In this document: positions 1-64,000 of the stretch, piece by piece | How the letters are laid out: each line of letters begins with the position of its first letter | Position numbering within the stretch: the first letter of the stretch is position 1 | Source of the DNA: Pseudorhodobacter antarcticus | GTDB lineage: Bacteria > Pseudomonadota > Alphaproteobacteria > Rhodobacterales > Rhodobacteraceae | Assembly (NCBI GenBank): GCA_945862465.1 | Contig: CAMAYO010000004.1 | Span: 1-64,000 of the forward strand | DNA length: 64,000 nt | Direction: 5' to 3' | Notes under the pieces: generated by a model | What the model was told of the DNA's origin: nothing | The model's input: the letters and a program-made list of their open reading frames with translations, nothing else | Database searches by the model: none | Position numbers and translations under genes: made by a program

Positions 1-1884
1 GATCCCCATGGCAATCCCGTTCAGCGAGCCATCAATGATATCCCCATCGCCGCGCTTCCACAGCAATGCGCCCAAAGCCTTGGCTGAGCGGACAAAGATC
101 ACGTCATAAAGCTCGTCGAAATACCACTTGTTCAGCAAAAAGCGGTAGAGGGGTGCTTGTTGCTCGGCCAGTTGGGCGGGCAGTTTGGGATTGCGGATGT
201 AGAACAGATACGCCACCGCAAGGCCCAGCAGCATCGCCATAAAGGGCGCCAAGCTGACCCAAACGGGGCTTTCGTGTGCAAGCTCGATCACATGGTTGTC
301 AGGCCCCATGAAAATCGCGCCAATCTCATGCCCGCCTTCGTGCGGCAGGCTGAAGAAATGCGCCATGGTTTCATGATTGCCGAAGAAATCGTTAAACCAG
401 TACATCCCCGCAAACACCGCCCCCAAGGCCAGAACAGCCAAGGGAATGGTCATCACCAAGGGGCTTTCGTGGGCGTGTTCGTGCGCGTGATGATCGCCCT
501 TTTCTGGCCCATAGAAGGTCATAAAAATCAACCGCCACGAGTAGAACGAGGTGAAGCAGGCTGCCACCACCAGCAAGGTAAAGGCATACATCGACCCGCT
601 CGCAAAGGCACTTTCGATGATCGCGTCTTTCGACAGGAATCCTGCAAAGCCAATCGGCGTGCCGAACCATTCACCCGAGAAGGGTATGCCAACGCCGGTG
701 ATCGCCAAGGTGCCAATCATCATCATGGCAAAGGTGAAGGGCACCTTTTTGCGCAAGCCACCGTAATTGCGCATATCTTGTTCGTGATGCATCGCGGTGA
801 TGACCGACCCTGCCCCCAAGAACAGCATCGCTTTAAAGAAAGCGTGGGTGAACAGGTGGAACATCGCCGCCCCATACACGCCCGACCCGGCAGCCACGAA
901 CATATAGCCCAGTTGCGAGCAGGTCGAATAGGCGATCACACGCTTGATGTCGTTTTGAACCAAGCCGACAGTGGCGGCAAAAAACGCCGTCGAGGCCCCG
1001 ATGACCACGATAAAGGCCTTGGCCTCGGGCGCATATTCAAACAAAGGCGACATCCGGCACACCAAGAACACACCCGCCGTCACCATCGTTGCGGCGTGGA
1101 TCAGGGCCGACACAGGGGTTGGCCCCTCCATCGCGTCGGGCAACCATGTGTGCAGGAAAAGCTGCGCCGATTTGCCGCAAGCCCCGATGAACAACAGCAC
1201 GCCAATCAAGTTGGCAGCATTCCAATCGGCCCACAGGAAATGCAAGTTCGTGGTGGCCAAAGCGGGCGTGGCTGCAAACACATCGTCAAACTTGACGGAA
1301 TCGGTCAGGTAGAACAGCCCGAAAATCCCCAAGGCAAAGCCAAAGTCACCCACACGGTTGACCACAAAGGCCTTGATAGCCGCCGCATTGGCCGTGGGTT
1401 TACGGTAATAGAACCCGATCAGAAGGTAAGAGGCTACGCCCACACCCTCCCAGCCGAAGAACATCTGTACCAGATTGTCCGAGGTGATCAGCGCCAACAT
1501 GGCAAAGGTAAAGAACGACAGATAGGCAAAGAACCTTGCGCGGTAGGGTTCGTCATGCCCCCAGTTTTCGTCATGCCCCATATAGCCAAAGCTATACAGG
1601 TGCACCAAAGCCGACACCGTGTTGACCACCACCAGCATGATCGCTGTCAACCGGTCCAGCCTGATGCCCCAATCGGTCGACAGTGACCCGCTTTCGATCC
1701 AGCGCAACAGTTCGATGTGCTGTGTCACGCCATCAAAGGTCAAAAACACATACCAAGACAGGCCCGCCGCCAGAAAGAGCAAAGCGGTCGAGACAATTTG
1801 CCCCGCCCTTTCGCCAATCAAGCGCCAGAAGAACCCGCAAATCAGCGCACCCACCAAGGGGGCAAGAAGGATGACCGTTACCAT
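1..1884 (-). CDS. nuoL: NADH-quinone oxidoreductase subunit L, 3' part cut by window edge
   Basis: Minus-strand frame begins [17 protein letters not shown] at 1884 and runs off the left edge. It lies directly downstream of nuoK. Not in the ORF track, probably because it is truncated. Confidence 0.88.
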
Positions 1885-1888
1885 ATCC

Positions 1889-2194
1889 TTAGCCCTTCAT
1901 CACATTGGCATCTTCCACAGCAATCGACCCACGATTGCGGAAGAACACGACCAGAATAGCCAGACCAATCGCCGCCTCTGCCGCGGCAACAGTCAGGATC
2001 AGCAGGCTGAACACCTGCCCCACCAAATCACCCGCCTGCGACGAGAAAGCGACAAAGTTGATGTTCACGGCCAAGAGCATCAGTTCAATCGACATCAGGA
2101 TGACGATCACATTCTTCCGGTTCAGGAAGATGCCAAAGATGCCGATGACGAACAAAGCCGCCGCCACGACAAGATAATGTTGCAGTCCGATCAT
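1889..2194 (-). CDS. nuoK: NADH-quinone oxidoreductase subunit K
   Basis: [50 protein letters not shown] is a NuoK signature. The start was trimmed from the longer ORF 1889-2248. Confidence 0.95.
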
Positions 2195-2282
2195 CAAAGT
2201 TCCTCCGGGTCTGGCCCGTTTCAGTCCGTCGCGGGTAAACCCGCCCATTTCGTAGGGTGCGTGCAGGCACGCACCTTAATCC

Positions 2283-2897
2283 TTAAAGCCCCTGCCCCGG
2301 CTTCACATCGACCATTTCCAACGCCTTCGCCGGATCGCGCCACATCTGGTGCAGCACATTTTGCCGCTTGATGTCGCGGCGATGGCGCAGCGTTAGAACA
2401 ATCGCGCCAATCATGGCAACCAGCAGGATCAAGCCCGCCAATTGGAACAGGTAGAGGTATTTGTCATACAGCAGCAGCCCCAAGGCGCGGGTGTTGTCGA
2501 TCTGGTTGGCATCGGGCGTGGGCGCTTGGTGCAGGCCCATAGCACCCTCAGCCGACACCCAAGCGCCAAGACCAAAGGCCAGTTGGATCAACAAGATCAC
2601 CGCGACCAACAGGCCGATGGGCATATACTTGGCCATCTCGCTTTTCAGCTCGGCAAAATCCACGTCCAGCATCATCACGACGAACAAGAACAACACCGCC
2701 ACCGCGCCGACATAGACGATGATCAGCAGCATCGCGACAAATTCCGCTCCCAGCAGCACAAACAGCCCCGCCGCTGACAGAAAAGTCAAAATCAACCACA
2801 GCACCGAATGCACGGGGTTGCGCGACAGCGTCACCATCAAGGCTGCGGCCACCGTGACGGTGGAAAAGGCATAAAAGGCCAGGTCTGCCACGGTCAT
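2283..2897 (-). CDS. nuoJ: NADH-quinone oxidoreductase subunit J
   Basis: NuoJ-like membrane protein ([33 protein letters not shown]) in the nuo operon. Confidence 0.93.
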
Positions 2898-3306
2898 GCT
2901 TGGGTCTCCTCGGTTTCGGTGAAGACGGCTTGGGCTATTTCCAACGCCTTCTGAGTGGCGGGCAAGCCGCCGAACATCGACATTTGCCAGATCACTTCGG
3001 CAATTTCCCGCGCCGTGGCGCCTGCGGCCAAAGCATTGCGCACGGTCGGGCGCAGTTGGGGTTCGCCCACGGGGCCAAGCACAGTTTGGGCGGCGATGGC
3101 CACCAAGAAACGGGTGCGCGCATCCAGACCTTCGGGGTTGAAAGTCTTGCCAAAGAACATCTCTAGCATGTCCTTGGGCATGGCAGGAAACATCGCCTCG
3201 AACGCCTTTGGGTCAATCGTGCCAAAAGCCGAAGGCGTGAAGGCGCGGGCCATGGTTTGGCCCTGCTCTATCATCGACTGAAAGAGTTTGGCGAAATCTT
3301 GGGTCA

Positions 3307-3307
<1 letters not shown>
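2894..3307 (-). CDS. Carboxymuconolactone decarboxylase (CMD/AhpD-like) family protein
   Basis: [19 protein letters not shown]...[39 protein letters not shown] is a CMD fold motif. Sits between nuoJ and nuoI with overlapping ends. Confidence 0.75.
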
Positions 3308-3804
<497 letters not shown>

Positions 3805-4839
3805 TCAGCCCCCCATCGCGTAGCGGGCCCAGAAGTGGCCGAGGATTTCAAACTTGGCCAAGAAGGCCACCAGCACAACCCAGGCCAGCGACATGGGCAG
3901 GAACACTTTCCAACCAATCCGCATCAATTGGTCGTAGCGATAGCGCGGCACAATCGCCTTCACCATGGCGAACATAAAGAACCACACCCACATTTTGGCA
4001 ACCATCCACAACACCCCATCCGGAATGCCCGGAATGGGCGAAAGCCAGCCGCCAAAGAACAACAGCGTGATCAGCGCGCACATCAGGAAGATGGCGATGT
4101 ATTCGCCGGCCATGAAAAGCAGATACGGGGTCGAGGAGTATTCGACCATAAAGCCCGCAACCAGTTCAGATTCAGCCTCAGGCAAGTCGAACGGCGGGCG
4201 GTTGGTTTCGGCCAGCGCCGAGATGAAGAACAACACCACCATCGGCAAGTGCGGCAGCCAATACCAGCCCAAGGCTCCGTATCCGGTGTTTTGCGCCTCA
4301 ACAATCGCGCCGAACGACAGAGAGCCTGTCGACAAGATCACCCCGATGATGATCAGGCCCAAAGAAACCTCATAGGAAATCATCTGTGCCGCAGAACGCA
4401 GCGAACCAAGGAAGGCGTATTTCGAGTTTGACGCCCACCCGCCCATGATCACGCCGTACACTTCCAGCGAGGAGGCGGCGAAAACGAACAGCACGGCCAC
4501 GTTGATATCCGCCAAAATCCAACCGGGGCTAAAGGGCAAAACCGCCCAAGCCAAGATCGCCAGCACGAATGACAACAGCGGGGCCAAAAAGAACACAGGC
4601 CGGTCAACCCCCGCGGGGACCACGATTTCCTTGACGACATATTTCAACGCATCGGCCACGGTTTGCAGCAAGCCAAACGGCCCCACCACATTGGGGCCAC
4701 GGCGCATTTGCACAGCGGCCCAGATCTTACGATCGCCGTAAACCAAGAACAAAAGGCTGATCATCACAAAGGCCACAATCAGCAGGCTTTGGCCAATCAA
4801 CAGCACCGCCGTGCCAAGCCCTGTCGCAAAGAAACCCAT
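3805..4839 (-). CDS. nuoH: NADH-quinone oxidoreductase subunit H
   Basis: [32 protein letters not shown] and [21 protein letters not shown] signatures. Confidence 0.96.
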
Positions 4840-4983
4840 AATTCCTGTCCTCTTTCCTTCAGGCGGCCAAGGTCGCGGATGTTGCCCGCGCCGTGGTCGT
4901 TCTTACCGCAGCTTTGGCACGGCACACCGCAAGCCAAAGCAAAGTGCAATCGTTTTCAGCAGCAGCTCTGGTGCAAAGGCGCA

Positions 4984-6990
4984 TCATTCTGCCGCCATCT
5001 GCGGGGCCACACGGCCCGCTTCCAATGCCGCCAATTCCCCCATCGTGGCCGAAGCCCGTGCGATGGGGTTGGTCATATAGTAAGCTTTGTAAACGGTGCG
5101 GAAGGTGGCCGTGCCCATGTCGCGCAGGGCTACGGGCGTCCAGCCATTATCGGCCACTTGATCCACCGCGCCCAGATGCGGGTGTTTGACCACAAGTGCC
5201 GCGCGCAGTTGGCTTAGGCTATCCCATGGCAGGGTTTTGCCCAGTTCTGATGACAAAGCCCGCAGGATGGCCCAGTTTTCCTTGGCTTCCCCCGGCGCAA
5301 AGCCCGCACGCATCGCCACTTGCGGGCGACCTTCGGTGTTCACGAACAGGCCGTTCTCTTCGGTATAGGCGGCGGCAGGCAAGATCACATCGGCGCGGTT
5401 GGCCCCACGGTCGCCGTGGCTTCCCTGATAGATCACAAAGGGGCCAGCGGCGATTTCGACCTCATCCGAGCCCAAGTTATAGATCACTTCCGCACCTTCA
5501 ACTGCGGCCAACAGCCCGCCTTCGGTGACAGCGCCCACATCCATGGCCCCTACGCGCGATGCAGCGGTGTGCAGCACCAGCAGTTTGCCACCAATCTTTG
5601 CGGCCAATTCCATGGCATGGGCCAAGACAGCCTCGCCGTCAGCCTCGCCAACAGCGCCCTGCCCCACGATCACCAAACCACCTGTTTGGGTGGCATTGGC
5701 CACAGCCGCGGCCAGTGCGGCGCGGTCGGTTCCGGCGTGGGTGTAGTCATAGGTCAAATCAACCGCTGGCCCGATCAACGAAATATTGGCGTTCTTTGTC
5801 CACGCCTTACGAAGGCGGGCATTCAAAACGGGGGCTTCCATGCGGGGGTTGGTGCCAATCAGCCAGATGGTGCGCGCATCGTCGATATCCGCAATCGCCG
5901 CATTGCCCACATAGGCCGAGCGGTTGCCAATCGGCAAACGCGCGCCATCGGTGCGGCATTCAACTTGCCCGCCCAACGATTCCATCAAGGCTTTCAGCGA
6001 AAACGCCGCTTCGACCGGGGCTAAATCACCCACAAGACCCAGAACTTTTTTGCCAGCCATAGCGGCAGCCACTTTGACCAGCGCCTCGTTCCAACCCGCT
6101 TTGCGCAGCTTGCCGTTTTCGCGGATATAGGGCGTATCCAAGCGCTGGCGGCGCAAACCGTCCCAGATGAAGCGGGTCTTATCGGAAATCCACTCTTCAT
6201 TCACGCCGTCATGGTTGCGCGGCAAAATACGCATCACTTCGCGGCCTTTGGTGTCGATGCGGATGTTCGACCCCAAAGCATCCATCACGTCGATGGATTC
6301 GGTCTTGGTCAACTCCCACGGGCGGGCGGTGAAGGCATAGGGCTTGGATGTCAGCGCGCCCACAGGGCACAGGTCAATGATATTGCCCTGCAGGTTGGAA
6401 TCGAGGGTCATGTTCAGATAAGATGTAATCTCAGCATCTTCGCCGCGACCGGTTTGGCCCATTTGCGTGATGCCCGCCACTTCTGAGGTAAAGCGCACAC
6501 AGCGTGTGCACGAAATGCAGCGCGTCATTTTGGTTTCAACCAATGGGCCAAGGTTCAAATCCTCAGACGCGCGCTTGGGGTCGCGGTAGCGGCTGAAATC
6601 AACGCCGTAAGCCATGGCCTGATCTTGCAGATCGCATTCCCCACCTTGGTCGCAAATCGGGCAATCGAGCGGATGGTTGATCAGCAAAAACTCCATCACG
6701 CCTTCGCGGGCCTTTTTGACCATGGGCGAGTTGGTTTTGACCACGGCAGGTTCACCGTTCGGGCCACCGCGCAAGTCTTTGACCTGCATCGCACAGGAAG
6801 CCGCAGGTTTGGGCGGGCCGCCCACCACCTCGACCAAGCACATCCGGCAGTTGCCCGCGATGGTCAGGCGTTCGTGATAGCAAAAGCGCGGAATTTCAAC
6901 GCCAGCCACTTCGGCGGCCTGAATGAGGGTCATGGCCGGATCAACTTCGACTTCGATCCCGTCGATGATCAGCTTTTTCAGGTTCGACAT
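4984..6990 (-). CDS. nuoG: NADH-quinone oxidoreductase subunit G
   Basis: [55 protein letters not shown] is NuoG. The start was trimmed from the ORF at 7095. Confidence 0.95.
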
Positions 6991-7179
6991 CTCAGGTGGT
7001 CCTTCCGCTTTGGCCGCGCGCGCCACGGGGGGCAAAAGCCGCCCGCTTCGCTTGGTGCGGTTCATCCGCTTTTCGCGCCACATTGGCAACGGCATTTCGC
7101 CATCCCAATGCGGTGGCCGTCAAAAATTCTGCTGGTGCAAGCATGGCTTGCGCGCGGGCTTTGTGGGTCAAGACAGCGC

Positions 7180-7599
7180 TCATCGGCTGGACCGCAGCAA
7201 AGTGCCAACGGGCGTTTTCTGAGCAATCTCAGCCTCGCCCACGGCGCAGTAGCTTTCGACATCGTCAGGCTTGGCCCCTGCGGCCGCAAGGTAAGTGGCA
7301 GCTTCGTCTTTCAGGCGCTTTTTTTGCACCGGATCGTTGCGAAAAGCGTCATAATCGGCAGCGGTATAGCCTTGATCTTCGGCATAGGATTTCAGATCCC
7401 ACAGGCGGCCCATGACCACCAGCATTCGTGCTGAAATGGTCGGACAGGTGTTGCGCAAAACGTCCCCCGCAAAGCCAGCTCGCAGTTCATCATTGATATG
7501 GGCGTTCTGCGCCATGGGAACGGGGCCTGCAAACGCAGACGTGGCGAGGTTGAAGCCCGCCAGTGCCGCCCAGATCACAGTGGCCGAACCAAAGCGCAT
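7180..7599 (-). CDS. Small secreted protein, DUF5333-like, inside nuo operon
   Basis: Starts MRFGSATVIWAALAGFNLATSAFAGPVPMAQ (signal peptide, AFA cleavage site) with two Cys downstream (RNTCP, SYCA). Located between nuoF and nuoG. Confidence 0.7.
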   Translation of the reverse strand: MRFGSATVIWAALAGFNLATSAFAGPVPMAQNAHINDELRAGFAGDVLRNTCPTISARMLVVMGRLWDLKSYAEDQGYTAADYDAFRNDPVQKKRLKDEAATYLAAAGAKPDDVESYCAVGEAEIAQKTPVGTLLRSSR

Positions 7600-7603
7600 A
7601 GCT

Positions 7604-8899
7604 TTACTCTGCCGCAATGGCGCTGACGCGGCCGGTTTTTTTGTATTTGATGCGATCTTCAATCTCGTTGCGGAAGGCGCGCACCAAGCCTTGGATCGGC
7701 CAAGCCGCCGCATCGCCAAGCGCGCAGATTGTATGGCCTTCGACCTGTTTGGTGACCGACAGCAACATGTCGATCTCTTCCAACTCGGCGTCGCCTTTCA
7801 CGATCCGCTCCATCACGCGCATCATCCAGCCCGTGCCTTCGCGGCAGGGTGTGCATTGGCCGCAGGATTCGTGCTTGTAGAACTTAGACAAGCGCCAGAT
7901 CGCTTTGATCACATCGGTTTGCTGATCCATCACGATCACCGCCGCTGTCCCAAGACCAGAGCGTTGCTCGCGCAGCCAATCAAAATCCATGATCGCGTCG
8001 TCACATTGCGAGGCGGTCAGCATCGGCACTGATGACCCGCCCGGAATAACGGCCTTCAGGTTCTTCCACCCGCCGCGCACACCGCCGCAATGCTCTTCCA
8101 GCAGTTCGCGCAGCGTGATCGACATGGCTTCTTCCACCACGCAAGGGTTGTTCACATGGCCCGAGATGCCAAACAGCTTGGTGCCCGTGTTGTTCGGGCG
8201 GCCAAAACCCGCGAACCATTCGGCCCCACGGCGCAGAATGGTCGGCACAACGGCGATGGATTCCACATTGTTCACCGTGGTGGGGCAGCCATACAGGCCA
8301 GCGCCCGCCGGAAACGGCGGTTTCATGCGGGGCATGCCCTTTTTGCCTTCAAGGCTTTCCAAAAGCGCGGTTTCTTCGCCACAGATGTAAGCGCCAGCGC
8401 CGTGGTGCAGGTACAGATCAAAGTCATAACCCGACCCGCAGGCATTCTTGCCTAGCAAGCCCGCATCATAGCATTCGTCGATGGCAGCTTGCAGGGACTC
8501 ACGCTCGCGGATGTATTCGCCGCGAATGTAGATGTAGCAATTATTGGCCCCCATCGCGAAAGACGCGATCAGCGCGCCTTCGATCAGCGTGTGAGGATCG
8601 TGGCGCATAATCTCGCGGTCTTTGCAGGTGCCGGGTTCAGATTCGTCGGCATTGATCACCAAATACGAAGGCCGCCCGTCGGATGCCTTGGGCATGAACG
8701 ACCACTTCAACCCCGTTGGGAACCCTGCCCCACCGCGCCCGCGCAGGCCGGATGCTTTGACAATCTCGACGATCTTATCGCGGCCCAAGGCCAGAATACC
8801 GGCCGTGCCATCCCAATGGCCCCGCTTGCGGGCGCCTTGCAGGGTGCGGTCGTGCATCCCGTACAGATTGGTAAAGATGCGGTCTTGATCCTTGAGCAT
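7604..8899 (-). CDS. nuoF: NADH-quinone oxidoreductase subunit F
   Basis: [20 protein letters not shown] and [15 protein letters not shown] signatures. Confidence 0.97.
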
Positions 8900-8931
8900 C
8901 TGCCCGTTCCTTTATTCGCGACCCAAAGGGC

Positions 8932-9147
8932 CTATTTCGCTTGGCCTTTGCGCCAAAGCCGGTAGCTTGCAATCATCGCCCAAAGAAAGGCGGCCCCAGC
9001 AGACAGGTCTGCCAGAAAGACATATTTTGGCGGCCAGTTCATTTGCCCACCCAGATATTCCACGCCCAACCACAGCAGGGCGGCGAGGGTGATCACAACA
9101 GCGATCAACCGCGCTTCAAAACTGCCGTTGTTTGCGGAGATTGCCAT
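8932..9147 (-). CDS. Small two-TM protein (DUF5337-like)
   Basis: 71 aa with two hydrophobic segments, between nuoE and nuoF. Confidence 0.65.
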   Translation of the reverse strand: MAISANNGSFEARLIAVVITLAALLWLGVEYLGGQMNWPPKYVFLADLSAGAAFLWAMIASYRLWRKGQAK

Positions 9148-9150
9148 GTG

Positions 9151-9384
9151 CTAGTGCCCGTGATGCCCGTGGTCGTGGACATCGCCGTGCGGCGGGTCTT
9201 CCCAAAACTGGGCCAGAACCACGGCATAGACGACAAAGACGGTTGCCGCCAAAAGCAGCGCGCCTTGCAGCGACATTCCAGTCAACCAAGTGCCAACGGC
9301 TGCCGTAAGACCCGCAGCCACCAAGGCCCAAAGCCAGTTCGACGCCTTTGCACCTTCGGAAGCTGCTGCGTGATGATCGCTCAT
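9151..9384 (-). CDS. Small two-TM protein with His-rich C-terminal tail
   Basis: 77 aa, hydrophobic segments followed by DPPHGDVHDHGHHGH. 3 bp from the next nuo-cluster gene. Confidence 0.6.
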   Translation of the reverse strand: MSDHHAAASEGAKASNWLWALVAAGLTAAVGTWLTGMSLQGALLLAATVFVVYAVVLAQFWEDPPHGDVHDHGHHGH

Positions 9385-9394
9385 GTCCGCCCCC

Positions 9395-10117
9395 TTACGC
9401 TGTTGCGCGGCCCTTAAGCCACGGCGTTAAAATCGGCACTTCCGACCCATCAATACGCTTGACGGTATCGCCCAAATCCACCGCCGCTTGGGCCGAGGCG
9501 TTGTATTGCTTTTTGCCGCTCTCGAAATCTTTCAAACTGGTCAGCCCCGACAGCGGTTCCGCCGCATAGCGGCCATTCTGCGGGCCGGGAACCGGCACTT
9601 CGCCGTTCGAGAAGCGTGCAATCAGATCGCGGAGTTTATCGGCGGTGAGGTCTTCGTAATAATCCTTGCCGATCTGCGCCATGGGCGCATTGACGCAAGC
9701 GCCCATGCATTCGACCTCTTCCCACGAAAACTTGCCATCGGCAGACAGCGTGTGCGCATGGGGAGAGATCAGCTCTTTCGCCACAGCCACAAGCTCTTCT
9801 GCGCCGCAAATCATGCAAGTCGTCGTGCCACAAATCTGGATATGGGCAATTGATCCAACCGGTTGCAGTTGGAACATAAAGTAAAACGTCGCCACTTCCA
9901 AAGCGCGGATATAGGCCATGCCCAGCATATCGGCGACCAGTTCAATCGCAGGACGGGTCAGCCAGCCTTCTTGTTCTTGCGCGCGCCACAAAAGCGGAAT
10001 GATGGCGCTGGCTTGGCGGCCTTCGGGATATTTGGAAATCTGCCCCTTGGCCCATTCCAAGTTCTTTTCGGTGAAAGCGAAAGAGGCGGGTTGGTCTTTG
10101 TGCAAGCGGCGCAGCAT
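9395..10117 (-). CDS. nuoE: NADH-quinone oxidoreductase subunit E
   Basis: Thioredoxin-like [2Fe-2S] fold: [18 protein letters not shown] and [11 protein letters not shown]. Confidence 0.95.
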
Positions 10118-11358
10118 CAGCGGTCCACCTCTCCGAAAACAATGTCCATGGTGCCGATGATGGCGGAAACGTCAGCCAGTTGGTGGCCTTTGCACATGAA
10201 ATCAAGCGCTTGCAGGTGCAGAAAGCCCGGCGCACGCAGTTTGGCGCGGTAGGGTTTGTTCGTACCATCTGCCACCAGATACACGCCAAACTCGCCCTTG
10301 GGCGCTTCAACGGCGGCGTAAACCTCACCGGCGGGCACATGGAAACCTTCGGTGTACAGCTTGAAGTGATGGATCAGGCTTTCCATCGAGGTTTTCATAT
10401 CCGCCCGCTTCGGCGGTGTCAGCTTGCCGCGCGCCAGAATGTCGGTTTGGGCCGCAGATTCGCGCAGTTTGGCCACGGCTTGACGGATGATCTTGGTCGA
10501 TTCCTCCATCTCAGCCATGCGCACCAGATAGCGGTCATAGCAGTCGCCGTTTTTGCCGGTGGCGACTTTGAAATCAAACTCGTCATAGCATTCGTAAGGC
10601 TGGCTGCGACGCAGATCCCACGCAAGGCCCGAACCGCGCGCCATAACGCCTGAAAAGCCCCATGCCTGCACATCGGCTTCGGTGATGATGCCGATATCAA
10701 CGTTGCGCTGTTTGAAGATGCGGTTCTCGGTCAAAAGCCCGTGCAGATCGTCCAGCACGCGCTGGAAACCATCACACCAAGCATCCATATCGTCCAGCAA
10801 TTGCGGCGTCAGGTCTTGGTGCACGCCACCGGGGCGGAAATAGGCGGCGTGCAAACGCGCGCCGGATGCGCGTTCATAAAAGCCCATCAGCTTTTCACGC
10901 TCTTCAAAGCCCCACAGCGGCGGCGTCAAAGCGCCCACGTCCATCGCTTGGGTCGTGGTGTTCAAGATATGGTTCAGCACACGGCCGATTTCGCAAAACA
11001 GCACACGGATCAGGCTGGCGCGGCGCGGCAGGACTGTGCCAGTCAGCCGTTCGATGGCCAAGCACCAAGCGTGTTCTTGGTTCATGGGCGCTACATAATC
11101 CAGCCGGTCGAAATAGGGCAGGTTTTGCAGATAGGTGCGGCTTTCCATCAGCTTTTCGGTGCCACGGTGCAGCAAGCCGATATGGGGGTCGCAGCGTTCA
11201 ACAATCTCGCCGTCAAGCTCAAGAACAAGCCGCAAAACCCCATGCGCTGCGGGGTGTTGCGGACCGAAATTGATGTTGAAATTACGGATGCGCTGCTCGC
11301 CCGTTTCCAGATCAACCGAGCCGTCGTCGTAATGGTTCTGCCGGATATCGCCGTCCAT
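10117..11358 (-). CDS. nuoD: NADH-quinone oxidoreductase subunit D
   Basis: [43 protein letters not shown]. Confidence 0.97.
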
Positions 11359-11361
11359 TTT

Positions 11362-11955
11362 TCAAGCCTTCTTTTCGTCGCCCGGAAGGATGTATTGCGC
11401 ACCCTCCCACGGGCTCATGAAATCGAACTGACGGTATTCTTGCACCAGTTTGACCGGTTCATAGACCACACGCTTTTGCACCTCGTCATAGCGCACTTCG
11501 GTGTAGCCGGTGGTCGGGAAATCTTTGCGCAGCGGATGGCCGCGAAAGCCATAGTCGGTCAGGATACGGCGCAGGTCGGGGTGGCCGCTGAACAAGATAC
11601 CGAACAGGTCATATACTTCGCGCTCAAACCAATTGGCGGCGGGGTAAACGCTGATCAGCGAGGGCACCATGGCCGTGTCGGCGACATAGGCTTTCACCCG
11701 AATGCGGCCGTTGGTGTACATCGACAGCAGGTGATAAACCACATCAAAGCGGTCAGCGCGTTCGGGGTGGTCAACCGCCGTGATGTCGACAAGGCTGGTC
11801 ATGCGGGTGGAAGGATCAGCCTTTAGATGCGCCATAAGGCCCAGCAGATTGTCCAAAGCCACGGTGACGGTAAGTTCGCCAAAAGCCTCAACCGCGCTGA
11901 TAACACTGGCGCGGGTGGATAGGGCAGCGGCAAGGTCGGTCAAATTCAGTGCCAT
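11362..11955 (-). CDS. nuoC: NADH-quinone oxidoreductase subunit C
   Basis: [49 protein letters not shown]. Confidence 0.96.
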
Positions 11956-11964
11956 GATGCCCCC

Positions 11965-12869
<905 letters not shown>

Positions 12870-12960
12870 CCGATATCATGAAAGCGCCACAGACGGCCCT
12901 TTTCAAACTTGGCCCTCGTTTACCCGCAGCCCATGGCGGGGTCAACCAAGGGCGGGGGCC

Positions 12961-13167
12961 CTAGCCCAGAAACTTGCCCGCAATCTTGCCCAAGTGATGC
13001 GCCAGTTTGACCGTCTCTGACGTGCCGGGGGGATGCTTTGTGTCCATCGGCGTGGTTTCTATCGCCACCTGCGCCTTGTCGCTGACCTTTTTGATGGCAA
13101 CTTGCACGCCTTTGTTGACGGTTTGGCCCATAAATCGGTTCAAGGCAGTCAAGATCAATCGGTTCAT
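12961..13167 (-). CDS. Small conserved hypothetical protein
   Basis: MNRLILTALNRFMGQTVNKGVQVAIKKVSDK..., tightly spaced after scpB stop (13169). Confidence 0.5.
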   Translation of the reverse strand: MNRLILTALNRFMGQTVNKGVQVAIKKVSDKAQVAIETTPMDTKHPPGTSETVKLAHHLGKIAGKFLG

Positions 13168-13168
13168 C

Positions 13169-13804
13169 TTAATCCTCAAAAAGTTCGGATTGGTCGGGGG
13201 CTTCGGTGTCGTCGTCCTCGGCATTGGGCGGCAAATCGGGCAAGGGGCGGCTGTCTAGCAAGCCCGCCGCGCGCAGCTCTTTCAAGCCGGGCAGATCGCG
13301 GGCGGATTCCAGGCCGAAATGGTCAAGAAAGGCATCGGTCACCACAAAGGTCACAGGCCGCCCCGGTGTCATGCGGCGGCGGCCAAGGCGGATCCAGTTC
13401 AGTTCCAACAGTTGATCCACAGTGCCACGGCTCACGGCCACGCCACGAATCTCTTCAATCTCAGCACGGGTGACGGGTTGGTGATAGGCCACGATGGCCA
13501 AGGTTTCGATGGCCGCGCGCGAAAGCTTGCGGGTTTCAACGCTTTCCTTGTGCATGAGGTGCCCCAGATCGGCGGCCGTGCGAAACGCAAAGGCGGCACC
13601 AACTTGCACCAGATGCACCCCCCGCCCTTCATACCTGCGGCTCAGATGGGCCAAGGCTTCGGCAGGATCGCAACCCTGCGGCATCCGGCGCGCAAGGTCT
13701 GCCAAGGTCACAGGTTCGCTCGAGGCAAACAGCACCGCTTCCACCATGCGTTCCTGTTCACCCATTGGCGGGGCAGCAAAAAGGCTTAGCTCGGCAGGAT
13801 CCAT
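13169..13804 (-). CDS. scpB: Segregation and condensation protein B
   Basis: MVEAVLFASSEPVTLADLARRMP...SRAAIETLAIVAYHQPVTRAEIEEIRGV. Confidence 0.93.
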   Translation of the reverse strand: MDPAELSLFAAPPMGEQERMVEAVLFASSEPVTLADLARRMPQGCDPAEALAHLSRRYEGRGVHLVQVGAAFAFRTAADLGHLMHKESVETRKLSRAAIETLAIVAYHQPVTRAEIEEIRGVAVSRGTVDQLLELNWIRLGRRRMTPGRPVTFVVTDAFLDHFGLESARDLPGLKELRAAGLLDSRPLPDLPPNAEDDDTEAPDQSELFED

Positions 13805-14592
13805 CAGGCTTCTCCCTTGCGGCGCATCAAAAGCGGGGCGAAGATTTCGGTCTGTTTCAAATCCACTTGGCCCCGTTTGGCCATTTCCAACACGGCTGCA
13901 AAATGCGCCGCCATGGCAGAGCGTCTGCGCGTGGGCGACGCGCCCCAACCTTCGGGCAAGAACGAGGTCAGGTCGGCCCAAGCCCCCATATAGCCCAGCA
14001 AACCCCGCATCCGATCCAACGCCTGCTCCATGGTGAAAACATGTTCGCGGTCAAAGGCATAGGGGCGAAAATCGTCGCGGGTGCGAATGCGGGCATAGGC
14101 GCGCATCAAATCCAGAAGCGAGGCGTCATAGCGCAGCGCGCGGCAGATCGAGGCGGCCTCTGGCTGGCCACGGGCAAAGAAATCACGCCCCCGTTGATCA
14201 CGCGCCATAAGCCGTGCCGCCACATCGCGCATGGCCGCCAGACGTTCCAATTGAAAGGCCAGATGAGCGGCCAAATCTTCGGCGCTGGGGCCAGCATCAG
14301 CCGGATCGGGCGGCAGCAAAAGGCGAGATTTAAGATAGGCAAGCCATGCCGCCATCACCAGATAATCTGCCGCAAGTTCAATGCGCAAAGCCACGGCCTG
14401 GTTGACAAATTTTAGATACTGCTCGGCCAGTTGCAACACCGAAATGCGCCGCAGATCAACCTTTTGGCTGCGCGACAGGTTCAAAAGCAGATCAAGTGGG
14501 CCTTCAAAACCGTCGACATCAATGATCAGCGCCTCATCCGCCAAACGGTCGGGGGTGGGCCTTGTTTCTAACCAGTCGTCAGTTTTGGACAT
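13804..14592 (-). CDS. scpA: Segregation and condensation protein A
   Basis: VDGFEGPLDLLLNLSRSQKVDLRRISVLQLAEQYL. Overlaps the scpB start. Confidence 0.93.
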   Translation of the reverse strand: MSKTDDWLETRPTPDRLADEALIIDVDGFEGPLDLLLNLSRSQKVDLRRISVLQLAEQYLKFVNQAVALRIELAADYLVMAAWLAYLKSRLLLPPDPADAGPSAEDLAAHLAFQLERLAAMRDVAARLMARDQRGRDFFARGQPEAASICRALRYDASLLDLMRAYARIRTRDDFRPYAFDREHVFTMEQALDRMRGLLGYMGAWADLTSFLPEGWGASPTRRRSAMAAHFAAVLEMAKRGQVDLKQTEIFAPLLMRRKGEA

Positions 14593-15598
14593 CGGGCGCA
14601 TCTTTCATGAGGCCCGCAAGTTCCGCTTCAAGGGTTGAAATGTCAACGGGGGCGGGGGGTTTGCGCCATGCCAGTGCCGCTTGGGCACGACGGCGCGCGG
14701 CCTGCCCCATATCGCCCGCAGCCTCTGCCACCTGCGCCATCTCGGCCAGATCGCCGTTGCAGTGCAGCGCCAAATCGCAGCCCGCGGCCATAGCGGCAGC
14801 GGTGCGGGTGGCGATGCTGCCCGACAGAGCCTGCATGTTAAGATCATCGGTCATCAGCAAGCCACCAAAGCCAATCTGATCACGGATAACACCCATCATC
14901 ACGGGCGACTGCGTGGCGGGCAGGTCATCATAGGCGGTAAAGACCAGATGCGCGGTCATAGCCATCGGCAAGTCATTCAGCGCCTTGAAGGGCGCGAAAT
15001 CATGGGTGGACAGGTCATGGCGTGTGGCATCGACTCGCGGCAAATCGTGATGCGTATCCACCATAGAGCGCCCATGCCCCGGCATATGCTTGACAACGGG
15101 CAGACATCCCCCATCGAGCAAACCCTGTGCGACAGCACGGGCAAGAACGGAAACCCGTTCAGGATCAGCGCCGTAGCAGCGGTTCTTCAAGAAAGGATGC
15201 GTGGCAGCGGTGATCAGGTCAGCCACGGGCGCGCAGTTGGCATCAATGCCCACGCTGCCCAATTCCAGCGCGATGAGTTGATACCGCAGATGCAAGGCCC
15301 GCGCGGCATGATCGCCAGCGGCCGTGACAAAATCCAAAGGGGGCGTCCATTCGCGCCAATGGGGCGCGCGCAAACGCTGCACACGCCCGCCCTCTTGATC
15401 GATCAAGATCGGTGCATTGCGGCCCACAGATTCGCGCAGAGCGGCTGTTAGACGGCGCAGGTGTTCAGGGCTGTCGATGTTGCGGGCAAAAAGGATGAAG
15501 CCAAAAGGATCATAGGCGCGAAAAAATGCGGCCTCATTGCGCCCAAGGGTCAGGCCAGCGCAGCCAAAAATCGCCGCGCCGCGCCCGATTGCCGTCAT
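14579..15598 (-). CDS. nagZ: Beta-N-acetylhexosaminidase (GH3)
   Basis: ILIDQEGGRVQRL and VVKHMPGHGRSMVDTHHDLP, GH3/NagZ motifs. Confidence 0.93.
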   Translation of the reverse strand: MTAIGRGAAIFGCAGLTLGRNEAAFFRAYDPFGFILFARNIDSPEHLRRLTAALRESVGRNAPILIDQEGGRVQRLRAPHWREWTPPLDFVTAAGDHAARALHLRYQLIALELGSVGIDANCAPVADLITAATHPFLKNRCYGADPERVSVLARAVAQGLLDGGCLPVVKHMPGHGRSMVDTHHDLPRVDATRHDLSTHDFAPFKALNDLPMAMTAHLVFTAYDDLPATQSPVMMGVIRDQIGFGGLLMTDDLNMQALSGSIATRTAAAMAAGCDLALHCNGDLAEMAQVAEAAGDMGQAARRRAQAALAWRKPPAPVDISTLEAELAGLMKDAPDVQN

Positions 15599-16503
15599 CT
15601 TTGGGCGACCGGCACACATTCGGTGCCTTCGGCCTGCAAGGCGGCGCAGAAGCTGGTGGCATCGGCTTCACCAGCCATGCCGTCCACACGCAGACGGTAG
15701 ATCGTGCGGCCATTGGTTTGGGCCTGTTGCACAATCATGGCCTTGCCGGCCATCAACTCTGAAAAGTTTTGCTGAAGATCACCAAACTTGGCACGCGCCA
15801 ATTCTGGCGACTCATAAGCGCCAAATTGGGCGAGGATCGTACCCGCCGGAATAGCGCTTGGGTCTTTTTCAAGCACCGCAGAGGCCGGAACCGTGTCAGC
15901 CGGTTGAACGGCTGTGCCGCCCAATTCCACGGGGCGCGGCATGGGGCGCAGGGGCGCATTGGCGTCGGCCACAGCAGGCGCGCCAGCAGCATCTGCCAAG
16001 GCGGCAGCGACGGCGGCATCAACGCTGTCTTGGGTCAGCAGCGGGGCGGGCTTGGCAGCGGTGGCCTCTAGTGCAGTGGCGGACACTTCGGTGTTTGTAA
16101 GCACAGAGCTTTGCGGGGCTGCGCCTTCGGCGGGCACAACGGGCAGATCATCGGGCTGCAACGCGACAGACAAAGGTGCCAAGGTGACCACATCCGCCGG
16201 CTTGGCCGAGGTGCCCAAGGCCGCCACAGCATTCACCGTCAGGCCCTGATTAAGCGCTTGCTCCCCCCCTGGATCGGCGGGCGCTATGCGCATCGCGCCA
16301 GAGGCTGCGCGCATCACCGGCACGCCTGTGACATCGCGCACCGCCAGCGCATAGCCCCAATAGGCCAACCCCAGAACCAAAGCCACCGAACTGAGCGCGC
16401 CGCCGATGCTGACCCAGCGCCGCGCTTCGTTCAACACCAGACCGCGTTGCCCATAAGCCCCACGATACGCCGAGCCATGCTCGTCATAATTGAAAACTGC
16501 CAT
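15595..16503 (-). CDS. SPOR domain-containing protein
   Basis: One N-terminal TM, low-complexity linker, C-terminal SPOR-like repeat (AQFGAYESPELARAKFGDLQQNF...). Confidence 0.8.
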   Translation of the reverse strand: MAVFNYDEHGSAYRGAYGQRGLVLNEARRWVSIGGALSSVALVLGLAYWGYALAVRDVTGVPVMRAASGAMRIAPADPGGEQALNQGLTVNAVAALGTSAKPADVVTLAPLSVALQPDDLPVVPAEGAAPQSSVLTNTEVSATALEATAAKPAPLLTQDSVDAAVAAALADAAGAPAVADANAPLRPMPRPVELGGTAVQPADTVPASAVLEKDPSAIPAGTILAQFGAYESPELARAKFGDLQQNFSELMAGKAMIVQQAQTNGRTIYRLRVDGMAGEADATSFCAALQAEGTECVPVAQR

Positions 16504-16572
16504 CTCGCCTCACATATGGGTGCGATACTTTGCCGCCCCACTTTTTGTTGCTCGTCACCGATCGGCGCCTTA

Positions 16573-18318
16573 TCAGCGCATCTCTTCTGCCGGCTTAACC
16601 CCTAGAATAGCCAATCCTGCCGAAATAACAACGCCTGTGGCGCGGGCCAAGGCGATTTTTGCACAAGATGTTGCGTCTTTGCCCTCTTGGATAAACCTTA
16701 AGGAGGGATCATCATTGCCACGGTTCCAAAGACCGTGGAATTCTGAGGCCAATTCATACAAGAAAAACGCAATACGGTGGGGTTCATTGCCCTTCGCGGC
16801 AATTTCCACTTCGCGCGGCCATTCTGCAATTTGCTGGGCCATATCGATTTCTGCAGGATTCGACAGTTGAGCCAGATCGGCCTTAGCCAAGGCTGCATCC
16901 GACACATCCAATCCCGCCGCTTGCGCCTTGCGCAAAACGGAATTGATGCGGGCATTGGCATATTGCACATAAAAGACCGGATTGTCTTTGGATTGTTCCA
17001 GCACCTTGGCAAAGTCAAAATCCAAAGCCACATCGTTTTTGCGTGTCAGCATCATAAAGCGGGTTACATCGGCGCCTGCCTGTTCGACCACATCATGCAG
17101 CGTCACAAAAGTGCCGGCCCGCTTTGACATCTTAAATGGCTCGCCGTTTTTATACAGCTTCACCAATTGCACCAGCTTAATGTCCAAGGGCACACGCCCC
17201 CCCGACAGGGCCGACACCGCTGCCTTCATCCGCTTGACATAGCCGCCGTGATCAGCGCCGAAAATATCGATCAACTCATCAAAACCGCGCTGCACCTTGT
17301 CGTAGTGATAGGCGATGTCGGGGGCGAAATAGGTCCACGAGCTGTCCGATTTCATCACGGGCCGGTCAACATCGTCGCCATGCGCGGTTGAACGAAACAG
17401 GGTTTGCACCCGCGCCTCGTAATCTTCGGGCACTTTGCCCTTGGGCGGTTCCAAGGTGCCTTCGTAAATCAGGCCCTGATCGCGCAGCGTTTGAATGGCT
17501 GCTTCAATCTGGCCCGTGCCATACAGCGCCTTTTCCGACGAATACACATCCATCCGCACGCCCAACTGTGCCAGATCATTGCGAATTTCCTGCATCATCA
17601 TGGCCGAAGCAAAATCACGCAAATCGGCCAGCCAGACAGATTCGGGCTGGTTCAACAGGCTTGCGCCGTATTTGGCCTTAAGGGCTTCGCCAACGGGAAC
17701 CAGATAGTCTCCAGGATAAAGCCCCTCACGGATTTCAGGTTCCAGCCCATTGGCTTCGCGGTAGCGTTCATAGGCCGAACGCGCCAGCACATCGACCTGC
17801 GCGCCGCCATCGTTGATGTAATACTCGCGCGTCACAGTCCAACCGGCGAAGGCCAACAGGTTGGACAGCGCATCACCCACAACGGCGCCGCGCACATGGC
17901 CCACGTGCATGGGGCCTGTGGGGTTGGCGGAAACGAATTCCACGTTGACCTTGCGCCCTGCCCCAGCGTTAGAGCGCCCGAAATCCGCGCCATCTGTCAG
18001 CGCGGCTTTCACCACGCTTTGCCAGACCACGTTCGACAGCCGCAGGTTCAAGAACCCCGGGCCTGCCACGTCTGCCGCCGAGATGCGCGCATCTTTGCCC
18101 AACCGCAGCGCCAGCGCATCGGCAATCGCCCGCGGGGCAAGGCCCGCAGGCTTGGCCAGCACCATCGCAGCATTGGTCGCCATATCGCCATGGGCGGCAT
18201 CGCGGGGCGGTTCCACTGCGACATTGGCAAAGTCTAACCCCTGCGGCAGGGTGCCTTCGGTTGTCATGGCGGTCAGTTCAGCCACCACAAGGGCGCGGAT
18301 ATCGGCGAATAGGTTCAT
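16573..18318 (-). CDS. argS: Arginyl-tRNA synthetase
   Basis: VEFVSANPTGPMHVGHVRGAVVGDAL (HIGH motif) and FKMSKRAGTFVTL (KMSK). Confidence 0.96.
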   Translation of the reverse strand: MNLFADIRALVVAELTAMTTEGTLPQGLDFANVAVEPPRDAAHGDMATNAAMVLAKPAGLAPRAIADALALRLGKDARISAADVAGPGFLNLRLSNVVWQSVVKAALTDGADFGRSNAGAGRKVNVEFVSANPTGPMHVGHVRGAVVGDALSNLLAFAGWTVTREYYINDGGAQVDVLARSAYERYREANGLEPEIREGLYPGDYLVPVGEALKAKYGASLLNQPESVWLADLRDFASAMMMQEIRNDLAQLGVRMDVYSSEKALYGTGQIEAAIQTLRDQGLIYEGTLEPPKGKVPEDYEARVQTLFRSTAHGDDVDRPVMKSDSSWTYFAPDIAYHYDKVQRGFDELIDIFGADHGGYVKRMKAAVSALSGGRVPLDIKLVQLVKLYKNGEPFKMSKRAGTFVTLHDVVEQAGADVTRFMMLTRKNDVALDFDFAKVLEQSKDNPVFYVQYANARINSVLRKAQAAGLDVSDAALAKADLAQLSNPAEIDMAQQIAEWPREVEIAAKGNEPHRIAFFLYELASEFHGLWNRGNDDPSLRFIQEGKDATSCAKIALARATGVVISAGLAILGVKPAEEMR

Positions 18319-18433
18319 CTGATCAAATCCTGTCTCATCTCTTGCGGGATGCCAGAGAGGATGACGCAGGTCAAGGACAGGCGCTGATGGCGAAGCGCTG
18401 CTGTGGCCCCAAAGTTGAGGAAACCGCCAGATT

Positions 18434-18793
18434 TCACCCCTTGGAAGAGAGATTTTGCCGCAGATAATGCGCCTCGCGCCCGCCAAAGAACATCGTGATC
18501 ACCGCCCCCAACAGCCACCACAAAGGCTGAGGGATTGCGGCCAGCACCTGCATCTGGGCTTCAAACCAATCCGGCTTGATCCCTGCCGCCACAAAAACCC
18601 CCAAAGCCCCCAAGGCCATCAAAGGGCGTGGCAAGCGGTTCAGCGCATCCATCAAGCGATCATACCCCGCCTTTCCCTTGGGTGTTTGGGGCTGCACCTG
18701 CGGCATCGGGCCAGCGGCCCCAGCTGCCAAATCCTGTGCTAAGGTTTCGGCACTGGTGACAAGTTTCTTCAAATCCATAGGGTGTCCTTTCAT
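18434..18793 (-). CDS. Holin-like protein
   Basis: 119 aa with two hydrophobic segments (PLMALGALGVFVAAGI, LWWLLGAVITMFFGGREAHYLR). Overlaps the 3' end of the endolysin-like gene. Confidence 0.65.
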   Translation of the reverse strand: MKGHPMDLKKLVTSAETLAQDLAAGAAGPMPQVQPQTPKGKAGYDRLMDALNRLPRPLMALGALGVFVAAGIKPDWFEAQMQVLAAIPQPLWWLLGAVITMFFGGREAHYLRQNLSSKG

Positions 18794-19392
18794 GTCCAAG
18801 CGGCCACGCGGGCCTGATGTTGGGTTTGGGTTAAGTGCAAGGCGGGGGGCAAAAACACCTCGGCCCGCGTGATCCACCCGCCTTTGCCGCCATCGCGCCG
18901 CAAGGCATACTTGCGGCTGGCGGGGCGGGAATCGGCAAGCTGATAGTAAAACTCGCGCCGCGCCACACCGTAAAGCTGGGCCAAAGCCAGCGCGTCGCAA
19001 GCGCGAACGGCGGCCAAAGTCGCAGGGCCCAAGACGCCATCGCAACGCAGCTTGTGGCCTTGGGCGTTCAGCACCCGTTGCAGCAGCTTAATCGCCATGG
19101 ATCCGGCGTTGACATACATATCAAAAACCGGTGCCTGCAAATCGGGGGGAAGCAAGCACAGGCCGGGGCGGTCGAAGTATCGGGTCAGAAAAATCTCAAC
19201 CGCTTGTGCAACACTTAACGCCCGCACATCCGCCACATCGACCACTCCGTCGACAGTCACATCGCGCGCAAGGGCACGCAGGGTTCCCAACGTCACCCCA
19301 TACTTCGTAGGCCCGCCCGGATCGGCGGGGTCGTTCACATAGCCCCCCTCACGGGCGACGATGTCTTGGGCAATTTGGCGGACGTTTGGCAT
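18790..19392 (-). CDS. GH108/ZliS-type N-acetylmuramidase (endolysin-like)
   Basis: IVAREGGYVNDPADPGGPTKYGVTLGTLR (EGGYVNDPxDxGGxT motif) plus C-terminal peptidoglycan-binding-like part. Confidence 0.85.
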   Translation of the reverse strand: MPNVRQIAQDIVAREGGYVNDPADPGGPTKYGVTLGTLRALARDVTVDGVVDVADVRALSVAQAVEIFLTRYFDRPGLCLLPPDLQAPVFDMYVNAGSMAIKLLQRVLNAQGHKLRCDGVLGPATLAAVRACDALALAQLYGVARREFYYQLADSRPASRKYALRRDGGKGGWITRAEVFLPPALHLTQTQHQARVAAWT

Positions 19393-19462
19393 GAAGCCCT
19401 CGGTTCTGATGACCGGGTCTATGCTGCCGTGAAGGGGTTAATTCTGCGAAAACCCAGCGCAC

Positions 19463-19915
19463 TTAGGGTGCAGCGGCCTTGTAAACGCCCTGCGCTTTCA
19501 AAGCGTCGATCACTTCTTTGGGCATATAGGTCTCGTCATGCTTGGCCAGAACTTCGCTGGCCACAAAGGTGCCAGCGTCCATCTGCCCCATGGCAATGAT
19601 GCCAGCGCCTTCGGCGAATAGGTCGGGCAAAACGCCTTTGAACGAAACGGGGATCGTGTCCTTGGTGTCTGTGATCTTAAAGGTGATCACATCGCCCTGC
19701 CCCCGCACCAAAGACCCCACCTCGACCAAGCCGCCCAAGCGAAACACTTCGCCAGCTTTGGGCGGCATGGAACTCACTTGAGAGGGCGAGCGAAAGAAGT
19801 TGATCCCATCTTTCATCGCATAGCCAATCAGCGCAGTTGACAGGCCAAGTGCTAGAAAGGCCACCACGATGATCTGGATGCGCCGTGTCTTTTTCAGACC
19901 CTTCATGCCCGCCAT
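19463..19915 (-). CDS. ccmE: Cytochrome c maturation protein (heme chaperone)
   Basis: RRIQIIVVAFLALGLSTALIGYAMKDGINFFRSPSQV...FRLGGLVEVGS. Confidence 0.92.
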   Translation of the reverse strand: MAGMKGLKKTRRIQIIVVAFLALGLSTALIGYAMKDGINFFRSPSQVSSMPPKAGEVFRLGGLVEVGSLVRGQGDVITFKITDTKDTIPVSFKGVLPDLFAEGAGIIAMGQMDAGTFVASEVLAKHDETYMPKEVIDALKAQGVYKAAAP

Positions 19916-19922
19916 TATGCCC

Positions 19923-20951
19923 TCACGGAAAAATCGGGGCCAACATCAGCCCCATCGTCTCGTCCAAGCCCAGCATCAGATTGGCGTTCTGCATGGCTTG
20001 ACCGGACGAGCCTTTATTTAGGTTGTCCAGCACTGCCACCACAACCGCCCGGCCCGGCAAACGATCACCGATCACCCCGATGTGACAGAAGTTTGATCCC
20101 GCAACATCGCGGGTGGACGGCAAAGCGCCAAAGGGCAGCACCTGCAAGAAAGGCTCATCGGCATAGGCCTTGGCCAAGGTATGGTGCACCGTGGCAGGAT
20201 CGCCCTGAACATAAACCGTCGCCAGAATGCCGCGGTTCATGGGCAACAGATGCGGGGTGAATTGCACCTGCACCGGACGACCGGCGATTTTGGAAAACTC
20301 TTGGTCAAACTCGCCCAAATGCCGATGCTTGCCGCCCGCCGAATAGGTATGCGTGCCGCCCGACAATTCCGCGTGCAGCAGGTTTTCCTTGGGGCTGCGC
20401 CCTGCCCCCGAAACGCCCGCTTTCAGATCGATGACGATGTTGTCGAGATCAATCACGCCCGCCGCAATCAACGGGCGCAGTGCAAACTGCCCCGTGGCTG
20501 CATTGCACCCCGTGCCCGCCACCAAACGCGCCGCGGCAATCTCGGAACGGTAAAACTCGGTCAGGCCATACACCGCTTCGGCCTGCAAGTCGGGCTGGGT
20601 GTGGGGCTGGCCGTACCATTGCGCATAGGCCGCCGCATCGCGCAGCCGGAAATCAGCCGACAGATCAACAATCTTCAAATCGCGCGGTAAAGCGGCAATC
20701 ACCGCCTGCGTGGTGCCATGCGGCAAAGCGCAAAAGCACAGGTCGATCTTGGAAAAATCAATCTCTTCGATCTTGGTCAAGATCGGCAGGTCTAGATGGC
20801 GCAGAAAGGGAAAGACCTCGGCCATGGTCATGCCCGCTTTGCGATCCGCCGAAAGGGCAGCAACCCGCATCTGCGGATGGGTGGCAATCAAACGCACCAG
20901 TTCCGCGCCCGTGTAGCCCGAGGCCCCAAGGATGGCGATGTTGTAGATCAT
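19923..20951 (-). CDS. argC: N-acetyl-gamma-glutamyl-phosphate reductase
   Basis: [24 protein letters not shown] and [14 protein letters not shown]. Confidence 0.94.
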
Positions 20952-21014
20952 GTGGCGTCCCCTTTTGATGGAATTTGCGCTACGTCATTGGCCACGCAAG
21001 GCGCAGATGCAAGC

Positions 21015-21761
21015 CTAATCCAGCTTGCGCTCTCCTGCGCGAATGGGAAAACTCAGGCGGTTTTCGCGCGGCGGCAAGGGGCAGATGGCAAAGTCGGTAA
21101 AGGCGCAAGGCGGGTTGTGGGCGCGGTTGAAATCAAGCGTGATGGTTTCGCCCACAGGATCGCCGATCAAAAAGCGCGAGGCGGCATAGGTTTCCGACCC
21201 CGCCGTCGCATCGCGGATCACAAACATCGGTTTACCCGCTTTCCAATGCGTGGCCAACAATGTGACATCCTGCCCGTCATGGGTGAAATGCGCACGGTGC
21301 GTTAGGGTGATTTCGGTCGTGCCAGCGCCTTTTTGATCAACCAATTGCGCTTGCGGCGCAGCCAAAGCCTCCCACTTGGCAATTATAACCCACGCCGGAT
21401 CAAAGGGGTAAGATGACAGCGTCACGGCGCGCGGCAAGCCCAGATCACGCACGCGCAGGGCGGGCTGGCCCTCTACCGTGTGCAGTTCCAACAAAAGGCC
21501 CGCCACGCGCAGCATCGGATTGCCACCTTGCGCTTCAAAGGGAAAGTCTTGGCCCGCCACCTGCAAAGACGCGCTCTGCGCCGTGGCGGTCAGCACACCC
21601 AGATGATCCGGCCCGACGGACAAGACGAGATCATTGTCCACAGTCCGACCCAGCTTTTGCGGCCCCGTTGGAATTTCCACGCGGTCCGTCAGGTTCAACC
21701 AGCCATCTTCGGCCAAAAGGGCGGCCGAACGCTCTGCTTTCCAGTCGATAAAGCTTATCAT
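21015..21761 (-). CDS. DUF1684-like protein
   Basis: TLDFNRAHNPPCAFTDFAICPLPPRENRLSFPIRAGE C-terminal motif. Confidence 0.75.
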   Translation of the reverse strand: MISFIDWKAERSAALLAEDGWLNLTDRVEIPTGPQKLGRTVDNDLVLSVGPDHLGVLTATAQSASLQVAGQDFPFEAQGGNPMLRVAGLLLELHTVEGQPALRVRDLGLPRAVTLSSYPFDPAWVIIAKWEALAAPQAQLVDQKGAGTTEITLTHRAHFTHDGQDVTLLATHWKAGKPMFVIRDATAGSETYAASRFLIGDPVGETITLDFNRAHNPPCAFTDFAICPLPPRENRLSFPIRAGERKLD

Positions 21762-22009
21762 GTGCCGATCCTATCGCGCAGGTCTGTCAAAGTCACCTCG
21801 CGCCGAAAGCGCGGATTGTTGAACCAGATCGGGTGAAAGGCATAGCCGCCTTCGATCCCCTCATCAATCGTCGATTGGCGCTGATACAGGTAGCGCCACA
21901 AACCGCGCAACATAGCCCGACGAATCGGCCGGCTTGTCGCAAAAGCATGATTGAAGACCAAAGGCCGCGCCTTAGCGCGCAAAGGATCATTGCTTGCAAA
22001 ACATTTCAT
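21758..22009 (-). CDS. Small hypothetical protein
   Basis: 83 aa ORF overlapping the DUF1684 gene start by 4 nt. Confidence 0.45.
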   Translation of the reverse strand: MKCFASNDPLRAKARPLVFNHAFATSRPIRRAMLRGLWRYLYQRQSTIDEGIEGGYAFHPIWFNNPRFRREVTLTDLRDRIGT

Positions 22010-22166
22010 CCAACACCCCCACTAAAGCTTTGAATGGTGCAACATAAGGTCAAATCATCGCACACCATTTGTGTAGTGCATCTACCCCGAAGGTGGCATA
22101 AGCTCGCACAATAGTATCTGGCGCGCCATGACGTAAACCTATTTACGATCATGGCAGATCTAATGG

Positions 22167-22841
22167 GTGGTACGAATGACAATATCTGAACAAAAATCAG
22201 ACGTCTCGGTTGGCGCGAAGCCAATTAACGTGATTGTGGCGGATGATCACTCGATGATCAGCGAATGTATCTGCAGTTTTCTGGAAACACGCATCAATGG
22301 CACGGTGTCACCTCAGTCGACCTTCCAAGGCGCGATGGAGGCGGCAGCGGCAAAGCATTGTGATGTGATCCTGCTTGATATGGTCATGCCCGGCATGGAC
22401 GGCGTGGCGAGTATCGAACAGGTTGTCTCGGCATTTCCAGACACGAAGGTTGTGATCTTTTCCAGCTGTAACGATCAATCCTTGGTTGTCAAAGCGATCA
22501 AAGCGGGCGCGCGGGGGTTTGTGCCAAAGGATATGCCTTTGACGGCCTTGATCCCGGCCTTGAACCTGATCCTGTCGGGCGAAATTTTCTTCCCCAGCAG
22601 CTTCTTCAAATCTGCCGCTTTTGAAAAACTTTCGGCCACCTCATCGACCGCCGTGCTGACCCCGTCTGAGATTGCGATGCTCGAAATGGTTCTGGTTGGC
22701 GCATCGAACAAAGAGATCGGTCACCGGATCGGGCAAACCGAAAATAATGTTAAAATGTTGATGCGCAAAACCTTCTTGAAATTGGGGGCGAACAACAGAA
22801 CCCATGCGGTGCACATCGCCCAATCCAACGGCTGGATTTAA
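22167..22841 (+). CDS. NarL/LuxR-family response regulator
   Basis: Receiver domain (VIVADDHSMI...VILLDMVMPGMDGV...KAGARGFVPKD) plus LuxR HTH (LTPSEIAMLEMVLVGASNKEIGHRIGQTENNVKMLMRKTFLKLGANNRTHAV). The start could be 22176. Confidence 0.9.
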   Translation: MVRMTISEQKSDVSVGAKPINVIVADDHSMISECICSFLETRINGTVSPQSTFQGAMEAAAAKHCDVILLDMVMPGMDGVASIEQVVSAFPDTKVVIFSSCNDQSLVVKAIKAGARGFVPKDMPLTALIPALNLILSGEIFFPSSFFKSAAFEKLSATSSTAVLTPSEIAMLEMVLVGASNKEIGHRIGQTENNVKMLMRKTFLKLGANNRTHAVHIAQSNGWI

Positions 22842-22868
22842 CCCAAAGCCCCAGCGCAGGAATGAAAC

Positions 22869-22937
22869 AAGGGCCGCATCAAAGGATGTGGCCCTTGCCC
22901 TTTAAGCGCCTGCGTCACGCCACAAGCGCAGGCGCTT
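22869..22937. terminator. Pair of intrinsic-terminator-like hairpins between convergent genes
   Basis: AAGGGCC.CATC/GATG.GGCCCTT (22869-22896), then perfect 11-bp arms AAGCGCCTGCG/CGCAGGCGCTT (22904-22937). Lies between the convergent response regulator and murI. Confidence 0.6.
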
Positions 22938-23748
22938 ACACCGCCTCAAAAGCAATCTTGCGGCGCAGAAATTGTGTGGCTTTGCTTGAGACATAGGCCG
23001 GATCGCCCGTTGTCAGAAACTTACTGGCCTGCCCTGCCCCCAAAAACGCGGGCCTGCGCTGCAAATAGTCGGCAAGGCTTTCGGCAACCAAATTGGCTTG
23101 GGAATAAACCTTCACCTCTGGTCCCAGCGCCTCTTGAAAGGCGCGCGCCATCAGGGGGTAATGGGTGCAGCCCAAAATCGCCGCTTGCGGGAAAGGCATC
23201 CGGCGTTTGAGCGCCTCGACATGCGAGCGCACCAAGGCCTCGGCCAAAATCTCATCCCCCTGTTCAATGGCATCGACCACGCCGCCGCAAGGCTGCGCTT
23301 CAACATCCACGCCCACGGCGCGGTAAGCCAGTTCGCGCTGAAAGGCGCGCGAGGCAACGGTGGCGGGGGTGGCAAAGAGCGCCACGTGCTTCACCGCCAC
23401 TTCGCGCGGCGGCGAATTGTCGCCCCATTGGCGTTCGGTCAGCGCTTCAATCAGCGGCACAAACACACCCAAAACCCGCTTATCGGCGGGAACCCAAGTT
23501 TCCTGCATCCGCTTCAGCGCCGCTGCCGAGGCGGTGTTGCAGGCCAAGATCACCAGATCGCAACCCTCGTCCCACAGGCGTTCCGTGGCAGCACAAGTTA
23601 GCTTGAAGATATCCTCATGCGTGCGTACCCCGTAAGGCGCATGCGCGTTGTCGCCGAAATAGACAAAGGGCACCTTTGGCAACTTGGCGGTCACGGCGTC
23701 TAGCACCGTCAGCCCACCCAAGCCGGAATCAAATATGCCCACCGCCAT
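22936..23748 (-). CDS. murI: Glutamate racemase
   Basis: [42 protein letters not shown]. Confidence 0.94.
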
Positions 23749-23898
23749 TCGGCACCCCTTGTCTAAATTTCGATCACAATCGTGAGGATAGTGCAGTAGT
23801 CCATCCAAGAGCAATGCCGCTTAAAGTTGCAAGAAACGCGGTCAAAGTGGTTTACAGGGCGAAACTCTTGGGCAAAAGGGACAAGTGTGGTATGCAAA

Positions 23899-24813
23899 GA
23901 CATGGGAGAATTCGCGATGATGGATTGGGACAAGCTGCGTATCTTTCACGCGGTGGCCGATAAGGGCTCTCTCACCCATGCGGGTGAGGTGCTGCACCTT
24001 AGCCAATCCGCCGTCAGCCGCCAGATTCGCGCCTTGGAAGAATCCCTTTCGGTGACCCTGTTTCACCGCCACGCCCGCGGTTTGATCCTCACCGAACAGG
24101 GCGAGTTGTTGTTTGATGCCACCAGCCAAATGGTCCGCCGCCTAGACGCCGCCGCCGCCCGCATCCGCGACAGCGAGGACGAGGTTTTTGGCGAGTTGCG
24201 CGTCACCACCACCACAGGCTTTGGCACGCTGTGGCTGGCCCCGCGTTTGGCAGCGCTTTATTCAAAATACCCTGCCCTAAAGATTGACCTTATGCTGGAA
24301 GAGCGCGTGCTAGACCTGCCGATGCGCGAGGCCGATGTCGCCATTCGTATGAAAGAACCCCAGCAGGCCGACCTGATCCGCAAACGCCTGATGCAGATCA
24401 AAATGCGCCTGTTTGCGACGCCTAAATATCTAGAAGAACACGGCACACCAAAAACGATGGACGAGATGACCTCGCACCGCCTGATCTGCCAGCACGCGGG
24501 CACAGCGCAAGTGGCGGCGGGGGCCTTGTTGGTGGCGGAATTGATGAGCCACGACATCCCCTCGACCCTGACCGTCAACAACTACTTCGGCGTCTTGCAG
24601 GCCGTGCTGAACCACCTTGGCATCGGCGTTCTGCCCGATTACGTCACCGAAGATTCCCCCCACCTGATCCGCGTTCTGCCTGAAGTGGAAAGTGCGGAAG
24701 TGCCGGTGTTCTTGGCCTATCCAGAAGAGTTGCGCCATTCCAAGCGCGTGGCGGCGTTTCGTGACTTTGTGATGGATGAGATCATGGCCTTTCGCCGCCG
24801 CCAGCAAGACTAG
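23899..24813 (+). CDS. LysR-family transcriptional regulator
   Basis: MGEFAMMDWDKLRIFHAVADKGSLTHAGEVLHLSQSAVSRQIRALEESL (LysR HTH). Exact start uncertain between 23899 and 23917. Confidence 0.88.
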   Translation, partial: DMGEFAMMDWDKLRIFHAVADKGSLTHAGEVLHLSQSAVSRQIRALEESLSVTLFHRHARGLILTEQGELLFDATSQMVRRLDAAAARIRDSEDEVFGELRVTTTTGFGTLWLAPRLAALYSKYPALKIDLMLEERVLDLPMREADVAIRMKEPQQADLIRKRLMQIKMRLFATPKYLEEHGTPKTMDEMTSHRLICQHAGTAQVAAGALLVAELMSHDIPSTLTVNNYFGVLQAVLNHLGIGVLPDYVTEDSPHLIRVLPEVESAEVPVFLAYPEELRHSKRVAAFRDFVMDEIMAFRRRQQD

Positions 24814-24886
24814 GTACCTGCGCTCACATGCGGCGGCTATGCGCTGGGCGCATAACGGAATTGCCGCAAATGCAGCCCAATGGCCG

Positions 24887-25001
24887 TTGCCTAAATTCTG
24901 TGCAGCCCCTATCTAAACCTCCGAAGCGTTGATTGAGTTCGCTCTTTCCGTTTCATACCTCCCTGTTGGACTTGGCCGAGCGCAAGCTCGGCCTTTTTTT
25001 T
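24887..25001 (+). ncRNA. Candidate small RNA with own promoter and intrinsic terminator
   Basis: TTGCCT (24887-24892), 17 nt, TATCTA (24910-24915). Then about 75 nt with a single-stranded-looking CU-rich stretch 'cctccctgttggactt', ending in GGCCGAGC-GCAA-GCTCGGCC followed by T8. Confidence 0.6.
24974..25001 (+). terminator. Rho-independent terminator
   Basis: Perfect 8-bp stem GGCCGAGC/GCTCGGCC with GCAA tetraloop and an 8-T tail. Confidence 0.9.
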
Positions 25002-25328
25002 GATTTCTCGATATATTTCAAGAATTTGCCGAAAGTTTCGGCAGTCAGACAGGCAGTCTGCCCAAGGTTTGGGCTTTGGGCACAGGGGCCTTTGGGCGCG
25101 AGGCCCGTTGCCTTTAAAAATCACACCTTGGCCCCAAGCACTGCGCTTTTCGACCCATGGGCTAGAAGCATGGGTCGCAAGCCTTGGGGTATTGCACCAT
25201 TCCTGCGGCCCTTGAAAAAAACCGCCCGTTTTCCGCCGCACAGCCACGGGGGTGCTTTTCCTTTCGCCGCCCTTGCCCTAAAGGGCAGCAAAGGCCAGAT
25301 GGCCCGTGCCGCTTTATGGGAGACTGCC

Positions 25329-27488
25329 ATGTCAGAACCCGCGATCACCCCAGCGCTTGTAGCCTCGCATGGATTGAAACCCGATGAGTATGAGCGCCTG
25401 TTGGGCATCATCGGGCGGGTGCCGACGTTCACCGAACTTGGCATCTTCTCGGCCATGTGGAACGAACATTGTTCTTACAAGTCATCAAAGAAATGGCTGC
25501 GCACCTTGCCCACCACGGGGCCACAGGTGATCTGCGGGCCGGGGGAGAATGCCGGCGTTGTCGATATAGGCGACGGGCAGGCGGTGATCTTTAAGATGGA
25601 AAGCCACAACCACCCGTCATACATTGAACCCTATCAGGGGGCGGCCACCGGCGTGGGCGGCATTCTGCGAGATGTGTTTACCATGGGCGCGCGGCCGATT
25701 GCCGCGATGAACAGCCTGTCGTTCGGTGTGCCCGCACATCCCAAAACCGCGCATCTGGTGAAGGGCGTGGTCGAAGGCGTGGGTGGCTATGGCAACGCCT
25801 TTGGCGTGCCGACGGTGGGCGGCGAAGTGCGCTTTCATCGCAGCTATAACGGCAACTGCTTGGTGAACGCCTTTGCGGCGGGCTTGGCGGATGCGGACAA
25901 AATCTTTTACTCGGTCGCCTCTGGCGTGGGGATGCCCGTGGTTTATCTGGGGGCCAAGACGGGCCGTGACGGGGTTGGCGGAGCCACGATGGCCTCGGCC
26001 GAATTTGACGCCTCGATCGAGGAAAAGCGCCCGACGGTGCAGGTTGGCGACCCCTTCACCGAAAAGCGTCTGCTGGAAGCTTGCTTGGAACTTATGGCCT
26101 CGGGTGCTGTGATCTCGATCCAAGACATGGGGGCCGCTGGCCTGACCTGCTCGGCGGTTGAGATGGGCGATAAGGGCGGGCTTGGCATCAAGCTGCAACT
26201 GGACGCTGTGCCCCAGCGCGAAACGCATATGACCGCTTACGAGATGATGCTGTCCGAAAGCCAAGAGCGGATGCTGATGGTTCTGAAGCCGGAACTGGAA
26301 GATGTCGCCCGCGCGATCTTTGTGAAATGGGATCTGGATTTTGCCATAGTGGGCGAAACCATTGCCGAGGATCGGTTTTTGATCCTGCATGGCAATGAGA
26401 TCAAGGCCGATCTGCCACTGTCAAAACTCTCGTCCTCGGCCCCCGAATATGACCGCCCTTGGGTGGCAACGCCGCAAGCTGGCCCCCTGCCCGCTTATCC
26501 CGCCATCAGCCCGTTGGATGCCCTGCGCGCCCTGATCGCTGCGCCGTCTTATGCGCACAAGGCTTGGGTCTATGAGCAGTATGACAGCCAAGTTCTGGCC
26601 GACACCATCCGCCGCCCGGGCATGGGGGCTGGCGTGGTGCGGGTGCATGGCACGAAAAAGGCGCTGGCCTTCACGTCTGACGTGACGCCGCGCTATGTGA
26701 AGGCCAACCCCGAACGTGGCGGGATGCAGGCCGTGGCCGAAGCCTATCGCAACCTGTCTGCCGTTGGCGCGCTGCCTTTGGCCACGACCGATAACCTAAA
26801 CTTCGGCAACCCCGAAAAGCCCGAGATTATGGGGCAGTTGGTCGGCGCGCTCAAAGGCATTGCGGCGGCCTGTATCGCGCTGGATATGCCCATCGTTTCG
26901 GGCAACGTGTCGCTTTACAATGAAACCGATGGCGCAGGCATTCTGCCCACGCCCACAATCGGCGCAGTGGGCATCTTGGCTGACGCAGGTGATCTGATCG
27001 GCGGCCTGCCCCATGCGGGCGATGTGGCGGTGCTGATCGGGGCAACTCATGGGCACATGGGCCAATCTGCCCTGCTCGCAGAAGCCTTTGGCATTGAAGC
27101 GGGCGATGCACCGCCTGTCGATCTGGTGGCCGAGAAAACCCATGGCAGCTTTATTCGTGCAAATGGCAAATCCTTTCACGCCTGCACCGATCTGTCAGAT
27201 GGCGGCCTTGCCCTAGCGGCGTTCGAAATGGCCGAAGGCGCAGGCTTGGGGCTGACCCTGACCACCGCTGATATCGCCACGCTTTACGGTGAAGATCAGG
27301 CACGCTATCTGGTGGCCCTGCTTGCGTCGCGCGCCGAGACGCTACTGGCGCAAGCCGCAGCACTGGGCATCCCTGCGGCCAAGGTGGGCCAGTTTGGTGG
27401 CGACACTGTCACCTTGGGCGGGGAAAGCGCGCCCTTGGCGGCTCTGTCAGCCCTGTATCGCGGCGCATTTGCACAGGCTGTGGCATGA
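25329..27488 (+). CDS. purL: Phosphoribosylformylglycinamidine synthase subunit PurL
   Basis: [44 protein letters not shown]. Start at [10 protein letters not shown]. Confidence 0.95.
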
Positions 27489-27985
27489 TCCTACGCCCTG
27501 CCACGCCTGCGGATTTCGCCTTTATCCGTGGGCTGGCGGGCCACCCCGACTATGCGCCCTTCATCACAGATGAAGACGAAGCTGGCCTTGAATATTACCT
27601 AAACAACACCGCGCACCGCCTGTTGATCTGGCAAGACGCCCAAGGCCCCGCAGGGCTGGCGCTGTATTGCGAGATTGGCGACCCATCAGGGCGTGTCGAA
27701 CTGCGCCGTCTGGCCCTAGCCCGCCCCAGTCAAGGCGAGGGGCCCGTATTCTTGCAAGCGCTGATCGACTATGCCTTTCACGACCTGCAAGCGCAGCGCC
27801 TGTGGCTTGACGCCTCTGCTGAAAACATACGCGCACAGGAGGCCTACCTGAAAGCCGGCTTTGTCTTCGAAGGCCGCCAACGCGCCCATTGGTTCCGCCC
27901 TGCTTTGGGGCACTCCGTGGACCTGATGTTGTACGGCATCTTGCGCCACGAATGGCAGCTTGCCAAAGCGCCCTTGCAGCCCTGA
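27485..27985 (+). CDS. GNAT-family N-acetyltransferase
   Basis: GNAT-like pattern ...[30 protein letters not shown]. Overlaps the purL stop. Confidence 0.82.
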
Positions 27986-28025
27986 CCGCTGCGCCCTACA
28001 TCTTGGGCAATAACAGGAGAGACCT

Positions 28026-28268
28026 ATGGCCATCGAAGCCCATGCCATCGAAGCCCTGATCCGCGCCAGCTTTCCTGACGCCAAGATCACCATCACCGAC
28101 CTTGCCGGTGACGGCAACCATTGGGCGGCCGAGGTGATCGACGCCAGCTTCAAAGGCCAAAGCCGCGTGCAACAACAGCGCGCGGTCTATGCCAGCCTGA
28201 AAGGCAAGATGGACGGCGCACATGGCGAATTGCATGCCTTGGCCCTGACAACCAAAGTTCCGGAATAA
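28026..28268 (+). CDS. BolA family protein
   Basis: IEALIRASFPDAKITITDLAGDGNHWAAEVIDASFKGQSRVQQQRAVYASL. Confidence 0.92.
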   Translation: MAIEAHAIEALIRASFPDAKITITDLAGDGNHWAAEVIDASFKGQSRVQQQRAVYASLKGKMDGAHGELHALALTTKVPE

Positions 28269-28319
28269 GATTGCCCCAAACCAACCCGCAAACATGGACC
28301 TGCGGCGAAAGGACGAAGA

Positions 28320-28685
28320 ATGAGCGCGATTGACACAATCAAAGACACCGTGGCCAAGAACGATGTTGTCTTGTTCATGAAAGGCACCAAAATGATGCCG
28401 CAATGCGGCTTTTCCTCGCACGTGGCGGGGGTGCTGAATTACATGGGCATCGAATACGCCGATGTGAACGTGCTGGCAGATGCCGAAATTCGCCAAGGCA
28501 TCAAGGATTTCTCTGATTGGCCCACGATCCCCCAACTTTATGTGAAGGGCGAGTTTGTGGGCGGCTGTGACATCGTGACCGAGATGACCCTGTCGGGCGA
28601 ATTGGACCAGCTTTTGGAAGCCAAAGGCGTGGCCTTTGATAAAGCCGCGTCCGAGAAAATCCGCGAAGCCAATAAAGAAAGCTAA
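28320..28685 (+). CDS. grxD: Monothiol glutaredoxin (Grx4/GrxD type)
   Basis: [33 protein letters not shown] (CGFS motif). Confidence 0.95.
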
Positions 28686-28716
28686 GTCGCGGGCACACAT
28701 TTTCGGCGAAAATCAA

Positions 28717-28750
28717 ATCGGCGCGCTGCAAAGCGCGCCGATGTCATTTT
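28717..28750 (+). terminator. Rho-independent terminator after grxD
   Basis: Perfect 11-bp stem ATCGGCGCGCT/AGCGCGCCGAT with GCAA loop, followed by gtcaTTTT. Confidence 0.75.
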
Positions 28751-28836
28751 ACCTTACAGCTTAAGCAGCCCCGGCACCCTATCAGACGGCGCAGCCTAGA
28801 GGTTTTCGCAGGAAATCTGCGCCCCTTACGTACATA

Positions 28837-29205
28837 TCAGCCAATCCGCGCGTCCAGCCTATCGGCCAAAGCTTCGGCCTCGGCCGCGATATGGGCAAGG
28901 CTTGCCAAAGCGTCCTGCGCGCCGACAGGCAGGTCGGCCGCACCGGTTTGCTTTAGCAAACGCTCCATCTCGGTGATCCGCGCCTTGGTGCGGCGCAGGT
29001 CTTCCTCCAGCGTGGCGGTTTTGTCAGCCAACATCAGACCAGCCATCAACAGCATCCGCACCTCAGGCAAGCGGCCCACTTTGGCTTGCAGGGGGGTGGC
29101 CTCGTCGTCCAGCAATTTGGCCGCGGCGTGCAAAAACGGCTCTTCGCCGGCCTGACAGTTAACCAGAAATTTGCGATCGGCGATGGTGATTTCAAGATCA
29201 GGCAT
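28837..29205 (-). CDS. zapA: Cell division protein ZapA
   Basis: MPDLEITIADRKFLVNCQAGEEPFLHAAAKLLDDEA...MLLMAGLMLADKTA. Confidence 0.88.
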   Translation of the reverse strand: MPDLEITIADRKFLVNCQAGEEPFLHAAAKLLDDEATPLQAKVGRLPEVRMLLMAGLMLADKTATLEEDLRRTKARITEMERLLKQTGAADLPVGAQDALASLAHIAAEAEALADRLDARIG

Positions 29206-29578
29206 GTGGGGCGGTCTCCGCTGCATCGACCAAGGGGGCAAGGGCTGCCAAAATCTTAGCGATCTCGGCAGTTTCGGCTTCGCGCGCTTGGGTCAGGGCA
29301 TCCAATTCGGCCTGCAGAGATTGTGCAGCAAGGCTTGCTTGGGAAAGATGGGCCTCGGCCTGCTCTTCCATCAGGCGCAGGTCTTGGCGCAACTGGTCAA
29401 TGGCCATGTTCAGGCGTTGGTTTTCAAGGCTGCTTTCCTCGACCTGCCGTTGCAACCGCACGAGGTCGGCAGAGCCATCTGGGCTTGCCAAGGTGGCCGT
29501 GGGCCAATGGTCAATACCTGCGCCGATCCGCGCCAAGGCGGATAGGATGCGCTCTTCAAACTGGGCAATATCGGCCAT
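29198..29578 (-). CDS. Coiled-coil hypothetical protein
   Basis: Predicted coiled-coil (LQRQVEESSLENQRLNMAIDQLRQDLRLMEEQ). Overlaps the zapA start. Confidence 0.65.
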   Translation of the reverse strand: MADIAQFEERILSALARIGAGIDHWPTATLASPDGSADLVRLQRQVEESSLENQRLNMAIDQLRQDLRLMEEQAEAHLSQASLAAQSLQAELDALTQAREAETAEIAKILAALAPLVDAAETAPHA

Positions 29579-29748
29579 CGGCAACCTCGCGTTCTTCCGC
29601 CACACCAAGCCTAACTTGGCGATGCAAAGCCCGCCGCGTCAAGGCCGTTCTTCACAGAATTTTCGGCCCGCCGCTTGAACTTGCCCCATAGGCTGCTATG
29701 CACGTCTGCAATCAAGACTTGATCCTTTCTTAACATCAGGACACCAAA

Positions 29749-31764
29749 GTGGATATCGAGACCCTGCGCGCCCGCCACCCCGAGCATTGGATGGCCGCCT
29801 GCGCCATTCGCACCTTGACGCTGGACGCGGTGGCTGCCGCCAATTCCGGCCACTCTGGCATGCCCATGGGCATGGCCGATGTGGCAACGGTTCTGTTTGA
29901 AAAGCACCTGAAGTTTGACCCCAAGGCCCCGCATTGGCCCGACCGCGACCGGTTCATCTTGTCGGCAGGGCACGGGTCGATGTTGCTGTATTCGGTGCTG
30001 TATCTGACGGGCTACGCCGATATCACGCTGGACCAGATCAAGGGCTTTCGCCAATGGGGCATGCGCACGGCGGGGCATCCGGAATATGGCCATGCCGCTG
30101 GCATTGAAACCACAACCGGCCCCTTGGGCCAAGGCATCGCCAATGCGGTGGGCTTTGCCATGGCTGAAGCCAACCTGCGCGCCCGCTTGGGGGCCAAGGT
30201 GCAAAGCCACCGCACCTATGTGATGGCGGGCGATGGCTGCCTGATGGAGGGTGTCAGCCAAGAGGCACTGGCGCTGGCAGGCAAGCACAAGCTGGAAAAC
30301 CTGATTGTGCTGTGGGATGACAATGGCATCACGATTGATGGCAAAGTCTCGATCGCTGACATCACCGACCAAAAAGCACGCTTTGCCGCTTCGGGTTGGG
30401 CGGTGTTTTCCTGTGACGGCCATGATCCGGTCGATATCGACCGCGCCTTAACCCAAGCCAAGGCCGCAGGCGCACCGGCTTTGATCGCCTGCAAGACCCA
30501 TATCGCCCTTGGCTCTTCGGCGCAGGACACATCCAAAGGCCACGGCGCTTTGACCGATGCCAAGCTGATCGCCGACACAAAAGCCGCCTATGGCTGGGCA
30601 GAAGCGCCCTTTGGCATTCCCACAGCCGTAAAGGCCCGCTGGGAAGGCTTCGGCGCACGCGGTGCTGCCGCCCGTGCCGCATGGGAGGCGCATCTTGCCA
30701 CCCTGCCCCAAGGCCGCCAAGACCTTGTTGCGCGCATCTTTGCAGGTGACGCACCCAAGGGCCTGAAAAAAGCCATCACAGAAGTGAAAAAAGCCGCCGT
30801 TGAGGCCAAGCCCAAACTCGCCACCCGTTCGGCCAGCGAAAAGGTTCTGACCGCGGTGAACCCTGTGATGTTTGAAACCATGGGCGGCTCGGCTGACTTG
30901 ACCGGTTCGAACAACACCAAGACCCCAGATTTGGGCGTTTTCTCGCCCGAGGATCGCAAGGGGCGCTATGTGTATTACGGCATCCGCGAGCATGGCATGG
31001 CCTCGGCGATGAACGGCATGGCGCTGCATGGCGGCGTGCGGGCTTACGGCGGCACGTTCATGTGCTTCACCGATTACGCCCGCCCCGCCATGCGCCTATC
31101 CGCCCTAATGGGCGTGCCAGTGGTGTATGTGATGACGCATGACAGCATTGGCTTGGGCGAAGATGGTCCCACCCACCAACCGGTAGAACATTTGGCCATT
31201 AGTCGCGCCACACCCAACACCTATGTCTTCCGCCCCGCCGACTTGGTGGAAACCGCCGAGGCGTGGGAACTGGCATTGACCGCGAAATCCACACCATCGG
31301 TGCTGGCGCTAAGCCGGCAAAACCTGCCCACCGTGCGCCTGACGCATTCCAACGCCAACCTGTCCGCGAAAGGCGCCTATGTTCTGGCCGAGGCAGAGGG
31401 CAAGCGGCAGGTGATCTTGATTGCCACAGGTTCCGAAGTGGAAATCGCCCTGAAAGCCCGCGCTGCGCTGCAAGCCGAAGGCATCGGTTGCCGCGTCGTG
31501 TCTATGCCCTGCATGGAGCTGTTCGCCGCCCAAGACGAAGCTTATCGCCGCAAAGTGCTGCCCCCGGGGCCGGTGCGCGTGGCGATCGAGGCCGGCGTGC
31601 GCCAAGGCTGGGACCGCTGGTTGCTTGGAGAGCGCGGGCGCGAGGCCAAGGCTGGCTTTGTCGGGATGTCGTCGTTCGGCGCTTCTGCCCCGATTGACCG
31701 GCTTTATAAAGAGTTTGGCATCACGGCAGAGGCAGCAACCGCCTTGGCCAAGAGCCTGCTCTAA
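29749..31764 (+). CDS. tkt: Transketolase
   Basis: [53 protein letters not shown]. Confidence 0.96.
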
Positions 31765-31820
31765 GTTACGCAGGGTTCGGCACTGGCCCCTTGTAACCCT
31801 ATTTAGGCCAAGATAATCTG

Positions 31821-31852
31821 AAAGCGCAGCCCCGATGGGGCTGCGCTTTTTT
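31821..31852. terminator. Bidirectional intrinsic terminator between convergent tkt and DUF808 gene
   Basis: AAAGCGCAGCCCC-gat-GGGGCTGCGCTTTTTT. Confidence 0.9.
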
Positions 31853-32804
31853 ATTTGCCAAAGCGGGCGATCAGCGGGCCAATCACGCGGGTGGCAAGCG
31901 GGATCAGCGCCAGACCTGCGATCAGGCCAACCACCCCGTCAAGAGTTGCTTTGACAGCCCAAGTGACCAAACCCTCTGCCATTGGGATGGCGTGGGCTGC
32001 AATCTCGGCCCAATGTTCAAAAGCATGCGCGGGGGCTGCGAACCCAAACACCTCTGCCCCGTGCACAAGCATAGACCCACCCACCCACAGCATCGCGGCT
32101 GTGCCTAGCGTGGCCAAGAACGTTAAAAACTTTGGCATGGCCAAAACCAAGCCGCGCCCCAAAGCACGCGCCCACCGCCAGTATGCGGTGCGGGCGAGAT
32201 ACAGGCCGATGTCATCCATTTTGACAATCAACGCCACGGATCCATAAACCAGCAGCGTGATCATCACGGCCACGATAGCCAAGGTCGCAGCTTCCACCCA
32301 AAGGGCGCTGTCAGGCAAAGTGCCAAGCGCAATCGTCATAATTTCAGCCGACAGAATAAAGTCGGTCTTGATTGCCCCCGCGACCTTTTGCTCTTCCAGA
32401 TGGGCCGGATCGGCCACGTCAAAATCGGCTTCCACATGGTCATCGGCGTGCGGGGCAAGGGCGTGAAACACCTTTTCCGCCCCTTCAAAGCACAGATAAG
32501 CGCCCCCCAATGTTAAAAGCGGAACGATGGCCGAGGGCAAGAACACCGACAGCAACAAGGCTATAGGCAGCAGGATCAGAAGTTTGTTCTTCAACGATCC
32601 CTTGGCGATGCGCCAGATAATGGGCAACTCACGATCTGCCGAAAAGCCCGTGGCATAAGTCGGGGTGACGGCCGCGTCATCAATCACCACCCCCGCCGCC
32701 TTGGCACCCGCTTTGGCAGCAGCGCCCACGATATCGTCAACCGAGGCCGCCGCCACTTTGGCAATCGCCGCCACATCATCCAGAAGTGCCAGAAGTCCGC
32801 TCAT
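31851..32804 (-). CDS. DUF808-family membrane protein (YedI-like)
   Basis: MSGLLALLDDVAAIAKVAAASVDDIVGAAAKAGAKAAGVVIDDAAVTPTYATGF. Confidence 0.9.
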   Translation of the reverse strand: MSGLLALLDDVAAIAKVAAASVDDIVGAAAKAGAKAAGVVIDDAAVTPTYATGFSADRELPIIWRIAKGSLKNKLLILLPIALLLSVFLPSAIVPLLTLGGAYLCFEGAEKVFHALAPHADDHVEADFDVADPAHLEEQKVAGAIKTDFILSAEIMTIALGTLPDSALWVEAATLAIVAVMITLLVYGSVALIVKMDDIGLYLARTAYWRWARALGRGLVLAMPKFLTFLATLGTAAMLWVGGSMLVHGAEVFGFAAPAHAFEHWAEIAAHAIPMAEGLVTWAVKATLDGVVGLIAGLALIPLATRVIGPLIARFGK

Positions 32805-32865
32805 TTATGCCCCCTGCATTTTGACATTCATATAAAGACTGTGGGCGAGAATTCAACCGGCCCGG

Positions 32866-32899
32866 TGTTAGCGAAAACATGAAGAGGTTAACGCTAACA
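32866..32899. promoter_or_regulatory. Two LacI-type operator-like palindromes, centres 20 bp apart, upstream of first gap gene
   Basis: TGTTAGCGAAAACA (32866-32879) and GGTTAACGCTAACA (32886-32899), both centred on CG. Confidence 0.5.
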
Positions 32900-32980
32900 G
32901 TTTGATTTTAAATGGCAAAGCCCCTTTCCAAGCCTTCTGCCCCCCGTTAAGCGGCAAGAGAGAAGGCGCAGGGGGCGGAA

Positions 32981-33979
32981 ATGATCACCATTGGTATCAA
33001 CGGCTTTGGCCGAATTGGGCGTTGCACTTTGGCCCATATCGCGGAATCGGGGCGCAACGACGTGCAGGTTGTGGCGATCAATGCCACTGGCCCGATTGAA
33101 ACCAACGCCCATCTGTTGCGCTATGATTCGGTGCATGGCCGCTTTCCGGGTGTGATCAAGACCGAGGGCAATAGCCTTGATCTTGGGCAGGGGCCCATCC
33201 GCGTGATGTCGACCTACGCTCCCGAAGAGTTGGACTGGGAGGGTGTGGATGTTGTGTTGGAATGCACCGGCAAGTTCAACGACCGCGATAAGGCAGCGGT
33301 TCACCTTGGGCGCGGGGCGAAGCGGGTGCTTGTGTCAGCGCCCGCCAAGCGGGCGGATATGACGGTGGTTTACGGGGTGAACCATGGCGGGTTGAAAACC
33401 GATCACCACGTTGTGTCAAACGCCTCTTGCACCACGAATTGCTTGGCGCCCTTGGCCAAGATTTTGAACGACACCGTGGGCATTGAAGAGGGGATTATGA
33501 CCACAATCCACTCTTACACCGGCGATCAGCCAACGCTGGACCGCCGCCATAAAGACTTGTACCGCGCCCGCGCTGCAGCCATGGCGATGATCCCGACCAC
33601 AACCGGAGCCGGCAAGGCGATTGGCGAGGTTTTGCCAGAGCTTGCAGGGCGGCTGGAAGGGTCTGCCATCCGAGTGCCGACGCCAAATGTTTCAGCTGTC
33701 GATCTAACTTTTCGCGCAGGAAGATCGGTGACCGTCCAAGAGATCAACGCCATCGTCCGCGAAGCCGCGCAGGGCGACATGCGCATGGTCTTAAGCTATG
33801 ATCCCGAACCCAAAGTCTCGATCGATTTCAACCACACGCCCTATTCGTCAATCTTCGCGCCAGACCAGACACGGGTTGTTGGCCGCATGGTGCGCGTTTT
33901 GGCGTGGTATGACAACGAATGGGGCTTTTCCTGCCGCATGGCGGATGTTGCGGGTGTGATGGGGCGGCTACTTCAATAG
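32981..33979 (+). CDS. gap: Type I glyceraldehyde-3-phosphate dehydrogenase, paralog 1
   Basis: [10 protein letters not shown]..., [16 protein letters not shown], full-length GAPDH. Confidence 0.94.
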   Translation: MITIGINGFGRIGRCTLAHIAESGRNDVQVVAINATGPIETNAHLLRYDSVHGRFPGVIKTEGNSLDLGQGPIRVMSTYAPEELDWEGVDVVLECTGKFNDRDKAAVHLGRGAKRVLVSAPAKRADMTVVYGVNHGGLKTDHHVVSNASCTTNCLAPLAKILNDTVGIEEGIMTTIHSYTGDQPTLDRRHKDLYRARAAAMAMIPTTTGAGKAIGEVLPELAGRLEGSAIRVPTPNVSAVDLTFRAGRSVTVQEINAIVREAAQGDMRMVLSYDPEPKVSIDFNHTPYSSIFAPDQTRVVGRMVRVLAWYDNEWGFSCRMADVAGVMGRLLQ

Positions 33980-34138
33980 GCCAATCCTTTGCCCTTTTCG
34001 CCCTAGGGCCTTGCGCAAACAGCGCGTCTTTTTACATTTTGCGCCTCAATATGGGATGCACCTTGCGCTGTCGCTGACTTTCTGGCGTCATAGCGCAAAA
34101 AAGACCATTTCCGATTGAAATCCGCCGCAAAATGACGA

Positions 34139-34152
34139 TGTTAGCGCTATCC
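34139..34152. promoter_or_regulatory. LacI-type operator-like palindrome upstream of second gap gene
   Basis: TGTTAGCGCTATCC, same core as the sites at 32866-32899. Confidence 0.4.
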
Positions 34153-34191
34153 ATTTGCGCCTGAGTCGCGCCGTGCCAAGAGGAGGCATCC

Positions 34192-35196
34192 ATGTCCGTC
34201 AAAGTCGCCATCAACGGTTTCGGCCGCATCGGGCGTAACGTGCTGCGTGCCATCTTGGAATCAGGGCGCACCGATATCGAAGTGGTCGCGATCAACGATC
34301 TGGGCCCTGTGGAAACCAACGCGCATTTGCTGCGCTTTGATTCGGTGCATGGGCGTTTTCCCCATGTGGTTACCACCACCGCTGATACGATTGATGTGGG
34401 GCGCGGGCCGATCAAAGTCACTGCCATGCGCAATCCGGCAGACCTGCCTTGGGGAGATGTGGACGTGATCATGGAATGCACGGGCATCTTCACCGCCAAA
34501 GACAAAGTGCAGGCGCATTTGTCGACCGGCGCCAAGCGGGTGCTGATTTCGGCGCCTGGTGAGAATGCCGATAAGACGATTGTTTACGGGGTAAACCACG
34601 GCACGCTGACCAAGGACGATCTGGTTGTGTCTAACGCCTCTTGCACCACGAACTGCCTGTCGCCGGTGGCGAAGGTGCTGAATGATTCCATCGGCATCGT
34701 GAAGGGCTTTATGACCACGATCCACAGCTATACCGGCGATCAGCCGACGCTGGATACGATGCACAAAGACCTCTACCGCGCGCGCGCCGCCTCACTCAGC
34801 ATGATCCCGACCTCGACCGGTGCGGCCAAGGCCGTGGGTCTGGTGTTGCCCGAGTTGAAGGGCAAGTTGGATGGGGTGGCTATTCGCGTGCCCACGCCCA
34901 ACGTGTCGGTCGTCGATCTGGTGTTTGAAGCCAAGCGGTCCACCACGGTGGAAGAGGTCAACGCCGCCATTCGGGCTGCCGCCACCACCGGCCCCTTGGT
35001 CGGTATCTTGGGCTTTACCGATCAGCCCAATGTGTCTTCTGACTTCAACCACGACCCGCATTCTTCGGTGTTCCATATGGACCAGACCAAGGTGATGGAC
35101 GGCACGATGGTGCGGATCTTGACATGGTATGACAACGAATGGGGCTTTTCGAACCGCATGTCAGACACGGCTGTGGCGATGGGTAAGTTGATCTAA
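34192..35196 (+). CDS. gap: Type I glyceraldehyde-3-phosphate dehydrogenase, paralog 2
   Basis: [54 protein letters not shown]. Confidence 0.95.
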
Positions 35197-35214
35197 CACG
35201 TGGCTAAATGTGCC

Positions 35215-35245
35215 AAAAGGGCGCCTTCGGGCGCTCTTTTCTTTT
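35215..35245. terminator. Intrinsic terminator between convergent gap and gamma-CA genes
   Basis: AAAAGGGCGCC-ttc-GGGCGCTCTTTTCTTTT. Confidence 0.85.
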
Positions 35246-35251
35246 GCAGCC

Positions 35252-35773
35252 TTAGCCCAGTGCCACCAAACCCTTGGCATAGCGCAGCGCATTGCGTCGG
35301 TAACCTTCGGCAGAGCGCAGCAGGCGCGCCTGCTCTTCGGGTTCAAGCATCCGCACCACTTTGCCTGGCGATCCCATCACGAGCGCCCCGTCTGGGATTT
35401 CCTTGCCTTCGGTGATCAAGGCACAAGCGCCAATCAGGCACCCTTTGCCAATCTTGGCCCCGTTCAAAATCGTGGCCCCCATGCCAATCAGCGTGCCATC
35501 GCCAATCTCGCAGCCATGCAGCATGGCGCGGTGGCCGATGGTACAGTTTTCGCCAATCACCATCGACACGCCCATATCGGTGTGCAGCACCGCATTGTCT
35601 TGCACGTTTGACCCACGGCCCACCACCAGCACCTCGTTATCGCCGCGCAGCACCGCGCCGAACCAAACGTTGGCGGTTTCTTCCAACAGCACCTTGCCGA
35701 TCAGATCGGCCGAAGGCGCGGCCCAAGCGCCAGCGCGCAGGTCGGGGGCATGGCCATCAAGAGCATAGATCAT
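35252..35773 (-). CDS. Gamma carbonic anhydrase family protein (left-handed beta-helix)
   Basis: Hexapeptide repeats: [58 protein letters not shown]. Confidence 0.92.
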
Positions 35774-36408
35774 CGCGCAGAAAACTCCTGATTAAGGCCG
35801 CGCACAAAGTCGGCCAGATGCGGTTGGCGGTCGCGGCGCAGGCGTTCGGCTTGCAAGATCGTCACCAACTCGCCAAAGGCCGTGTCCAGATCGCGGTTCA
35901 CGATCACATAGTCATATTCCATCCAATGGCTGATCTCGGCCTGACTTTTGGCCATACGCTGGGCGATCACCTGTTCAGAATCCTGCGCGCGGCCTTGCAA
36001 GCGGCTTTCCAGCTCGGCAATCGAGGGCGGCAAGATAAAGATCGACACCACATCCCCGCGCATCGCCTGTTTGATCTGCTGGCCACCTTGCCAATCTATG
36101 TCAAACAAGGTGTCGCGGCCTTGGGTCATGGCATCTTCGACAGGCCCACGCGGCGAGCCGTAGAAGTTGCCGAAGACCTCGGCGTGTTCCAGCATCTGGC
36201 CGTCTTTGACCATGGCCTGAAACGCGGCGCGGGTTTTGAAATAATACTCGCGCCCGTCCACCTCGCCGGTGCGGGGGCTGCGGGTGGTGGCGGATACCGA
36301 AAAGCTAAGGTCTTGATCCCATGCCATCAGCTTGCGCGACAAGGTTGATTTGCCCGCACCGGAAGGGGAAGAAAGGATCAGCAAAAGCCCGCGTCTTGTC
36401 ATGGTCAT
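35770..36408 (-). CDS. gmk: Guanylate kinase
   Basis: [24 protein letters not shown]...[20 protein letters not shown]. Confidence 0.96.
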
Positions 36409-37304
36409 TCTACGTTTTGCACCTGTTCGCGCATCTGATCTATGACGGTCTTTAGGTCAAGCCCGATGCGGGTCAGCGTGATGGATTGCGCCTTGGAACA
36501 TAGGGTGTTGGCTTCGCGCAAGAATTCTTGCACCAGAAAGTCAAACTTGCGCCCAATCTGGCCCGCTTCGGCCAAAAGGGCACGGGCGGCTTGCAGATGG
36601 GCGGTGAGGCGGTCGATCTCTTCGGTGATGTCGGTTTTCACGGCAAGCAGGGCAAGTTCCTGCGGCAAACGGGCAGGATCAACCGCGTCACTTTGCGCCA
36701 AAACACGGGCAACGGCGTCGCGCAGCGACTGGGCCGCCTCGTCTTGACGCGCTATGGCCGCTGCTTTTGCTTGGATCACAAGATCGGCGATGCGGTCGAT
36801 TTGGGCGGTCAGAATGCCCGCTAGGGCTGCCCCCTCTGCCGCCCGCATGGCGTTGAAATCGGCCAGCAACGCGGGCAGATCAGCCAGAATAGCTGCGCGC
36901 AGGGCGGCGGTATCCACCTCGGCTGCGCCCTGATCCACCACGCCGCGCACCGCCAGCACATCGGCGGCAGAGGCTTGTCCAAGCGTGACGCCAATGTTCA
37001 TCGCGTGGTCTTCCACCGCGCGAAGGGCCAGCAGAGCGGCTTGCAAAGCGCCCGTATTCAGGCGCAGACCCGCCTCGCCCTCTTCGCCCACATCGCGTGT
37101 GATCTTTAACGCCAGCGACACATTGCCGCGCCCCAAAGCCTTTGCCAGATCACCGCGCAGGGCCAGTTCCAGCCCGTCCACCCAATCGGGCAAGCGCAGG
37201 CGCAGGTCTAACCCCTTGCCGTTGACCGAGCGCAGATCCCAAGCCCAAGTATGCCCCGCCCCCTGCCCTTTGCGCGCGGCAAAACCTGTCATAGAAAGGG
37301 TCAT
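36405..37304 (-). CDS. YicC family protein (endoribonuclease YicC-like)
   Basis: [13 protein letters not shown]...[19 protein letters not shown]-term [18 protein letters not shown]. Confidence 0.93.
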
Positions 37305-37473
37305 CAGCGTCTCCTGTCTGTGGCGGTTGGGGATCACGCGCCGGTATTTACCATTTGTTTAGATTGTTCCCAAAAAGCCACCGCAAGCTAGTATAGAAAG
37401 CCATTGGCAACCGAACGTTGCGGCAATCTTAACCTCGCGCGGTGGGAAAGCGAAACCTTTCCTGCGGCCCTAT

Positions 37474-38214
37474 TTGACAAGGCGTCCCGCATTCTGCGGC
37501 GACGAACGTATTATGGCATTTTCATCTTCGGGCAGGGGCCCATTTTCTGACGACATGGGCCAAGGCACGGGAGGGCCGCGTTTTGCCGTTTTGGCCCAAG
37601 TGCGCGCCTATTGGCAGGGCTTGCGCCACGGTATGGCCCTGCCCCAGCGTGACATGATCGACCCGCGCGGCATTGCCGAAGCTTTGGAAAGCACCTTTTT
37701 GCTGGAACGCGTGGCCCCCGGCATCGCCCGCTTTCGCATCGCAGGAATGCATCTGCATGACCTGATCGGGTTAGATGTGCGCGGAATGCCGCTTTCAACC
37801 CTGTTCGACCCCGCCGCTCGCACCCGCTTGGCCGAGAGGTTAGAGGCCGTCTTTACCGCCCCCGCTATTCTAGAGATGTGGCTTGAGGCAGACCGCGGCC
37901 TAGGTCGTCCGCGCTTGGAAGGCCGGATGTTGGTGCTGCCATTAAGCGATGCGCAGGGCCATAGCACCTTGGCCTTGGGCTGCTTGGCTTTGGCCGGCGC
38001 CCTAGGCCGCGCCCCGCGCCGCTTTGCCATGATGGGCCTAATGCGCGAAGCGTTGAGTGTGGAACAAGGGGCGGATGCAGCCCTCAAGCCTTCCGCAGGG
38101 CAAGACACGTTCACACCGCTGCCCGCGCTCCGCAAAGTCACCGGGATCAGCGCTGATGGTCCCCAAGCGCCACGACCCAAGCCAAAACTGCGGCTGGTGC
38201 ATTCGCGCGACTAA
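37474..38214 (+). CDS. PAS-domain (PAS_5-like) protein
   Basis: WQGLRHGMALPQRDMIDPRGIAEALESTFLLERVAPGIARFRIAGMHLHDLIGLDVRGMPLSTLF. The start is probably downstream of 37474 (e.g. 37513). Confidence 0.75.
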   Translation: MTRRPAFCGDERIMAFSSSGRGPFSDDMGQGTGGPRFAVLAQVRAYWQGLRHGMALPQRDMIDPRGIAEALESTFLLERVAPGIARFRIAGMHLHDLIGLDVRGMPLSTLFDPAARTRLAERLEAVFTAPAILEMWLEADRGLGRPRLEGRMLVLPLSDAQGHSTLALGCLALAGALGRAPRRFAMMGLMREALSVEQGADAALKPSAGQDTFTPLPALRKVTGISADGPQAPRPKPKLRLVHSRD

Positions 38215-38224
38215 GCGAAATGAA

Positions 38225-38252
38225 AACGGCCCGAGGGTTCCCTCGGGCCGTT
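38225..38252. terminator. Hairpin terminator between convergent PAS gene and DAHP synthase
   Basis: AACGGCCCGAGGG-tt-CCCTCGGGCCGTT, 13-bp inverted repeat. Confidence 0.75.
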
Positions 38253-38271
38253 CTTGAAAGATTTAACCCGC

Positions 38272-39642
38272 TTACAGCGCCACGCGGCGTTGCACATCAC
38301 GCATCGAAGACAACTCTTCCGACACCAAGAAGGCCAGTTCCAGCGATTGGCTGGCGTTCAGGCGCGGGTCGCATGCGGTATGATAGCGATCCGACAGGTC
38401 TTCGTCCTTCACCGCGCGCAGACCACCCGTGCATTCGGTGACGTCTTTGCCCGTCATCTCAAAATGCACACCGCCGGGGATTGTGCCTTCGGATTTATGA
38501 ATAGCAAAAAACTCGCGCACTTCACGCAGCACCGATTCGAAGGGGCGGGTTTTATAGCCAGACGCCGCCTTGATCGTGTTGCCGTGCATCGGGTCGCAAG
38601 ACCACAGCACATTGGCCCCTTCAGCCTGCACGGCCTTGATCAGGCGCGGCAGATTGTCACCCACTTTGCCCGCGCCAAACCGCGCGATCAGCGTCAAACG
38701 GCCCGCTTCGTTCTGCGGGTTCAGTTTGGCCATCAGCACTTTCAAATCTTCGGCTGTCGTGGTCGGCCCGCATTTCAGACCGATGGGGTTCAACACACCG
38801 CGCGCGAATTCTACGTGTGCGCCGTCAGGCTGGCGGGTGCGGTCGCCGATCCAGATCATATGGCCCGACCCTGCAACCGGCTGGCCGCTGATCGAATCAA
38901 TCCGGCACAAGGCCTCTTCATATTCCAACAGCAGGGCTTCGTGGCTGGTGTAGAAATCAACCGACGCCAAGGAAGGCGCTGTTTCCGAATTGATCCCTGC
39001 CGCATTCATGAAATCCAGCGCGTCAGAGATGCGGTTGGAAAGCGCACGGTAGCGTTCGGCCTTGTCATGCTCTGCAAAGCCCAAAGTCCACGCATGAACG
39101 CGGTGAATATCGGCAAAACCACCGGTCGAAAACGCACGCAGCAGGTTCAACGAGGCCGCCGATTGCGTGTAAGCCTGCAACATCCGCGCAGGATCGGGCA
39201 CGCGTGAGGCGCTGTCAAAATCAAAGCCGTTGATGATATCGCCACGGTACGACGGCAGTTCCACACCGCCAATCACTTCGGTGCCAGCAGAACGCGGCTT
39301 GGCAAACTGGCCCGCCATACGGCCCACTTTAATCACCGGAACCTTAGCGCCATAGGTCAGAACCACGGCCATTTGCAGCATCACGCGGAACGTATCGCGG
39401 ATGTTATCGGCGGCAAACTCCGCAAAACTTTCAGCGCAATCGCCGCCTTGCAGCAAGAAAGCTTTGCCTTCTGCGGCCAGAGCCAGCTGCTTTTTCAAGC
39501 GCCGCGCTTCGCCGGCAAAGACCAAGGGCGGGTATTTGGCCAGTTGTGCTTCGACGCCATTCAGCGCCGCTTGATCGGGATAATCGGGCATCTGCACCCG
39601 GGGCTTTGCGCGCCAATCCGATTTTGTCCAGCCTTTGGTCAT
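38272..39642 (-). CDS. Class II 3-deoxy-7-phosphoheptulonate synthase
   Basis: [54 protein letters not shown], plant-like class II DAHPS. Confidence 0.95.
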
Positions 39643-39808
39643 ATCCCATGTCCTCACGTCAGAAGTTCAAAGCGATATAAGGAAATTACAGCCCGTTGCA
39701 AAGAGTAGAACTTCGGCCATTTTTGCTGCCTAATTTTCTGGCATTGCCCCTTGCGGCGGGAGACTTTTCCTGTATCGATGCGTCAATAACGACACGTCAG
39801 GTCGCAAC

Positions 39809-40834
39809 ATGTCTATCGCTCCACGCAAAGCCACCCAGACCTCCAAGCCAGAGGCGCCGCGGCGCTTTGTCTTTCTGCTTTTGGATAAGTTCACCATGCT
39901 GGCCTTTGCCTCGGCCATAGAACCCTTGCGCATTGCCAACCGCGTGATCGGCGAACCGGCCTATACTTGGGCTTTGGCGGGAGAAGGTGGAGAATGGGCC
40001 ACCTGTTCCAATGGCACAGCCTTTAAGCTGGACATGGGGCTCGATGAGATTGATCGCGACGATATCTTGCTGACCTGCGGCGGCATTGATGTCCAAAAGG
40101 CTGCAACCAAGCCCGTCTTGAACTGGCTGCGGCGCGAGGCGCGGCGCGGCGTTGTGATTGGCGGGCTTTGCACAGGGGCCTATGCTTTGGCCAAGGCAGG
40201 GCTGCTAGATGGCAAGAAAGCGACGATCCACTGGGAGAATCAGGACGGGTTTTTAGAAGAATTCGACGATGTCACCCTAACCAAGTCGGTCTTTGTGATG
40301 GATGGCAACCGCTGGTCGACGGCGGGCGGCACTTCGTCTTTGGATTTGATGCTAAAGGTGATTGCGGGCGATCACGGCGAAGATGTTGCCAATACCGTGG
40401 CTGACCAGTTGATCTATTCCACCCCGCGCACCGACCAAGACACCCAACGCCTGTCGATCCCGACACGCATTGGCGTGCGCCATCCTAAGTTGTCGCAAGT
40501 CATCCAGATGATGGAAGGCAATATCGAAGACCCGATGTCGCCCGCCGATCTGGCCGAAGAAGTGGGCATGTCAACGCGCCAGTTAGAACGCCTGTTCCGT
40601 CGCTATCTGAACCGCAGCCCCAAGCGTTATTACATGGAATTGCGCCTGCAAAAGGCGCGCAACCTGTTGATGCAAACGGATATGTCGGTGATCAACGTGG
40701 CCCTAGCCTGCGGCTTTGCCAGCCCGTCGCATTTTTCCAAATGCTACCGCAGCCATTACAACACCACCCCGTATCGCGAGCGTGGAACCCAAGGCAATCC
40801 CACGCCCCCCATGGCAGGCCGCCTGTCGATTTAA
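39809..40834 (+). CDS. GlxA-family AraC-type regulator (DJ-1/PfpI + HTH)
   Basis: GLCTGAYALAKAGLLDGKKATIHWEN (DJ-1-like) plus AraC HTH (LAEEVGMSTRQLERLFRRYLNRSPKRYYMELRLQKARNLL). Confidence 0.93.
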   Translation: MSIAPRKATQTSKPEAPRRFVFLLLDKFTMLAFASAIEPLRIANRVIGEPAYTWALAGEGGEWATCSNGTAFKLDMGLDEIDRDDILLTCGGIDVQKAATKPVLNWLRREARRGVVIGGLCTGAYALAKAGLLDGKKATIHWENQDGFLEEFDDVTLTKSVFVMDGNRWSTAGGTSSLDLMLKVIAGDHGEDVANTVADQLIYSTPRTDQDTQRLSIPTRIGVRHPKLSQVIQMMEGNIEDPMSPADLAEEVGMSTRQLERLFRRYLNRSPKRYYMELRLQKARNLLMQTDMSVINVALACGFASPSHFSKCYRSHYNTTPYRERGTQGNPTPPMAGRLSI

Positions 40835-41217
40835 GCCGCAGGCTGGCCGTGGTCATTGGCCCCGACATCGCTTTTCTGGCAGAACCAGACGATCAGCACG
40901 ATGATCCCAATCAGCGGGATCAGCGCCAGCAGCAACCACCAACCTGATTTGCCAATGTCATGCAAACGCCGCACGCTCTTCGCCAAATTCGGCAGCAGGT
41001 TTGCCAAGGCCCACAGATTAACTGCTATGCCGCCTTCGTAGGCCATCGCCATGGTGTTCGGGTCAACCACCACTTCGCCATACCCAAACACCAGACCGAT
41101 CGCGGATGAGGCGAGCATTTGAAACAAGGTCCACCACCAATAAGCCGACCGTGAAGAACGGCCTTGGAAATTGGCGTAATTTTGATAACCCGAAGTGATG
41201 GCGCCCTGAAAGGTCAT
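40831..41217 (-). CDS. DUF805 membrane protein
   Basis: YANFQGRSSRSAYWWWTLFQML...RLHDIGKSGWWLLLALIPLIGIIVLIVWF. Confidence 0.9.
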   Translation of the reverse strand: MTFQGAITSGYQNYANFQGRSSRSAYWWWTLFQMLASSAIGLVFGYGEVVVDPNTMAMAYEGGIAVNLWALANLLPNLAKSVRRLHDIGKSGWWLLLALIPLIGIIVLIVWFCQKSDVGANDHGQPAA

Positions 41218-41296
41218 AGGCTGATCCTTGATGTTGCTTGCTGCAAAACACTAAACCAGAGCCCTCGTGGGAAGCCAAGAGAGCTTTGGGCGCGCT

Positions 41297-41656
41297 TTAC
41301 GAGCCTTCGTTGCAGAAGGACTGCACGATCAAGCAATTCGCCGTATAGCCCGAGCAATTGGCCAAAGCGGTTTCTTCGGCCTTGGCAACCGATTGGTCGG
41401 CCGAAAAGCCCATGCCGAACCCATCGCCCACAGCCACTGCGCCGCAATTGGGAAACACCACAACCGCAGAGCAATCGCCCACGCCACAGCGGGTGATCGA
41501 ATCAGCCGAAGCCTCGTCCTTCGTGGCAAAGTTCCACCCTGCCCCGACCTTACCGGTCGAGGGAGAAAAGGCGATTGCCCCAAAAAGGCCATCAGCCATC
41601 GCAGGGGCCGCGAAGCTTAAAGTGATCACAAAGGCGGATGCCAAACGATAGGCCAT
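41297..41656 (-). CDS. DUF4189-domain secreted protein
   Basis: Signal peptide, GAIAFSPSTGKVGAGWNFATKDEASADSITRCG and ANCLIVQSF. Confidence 0.8.
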   Translation of the reverse strand: MAYRLASAFVITLSFAAPAMADGLFGAIAFSPSTGKVGAGWNFATKDEASADSITRCGVGDCSAVVVFPNCGAVAVGDGFGMGFSADQSVAKAEETALANCSGYTANCLIVQSFCNEGS

Positions 41657-41931
41657 GGTTTCCCTTTCTCCCCAAAACCGAAGGGGATTGTGGAAGATAG
41701 GTGGCGATGCGATGCGCCAGCGTCAAGACCCAAGGAGGTTTGCGGCATGAGAATAAAGACGGTTTCAAGCCGAAAGAAGGGATACAATGCAGGCTTTGAC
41801 CCTGCTGAAAGCCACCAATGAGCACGAAAACGTCGAAAACCACCGCGAATTACCCAAAACTGCCCACTTTTCTTTTTCATCGCACCCCACTAGGTTAAAG
41901 GCAGGATTGCGATCCAACATGGGAGTTAAAA

Positions 41932-43134
41932 ATGAAAAAACTGCTGCTCGCTACGGCTGCAACCGCGCTCTGCGCTTCCGTTGCCTCGGCCGAAGACGTG
42001 AAACTGGGGATCTTGATCGGCTTTACTGGCCCGATCGAATCTTTGACAGGCCACATGGCCAATGCCGCTGAAGCCGCTATGGCCGAAGTGAACGCCTCGG
42101 GCAAAGCGCTGAATGGCTGGACATTTACGTCCGTGCGCGGCGACTCGACCTGCGTTGACGCAGCTGCAGCCCAAACCGCTGCTGAAAAAATGGTCACGTC
42201 TGATGCAGTCAAAGGCATCATCGGCGGCGACTGCTCTGGCGTGACTGGAGCTGTCTTGCAAAACGTTGCCCGTCCGAACGGCATCGTGATGGTGTCGCCC
42301 TCGGCCACCTCGCCCGCTTTGTCGACCGCTGAAGATGACGGCCTGTTCTTCCGCACCGCTCCGTCGGATGCGCGCGAAGGCGAAGTTATGGCTGACATCC
42401 TGAAGGAACATGGCGTGACCTCGATCGCGCTGACCTATTCCAACAGCGACTACGGCAAGGGTCTGGCTGACGCGATTGCAACATCTTTCGCAGCCGTTGG
42501 TGGCACCGTGACCATCAACATCCCGCACGAAGACGGCAAGTCTGACTATTCGGCCGAAGTGGCTTCGTTGGCAGCAGCTGGCGGCGATCTGCTGGTTGTG
42601 GCCGGCTATCTGGACCAGGGCGGCAAGGGCATCATCCAAGCCTCGCTCGACACCGGCGCCTTCTCGAAGTTCGGTCTGCCTGGCGGTATGGTTGGCGACA
42701 GCCTGCCCTTGGCCATTGGCCCGGCTTTGGACGGTTCGTATGGCCAAGTTGCACAGTCTGACTCGGCTGGTGCGACTGTTTTGGCTGACATGGGTAAGGC
42801 AGCTGCCACCGCCTATGACGCAACATCGCCCTACACCATGGAAAGCTATGACGCAGCCGCGCTGATCATGCTGGCTATGCAGGCTGCCAACTCGACCGAC
42901 TCCAAGGTCTATGCTGCCAAGATCATGGAAATCGCCAATGGTCCGGCTGATGGCTCGGGCGAAAAGATCCTTCCCGGCCAACTGGCCCACGGGATGGAAC
43001 TGGTCGCTGCTGGCAAAGCCATCGACTATGATGGCGCGTCGGGCGTGACTTTGGTGGGCGCTGGCGAATCCGCTGGCCGCTACAAAGAGTTCGAAATCAA
43101 AGCTGGCAAGTACGAAACCATCAAGTTCCGTTGA
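41932..43134 (+). CDS. Liv-type ABC transporter substrate-binding protein
   Basis: Signal peptide MKKLLLATAATALCASVASA; KLGILIGFTGPIESLTGHMANAAEAAMAEVNASGKALNGW. Confidence 0.93.
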   Translation: MKKLLLATAATALCASVASAEDVKLGILIGFTGPIESLTGHMANAAEAAMAEVNASGKALNGWTFTSVRGDSTCVDAAAAQTAAEKMVTSDAVKGIIGGDCSGVTGAVLQNVARPNGIVMVSPSATSPALSTAEDDGLFFRTAPSDAREGEVMADILKEHGVTSIALTYSNSDYGKGLADAIATSFAAVGGTVTINIPHEDGKSDYSAEVASLAAAGGDLLVVAGYLDQGGKGIIQASLDTGAFSKFGLPGGMVGDSLPLAIGPALDGSYGQVAQSDSAGATVLADMGKAAATAYDATSPYTMESYDAAALIMLAMQAANSTDSKVYAAKIMEIANGPADGSGEKILPGQLAHGMELVAAGKAIDYDGASGVTLVGAGESAGRYKEFEIKAGKYETIKFR

Positions 43135-43157
43135 TCGCCTGCTGATTTAAGACAAAG

Positions 43158-43184
43158 CGGCCCGGGGCTTACCCCCCCGGGCCG
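43158..43184 (+). terminator. Strong GC hairpin between binding-protein gene and ABC subunits
   Basis: CGGCCCGGGG...CCCCGGGCCG with weak T tract. Probably attenuates rather than fully terminates. Confidence 0.65.
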
Positions 43185-43241
43185 TTGCCTTACCTAAATT
43201 GACCCAGAGCCCATAAGGGCCACAGGGGGAAGCAGGGAACC

Positions 43242-44024
43242 ATGATCGTCGTTGAAGACCTTCACCGTCATTTTGGCGCATTTCGCGCCGTAGATGGCGC
43301 ATCGCTGGAAATTGCCACGGGGTCGATTACAGGCCTGATCGGGCCGAATGGCGCGGGCAAGACCACGCTGTTTAACGTGATCGCGGGTCGGTTAAAGCCC
43401 ACCTCTGGCCGTGTGATGATGGACGGGCAAGATATTAGCGGCCTTGCGCCGCATGAGCTGTTCGCCAAAGGCTTGCTGCGCACCTTTCAGATTGCCCATG
43501 AATTCGCCTCGATGACCGTGCGCGAGAATTTGATGATGGTGCCGGCAAATCAATCAGGCGAAAAACTGTGGAACACCTGGTTCCGGCGGGGTTTGATTGC
43601 CCAAGAAGAAGCGGCCCTGCGTAAGAAAGCTGATGAAGTTCTTGAATTCTTAACGATTTCCCACATTGCCGACGAAAAGGCGGGCAACATTTCGGGCGGG
43701 CAGAAAAAGCTTGTCGAACTGGGCCGCACCATGATGGTGGATGCCAAAGTGGTGTTCTTGGATGAAGTGGGTGCCGGCGTGAACCGCACGCTTTTGAAGA
43801 CCATTGGCGATGCCATTGTGCGCCTGAACAAAGAGCGCGGCTATACATTCTGCGTTATCGAACACGATATGGATTTTATAGCGCGGCTTTGTGATCCGGT
43901 GATCGTGATGGCCGAAGGCAAAGTTTTGGCTAAGGGCACAGTTGATCAGGTCAAGAACGACGAGCGAGTGATTGAAGCCTATCTGGGCACCGGTTTGAAA
44001 AACAAGGTGCTGGCACATGACTGA
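43242..44024 (+). CDS. Liv-type ABC transporter ATP-binding protein (LivG-like)
   Basis: Walker A GPNGAGKTTLFNVI; signature NISGGQKKLVELGRTM; CVIEHDMDFI. Confidence 0.94.
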   Translation: MIVVEDLHRHFGAFRAVDGASLEIATGSITGLIGPNGAGKTTLFNVIAGRLKPTSGRVMMDGQDISGLAPHELFAKGLLRTFQIAHEFASMTVRENLMMVPANQSGEKLWNTWFRRGLIAQEEAALRKKADEVLEFLTISHIADEKAGNISGGQKKLVELGRTMMVDAKVVFLDEVGAGVNRTLLKTIGDAIVRLNKERGYTFCVIEHDMDFIARLCDPVIVMAEGKVLAKGTVDQVKNDERVIEAYLGTGLKNKVLAHD

Positions 44025-44036
44025 CCGAAAAGCGCG

Positions 44037-44106
44037 GATTTTCTGCGAAAATCTCCTAAACCAATTTTCTGCGAAAATTGCACAGAAGAATTTTCGCAGA
44101 AAATTC
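44037..44106. repeat. Triple palindromic repeat between the two ABC ATPase genes
   Basis: gATTTTCTGCGAAAATc (44037-44053), AATTTTCTGCGAAAATT (44063-44079) and its exact reverse complement AATTTTCGCAGAAAATT (44089-44105). Confidence 0.85.
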
Positions 44107-44137
44107 GTGATCCAGACCGCTTTGATGGAGTTGCATC

Positions 44138-44848
44138 ATGTCTGACCCCTTCCTGATTGGTGCGGCGATGACGGGCGGCTATGGTGCCACCGACATTTTG
44201 CACGACTGCACCATTGCTGTTGAAAAAGGCCAGATTGCCGTCATCGTAGGCCCCAATGGCGCGGGCAAATCGACGGCGATGAAGGCCGTCTTTGGCATGC
44301 TTAACCTGCGCGGTGGATCGGTGCGCTTGAATGGCGAGGATATCACCAAACTCAGCCCGCAAGATCGCGTGGCCCGTGGCATGGCCTTTGTGCCACAGAC
44401 CCACAACATCTTCACCTCGATGACGGTGGAAGAAAACCTTGAAATGGGCGCTTTCCTGCGGCGCGATGACATCAAGGCGACGTTGGAGCAAGTTTATCAC
44501 CTGTTCCCCATCCTCAAGACAAAGCGTCACCAACCGGCCGGTGAACTCTCTGGTGGCCAACGCCAGCAAGTGGCCGTGGGCCGCGCGCTGATGACCCAGC
44601 CGCAGGTCTTGATGCTGGATGAACCCACCGCAGGCGTCAGCCCAATCGTGATGGACGAACTGTTCGATCGCATCATCGAAGTGGCGCGGTCGGGCATCTC
44701 GATCCTGATGGTCGAACAAAACGCCCGCCAAGCGCTGAACATTGCCGACAAGGGCTATGTTCTGGTGCAGGGTGCGAACCGATACACCGACACGGGGGCA
44801 GCCCTTCTGGCCGACCCCGATGTTCGCCGCAGTTTCTTGGGGGGCTAA
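44138..44848 (+). CDS. Liv-type ABC transporter ATP-binding protein (LivF-like)
   Basis: Walker A GPNGAGKSTAMKAVF; ELSGGQRQQVAVGRALM. Confidence 0.94.
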   Translation: MSDPFLIGAAMTGGYGATDILHDCTIAVEKGQIAVIVGPNGAGKSTAMKAVFGMLNLRGGSVRLNGEDITKLSPQDRVARGMAFVPQTHNIFTSMTVEENLEMGAFLRRDDIKATLEQVYHLFPILKTKRHQPAGELSGGQRQQVAVGRALMTQPQVLMLDEPTAGVSPIVMDELFDRIIEVARSGISILMVEQNARQALNIADKGYVLVQGANRYTDTGAALLADPDVRRSFLGG

Positions 44849-44851
44849 GAG

Positions 44852-45859
44852 ATGGATCTGTTGAACGCTCTGGTCGCTTTTTTGAACTTCGTCGTCATTC
44901 CTGCCGCCTCTTATGGCGCGCAACTGGCTGTGGGGGCGCTTGGGGTCACGTTGATCTTTGGCATCCTGCGGTTTTCGAACTTTGCTTGGGGCGACACCAT
45001 GGCCTTTGGGACCATGGCGGTGATTTTGCTGACCTGGTTGTTCCAAAGCTTGGGAATTTCGATTGCCCCTTTGCCCACAGCGCTTCTAGCCCTACCCTTC
45101 GCCATTCTGATCACCTCCGCCCTTTTGCTGGGCACGGACCGCGTGGTCTACCGCTTTTATCGCAAGCAAAAAGCCAAACCGATCATTCTGGTGATCGTCT
45201 CGGCGGGTGTCATGTTCGTCATGAACGGTCTTGTGCGGATCATCATTGGAACCCAAGAACAAAACTTCGCCGATGGCGGGCGCTTTTTGATCTCGGCTGG
45301 CGACTTTAAAGCTTGGACAGGCTTGGCCGAGGGCTTGGCCATCAAAGGCACCACGGCTGTCACGCTGGTGACAGCTTTGTTGACCATGGCAGCCCTGTTC
45401 TGGTTCTTGCAAAAAACCCGCACTGGCAAATCGATGCGGGCCTTTTCCGATAACGAGGATTTGGCCCTTCTGTCGGGCATAAACCCCGACCGCGTGGTGC
45501 AAGTGACTTGGGTGATCGCCGCTGCCTTGGCGGTGATTGCGGGAACGCTTTATGGCTTGGACAAAAGCTTTCGCCCCTTCATCTATTTCTCGCTGCTGTT
45601 GCCGATCTTTGCCGCAGCCGTGGTGGGCGGGCTTGGCTCGCCCATGGGGGCTGTCGCGGGGGGCTTTGTTGTGGCCTTTTCCGAGATCATCGTGACCTAT
45701 GCGTGGAAAAAAGTGATCACCTATGTCGTGCCCCAATCTTGGGCACCCGACAGTTTGATGCAGCTTTTGTCGACTGATTACAAATTCGCAGTCAGCTTTT
45801 CGATCCTGATCATCGTGCTTTTGTTCATGCCCAATGGGCTGTTCAACAAGGGGAAATGA
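44852..45859 (+). CDS. Liv-type ABC transporter permease (LivH-like)
   Basis: LAVGALGVTLIFGILRFSNFAWGDTMAFG...VVGGLGSPMGAVAGGFVVAFSE. Confidence 0.92.
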   Translation: MDLLNALVAFLNFVVIPAASYGAQLAVGALGVTLIFGILRFSNFAWGDTMAFGTMAVILLTWLFQSLGISIAPLPTALLALPFAILITSALLLGTDRVVYRFYRKQKAKPIILVIVSAGVMFVMNGLVRIIIGTQEQNFADGGRFLISAGDFKAWTGLAEGLAIKGTTAVTLVTALLTMAALFWFLQKTRTGKSMRAFSDNEDLALLSGINPDRVVQVTWVIAAALAVIAGTLYGLDKSFRPFIYFSLLLPIFAAAVVGGLGSPMGAVAGGFVVAFSEIIVTYAWKKVITYVVPQSWAPDSLMQLLSTDYKFAVSFSILIIVLLFMPNGLFNKGK

Positions 45860-45860
45860 C

Positions 45861-47162
45861 ATGAACACCCGGGCCATTTATCTTTTTGCCGGCGTGGGGA
45901 TCCTGTATGTCCTGACCGGGGTTTTGCTGTCGTGGAACGTCAGTTTGAACATCTTAATACTGGGCCTTCTCAGCGCCATCATGGCGCTGGGGGTCAATAT
46001 GCAATGGGGCTATGCGGGGCTGTTTTCAACTGGCATCGTAGGCTCGATTGCTTTGGGCGGCTTGGCGGTGGTGTTTGTATCCGGCAACCCTGTGCCCGAA
46101 GCTTTTGCTGCAGGCGGATGGCAAGCGATCAGCGGTTTGGCTGTGGCCGTGGCGGGCATCGCCGCCGCCGTTGCCGCTTGGACCTATATGCCCGCCGGCC
46201 GTGCGCGCAATCTGGCGGTGGCTGTGATCTTGATCGGCGGCTTTTTCCTCTATCGCGGCATTTTTGACCCCGCTGTCGAACGGATCGAGGCGTTTGACCC
46301 TGCCACCCACGGCAATGTTGGCGGTTTTGGGCTGAACTCAATCTGGGCTTGGCCTGTGGGCGGGGTTTTTGCCGCCGTGGCCGCTTGGGCCATTGGCAAA
46401 ATCGCTTTGGGCTTGCGCGAGGATTACTTGGCCATCGCCACCCTTGGCATCGCCGAAATCGTCATCACCGCGATCAAATCCGAAGACTGGATGTCGCGCG
46501 GCGTGAAAAACTTGGTGGGTCTGCCCCGCCCTTGGCCTGTGCCTTACGAAGTGGATATGCAGGCTGACCCCGGCTTTTTGGCCTTTTGCGCCAATTGGGG
46601 CCTGAACCCAACCACAACATCAACCTTGGCCGTCAAGGGCATTTACATCGTGATGTTCGCCATTGTTCTTAGCCTTTTGATCTGGCTGCTGCAACGCGCG
46701 CTCAACTCGCCTTGGGGCCGCATGATGCGCGCCATTCGCGACAACGAGGTCTCTGCCGCCGCCATGGGCAAAGACGTCAAGCGCCAGCATTTGATCATCT
46801 TCATCCTCGGTTCTGCCGTCGTGGGCATGTCAGGCGCCATGTATGTGTCGATGTTGGGCCAGTTGGTGCCGGGGGAATATACCCCGCTGCGCTTTACCTT
46901 CCTGATCTGGATCATGGTTATCGTCGGCGGGTCAGGTAACAACTGGGGCTCGGTTCTGGGCGGTTTGCTGGTGGGCTGGCTGTGGCTGATCGTTGATAAT
47001 GCAGGGCCATTGATCATGGGCGCTGTCACGGCGGGCATGGCCGATGGGGCGCTGAAATCGCACTTGGTAGATGTGGCCCCGCAACTGCGCCTGCTGACCC
47101 TTGGCGTGGCGCTGCTGTTGGTGCTGCGCTTTAGCCCGCGCGGCTTGCTGCCAGAAAAGTAA
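45861..47162 (+). CDS. Liv-type ABC transporter permease (LivM-like)
   Basis: NILILGLLSAIMALGVNMQWGYAGLFSTG...GLREDYLAIATLGIAEIV. Confidence 0.92.
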   Translation: MNTRAIYLFAGVGILYVLTGVLLSWNVSLNILILGLLSAIMALGVNMQWGYAGLFSTGIVGSIALGGLAVVFVSGNPVPEAFAAGGWQAISGLAVAVAGIAAAVAAWTYMPAGRARNLAVAVILIGGFFLYRGIFDPAVERIEAFDPATHGNVGGFGLNSIWAWPVGGVFAAVAAWAIGKIALGLREDYLAIATLGIAEIVITAIKSEDWMSRGVKNLVGLPRPWPVPYEVDMQADPGFLAFCANWGLNPTTTSTLAVKGIYIVMFAIVLSLLIWLLQRALNSPWGRMMRAIRDNEVSAAAMGKDVKRQHLIIFILGSAVVGMSGAMYVSMLGQLVPGEYTPLRFTFLIWIMVIVGGSGNNWGSVLGGLLVGWLWLIVDNAGPLIMGAVTAGMADGALKSHLVDVAPQLRLLTLGVALLLVLRFSPRGLLPEK

Positions 47163-47177
47163 CGCAGATTTCCATCA

Positions 47178-47215
47178 AATGCATCGGCCCCTGCGGCGCG
47201 GGGGCCGATTTGCAT
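47178..47215 (+). terminator. Intrinsic terminator-like hairpin after livM-like gene
   Basis: AAATGCATCGGCCCC...GGGGCCGATTTGCATT. Confidence 0.65.
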
Positions 47216-47301
47216 TCTATCCGCGACGTTGAATGTCGCCTTCTGGCGTGACTTTGGCCCTAGGTCGGTATTCTCTGGCGCAAATTCGCAAGTCATAAGG
47301 A

Positions 47302-49728
47302 ATGGTCATGAAATCCCATACACGCGTGGTGGTTATAGGCGGCGGTGTTGTCGGCTGCTCAGTTCTGTATCACCTGACCAAGCTGGGCTGGTCGGATGTG
47401 ACCTTGATTGAACGCTCAGACCTGACCTCTGGCTCGACTTGGCACGCCGCTGGCGGGTTTCATACAATCAACGGCGACACCAATATGGCGGCGCTGCAAG
47501 GCTATACGATCCGCCTGTACAAAGAGCTTGAGGCGATCACAGGCATGTCCTGCGGCTTGCACCATGTGGGCGGTGTGACGCTGGCCGATAACGAGGCACG
47601 CTTTGAGCAACTGAAAGCCGAACGCGCCAAGCACCGCTATATGGGGCTGGATACGGAAATTCTCTCTCCCGAAGAAATCTCGAAACTCACCGACGGGCTG
47701 GTGAACACCAAAGGCATCTTGGGCGGTCTTTACGACCCGCTGGATGGCCACCTTGATCCGTCGGGCACAACCCATGCCTATGCCAAAGCCGCGCGCATGG
47801 GTGGGGCAGAGATTATCTTGCACAACCGCGTGCTGGAAACCAATCCCACCAAAGACGGTTGGGAAGTTGTAACCGAAAAAGGCACGATCACCTGTGAACA
47901 CCTGGTCAACGCCGGTGGTCTTTGGGCGCGCGAAGTGGGGGCCATGGCGGGCGTTTACCTGCCGCTTCTGCCCATGGCGCACCAATATATCGTCACCGAC
48001 GATATCCCCGAAATCATGGACATTCTGAAAACCGGCCGCGAATTCCCCCATGTCATGGATCCGGGTGGCGAGTTCTACCTGCGCCAAGAAGGTCGGGGCA
48101 TGTGCATCGGCTTTTATGAAAAGCCCTGCGAGCCGTGGTCGGTTGACGGCACACCGTGGAACTTTGGCCATGAATTGCTGAACGAGCAATTCGACAAGAT
48201 CGAAGACTCGGTGAACTTTGCCTATCGCCGCATTCCCGTGCTGGAACGTTCGGGTGTTAAGCGCGTGATCCACGGGCCGTTTACCTTTGCCCCCGATGGC
48301 AACCCGCTGATCGGCCCCGTGCCGGGTCTGCGCAACTATTGGTCGGCTTGCGCTGTTATGGCGGGCTTTAGCCAAGGGGGCGGCATGGGTCTGGCGCTTG
48401 CCCAGTGGATGATCCACGGCGAGGTGGAACGCGATCCGCGTGGCTTTGATGTGGCGCGCTTTGGCAACTGGACCTCGCCCGGTTACACCGTGCCCAAGGT
48501 GATCGAAAACTACCAAATGCGCTTCTCGGTTGGCTATCCGAACGAAGAACGCCCCGCAGCCCGCCCCTTCCGCACCACGCCGATGTATGAAGTGTTCGAC
48601 AAGATGAACGCCGTCTGGGGCCAGCAATATGGGCTGGAAGTGCCCAACTACTACGCCCTGCCGGGTGAGCCGCGCTACGAAGAACCCACGTTCAAACGCT
48701 CTAACGCGTGGGAAGCGACGCGCCAAGAGGTTGTGGCTGTGCGCGAAGGCGTGGGCATCAACGAGGTGCAGAACTTTGGCAAATATCTGGTCAAAGGGCC
48801 AAATGCCCGCGCATGGCTGGATAAGATCATGGCCGGCCGCATTCCCAAACCGGGCCGCCTGTCGCTGACCCCGATGCTGGCGCATTCGGGCAAGATCATC
48901 GGTGACTTTACCGTTTCGTGCCTGTCGGAAGGCGAATTCCAACTGACGGCTTCTTACGGCGCGCAGGGCTGGCACACCCGTTGGTTTGACCAGAATGCGA
49001 TGGACGGCGTGTCGGTGGAAAACGTCTCTGACGCGCGCTCTGGCTTCCAGATTGCAGGCCCCAAAGCGCGCGAACTTCTCTCACGCGTCACCCGTTCTGA
49101 TGTTTCAGCCGAAGCGTTCAAGTTCATGGATGTGCGCAAGATGACGGTGGGCATGGCCAATTGCTTGGTGCAGCGCGTCAGCTACACCGCTGATCTCGGC
49201 TACGAGATTTTCACTGACCATATGTCTGTCCGCCAAGTCTGGGACACGCTGAATGCCGCTGGGGCCGACCTTGGCCTGCGCGCCTTTGGCATGCGCGCCA
49301 TGATGTCGCTGCGGTTGGATAAATGGTTCGGCTCGTGGGGCCGCGAATTCTCGCCCGATTATACGCCTGCCGAAACCGGCTTGGATAAGTTCATCTCGTG
49401 GAACAAGCCCTGCGACTGGATCGGCAAAGCCGCTGCCTTGGCCGAAAAGGCCAAAGGCCCGTCACGCAAGCTGGTGCCCATCGTGATCGATGTCTCGGAT
49501 GCCGATGTGGTGGCATGGGAGCCTATCTGGCTGGACGGCGGCGTTGTCGGCTGGTGCACCTCCGGCGGCTTTAGTCACTGGACAGGCAAATCCGTCGCCC
49601 AAGGCTTTATCCCCGCCGACCGCGTAGTTGACGGCCTTGCCTTAGAAGTGGAAATCTTGGGCGAGCGCCGCCCTGCCCGCGTTCACCTTGCGCCGCTGTG
49701 GGACGATCAAGGCCGCATGCGCGCCTGA
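47302..49728 (+). CDS. Dimethylglycine/sarcosine dehydrogenase-like FAD oxidoreductase with GcvT-type C-terminus
   Basis: RVVVIGGGVVGCSVLYHLTKLGWSDVTLIERSDLTSGSTWHAAGGFHT (DAO/DMGDH) with C-terminal aminomethyltransferase-like domain. Confidence 0.9.
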   Translation: MVMKSHTRVVVIGGGVVGCSVLYHLTKLGWSDVTLIERSDLTSGSTWHAAGGFHTINGDTNMAALQGYTIRLYKELEAITGMSCGLHHVGGVTLADNEARFEQLKAERAKHRYMGLDTEILSPEEISKLTDGLVNTKGILGGLYDPLDGHLDPSGTTHAYAKAARMGGAEIILHNRVLETNPTKDGWEVVTEKGTITCEHLVNAGGLWAREVGAMAGVYLPLLPMAHQYIVTDDIPEIMDILKTGREFPHVMDPGGEFYLRQEGRGMCIGFYEKPCEPWSVDGTPWNFGHELLNEQFDKIEDSVNFAYRRIPVLERSGVKRVIHGPFTFAPDGNPLIGPVPGLRNYWSACAVMAGFSQGGGMGLALAQWMIHGEVERDPRGFDVARFGNWTSPGYTVPKVIENYQMRFSVGYPNEERPAARPFRTTPMYEVFDKMNAVWGQQYGLEVPNYYALPGEPRYEEPTFKRSNAWEATRQEVVAVREGVGINEVQNFGKYLVKGPNARAWLDKIMAGRIPKPGRLSLTPMLAHSGKIIGDFTVSCLSEGEFQLTASYGAQGWHTRWFDQNAMDGVSVENVSDARSGFQIAGPKARELLSRVTRSDVSAEAFKFMDVRKMTVGMANCLVQRVSYTADLGYEIFTDHMSVRQVWDTLNAAGADLGLRAFGMRAMMSLRLDKWFGSWGREFSPDYTPAETGLDKFISWNKPCDWIGKAAALAEKAKGPSRKLVPIVIDVSDADVVAWEPIWLDGGVVGWCTSGGFSHWTGKSVAQGFIPADRVVDGLALEVEILGERRPARVHLAPLWDDQGRMRA

Positions 49729-49808
49729 TCTTTTGTTAAGGCGCACATAAGCCACGCAGGTGCAGGGGGCTTGAAACCCCTGCACCGCGGCGGACCAAAG
49801 GGAGCAAG

Positions 49809-50408
49809 ATGTCAGACCTGACCATTGTGATCCCTGCTGCTGGTGCCTCGTCGCGGATGCGCGGCACTGACAAGTTGTTAACCCTGATTGACGGCGTGGC
49901 CTTGCTGCGCCGCACCGCCTTGCTGGCGCTGCAAGCCCATCCCAGCGTGATGATCACCTTGCGTGACCCTGACACGTCGCGCAATCAGGTGGTGCAAGAT
50001 TTGGCCCTTCAGATTGTCACAATCCCCGATGCCACTTCAGGCCTGTCCGCTTCGCTGCGCGGAGCGGCGGCGCAAGCCGTTGGTCGGCTGATGATCTTGC
50101 CCGCTGACATGCCCGATCTGACGGCGCAGGATCTGAGCCTGATGATCCAAGCCTCGAACGCGGCACCCGATGCGCTTATGCGCGCCACGGCAGAGGATGG
50201 CACGCTTGGCCATCCGGTGATCTTTCCGGCAGATCTACGCGCAGCCTTTGCGACCCTCAGCGGCGATCAAGGCGCGCGGCCCATATTACAGGCCCATGCG
50301 GCCCGCCTGCACACCATAGCCCTACCCGGCCACCATGCCCTGACAGATTTGGATACGCCCGAAGCTTGGGCAACTTGGACCCAGTCGCGTGCGCTTTCGG
50401 ATAGATAA
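49809..50408 (+). CDS. MobA/MocA-like nucleotidyltransferase
   Basis: LTIVIPAAGASSRMRGTDKLLTLIDGVALLRRT; ADMPDLTAQDL; GHPVIFPADLR. Confidence 0.85.
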   Translation: MSDLTIVIPAAGASSRMRGTDKLLTLIDGVALLRRTALLALQAHPSVMITLRDPDTSRNQVVQDLALQIVTIPDATSGLSASLRGAAAQAVGRLMILPADMPDLTAQDLSLMIQASNAAPDALMRATAEDGTLGHPVIFPADLRAAFATLSGDQGARPILQAHAARLHTIALPGHHALTDLDTPEAWATWTQSRALSDR

Positions 50409-50491
50409 AAAACCTGAAAGTTTATTTTACGCTACTTTTGCTGGCCGCCAAATCCAAAAACGACCTTATTATTCGACCTTTGGCTGTTGAT

Positions 50492-50520
50492 TTGACAAGA
50501 TGAGCCAAGAGACATTCATA
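50492..50520 (+). promoter_or_regulatory. Candidate sigma-70-type promoter upstream of the binding protein/SDF/racemase cassette
   Basis: TTGACA, 17 nt, TTCATA in an AT-richer intergenic region. Confidence 0.3.
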
Positions 50521-50719
50521 AATATGCCATAAACAAAGGTTCAAGCCGACTTGAGCATTGGAATTCCTGTCGATCAAACTTGAAGACCAACAGTTCGCCA
50601 CACCTGGTAAGTCAGCGCTCTTGCAGATCACCCCTTGATCCAAAAGCCGCTCATCTTCATGGTAGACGCGCAGCTATAAATTCGCTATCGAACGGCAGAG
50701 TTAAAGAGGATGATCGAAG

Positions 50720-51583
50720 ATGTTTAACACCCTGAAACGGACGCTCACTCTCGGCTCTTTGGTTTTTTTCGCTTTGTTTGCAAACCTCAGTGTCGCTCAA
50801 ACCGTTCAGGATGCTGACGCGCTTGCAGGACCGCCAGATTTGCTCGGCATTGCCGAACGTGGAAAACTGGTCGTGGCGATGACCTCTTTTGACAATGCAC
50901 CATTTTACAGTGTGAAAGACGGCCATCTGGAAGGCATCGATGTCGATTTAAGCGAAGATATCGCAGCCGCCCTTGGCGTCGAAGTTGAATTCGACCGCAC
51001 AGCCGAAACATTTAACGATGTGGTGGCCAAGGTCAAGAATGGCGAAGCCGACCTTGCCGTTTCCAAAATCAGCCGCACCAATTCGCGGGCTTTGGTTGTG
51101 GCTTTTTCCAACCCCTATGTCCGGCTCAAGAACGCGCTCATGTTCAACCGCCTGAGTTTGGCGCAAAAGTCGCAAGGCAAAGACCTTGGCGACTATGTGC
51201 GTGAATTCGACGGTAATCTCGGTGTGATTGAAAAATCATCCTTTGCGAACTTTGCCAAAACGCGGTTCCCGAATGCCAATATCATTGCCTTCAAAACTTG
51301 GGGCGAAGTGGTGGATGCCACGATTTCAGGCACAGTAGATGCCGCCTATCGAGACGAATTTGAGGTGCGCCGCATAGCCGAAGATCGCCCAGAAACCTCG
51401 ATCAGTCTGCGCACCGTGACCATCGGGGATGCACGCGATGCCATTGCGGTTGCGGTTCCATGGAACGCGCCGCGACTTTTGGCGATTGTGAACCAAGTGA
51501 TTGATGATCGCGCCACCGAACTGAATGCCGACGATATCATTGCGATGTATCGCAACTCAATCGCCGTCGAAGGTGCGCATTGA
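50720..51583 (+). CDS. Periplasmic amino-acid binding protein (SBP_bac_3 type)
   Basis: Signal peptide ending SVAQ; GKLVVAMTSFDNAPFYSVKDGHLEGIDVDLSEDIAAALGVEVEF. Confidence 0.9.
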   Translation: MFNTLKRTLTLGSLVFFALFANLSVAQTVQDADALAGPPDLLGIAERGKLVVAMTSFDNAPFYSVKDGHLEGIDVDLSEDIAAALGVEVEFDRTAETFNDVVAKVKNGEADLAVSKISRTNSRALVVAFSNPYVRLKNALMFNRLSLAQKSQGKDLGDYVREFDGNLGVIEKSSFANFAKTRFPNANIIAFKTWGEVVDATISGTVDAAYRDEFEVRRIAEDRPETSISLRTVTIGDARDAIAVAVPWNAPRLLAIVNQVIDDRATELNADDIIAMYRNSIAVEGAH

Positions 51584-51584
51584 A

Positions 51585-52910
51585 ATGATGCGATTCATCA
51601 CAAAGCTTCTGTCAAACCCGCTGTTCATTCTAGCAACCTTGGGCGCTTCGATTCTTTTTGGGGTTAAATTCCCCGACATAAGTCAATCGCTTGATCCTAT
51701 TGGCGGTTACTACATCAGCTTTCTGAAGATGATCGTATTGCCCTACCTGTTAACAACCATCACGATTGGCATTGCCAGCGTGGCGGCTGACCCTAAGGGC
51801 GCACGCTATACATGGCGCATTGTCGTGATCTATCCGCTTTCCATGATCCTTGTTGCGGCTTTGTCGGTGGGGGCTTGCTTCCTTTTGCCCCCCGCAGGCA
51901 ACACCTCTGACGGCGAGGCGATGGCGGCGTTGGGCGCCATCGTCAACAAAGAAAGCCACGGCGACCAGTCTGCCAATCGGCTTGAAGTGACTTTGTCAAA
52001 GCCAAAAGTCAGTGAAACGCAAATTGCGACGTATCCGATCATTGACCGCTTCGTGCCGAGCAACGTGTTCGAGTCGTTGTCCCAAGGTGACAGCCTGAAA
52101 GTGGTGATCTTTTGCATCATCTTTGGCGCAGCCCTTGCCCGTCAAGACGGAGCGGGCAGTTTCAGCCTGCTTGCGAATATGAAGATCGTGCAGTCCGCCT
52201 GTATCGAAGTGATCCGTTGGCTCAACCTTTTGCTGCCCATCACGCTTTTTGCCATGGTCTCGGGACAAGTGTCCAAAGTTGGCGCAGGCCCCCTGCTGTC
52301 TCTCGCCCCCTTTGTCACCGTTCAGGTGCTGACGGCCTGTGTTTTGATCCTGATCAGTGCCCTGATTATCGCCAGGTCAGCGCGCGTGTCGCCCATCGAT
52401 GCCTTTGTGAAACTGCGCGAAACGCTCATTCTGGCTGTCACCACGCGCTCTAGCTTTGCATGCATTCCGGTGGCTGCGCGTGAACTGGTTGAAAAGCTGC
52501 ACTTCAACCGCTTTGGCACCGAATTGGTGATGCCTTTGGGCACAACGATTTGCCGAATTGGGCATGTGCAATATTTTGTCATCGGCACAATCTTCGTGTC
52601 GCAGATGTATGGCGTTGACCTGACCCTGGCGCATTATGCGCTGATCATCATCACCTCGGTCGCGGCCGGCTTTGCCTCCAGCGGCGCGTCAGGCGCTTTG
52701 GGTGTTGTGATGATCAGCATCGTCACTGACGCGCTGCATCTTCCGGTCGAAGCGGCCATTGCGCTGTTCATCGCTGTTGATCCGATCATCGATGTCTTCC
52801 GCACCACAGTGCTCGTCTATGGCAACTGCGCCTTGACGGCCATTATGACACCCTTGGAAAAAGACCCTGCCCTTTGGACCAGCGAAGCCCCAGAAGCACG
52901 GGCCGCCTGA
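51585..52910 (+). CDS. Dicarboxylate/amino acid:cation symporter family (SDF/DAACS) transporter, divergent
   Basis: SDF topology; HP1-like TTRSSFACIPVAARE; TM8-like AVDPIIDVFRTTVLVYGNCALTAI. Starts 2 nt after the SBP stop. Confidence 0.9.
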   Translation: MMRFITKLLSNPLFILATLGASILFGVKFPDISQSLDPIGGYYISFLKMIVLPYLLTTITIGIASVAADPKGARYTWRIVVIYPLSMILVAALSVGACFLLPPAGNTSDGEAMAALGAIVNKESHGDQSANRLEVTLSKPKVSETQIATYPIIDRFVPSNVFESLSQGDSLKVVIFCIIFGAALARQDGAGSFSLLANMKIVQSACIEVIRWLNLLLPITLFAMVSGQVSKVGAGPLLSLAPFVTVQVLTACVLILISALIIARSARVSPIDAFVKLRETLILAVTTRSSFACIPVAARELVEKLHFNRFGTELVMPLGTTICRIGHVQYFVIGTIFVSQMYGVDLTLAHYALIIITSVAAGFASSGASGALGVVMISIVTDALHLPVEAAIALFIAVDPIIDVFRTTVLVYGNCALTAIMTPLEKDPALWTSEAPEARAA

Positions 52911-53620
52911 TGGGCGACCTTGTTGGTGTTCTAGGGGGTATGGGGCCAGCGGCCACAGTCGATTTTCTAAACAAGATCATCAGCTTGACCGAATCGCCCA
53001 ATGATCAAGGCCACCTGCCCGTGGTCGCCATGATCGACCCGCGCATTCCCGACAGGTCGGCCGCCATTCGTGGCGAAGGGCCCAGTCCGGAACCCAAACT
53101 GGTGTCATTGATCAAAAAACTCGAAGGCGCCGGCGCAGGCGTGATCGTTATCCCCTGTAACACATCGCATTACTGGTATGACGCCATGAGTGCAGCCACC
53201 TCGGTGCCGATCCTCAGCATGATCCAAGCCACCATCGAAAGCATTCAGGCCAGCGTGCCCGTTGGCGCATCGGTGGGGATCATGGCGACAGAGGGCACGA
53301 TTGGCGCGAATATCTACCAAAAGCCCCTGCTCGCTGCAGGCTATGTGCCGCAAGTGCTGGATCTGGAACGCCGTGTGAAGTTTGTCGAAGGCGGCATCCG
53401 CCGGGTAAAGGCAAGCGACATGCCACAAGGCCTGAAACTGCTTGAGGCGGGCTTGGCCCAGTTTATCGCCGAGGGCTGCACCCATGTGATTTTGGGCTGC
53501 ACCGAAGTGTCCTTGGCCTTTGCCGAAACGCTCAACCGGGCCGAGATTACGCTGCACGACAGCAACCTGATTTTGGCGCGCAAGACATTGCGCCATTTCG
53601 GGCGCACGCCGAAATACTAG
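52910..53620 (+). CDS. Aspartate/glutamate racemase family protein
   Basis: VGVLGGMGPAATVDFLNKI, IPCNTSHYW, ILGCTEVSLAF. ATG overlaps the SDF stop (TGATG). Confidence 0.93.
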   Translation: MGDLVGVLGGMGPAATVDFLNKIISLTESPNDQGHLPVVAMIDPRIPDRSAAIRGEGPSPEPKLVSLIKKLEGAGAGVIVIPCNTSHYWYDAMSAATSVPILSMIQATIESIQASVPVGASVGIMATEGTIGANIYQKPLLAAGYVPQVLDLERRVKFVEGGIRRVKASDMPQGLKLLEAGLAQFIAEGCTHVILGCTEVSLAFAETLNRAEITLHDSNLILARKTLRHFGRTPKY

Positions 53621-53681
53621 CCAAGCACTGGCACTGCGCGGGTCTTCACCCGCGCGTCAAAACCGCATCTGTTTTTTGAAT

Positions 53682-53765
53682 TGGTGCGGGCGGTCGGACT
53701 CGAACCGACACACCTTGCGATAACAGATTTTGAGTCTGTCGCGTCTACCATTCCGCCACGCCCGC
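53682..53765 (-). tRNA. tRNA-Leu (anticodon CAA)
   Basis: Reverse complement GCGGGCGTGGCGGAATGGTAGACGCGACAGACTCAAAATCTGT...GGTTCGAGTCCGACCGCCCGCACCA. Acceptor, anticodon and T arms pair, long variable arm, encoded CCA. Confidence 0.95.
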
Positions 53766-53909
53766 ACTGGGGCATCGTTTAATTCGCCTCAAGGGCGGCG
53801 TCAACGCCTCTCGTGGCGAATTGCGCGGCAAATGCCTGCCCTTGACCGCGGCCCACAAAACCCCCACATCGCAGGGCATAGAGTGCTCGCCCCAAACCTA
53901 AGGCCAATC

Positions 53910-54494
53910 ATGTTTCCCCGCTTGACCAAACGCTTGGAAAAAGCCGCCCAATCGCCCCATGCGCAGGGTGTTTTGGCTTTGGTGGCCTTTTTGGAAAGCT
54001 CGGTCTTTCCCGTGCCTGCCGAAGTGATCTTGGTGCCGATGTGCCTATCGCATCCGCCAAAGTCGCTCCGCTATGCCAGCCTGACTGCGGCGGCCTCGGT
54101 TCTGGGTGGGATTTTTGGCTGGATGATTGGCCATTATCTCTTTGGATTGGTCGCCGCCCCGCTGCTGACGTTCTGGCACGCTATGCCCGCCTTTGAGGCG
54201 CTTAAGGCAGAAACCGGGATGGGGATGATTCTAGTGCTTCTGTTGACCTCGGGTCTGGCACACCTGCCCCCAATGAAAGTTGTCACCATATTGGCGGGGG
54301 CTGTGGGATTTAACCTGTGGCTGTTCATCTTGGCCGCTATCGTGGCCCGAGGGGGTAAGTTCCTTTTGATGGGCTGGGCTTTGCAACGCTACGGCGCCCC
54401 TTTGGCCGAGGCTTTGGCCAAACGCATGGCGCTTGTGGCGGGGATTGTGAGTGTTGGGGTGATCGTCGCACTTGGGGTAAAGTTTTATGGCTAA
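53910..54494 (+). CDS. YqaA-like (DedA/SNARE-associated type) membrane protein
   Basis: FLESSVFPVPAEVILVPMCLSHPPKSLRYASLTAAASVLGGIFGWMIGHYLF. Confidence 0.85.
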   Translation: MFPRLTKRLEKAAQSPHAQGVLALVAFLESSVFPVPAEVILVPMCLSHPPKSLRYASLTAAASVLGGIFGWMIGHYLFGLVAAPLLTFWHAMPAFEALKAETGMGMILVLLLTSGLAHLPPMKVVTILAGAVGFNLWLFILAAIVARGGKFLLMGWALQRYGAPLAEALAKRMALVAGIVSVGVIVALGVKFYG

Positions 54495-54969
54495 GGCCCC
54501 GTCGCGCAGTGCCCTGATCGCTTTGGCCTCAGCGGGGTCTTTCTTGGCCCTCGCAGCGGCCTATGCCTTTCAATATCTGGGCGGTTTGGCGCCGTGCCAT
54601 TTGTGCTGGTTGCAACGCTATCCGCATTTTGCGGCCCTTGGCTTAGGCCTCTTGGCCTTGATGATCCGCCTGCCCGTCTTGGCGCGTCTGCTGGCCCTTG
54701 CAGGGGGGGCAGCGGCACTCACCACCTCGGCAGTCGGTGCCTATCACACCGGTGTTGAGCGCCACTGGTGGCCCGGCCCCTCCACCTGCACCTCTGGCTC
54801 GATCACCAATGTCTCAGCCAAGGATTTGTTGGCACAAATCCAAGCCGCCCCCGTCGTGAAATGCGATGAGGTGGCGTGGCAGATGCTCAGCCTGTCCATG
54901 GCCTCGTGGAACATGGTGTTTTCGCTGGGCTTGGCGGTGCTGTGGCTGATGGCGTCAAGAAAGCACTAA
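54487..54969 (+). CDS. dsbB: Disulfide bond formation protein B
   Basis: YLGGLAPCHLCWLQRYPHFAALG (CxxC) and periplasmic Cys pair. Overlaps the preceding gene. Confidence 0.9.
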   Translation: MAKAPSRSALIALASAGSFLALAAAYAFQYLGGLAPCHLCWLQRYPHFAALGLGLLALMIRLPVLARLLALAGGAAALTTSAVGAYHTGVERHWWPGPSTCTSGSITNVSAKDLLAQIQAAPVVKCDEVAWQMLSLSMASWNMVFSLGLAVLWLMASRKH

Positions 54970-55026
54970 AGCCCTCACTTTTCAGACGTGCCCAAATATC
55001 CATTCAACGTCAGCCCATAAGCGCCC

Positions 55027-56214
55027 CTATAACGGGCTAGCCCCAAACCCCGCGCCCAACAACCGCTCCCCCTCCGCCAAGGCGAAGCGGTCGGTCATGC
55101 CCGCCACATAATCACAAACACACCGCGCCAGCGTTGTTTCATCTTGGGCAGCACCCAGATCGGCTTGCCATTCGGCAGGCAGCAGGCTTGGATCGGCTAT
55201 GAACAACGGAAAAAGCCCGTCAATCACCCGACTAACCCGCGCCCGCTCCACCATAACTGAGGGTGCGCGGTACATCCGCGTGAACAAAAACGACCGCACC
55301 GCTTTTAGCTCTTGATAGAGCGGCTTGGAAAAACGGATCACTGTCGTGCCCATGTGGCGGATCTCGTCCACGCTGCGCGGTTGGGCAGCCGTTAGACGAT
55401 TTTGCGCCACAGCAATCACATCTTCGACCATCACGCCAAACACACGGCGCAGCGCCTCGTGCCTGCGGCGCATCTTCTCAAGGCCGGGATATAGCCTGTC
55501 CACCTCGGCAAAAGCGGGGCCGGTGACAGGCAGGTCCAAAAGGTCTGCCTCGTCAAACAGGCCCGAGCGCAGGCCATCATGCAGATCATGATGCGAATAG
55601 GCGATGTCATCAGCAATGGCCGCCACCTGCGCTTCGGCACTGGCGTGACTGTCAAGCTCTAGATCCCAAGCGGCGTTCACCTCTGCCAAGGCATAGGGCA
55701 AGGGCCCTGCGTGCTTTTCATCGGCAAAGGGTCCAATCAGGGGGCCGTTGTGCTTGGCTATGCCCTCCAAAGTCTCCCATGTTAGGTTCAGCCCGTCAAA
55801 ATCCGCATAATGCCGCTCTAGGCGGGTTACGATCCGCAGGGCTTGGGCGTTGTGATCAAAGCCGCCATAGGGCGCCATCAACCGCTCCATCGCGTCCTCG
55901 CCGGTATGGCCAAAGGGCGTGTGGCCCAGATCATGGGCCAGCGCTATCGCTTCGGCCAGATCGGTGTTCAACCCCAAAACGCCGGCCAAAGTACGCGCCA
56001 CTTGCGCCACTTCGATCGTATGGGTCAGGCGCGTGCGATAGTAATCGCCCTCGTGCTCTACAAAGACCTGCGTTTTGTGTTTTAGGCGACGAAAAGCGCT
56101 GGAATGGATGATCCGGTCACGATCACGCTGAAAGGCAGAGCGAAAGGACGACAACTGCTCGTCATGCAGACGCCCGCGCGATTGGTCGGGGTGACAGGCG
56201 AAAGGGGCAAGCAT
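55027..56214 (-). CDS. dgt: dGTPase (HD domain)
   Basis: RDRIIHSSAFRRLKHKTQVFVEHEGDYYRTRLTHTIEVAQVARTLA, ALAHDLGHTPFGHTGE. Confidence 0.93.
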   Translation of the reverse strand: MLAPFACHPDQSRGRLHDEQLSSFRSAFQRDRDRIIHSSAFRRLKHKTQVFVEHEGDYYRTRLTHTIEVAQVARTLAGVLGLNTDLAEAIALAHDLGHTPFGHTGEDAMERLMAPYGGFDHNAQALRIVTRLERHYADFDGLNLTWETLEGIAKHNGPLIGPFADEKHAGPLPYALAEVNAAWDLELDSHASAEAQVAAIADDIAYSHHDLHDGLRSGLFDEADLLDLPVTGPAFAEVDRLYPGLEKMRRRHEALRRVFGVMVEDVIAVAQNRLTAAQPRSVDEIRHMGTTVIRFSKPLYQELKAVRSFLFTRMYRAPSVMVERARVSRVIDGLFPLFIADPSLLPAEWQADLGAAQDETTLARCVCDYVAGMTDRFALAEGERLLGAGFGASPL

Positions 56215-56366
56215 GACATCTCCCAAAGATTTCCCCCTATATAGCCGCCCTGCCCCCACAAACCAACCCACAGCCCCCAGTTTGCGTTGTGCCAAAAAAC
56301 CCGGCCGACCTTACGCCTTGAACAGCGGCCCCCTTGCGCCTATCTTTCTTATCTAAGGAGTGTCCC

Positions 56367-56699
56367 ATGTCCCTCACCCTACCCCCTCGCGTCACTGACC
56401 GCGCCTTTGACCGTTTGGCCGAAATTGCGGCCCTTACCGGCCAAGCCAAGGCCCTGCGCGTGGCTGTCGAAGGCGGTGGATGTTCGGGCTTTCAATATGA
56501 CATCAAGCTGGATGAGCCCGCAGCCGACGACCTGATCTTGGAAAAGAACGGCCAGCGCGTGCTTGTCGATCAAGTGTCACTCCCCTTCTTGTCCAACGCC
56601 GTGATCGACTTCTCGGCCGAGCTTATCGGCGCGCGCTTTGTCATCCAGAACCCCAACGCCCAATCTTCCTGCGGTTGCGGCACATCTTTCTCGCTCTGA
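56367..56699 (+). CDS. HesB/IscA-type iron-sulfur cluster carrier
   Basis: LRVAVEGGGCSGFQYDIKLDE...NPNAQSSCGCGTSFSL (three conserved Cys). Confidence 0.94.
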   Translation: MSLTLPPRVTDRAFDRLAEIAALTGQAKALRVAVEGGGCSGFQYDIKLDEPAADDLILEKNGQRVLVDQVSLPFLSNAVIDFSAELIGARFVIQNPNAQSSCGCGTSFSL

Positions 56700-56754
56700 T
56701 CCCTCGCCCTCTGCCACATTCGCCCTAACTTCGGTTTTTGAAGCCGGAGGTTTT

Positions 56755-57459
56755 ATGTCTATCGCCCTTATGCTCGGTTCCGCCCCCAATGCCCTGGATG
56801 CGCGTCAGTGGCCCCGTGCGCCCTTTGACCATATTGTCGCCATCAACAACGCTTGGCGCATCCGCGACGATTGGGATGATCTGTGCTGCCCATGGGATTT
56901 CCCCCAAGATCGCCGCCCTTCCCCTACGACACACCAGCGCCTGATCCTGCAAGAAGACTTTGTGCCCACCCAGAACCTTTACGGCGGCTTTGTCTATGCG
57001 GGCGGCACTATGGCCTTCACCACCGCCTATTGGATGCTCGCCGCCCTGAAGCCAAAGGTTCTGGCCGTTTTGGGCTGCGATATGCACTATCCCCCCTCTG
57101 GCCAAACCCATTTCTACGGCACTGGCACGGCAGACCCCTTGCGCCCTGACATCACGCTGCGCAGCCTAGAGGCCAAGTCTGCGCGCCTGATGGTTCTGGC
57201 AGCGTTACAGGGCTGCGCCATGGTCAACCTTTCCACTGGCCCCTCACGCCTTGTCTTTCCCCGCGCCACCCGCGCCGATCTGCCCCAAACCCGCCCCTCA
57301 GCCTTTGACGCAGCCCTTGCCCGCGCAGCCCTTGCCCGCGAGGCAACGCTTGCTTACCAAGTTCCCTCTGGTCGCTATTGGGAAGAGGCAGAGCGCTTTG
57401 ATACCGCCGAACTCGACAGCCTTGATCAGATGTGGCTGGCCGCTGCCCAAATCACCTGA
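56755..57459 (+). CDS. Uncharacterised protein, nucleotide-sugar/MptE/DUF115-like N-terminus
   Basis: MSIALMLGSAPNALDARQWPRAPFDHIVAINNAWRIRDDWDDLCCPWDFP...LAVLGCDMHY. Preceded by an SD-like ggagg. Confidence 0.65.
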   Translation: MSIALMLGSAPNALDARQWPRAPFDHIVAINNAWRIRDDWDDLCCPWDFPQDRRPSPTTHQRLILQEDFVPTQNLYGGFVYAGGTMAFTTAYWMLAALKPKVLAVLGCDMHYPPSGQTHFYGTGTADPLRPDITLRSLEAKSARLMVLAALQGCAMVNLSTGPSRLVFPRATRADLPQTRPSAFDAALARAALAREATLAYQVPSGRYWEEAERFDTAELDSLDQMWLAAAQIT

Positions 57460-57531
57460 GCCTAAACCACAACGCCCTAGATGACAGCGCCGCTCTGACA
57501 GGGTACCAAGGCCCAAGCAGGAGCCTGACCC

Positions 57532-58314
57532 ATGAAAATAGCCACCTTCAACATCAACGGCATCAAAGCCCGCACCGAAGCCTTGCTGGATTGGCTGGCC
57601 GAAGCCCAACCCGATGTCGCCTGCCTGCAAGAGATCAAATCCGTGGACGAGGCTTTCCCCCGCGAAGCCTTTGAAGCCTTGGGCTACCGCGTCGAAACCC
57701 ATGGCATGAAAGCCTTTAACGGCGTGGCGATCCTATCGAAACTGCCGCTTGAAGATGTCACCCGCCGCCTGCCCGGTGACGAGGCTGACGAACAAGCCCG
57801 CTGGATCGAGGCGACCGTGATCGGCCCCAAGCGCGCCGTGCGCCTCTGCGGCCTGTATCTGCCCAACGGCAACCCGACCCCCGGCCCAAAATATGACTAC
57901 AAACTGGCTTGGATGGACAGGATGCTTACCCGTACCCGCACGCTGCTCGCAGATGAGCAGCCCTTGGTCCTGTTCGGCGACTACAACGTTATTCCGCAGG
58001 CCGAAGACGCCGCCCATCCGCAAAACTGGTTGAGCGATGCGCTGTACCTGCCGCAAACGCGCGCTGCCTATCAGCGCCTGCTTAACCTTGGCCTGACCGA
58101 TGCCATCCGCGCCCAAAACCCCGCCCCCGGCACCTATACCTTTTGGGATTTCCAAGCCGGCGCTTGGGAGCGTAACAACGGCATCCGCATCGATCACCTT
58201 TTGCTGTCGCCCCAAGCGGCTGACCTGCTGCAAGCCTCTGGCATCGACAAAGCCGTGCGCGGGCGTGATAGGCCGTCAGACCATGTGCCCGTCTGGATCG
58301 ATCTGGACGCCTGA
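57532..58314 (+). CDS. xth: Exodeoxyribonuclease III
   Basis: MKIATFNINGIKARTEALLDWLAEAQPDVACLQEIKSVDEAFP; IRIDHLLLSPQ; DRPSDHVPVWIDL. Confidence 0.95.
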   Translation: MKIATFNINGIKARTEALLDWLAEAQPDVACLQEIKSVDEAFPREAFEALGYRVETHGMKAFNGVAILSKLPLEDVTRRLPGDEADEQARWIEATVIGPKRAVRLCGLYLPNGNPTPGPKYDYKLAWMDRMLTRTRTLLADEQPLVLFGDYNVIPQAEDAAHPQNWLSDALYLPQTRAAYQRLLNLGLTDAIRAQNPAPGTYTFWDFQAGAWERNNGIRIDHLLLSPQAADLLQASGIDKAVRGRDRPSDHVPVWIDLDA

Positions 58315-59594
58315 TGTATCCCCAAACCTTCTACGCCCAAACCCTCAGCGACCCCACAGCCCGCCCCGCACTGCATGGCCCGCATGAGACGGACACGGTC
58401 ATCATAGGTGGTGGCCTAGCGGGGCTGACCACGGCGCTGGAACTGGCGCGTGAAGGCGTAGCGGTCACAGTTTTGGAAAGTGAAGCGATTGGCTTTGGGG
58501 CTTCGGGGCGCAATGGCGGCATCGTCTCGCCCGCCTTCGCCTGCGGCTCTGACGCCATCACCGCGCGCGTTGGCCCCGATAAAGCCCGCGCCCTGCATAA
58601 GCTGACCATCGAAGGTGTCGAACGTCTGCGCAGCCACATCCAAACCCTGAACATCGCGCAAGCAAAGCCTATTGCGGGCCTTCTTAACCTGCGCCGTTTC
58701 GATCAGGTCCGCGACCTGCACGCCTATGCCGATGAATTTCAACGCGACTACGGCTATGCCTTCACCTACCTTGACCGCAAAGCCATTCAAGACCGGTTAC
58801 AAACCACCCGTTATTTGCATGGGCTAGAAGACCCCCAAGCCCTTCACATCCATCCGCTGAACTACCTGCGCGCTCTGGCGGTCGAGGTGGAGCGTTTGGG
58901 CGGCAAAATCTATGAACAAAGCCCCGCAATAGGCTGTGATCTTGGACCACAAAAGCGCCTGAAAACGCCCATGGGCCATGTCAGTCCAAAGCGGGTCATC
59001 TTTGCCACGGGCGGCTATACCGGCCCGCTGATACCGCGCCTGAAACGCGCTGTGCTGCCGATTGCCACCTATATGATGGTCTCATCCCCCGCCCCCGATC
59101 TTCTGGCGCAGGTGATCAAGACCAAGGCTGCCATCCTAGATGACCGCCGCGCGTCAGATTACTACCGCTTGGTTGATGGCGGCCAACGCCTGCTTTGGGG
59201 CGGTCGCATCACAACACGGGCGGCCAACCCCCAAGGCGTTGCGGCCGAACTGCGCCGCGCCATGTTGAATGTTTACCCCCAGCTTGCCCCGCTGCAAACC
59301 GATCTCGCTTGGTCGGGCCTGATGGCCTATGCCCGCCACCTGATGCCGCAGGTCGGCCAATTGCAGCCCGATGTCTGGCACATCACCGCCTTTGGCGGCC
59401 ATGGGCTGAACACCACAGCGATTGCCGGCAAGGTTCTGGCAGAAGCCATTCTGCACCAATCTGACCGAATAGAGCTGTTTAAACCTTGGGGCCTAGATTA
59501 CGCGGGCGGCCCGATAGGGCTCGCGGTAGCGCAACTGACCTATTGGTATCTGCAAGCCCAAGACCATTGGCGCGAAAGACGGCACGCGTCCTAA
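58314..59594 (+). CDS. FAD-dependent amine oxidoreductase (PuuB/OrdL-like)
   Basis: TDTVIIGGGLAGLTTALELAREGVAVTVLESEAIGFGASGRNGG. ATG overlaps the xth stop. Confidence 0.88.
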   Translation: MYPQTFYAQTLSDPTARPALHGPHETDTVIIGGGLAGLTTALELAREGVAVTVLESEAIGFGASGRNGGIVSPAFACGSDAITARVGPDKARALHKLTIEGVERLRSHIQTLNIAQAKPIAGLLNLRRFDQVRDLHAYADEFQRDYGYAFTYLDRKAIQDRLQTTRYLHGLEDPQALHIHPLNYLRALAVEVERLGGKIYEQSPAIGCDLGPQKRLKTPMGHVSPKRVIFATGGYTGPLIPRLKRAVLPIATYMMVSSPAPDLLAQVIKTKAAILDDRRASDYYRLVDGGQRLLWGGRITTRAANPQGVAAELRRAMLNVYPQLAPLQTDLAWSGLMAYARHLMPQVGQLQPDVWHITAFGGHGLNTTAIAGKVLAEAILHQSDRIELFKPWGLDYAGGPIGLAVAQLTYWYLQAQDHWRERRHAS

Positions 59595-59626
59595 GGGGCC
59601 AATAGGTGCTTCACGTCTTATCGCCC

Positions 59627-60004
59627 TCAGACGGGCAGCAAACAAACCGCTATCCGCCGCCCTTCGCCCAAAAGCACGTTATAGGTGCGTGCGGCGGCGG
59701 GGGAATTCATCGCCTCTACCCCGATCCCCACCCCTTCGAAGGCCGCGCGAAAATCGGCGGGCAGATGGGCAATCTCGGCCCCCGTGCCCACGATCAGCAC
59801 ATCAATCTTGCCCTGCAGCGACAAGGGCGCATCCCAGTCGCCCAAGCCTCCCCAAGGCCCCGCATCCCAAGGGGTCACCAAACACGCCCCGCGCAGCACA
59901 TGGCGGCCCACGCGAAAAAAGCCCGGCCCATAGCCTTCGATGGCAAGGGCCGAACCATAGGTGATTTCTGTCATGCGAATATCAGCCATGACGGGATCAG
60001 GCAT
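59627..60004 (-). CDS. Mth938-like (DUF498) domain protein
   Basis: IDVLIVGTGAEIAHLPADFRAAFEGVGIGVEAMNSPAAARTYNVLLGEGRRIAVCLLP. Confidence 0.88.
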   Translation of the reverse strand: MPDPVMADIRMTEITYGSALAIEGYGPGFFRVGRHVLRGACLVTPWDAGPWGGLGDWDAPLSLQGKIDVLIVGTGAEIAHLPADFRAAFEGVGIGVEAMNSPAAARTYNVLLGEGRRIAVCLLPV

Positions 60005-60977
60005 CTATATTGGCAAACTCGTGATCCGCCCCTTTGCCCGAAGCGCGGGGCTTATCGGTGCGGTCAAGCCCAAGGAACAGCACCAAGTTCTTGGCGACAT
60101 AGACCGAGGAATAGGTGCCCAAAATGATCCCCATGAAGATGGCGAACGAAAACCCCCTGATCACATCGCCGCCAAAGGCCAGCATCGACCCCACCGCCAG
60201 CAAGGTGGTGAAAGAGGTTGCCAAGGTGCGGCTGAGGGTTTCGTTGACCGAAAGGTTCATCACCTCTTTCAGGGGCATCGTCTTGTATTTCATCAGGTTT
60301 TCGCGCAACCGGTCAAACACCACCACGGTGTCGTTGATCGAATAGCCCAAAATCGTCAGCAGCGCCGCCACAATGGTCAGATCAAACTTGATCTGAAAGA
60401 CAGCAAATATCCCCACTGTGATGACCACATCATGCAGCAGCGCCAAAACGCCACCCAAGGCGAACTGCCATTCAAAGCGCAGCCAGATATAGGCCAAAAT
60501 CCCCAAAGACGTCGCAGCCAAGGCGATAATCGACGACCAGACCAGTTCCGAGGACACTTTGGGCCCGACAGTTTCCACTGAAACGATCTTCAGCGCGGGG
60601 TCCATAGCGGTCAGCGCCTCGCTCACGCGCTTCATGTCCGCATTGTCGATCTGATCCTGACCATTGGCAGCCGAAAGTCGAATAGAAGCAACGTGCTGAT
60701 CGGCGCGGAACGACGGGTCAAACACTTCGTTGATCGCCACATCGCCAAGGTTCAGCCCATCCAGCGTTGACCGATAGAGCGCCGTATCAATCACGGTCGC
60801 AGACTCAGTGCGCAGCGTCGTGCCACCCTTAAAGTCGATACCATAATTCAGCCCCATGACGCCCCAAGCGACAAAGGACAGAACCATCAGCACAACAGAG
60901 CCGCCAAAGGTGATCCATTGCAGTTTAAAGAAGTCGATATTGGTTTTTTCCGGGGCCAGTCTTAGACGCCATGCCAT
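59997..60977 (-). CDS. secF: Protein translocase subunit SecF
   Basis: GLNYGIDFKGGTTLRT...TIVAALLTILGYSINDTVVVFDRLREN. Confidence 0.96.
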   Translation of the reverse strand: MAWRLRLAPEKTNIDFFKLQWITFGGSVVLMVLSFVAWGVMGLNYGIDFKGGTTLRTESATVIDTALYRSTLDGLNLGDVAINEVFDPSFRADQHVASIRLSAANGQDQIDNADMKRVSEALTAMDPALKIVSVETVGPKVSSELVWSSIIALAATSLGILAYIWLRFEWQFALGGVLALLHDVVITVGIFAVFQIKFDLTIVAALLTILGYSINDTVVVFDRLRENLMKYKTMPLKEVMNLSVNETLSRTLATSFTTLLAVGSMLAFGGDVIRGFSFAIFMGIILGTYSSVYVAKNLVLFLGLDRTDKPRASGKGADHEFANIDA

Positions 60978-60987
60978 GACGATTACC

Positions 60988-62667
60988 TCACACGATCAGG
61001 GTCTTGGGCTTGCGCCAGTTAAACCAAACCTGAATGATCAAGCGCGTCACGAACAACGCGGTGAACACCGAGGTGATGATGCCGATGAACAGCGCCACGG
61101 CAAAGCCGCGCACGGGCCCTGCCCCAAAGAAATAGAGCACGATCGAGGTGATAAGCGTGGTCACGTTGGCATCTACAATCGCACTCGTGGCGCGTTCATA
61201 GCCCAGTTCAATCGCCCGCGCGGCGGTCTTTGCGTGGCGCAATTCCTCGCGGATGCGCTCATAGACCAGCACGTTGGCATCCACCGCCGTGCCAATTGTC
61301 AGCACAAGGCCTGCAATGCCCGGCAGTGTCAGCGTGCCGCCAATCATCGACAGAATGCCAAAGATGATCCCCATGCTGATCACCAAGGTGATATTGGCGA
61401 AAAAGCCAAAAATACCGTAGCTGGCCTGCATAAAGACGCCCACCAGCACCATGCCGGTGATGGCCGCGATCTGGCCCGCATCAATCGAATCTTGCCCCAG
61501 TTCGGGGCCAACTGTGCGTTCTTCTAGGAAAGTCATCTCAGCCGGCAAAGCGCCTGCGCGCAGCAACACGGCCAGATTGGTTGACCCTTCCACCGTGAAG
61601 TTGCCGGTGATGATCCCCGACCCGCCGGTGATGGCGGTTTGGATGGTGGGGGCCGAGATCACCTGTTTGTCCAGCACAATGGCAAAAGGTTCGCCCACAT
61701 GCGCACCGGTGTATTCGCCAAACTTGCGCGCACCTGATGTGTCGAAGCGGAAGCTCACCGCAGGGCGACCATTCTGGTCAAACGACGGCTGCGCATCGAC
61801 CAGATCGTCGCCCGTCACAACAGGCGCTTCTTCGACCGTGTAATACAGGCCTTGCTGGTCTGCCGCAGGCAACAGCAAATTGCCAACACCCGGATTGGCG
61901 GCTTTATCAGAGCCTTGGCCGATGACCGTGTTAAAGGTCAACTTGGCGGTCGTGCCGATGATGGCTTTGAGTTCCTCAGCCGAGCCGATGCCGGGCACTT
62001 CGATCAAAATCCGGTCTGCGCCCTGCCGTTGGATCGAGGGTTCGCGCGTGCCCGCCGCATCTACCCTGCGGCGGATGATTTCCAAGGATTGCTGCATGGT
62101 GCGGGTATCGGTCGCGGCTTTTTCGGCATCTGACAGCGTGATAACGATATCGCCGCCGTCAGCAACAATATCCATATCCTTCTGACCCGCTCCGGTCAGG
62201 CTGACCACATTCGCGGTCAGGCCTTGCAACTTGGCCAAAGCGGCCGGCATTCCTTCTGGATTGGTCAAGGTGATGCGCAAGGTGCCATCGGGGGAAGGTT
62301 TGCGCTTCACAGGGCCCGTGGCATCGCGCACCTCTTTCAAGGCGTCGCGGGCATCGGGCCAAAAGGCATCCATACGCTGCTTGTAAACATCCGCCAGCTT
62401 CACCTCGGCCAGCAGATGCGCGCCACCGCGCAAATCAAGCCCTAGGTTGACCAGACCAGACGGTGCCCATGCGGGCCAAACCGCCAAGGCAGCGGTTTGG
62501 TCTGGCGTGGCAGCCCCCCCCAGCTTTTCAGCCTTGGCAATGGCTGAGGCTGCATCGTTGTGGGTTTCCACGCGAGAGTAGAACAGGTTGGGCGCGGCAA
62601 GGATCAACCCCACCAGCACCGCGGCCCAAACCACAACACGTTTCCAAAGCGGCGTTTCCAGTTGCAT
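60988..62667 (-). CDS. secD: Protein translocase subunit SecD
   Basis: LGLDLRGGAHLLAEV...LTLPGIAGLVLTIGTAVDANVLVYERIREEL. Confidence 0.96.
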   Translation of the reverse strand: MQLETPLWKRVVVWAAVLVGLILAAPNLFYSRVETHNDAASAIAKAEKLGGAATPDQTAALAVWPAWAPSGLVNLGLDLRGGAHLLAEVKLADVYKQRMDAFWPDARDALKEVRDATGPVKRKPSPDGTLRITLTNPEGMPAALAKLQGLTANVVSLTGAGQKDMDIVADGGDIVITLSDAEKAATDTRTMQQSLEIIRRRVDAAGTREPSIQRQGADRILIEVPGIGSAEELKAIIGTTAKLTFNTVIGQGSDKAANPGVGNLLLPAADQQGLYYTVEEAPVVTGDDLVDAQPSFDQNGRPAVSFRFDTSGARKFGEYTGAHVGEPFAIVLDKQVISAPTIQTAITGGSGIITGNFTVEGSTNLAVLLRAGALPAEMTFLEERTVGPELGQDSIDAGQIAAITGMVLVGVFMQASYGIFGFFANITLVISMGIIFGILSMIGGTLTLPGIAGLVLTIGTAVDANVLVYERIREELRHAKTAARAIELGYERATSAIVDANVTTLITSIVLYFFGAGPVRGFAVALFIGIITSVFTALFVTRLIIQVWFNWRKPKTLIV

Positions 62668-62675
62668 CGGCCAGC

Positions 62676-63008
62676 TCAGACAGACGCAGGTTCGGTCTTG
62701 GACATCACTTGCGTGATCGTATGTTTAACGACCTTCACCTTGACGCCTTCGGCAATTTCAATTTCCAACACATTGTCATCGCCCACTTTGACAACCTTTC
62801 CGATAATGCCACCCGCCGTCAGCACCTGATCGCCGCGCCGAACCGCCTCGACCATAGCTTTCAGGTCTTTCATCTTCTTTTGCTGCGGACGGATCAGCAG
62901 CATATACATGATCCCGAAAATCAGGATCAAAGGCAGGAACGAGGCGACTGCAGAACCAGCCCCCCCAGCAGCACCAGCGGTCTGAGCATAAGCAGCAGTC
63001 ACAAACAT
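62676..63008 (-). CDS. yajC: Preprotein translocase subunit YajC
   Basis: LPLILIFGIMYMLLIRPQQKKMKDLKAMVEAVRRGDQVLTAGGIIGKV. Confidence 0.94.
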   Translation of the reverse strand: MFVTAAYAQTAGAAGGAGSAVASFLPLILIFGIMYMLLIRPQQKKMKDLKAMVEAVRRGDQVLTAGGIIGKVVKVGDDNVLEIEIAEGVKVKVVKHTITQVMSKTEPASV

Positions 63009-63226
63009 CGGTCGTCCTTTCGGTCAAAGATGGCAGTCAGCGGCCACCTTGAAATTTCGCCGCACCCTAGCCTTACGGGGGGATAGGTGCAAGGCGGGGT
63101 CAGCCCCCGTTGTCTTCAAATGCAAGTGTGTAGGGCTAAGTTCAAGGGGACACCCGTTTGAATTGCGCTTCACCCCCGCGCGCTGATCGGGCATATGGGG
63201 GCAACACTCTTCGAAAAGGTTCCGCC

Positions 63227-64000
63227 ATGCACGACATTCGCGCCATCCGTGACAACCCCGCAGCCTTTGATGCCGCCCTCTCGCGCCGTGGCTTGCAGGG
63301 CCTGTCGGCCCAAGTGCTGGCTTTGGATGAAGACCGCCGTGGCAAAATCCTTGCGGCAGAAACCGCAACAGCCGACCAAAACCGCGCTTCCAAAGAAGCA
63401 GGGGCCGCCAAGGGGCGCGGCGATGAGGCCGAGTTTGAGCGTCTTCGCGCAGAAGTCGCCGTGAAGAAAGCGGCCATCCAGCGCCTGACCGAAGAAGCCG
63501 CAGCCGAAGATCAAGCCCTGCGCGATATGCTGATGGGCATTCCCAACCTGCCGCTGGACGGCGTTCCAGACGGCAAAGATGAAACCCAAAACGTCGAAAT
63601 CCATCGCTGGGGCACCCCACGCAGCTTTGATTTCACCCCAAAAGAGCACTTTGAGATTGCGGGTGTGACCCCGAACATGGATTTCGCCACCGCAGCCAAA
63701 CTGTCGGGCAGCCGCTTTGTTGTGCTGAAGGGCGCTGTCACCCGTGTGCACCGTGCCTTGGCCCAACTGATGCTGGACACCCATGTTGACACCCACGGCT
63801 TGACCGAAACTTGGACACCGGTGTTGGTCAAAGACGACGCGATGTATGGCACCAACCAACTGCCCAAATTCGCCGAAGACAGCTATCAAACCACCAACGG
63901 CTGGTGGCTGATCCCCACGGCAGAAGTAACGCTGACCAATTCGGTCGCGGGCGAGATCCTTGAAGAAGCGCAACTGCCCATTCGCATGGCGGGCCATACC
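63227..64000 (+). CDS. serS: Seryl-tRNA synthetase, 5' part cut by window edge
   Basis: [62 protein letters not shown]...[27 protein letters not shown]. Confidence 0.95.

Follow-up and report, generated by a model that had tools for sequence, protein, structure and literature searches.

Binding proteins of the SBP_bac_3 family usually feed ABC importers, and SDF carriers such as GltPh and the EAATs, the textbook and best-known elevator transporters, are thought to operate alone; we know of no member of the GltPh/GltTk/EAAT or DctA/GltP groups that uses a substrate-binding protein (SBP). Among secondary transporters, soluble SBPs had been known only from TRAP and TTT until TAXI-GltS of Bordetella pertussis was proposed (BP0403/GltS; PMC12344293, 2025); according to that report, the use of an SBP may depend on an elevator mechanism, an idea that additional classes would put to the test. 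Here, we analyzed a 64,000-nucleotide stretch of Pseudorhodobacter antarcticus DNA (the window) that carries an SBP_bac_3 gene directly before an SDF carrier gene. Judged from sequence, the pair resembles a two-part amino-acid importer of a kind not described so far, since catcher and carrier recur together in many bacteria and the carrier lacks the usual Na+-binding residues. This reading has a proposed precedent in the pairing of an SBP with an elevator-type secondary carrier in B. pertussis (PMC12344293), and we found no report of an SBP paired with an SDF carrier in the open-access literature.

Gene order at the locus

Three co-directional, tightly packed genes encode the SBP, the carrier and a racemase. 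The SBP stop codon is separated from the carrier start codon by a single A, a gap of 1 nt, and the carrier stop overlaps the racemase start by one base (TGATG). The locus and its surroundings comprise:

41932-43134: Liv-type binding protein, belonging to the ABC set that follows
43242-47162: branched-chain (Liv-type) ABC set, 3.6 kb upstream of the cassette with two genes between
47302-49728: dimethylglycine-dehydrogenase-like gene, upstream of the cassette
49809-50408: MobA-like NTP transferase gene, upstream of the SBP gene
50720..51583, plus strand: SBP gene (ATG 50720, TGA 51581-51583), 287 aa, secreted amino-acid-type binding protein of the SBP_bac_3 family
51585..52910, plus strand: SDF1 carrier gene (ATG 51585, TGA 52908-52910), 441 aa, SDF/DAACS elevator-type carrier of the SBP-linked subgroup
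52910..53620, plus strand: racemase gene (ATG 52910), amino-acid racemase of the Asp/Glu superfamily, over the NCBIfam CuyB cut-off
53682-53765, minus strand: tRNA-Leu, just downstream of the racemase gene

The coordinates and order that the first-pass annotation had given for the three genes proved exact to the base when the sequence was re-read, and its family calls were borne out by Pfam: SBP_bac_3 for the SBP (E=1.8e-19, 70.2 bits against a cut-off of 26.4), SDF (PF00375) for the carrier (E=9.7e-68, 229 bits against a cut-off of 27.9, covering profile positions 5-384 of 387) and Asp_Glu_race for the racemase (E=3.3e-38), which carries both catalytic Cys motifs, IPCNTSH and LGCTEV. By eye, the SBP begins with a Sec-type signal peptide. 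A scan for promoters and terminators at the locus gave results barely above those for shuffled sequence, so it is the spacing of the three genes that argues for their co-transcription.

The SBP residues R123 and D212 are invariant in 14 relatives and occupy the positions that hold the alpha-carboxylate and alpha-amino groups in HisJ/GlnH-type proteins; by this sign, the ligand would be an amino acid. No permease or ATPase gene of a polar amino-acid ABC importer lies beside the SBP gene, as the annotation had observed, and the Liv-type set upstream has its own binding protein. Elsewhere in the genome (G000; 2.92 Mb in 155 contigs, 92% complete), the polar-amino-acid permease model gave three matches over the cut-off, two on contig C16 and one on C3, and one just below it on C1, each within about 1-2 kb of its own SBP_bac_3 gene; a fourth SBP, on C18, adjoins an ABC ATPase. 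This 92% complete assembly thus holds no orphan polar-amino-acid ABC permease for the window SBP.

Recurrence and variants of the SBP-SDF pair

Starting from the carrier, we found relatives with the window carrier alone as query in named genomes (L030, L031, L032, L033 and L034) and on plasmids of Gemmobacter aquarius, Paraburkholderia sp. PGU19, P. phymatum and Cupriavidus sp. P-10, and surveyed 299 Pseudomonadota genomes with an SDF1 profile. The profile scores in these 299 genomes split cleanly, with carriers of SBP cassettes at E<1e-105, a carrier of a second, divergent type (SDF2) at 3e-67 and ordinary carriers from 1e-61 on. An SBP of the window's family adjoined 16 of the 17 SDF1-type carriers with a readable upstream flank, a count that takes in own and related loci from genomes not independent of one another, and none of the 36 ordinary SDF loci of a control set. 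Given this dependence among genomes, the Fisher value, calculated on a larger set that pooled the two search directions, is not to be taken for a probability. The sole exception, L034, is a Rhodobacteraceae MAG in which the surroundings are as in the window and the carrier is in place, but the readable stretch upstream, from the NTP-transferase gene to the carrier gene, holds no SBP. Two of the 36 ordinary loci (L113 and L115) hold near-identical carriers with the motif NMSGN, each beside a generic SBP_bac_3 gene in the opposite orientation. The pair is rare, with SDF1-type carriers occurring in 2 of 198 genomes of the window's own order.

The converse search applied SBP profiles alone to about 1,300 genomes in overlapping samples: 399 from Pseudomonadota, 337 from Alphaproteobacteria, 200 from one order, 48 from another class and 321 from a further class. 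It returned 28 distinct loci outside the window's genome: 19 with an adjacent SDF gene (7/7, 7/16, 1/1 new and 4/4 new by sample), eight with a dCache sensor and one (L058) with neither. Most of these SBP-SDF pairs are co-directional and tightly spaced. At one locus (L065/L074, genome G730), two SBPs of the window SBP's clade stand in tandem after a single SDF carrier.

The pairing is therefore found in both search directions and spans Alphaproteobacteria, Burkholderiales and other Pseudomonadota. The first-pass annotation had proposed searching genomes for SBP_bac_3 genes beside or fused to SDF genes; adjacency was found (16/17 carriers, 19/28 SBP loci), but no fusion was present among the closest carrier matches. 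Its central suggestion, that the SBP serves the SDF carrier, gains support from this two-way recurrence across classes together with the lack of an unassigned polar-amino-acid ABC permease in the genome. From sequence comparison, we consider it quite likely that the SBP and SDF1 work together in a single transport system.

The locus in the window represents one variant of a modular cassette whose modules are split over two loci in its own genome. Besides the window carrier, the genome has two SDF genes, adjacent on contig C66, where the order is SBP, SDF1, SDF2 and a convergent, two-part gene resembling a voltage-gated channel; the C66 proteins share 57% (SBP) and 53% (SDF1) identity with those of the window. 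In Gemmobacter aquarius, the genes for SBP, SDF1, racemase and SDF2 lie within 6 kb together with that of a convergent ion transporter, the order SBP-SDF1-racemase-SDF2 recurs in Paraburkholderia, Cupriavidus and genome G506, and SBP-SDF1-racemase occurs in two further genomes (G252, G458); at L124, a racemase-like gene precedes that of the SBP. The six cassette racemases tested form a single subfamily with that of the window. The annotation's inclusion of the racemase thus holds in that the gene recurs in other genomes, but it is optional, since the closest relative (L030), with a carrier 83% identical and the same surroundings, has none.

Several observations were made alongside. A 4.4 kb contig of an Akkermansiaceae MAG (L031) carries an SBP-SDF1-SDF2 set that shares about 93% identity with the copy on C66, and is probably a misbinned Rhodobacterales contig. 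In Marivivens donghaensis HF1 (L029/L033) the cassette is in decay: its SBP gene is broken across reading frames, and in-frame stops or frame breaks interrupt both the carrier and the second SDF. The channel-like gene (Ion_trans, SIGYGD filter) is convergent to SDF2 in the Rhodobacterales cassettes and lies upstream in Marivivens. Upstream of the C66 cassette, L004:10871-13174 encodes a 767-aa protein with an Erv1/Alr-like domain in a bacterium. The channel-like genes are:

L004:5225-6802: voltage-gated-channel-like gene
L047:12289-13764: voltage-gated-channel-like gene
L032:10794-12350: voltage-gated-channel-like gene

Carrier residues and a proposed mechanism

We aligned 27 SBP-linked SDF1 carriers (two of them from contig ends), nine SDF2 and 35 ordinary SDFs, using GltPh numbering. 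The conserved NMDGT motif, which marks characterized SDF members although profile PF00375 does not require it, is absent from the window carrier and reads CRIGH instead. Its relevant segments are:

52551..52565, plus strand: altered NMDGT motif of SDF1, reading CRIGH, residues 323-327 (by alignment)
52554-52556, plus strand: R324 of SDF1, aligned to the GltPh M311 position
52779..52826, plus strand: TM8 substrate/ion segment of SDF1, DPIIDVFRTTVLVYGN, residues 399-414

N310 and N401 are both kept in all 35 ordinary SDFs versus 0/27 SDF1 carriers. Position 311 is Arg in 23 of the 27 SDF1 and in all nine SDF2, versus Met or Leu in every ordinary SDF (35/35), and the carrier at the G730 tandem locus is one without this Arg. 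Ser or Thr occupies position 93 in 35/35 ordinary carriers versus 7/27 SDF1. When we scored the Na+ and H+ signatures published in PMC12668577, the full Na+ set was present in 14 and the H+ set in 13 of the 35 ordinary SDFs; neither occurred in any of the 27 linked carriers. In the tree, a fully supported branch separates ordinary SDFs from the SDF1 and SDF2 rows; several branches are long, and the grouping of SDF1 versus SDF2 is tentative.

In the related carrier GltTk, N313, D315 and N405 (GltPh N310, D312 and N401) are Na+ ligands or coupling residues, and M314 (GltPh M311) moves in to become a ligand of the Na2 site (PMC5110648). CaiT and ApcT, which are unrelated to SDF carriers, have an Arg or Lys at the Na2 position and are Na+-independent (PMC5941172). 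Because the Na+ ligands are replaced and an Arg stands at position 311, the SBP-linked carriers are, by analogy with CaiT and ApcT, probably not Na+-coupled in the manner of GltPh. The loss of NMDGT and of other Na+ ligands in carriers linked to an SBP appears to be new here.

TM8 of the window carrier keeps the GltPh residues D390, D394, R397 and T398, with N401 changed to Leu and D405 to Asn. D394 and R397 are determinants of acidic-substrate specificity (PMC12668577), and only 11 of the 27 linked carriers keep both, so that specificity for acidic substrates may not extend to the whole family. For the window system we nonetheless favor, on balance, an acidic amino acid as the predicted substrate, with aspartate, glutamate and cysteate each possible. 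AlphaFold2 models of the SBP and of the carrier, built from four sequences per alignment, had a mean pLDDT of about 40, too low for use.

Our preferred reading, to which we assign a probability of roughly 0.6, is that SBP and SDF carrier are two parts of a single secondary importer that depends on its binding protein, is probably Na+-independent and takes up an acidic amino acid in D or L form, which the racemase would pass on to metabolism. In the periplasm, the secreted SBP would catch the acidic amino acid, dicarboxylic or sulfonic, and pass it to the elevator carrier SDF1; unlike GltPh-type carriers, SDF1 would bring it into the cell uncoupled from Na+, with the Arg that replaces Met311 perhaps substituting for the ion. 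Inside the cell, the racemase would interconvert the D and L forms, making the imported enantiomer usable. Gene order, recurrence, and the residues conserved and lost are the observations from which we infer physical coupling, direction, substrate class and coupling ion. Against a single importer stand the L034 carrier without an SBP, the same-clade SBPs at dCache sensors, the lack of SBP-SDF fusions, and the small share of linked carriers with both D394 and R397.

A more elaborate version is tentative and, in our view, rather improbable: an ABC-type amino-acid SBP would feed a hetero-oligomer of a transporting SDF1 and a degenerate SDF2 with a regulatory or structural role, and the fixed Arg would replace Na+, so that the SBP and not the Na+ gradient would provide affinity and direction. 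Most substrate-binding residues are gone from SDF2, with the loss of D394 and R397 strongest in Rhodobacterales.

Alternative readings and known systems

The SBP could instead sense a ligand and thereby gate or report on the carrier or on a separate receptor, with the SDFs acting as transceptors or alone and the SBP not needed for delivery. The eight dCache loci speak for this idea: in small-genome Alphaproteobacteria (L059, L062, L064 and L066-L070), the gene directly after an SBP of the window SBP's clade encodes a dCache-HAMP protein. Pfam assigns dCache in the two sensor proteins tested, and by eye the reading frame runs on, where the locus reaches, into class III cyclase motifs of the FSDI(E/Q)GFT type, which suggests SBP-fed cyclic-nucleotide signaling at these loci. 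The eroded substrate site of SDF2 likewise fits a non-transporting subunit. However, the window SDF1 retains D394, R397 and T398, the cassette racemase points to substrate metabolism, and the Rhodobacterales and Burkholderiales cassettes examined contain no signaling domain; we regard a sensor as unlikely.

A single importer could also be specific for L/D-cysteate and lead to sulfonate breakdown via CuyB and CuyA, CuyB being the enzyme that interconverts L- and D-cysteate ahead of CuyA (PMC11382572). In support of this, the window racemase scores 223.1 bits against the CuyB (cysteate racemase) NCBIfam model (cut-off 190), and all cassette racemases tested exceed the cut-off (196-223 bits). Yet the model is not specific to the cassette: a CuyB-type racemase at L014:179-910, directly upstream of an ordinary NMDGT-type SDF without an SBP (L014:1003-2376), scores higher, at 244.7 bits. 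Moreover, none of the five PALP-family enzymes found in the 92% complete genome is CuyA-like; they resemble threonine/hydroxyaspartate lyases, CysK, TrpB and ThrC. Given the missing CuyA and the reach of the CuyB model beyond the cassette, we rejected cysteate as a firm substrate and hold this narrower reading to be distinctly improbable. Least probable is that the SBP serves an ABC importer from another locus, its position next to the SDF gene reflecting co-regulation only, for although SBP_bac_3 proteins are normally ABC feeders and the nearest solved relatives of the window SBP are ABC binding proteins, the genome's polar-amino-acid permeases each have their own SBP and the pair turns up in several classes without an ABC permease being seen among or next to the cassette genes.

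The single importer that we favor most resembles TAXI-GltS (PMC12344293), in which an SBP gene is again closely linked to the gene of a stand-alone secondary carrier for amino acids, an elevator mechanism is proposed and the theme is acidic amino acids. The components differ, a TAXI-type SBP with the ESS-family carrier GltS there and an SBP_bac_3 (ABC-type) protein with an SDF carrier here, and whereas GltS is a Na+ symporter for which fusions exist, the linked SDFs have lost their Na+ ligands and we found no fusion. TRAP and TTT (DctP/TctC with membrane parts) share SBP-dependent secondary import, but their membrane proteins and SBP families are unrelated and none of their components occurs in the cassette; Pfam finds only SBP_bac_3 and SDF in the transporter genes of the window cassette, and no DctQM, TctAB, GltS, DctP, TctC or TAXI SBP. 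With GltPh/GltTk/EAAT and DctA/GltP (SDF, DAACS) the window carrier shares PF00375 and the retained residues D390, D394, R397 and T398, and differs in its changed NMDGT, N401 and S/T93 positions and its Arg at 311. An intermediate clade of SDF carriers in Bacillota binds and exchanges aspartate without Na+, as shown by ancestral reconstruction (PMC12668577); that ancestor keeps the Na+-site residues that SBP-linked carriers replace, and no SBP is mentioned there. An SBP-linked SDF subgroup without Na+ ligands would put the elevator requirement to the test in the elevator fold that is understood best, and could reveal how the coupling of a carrier changes once an SBP takes over affinity.
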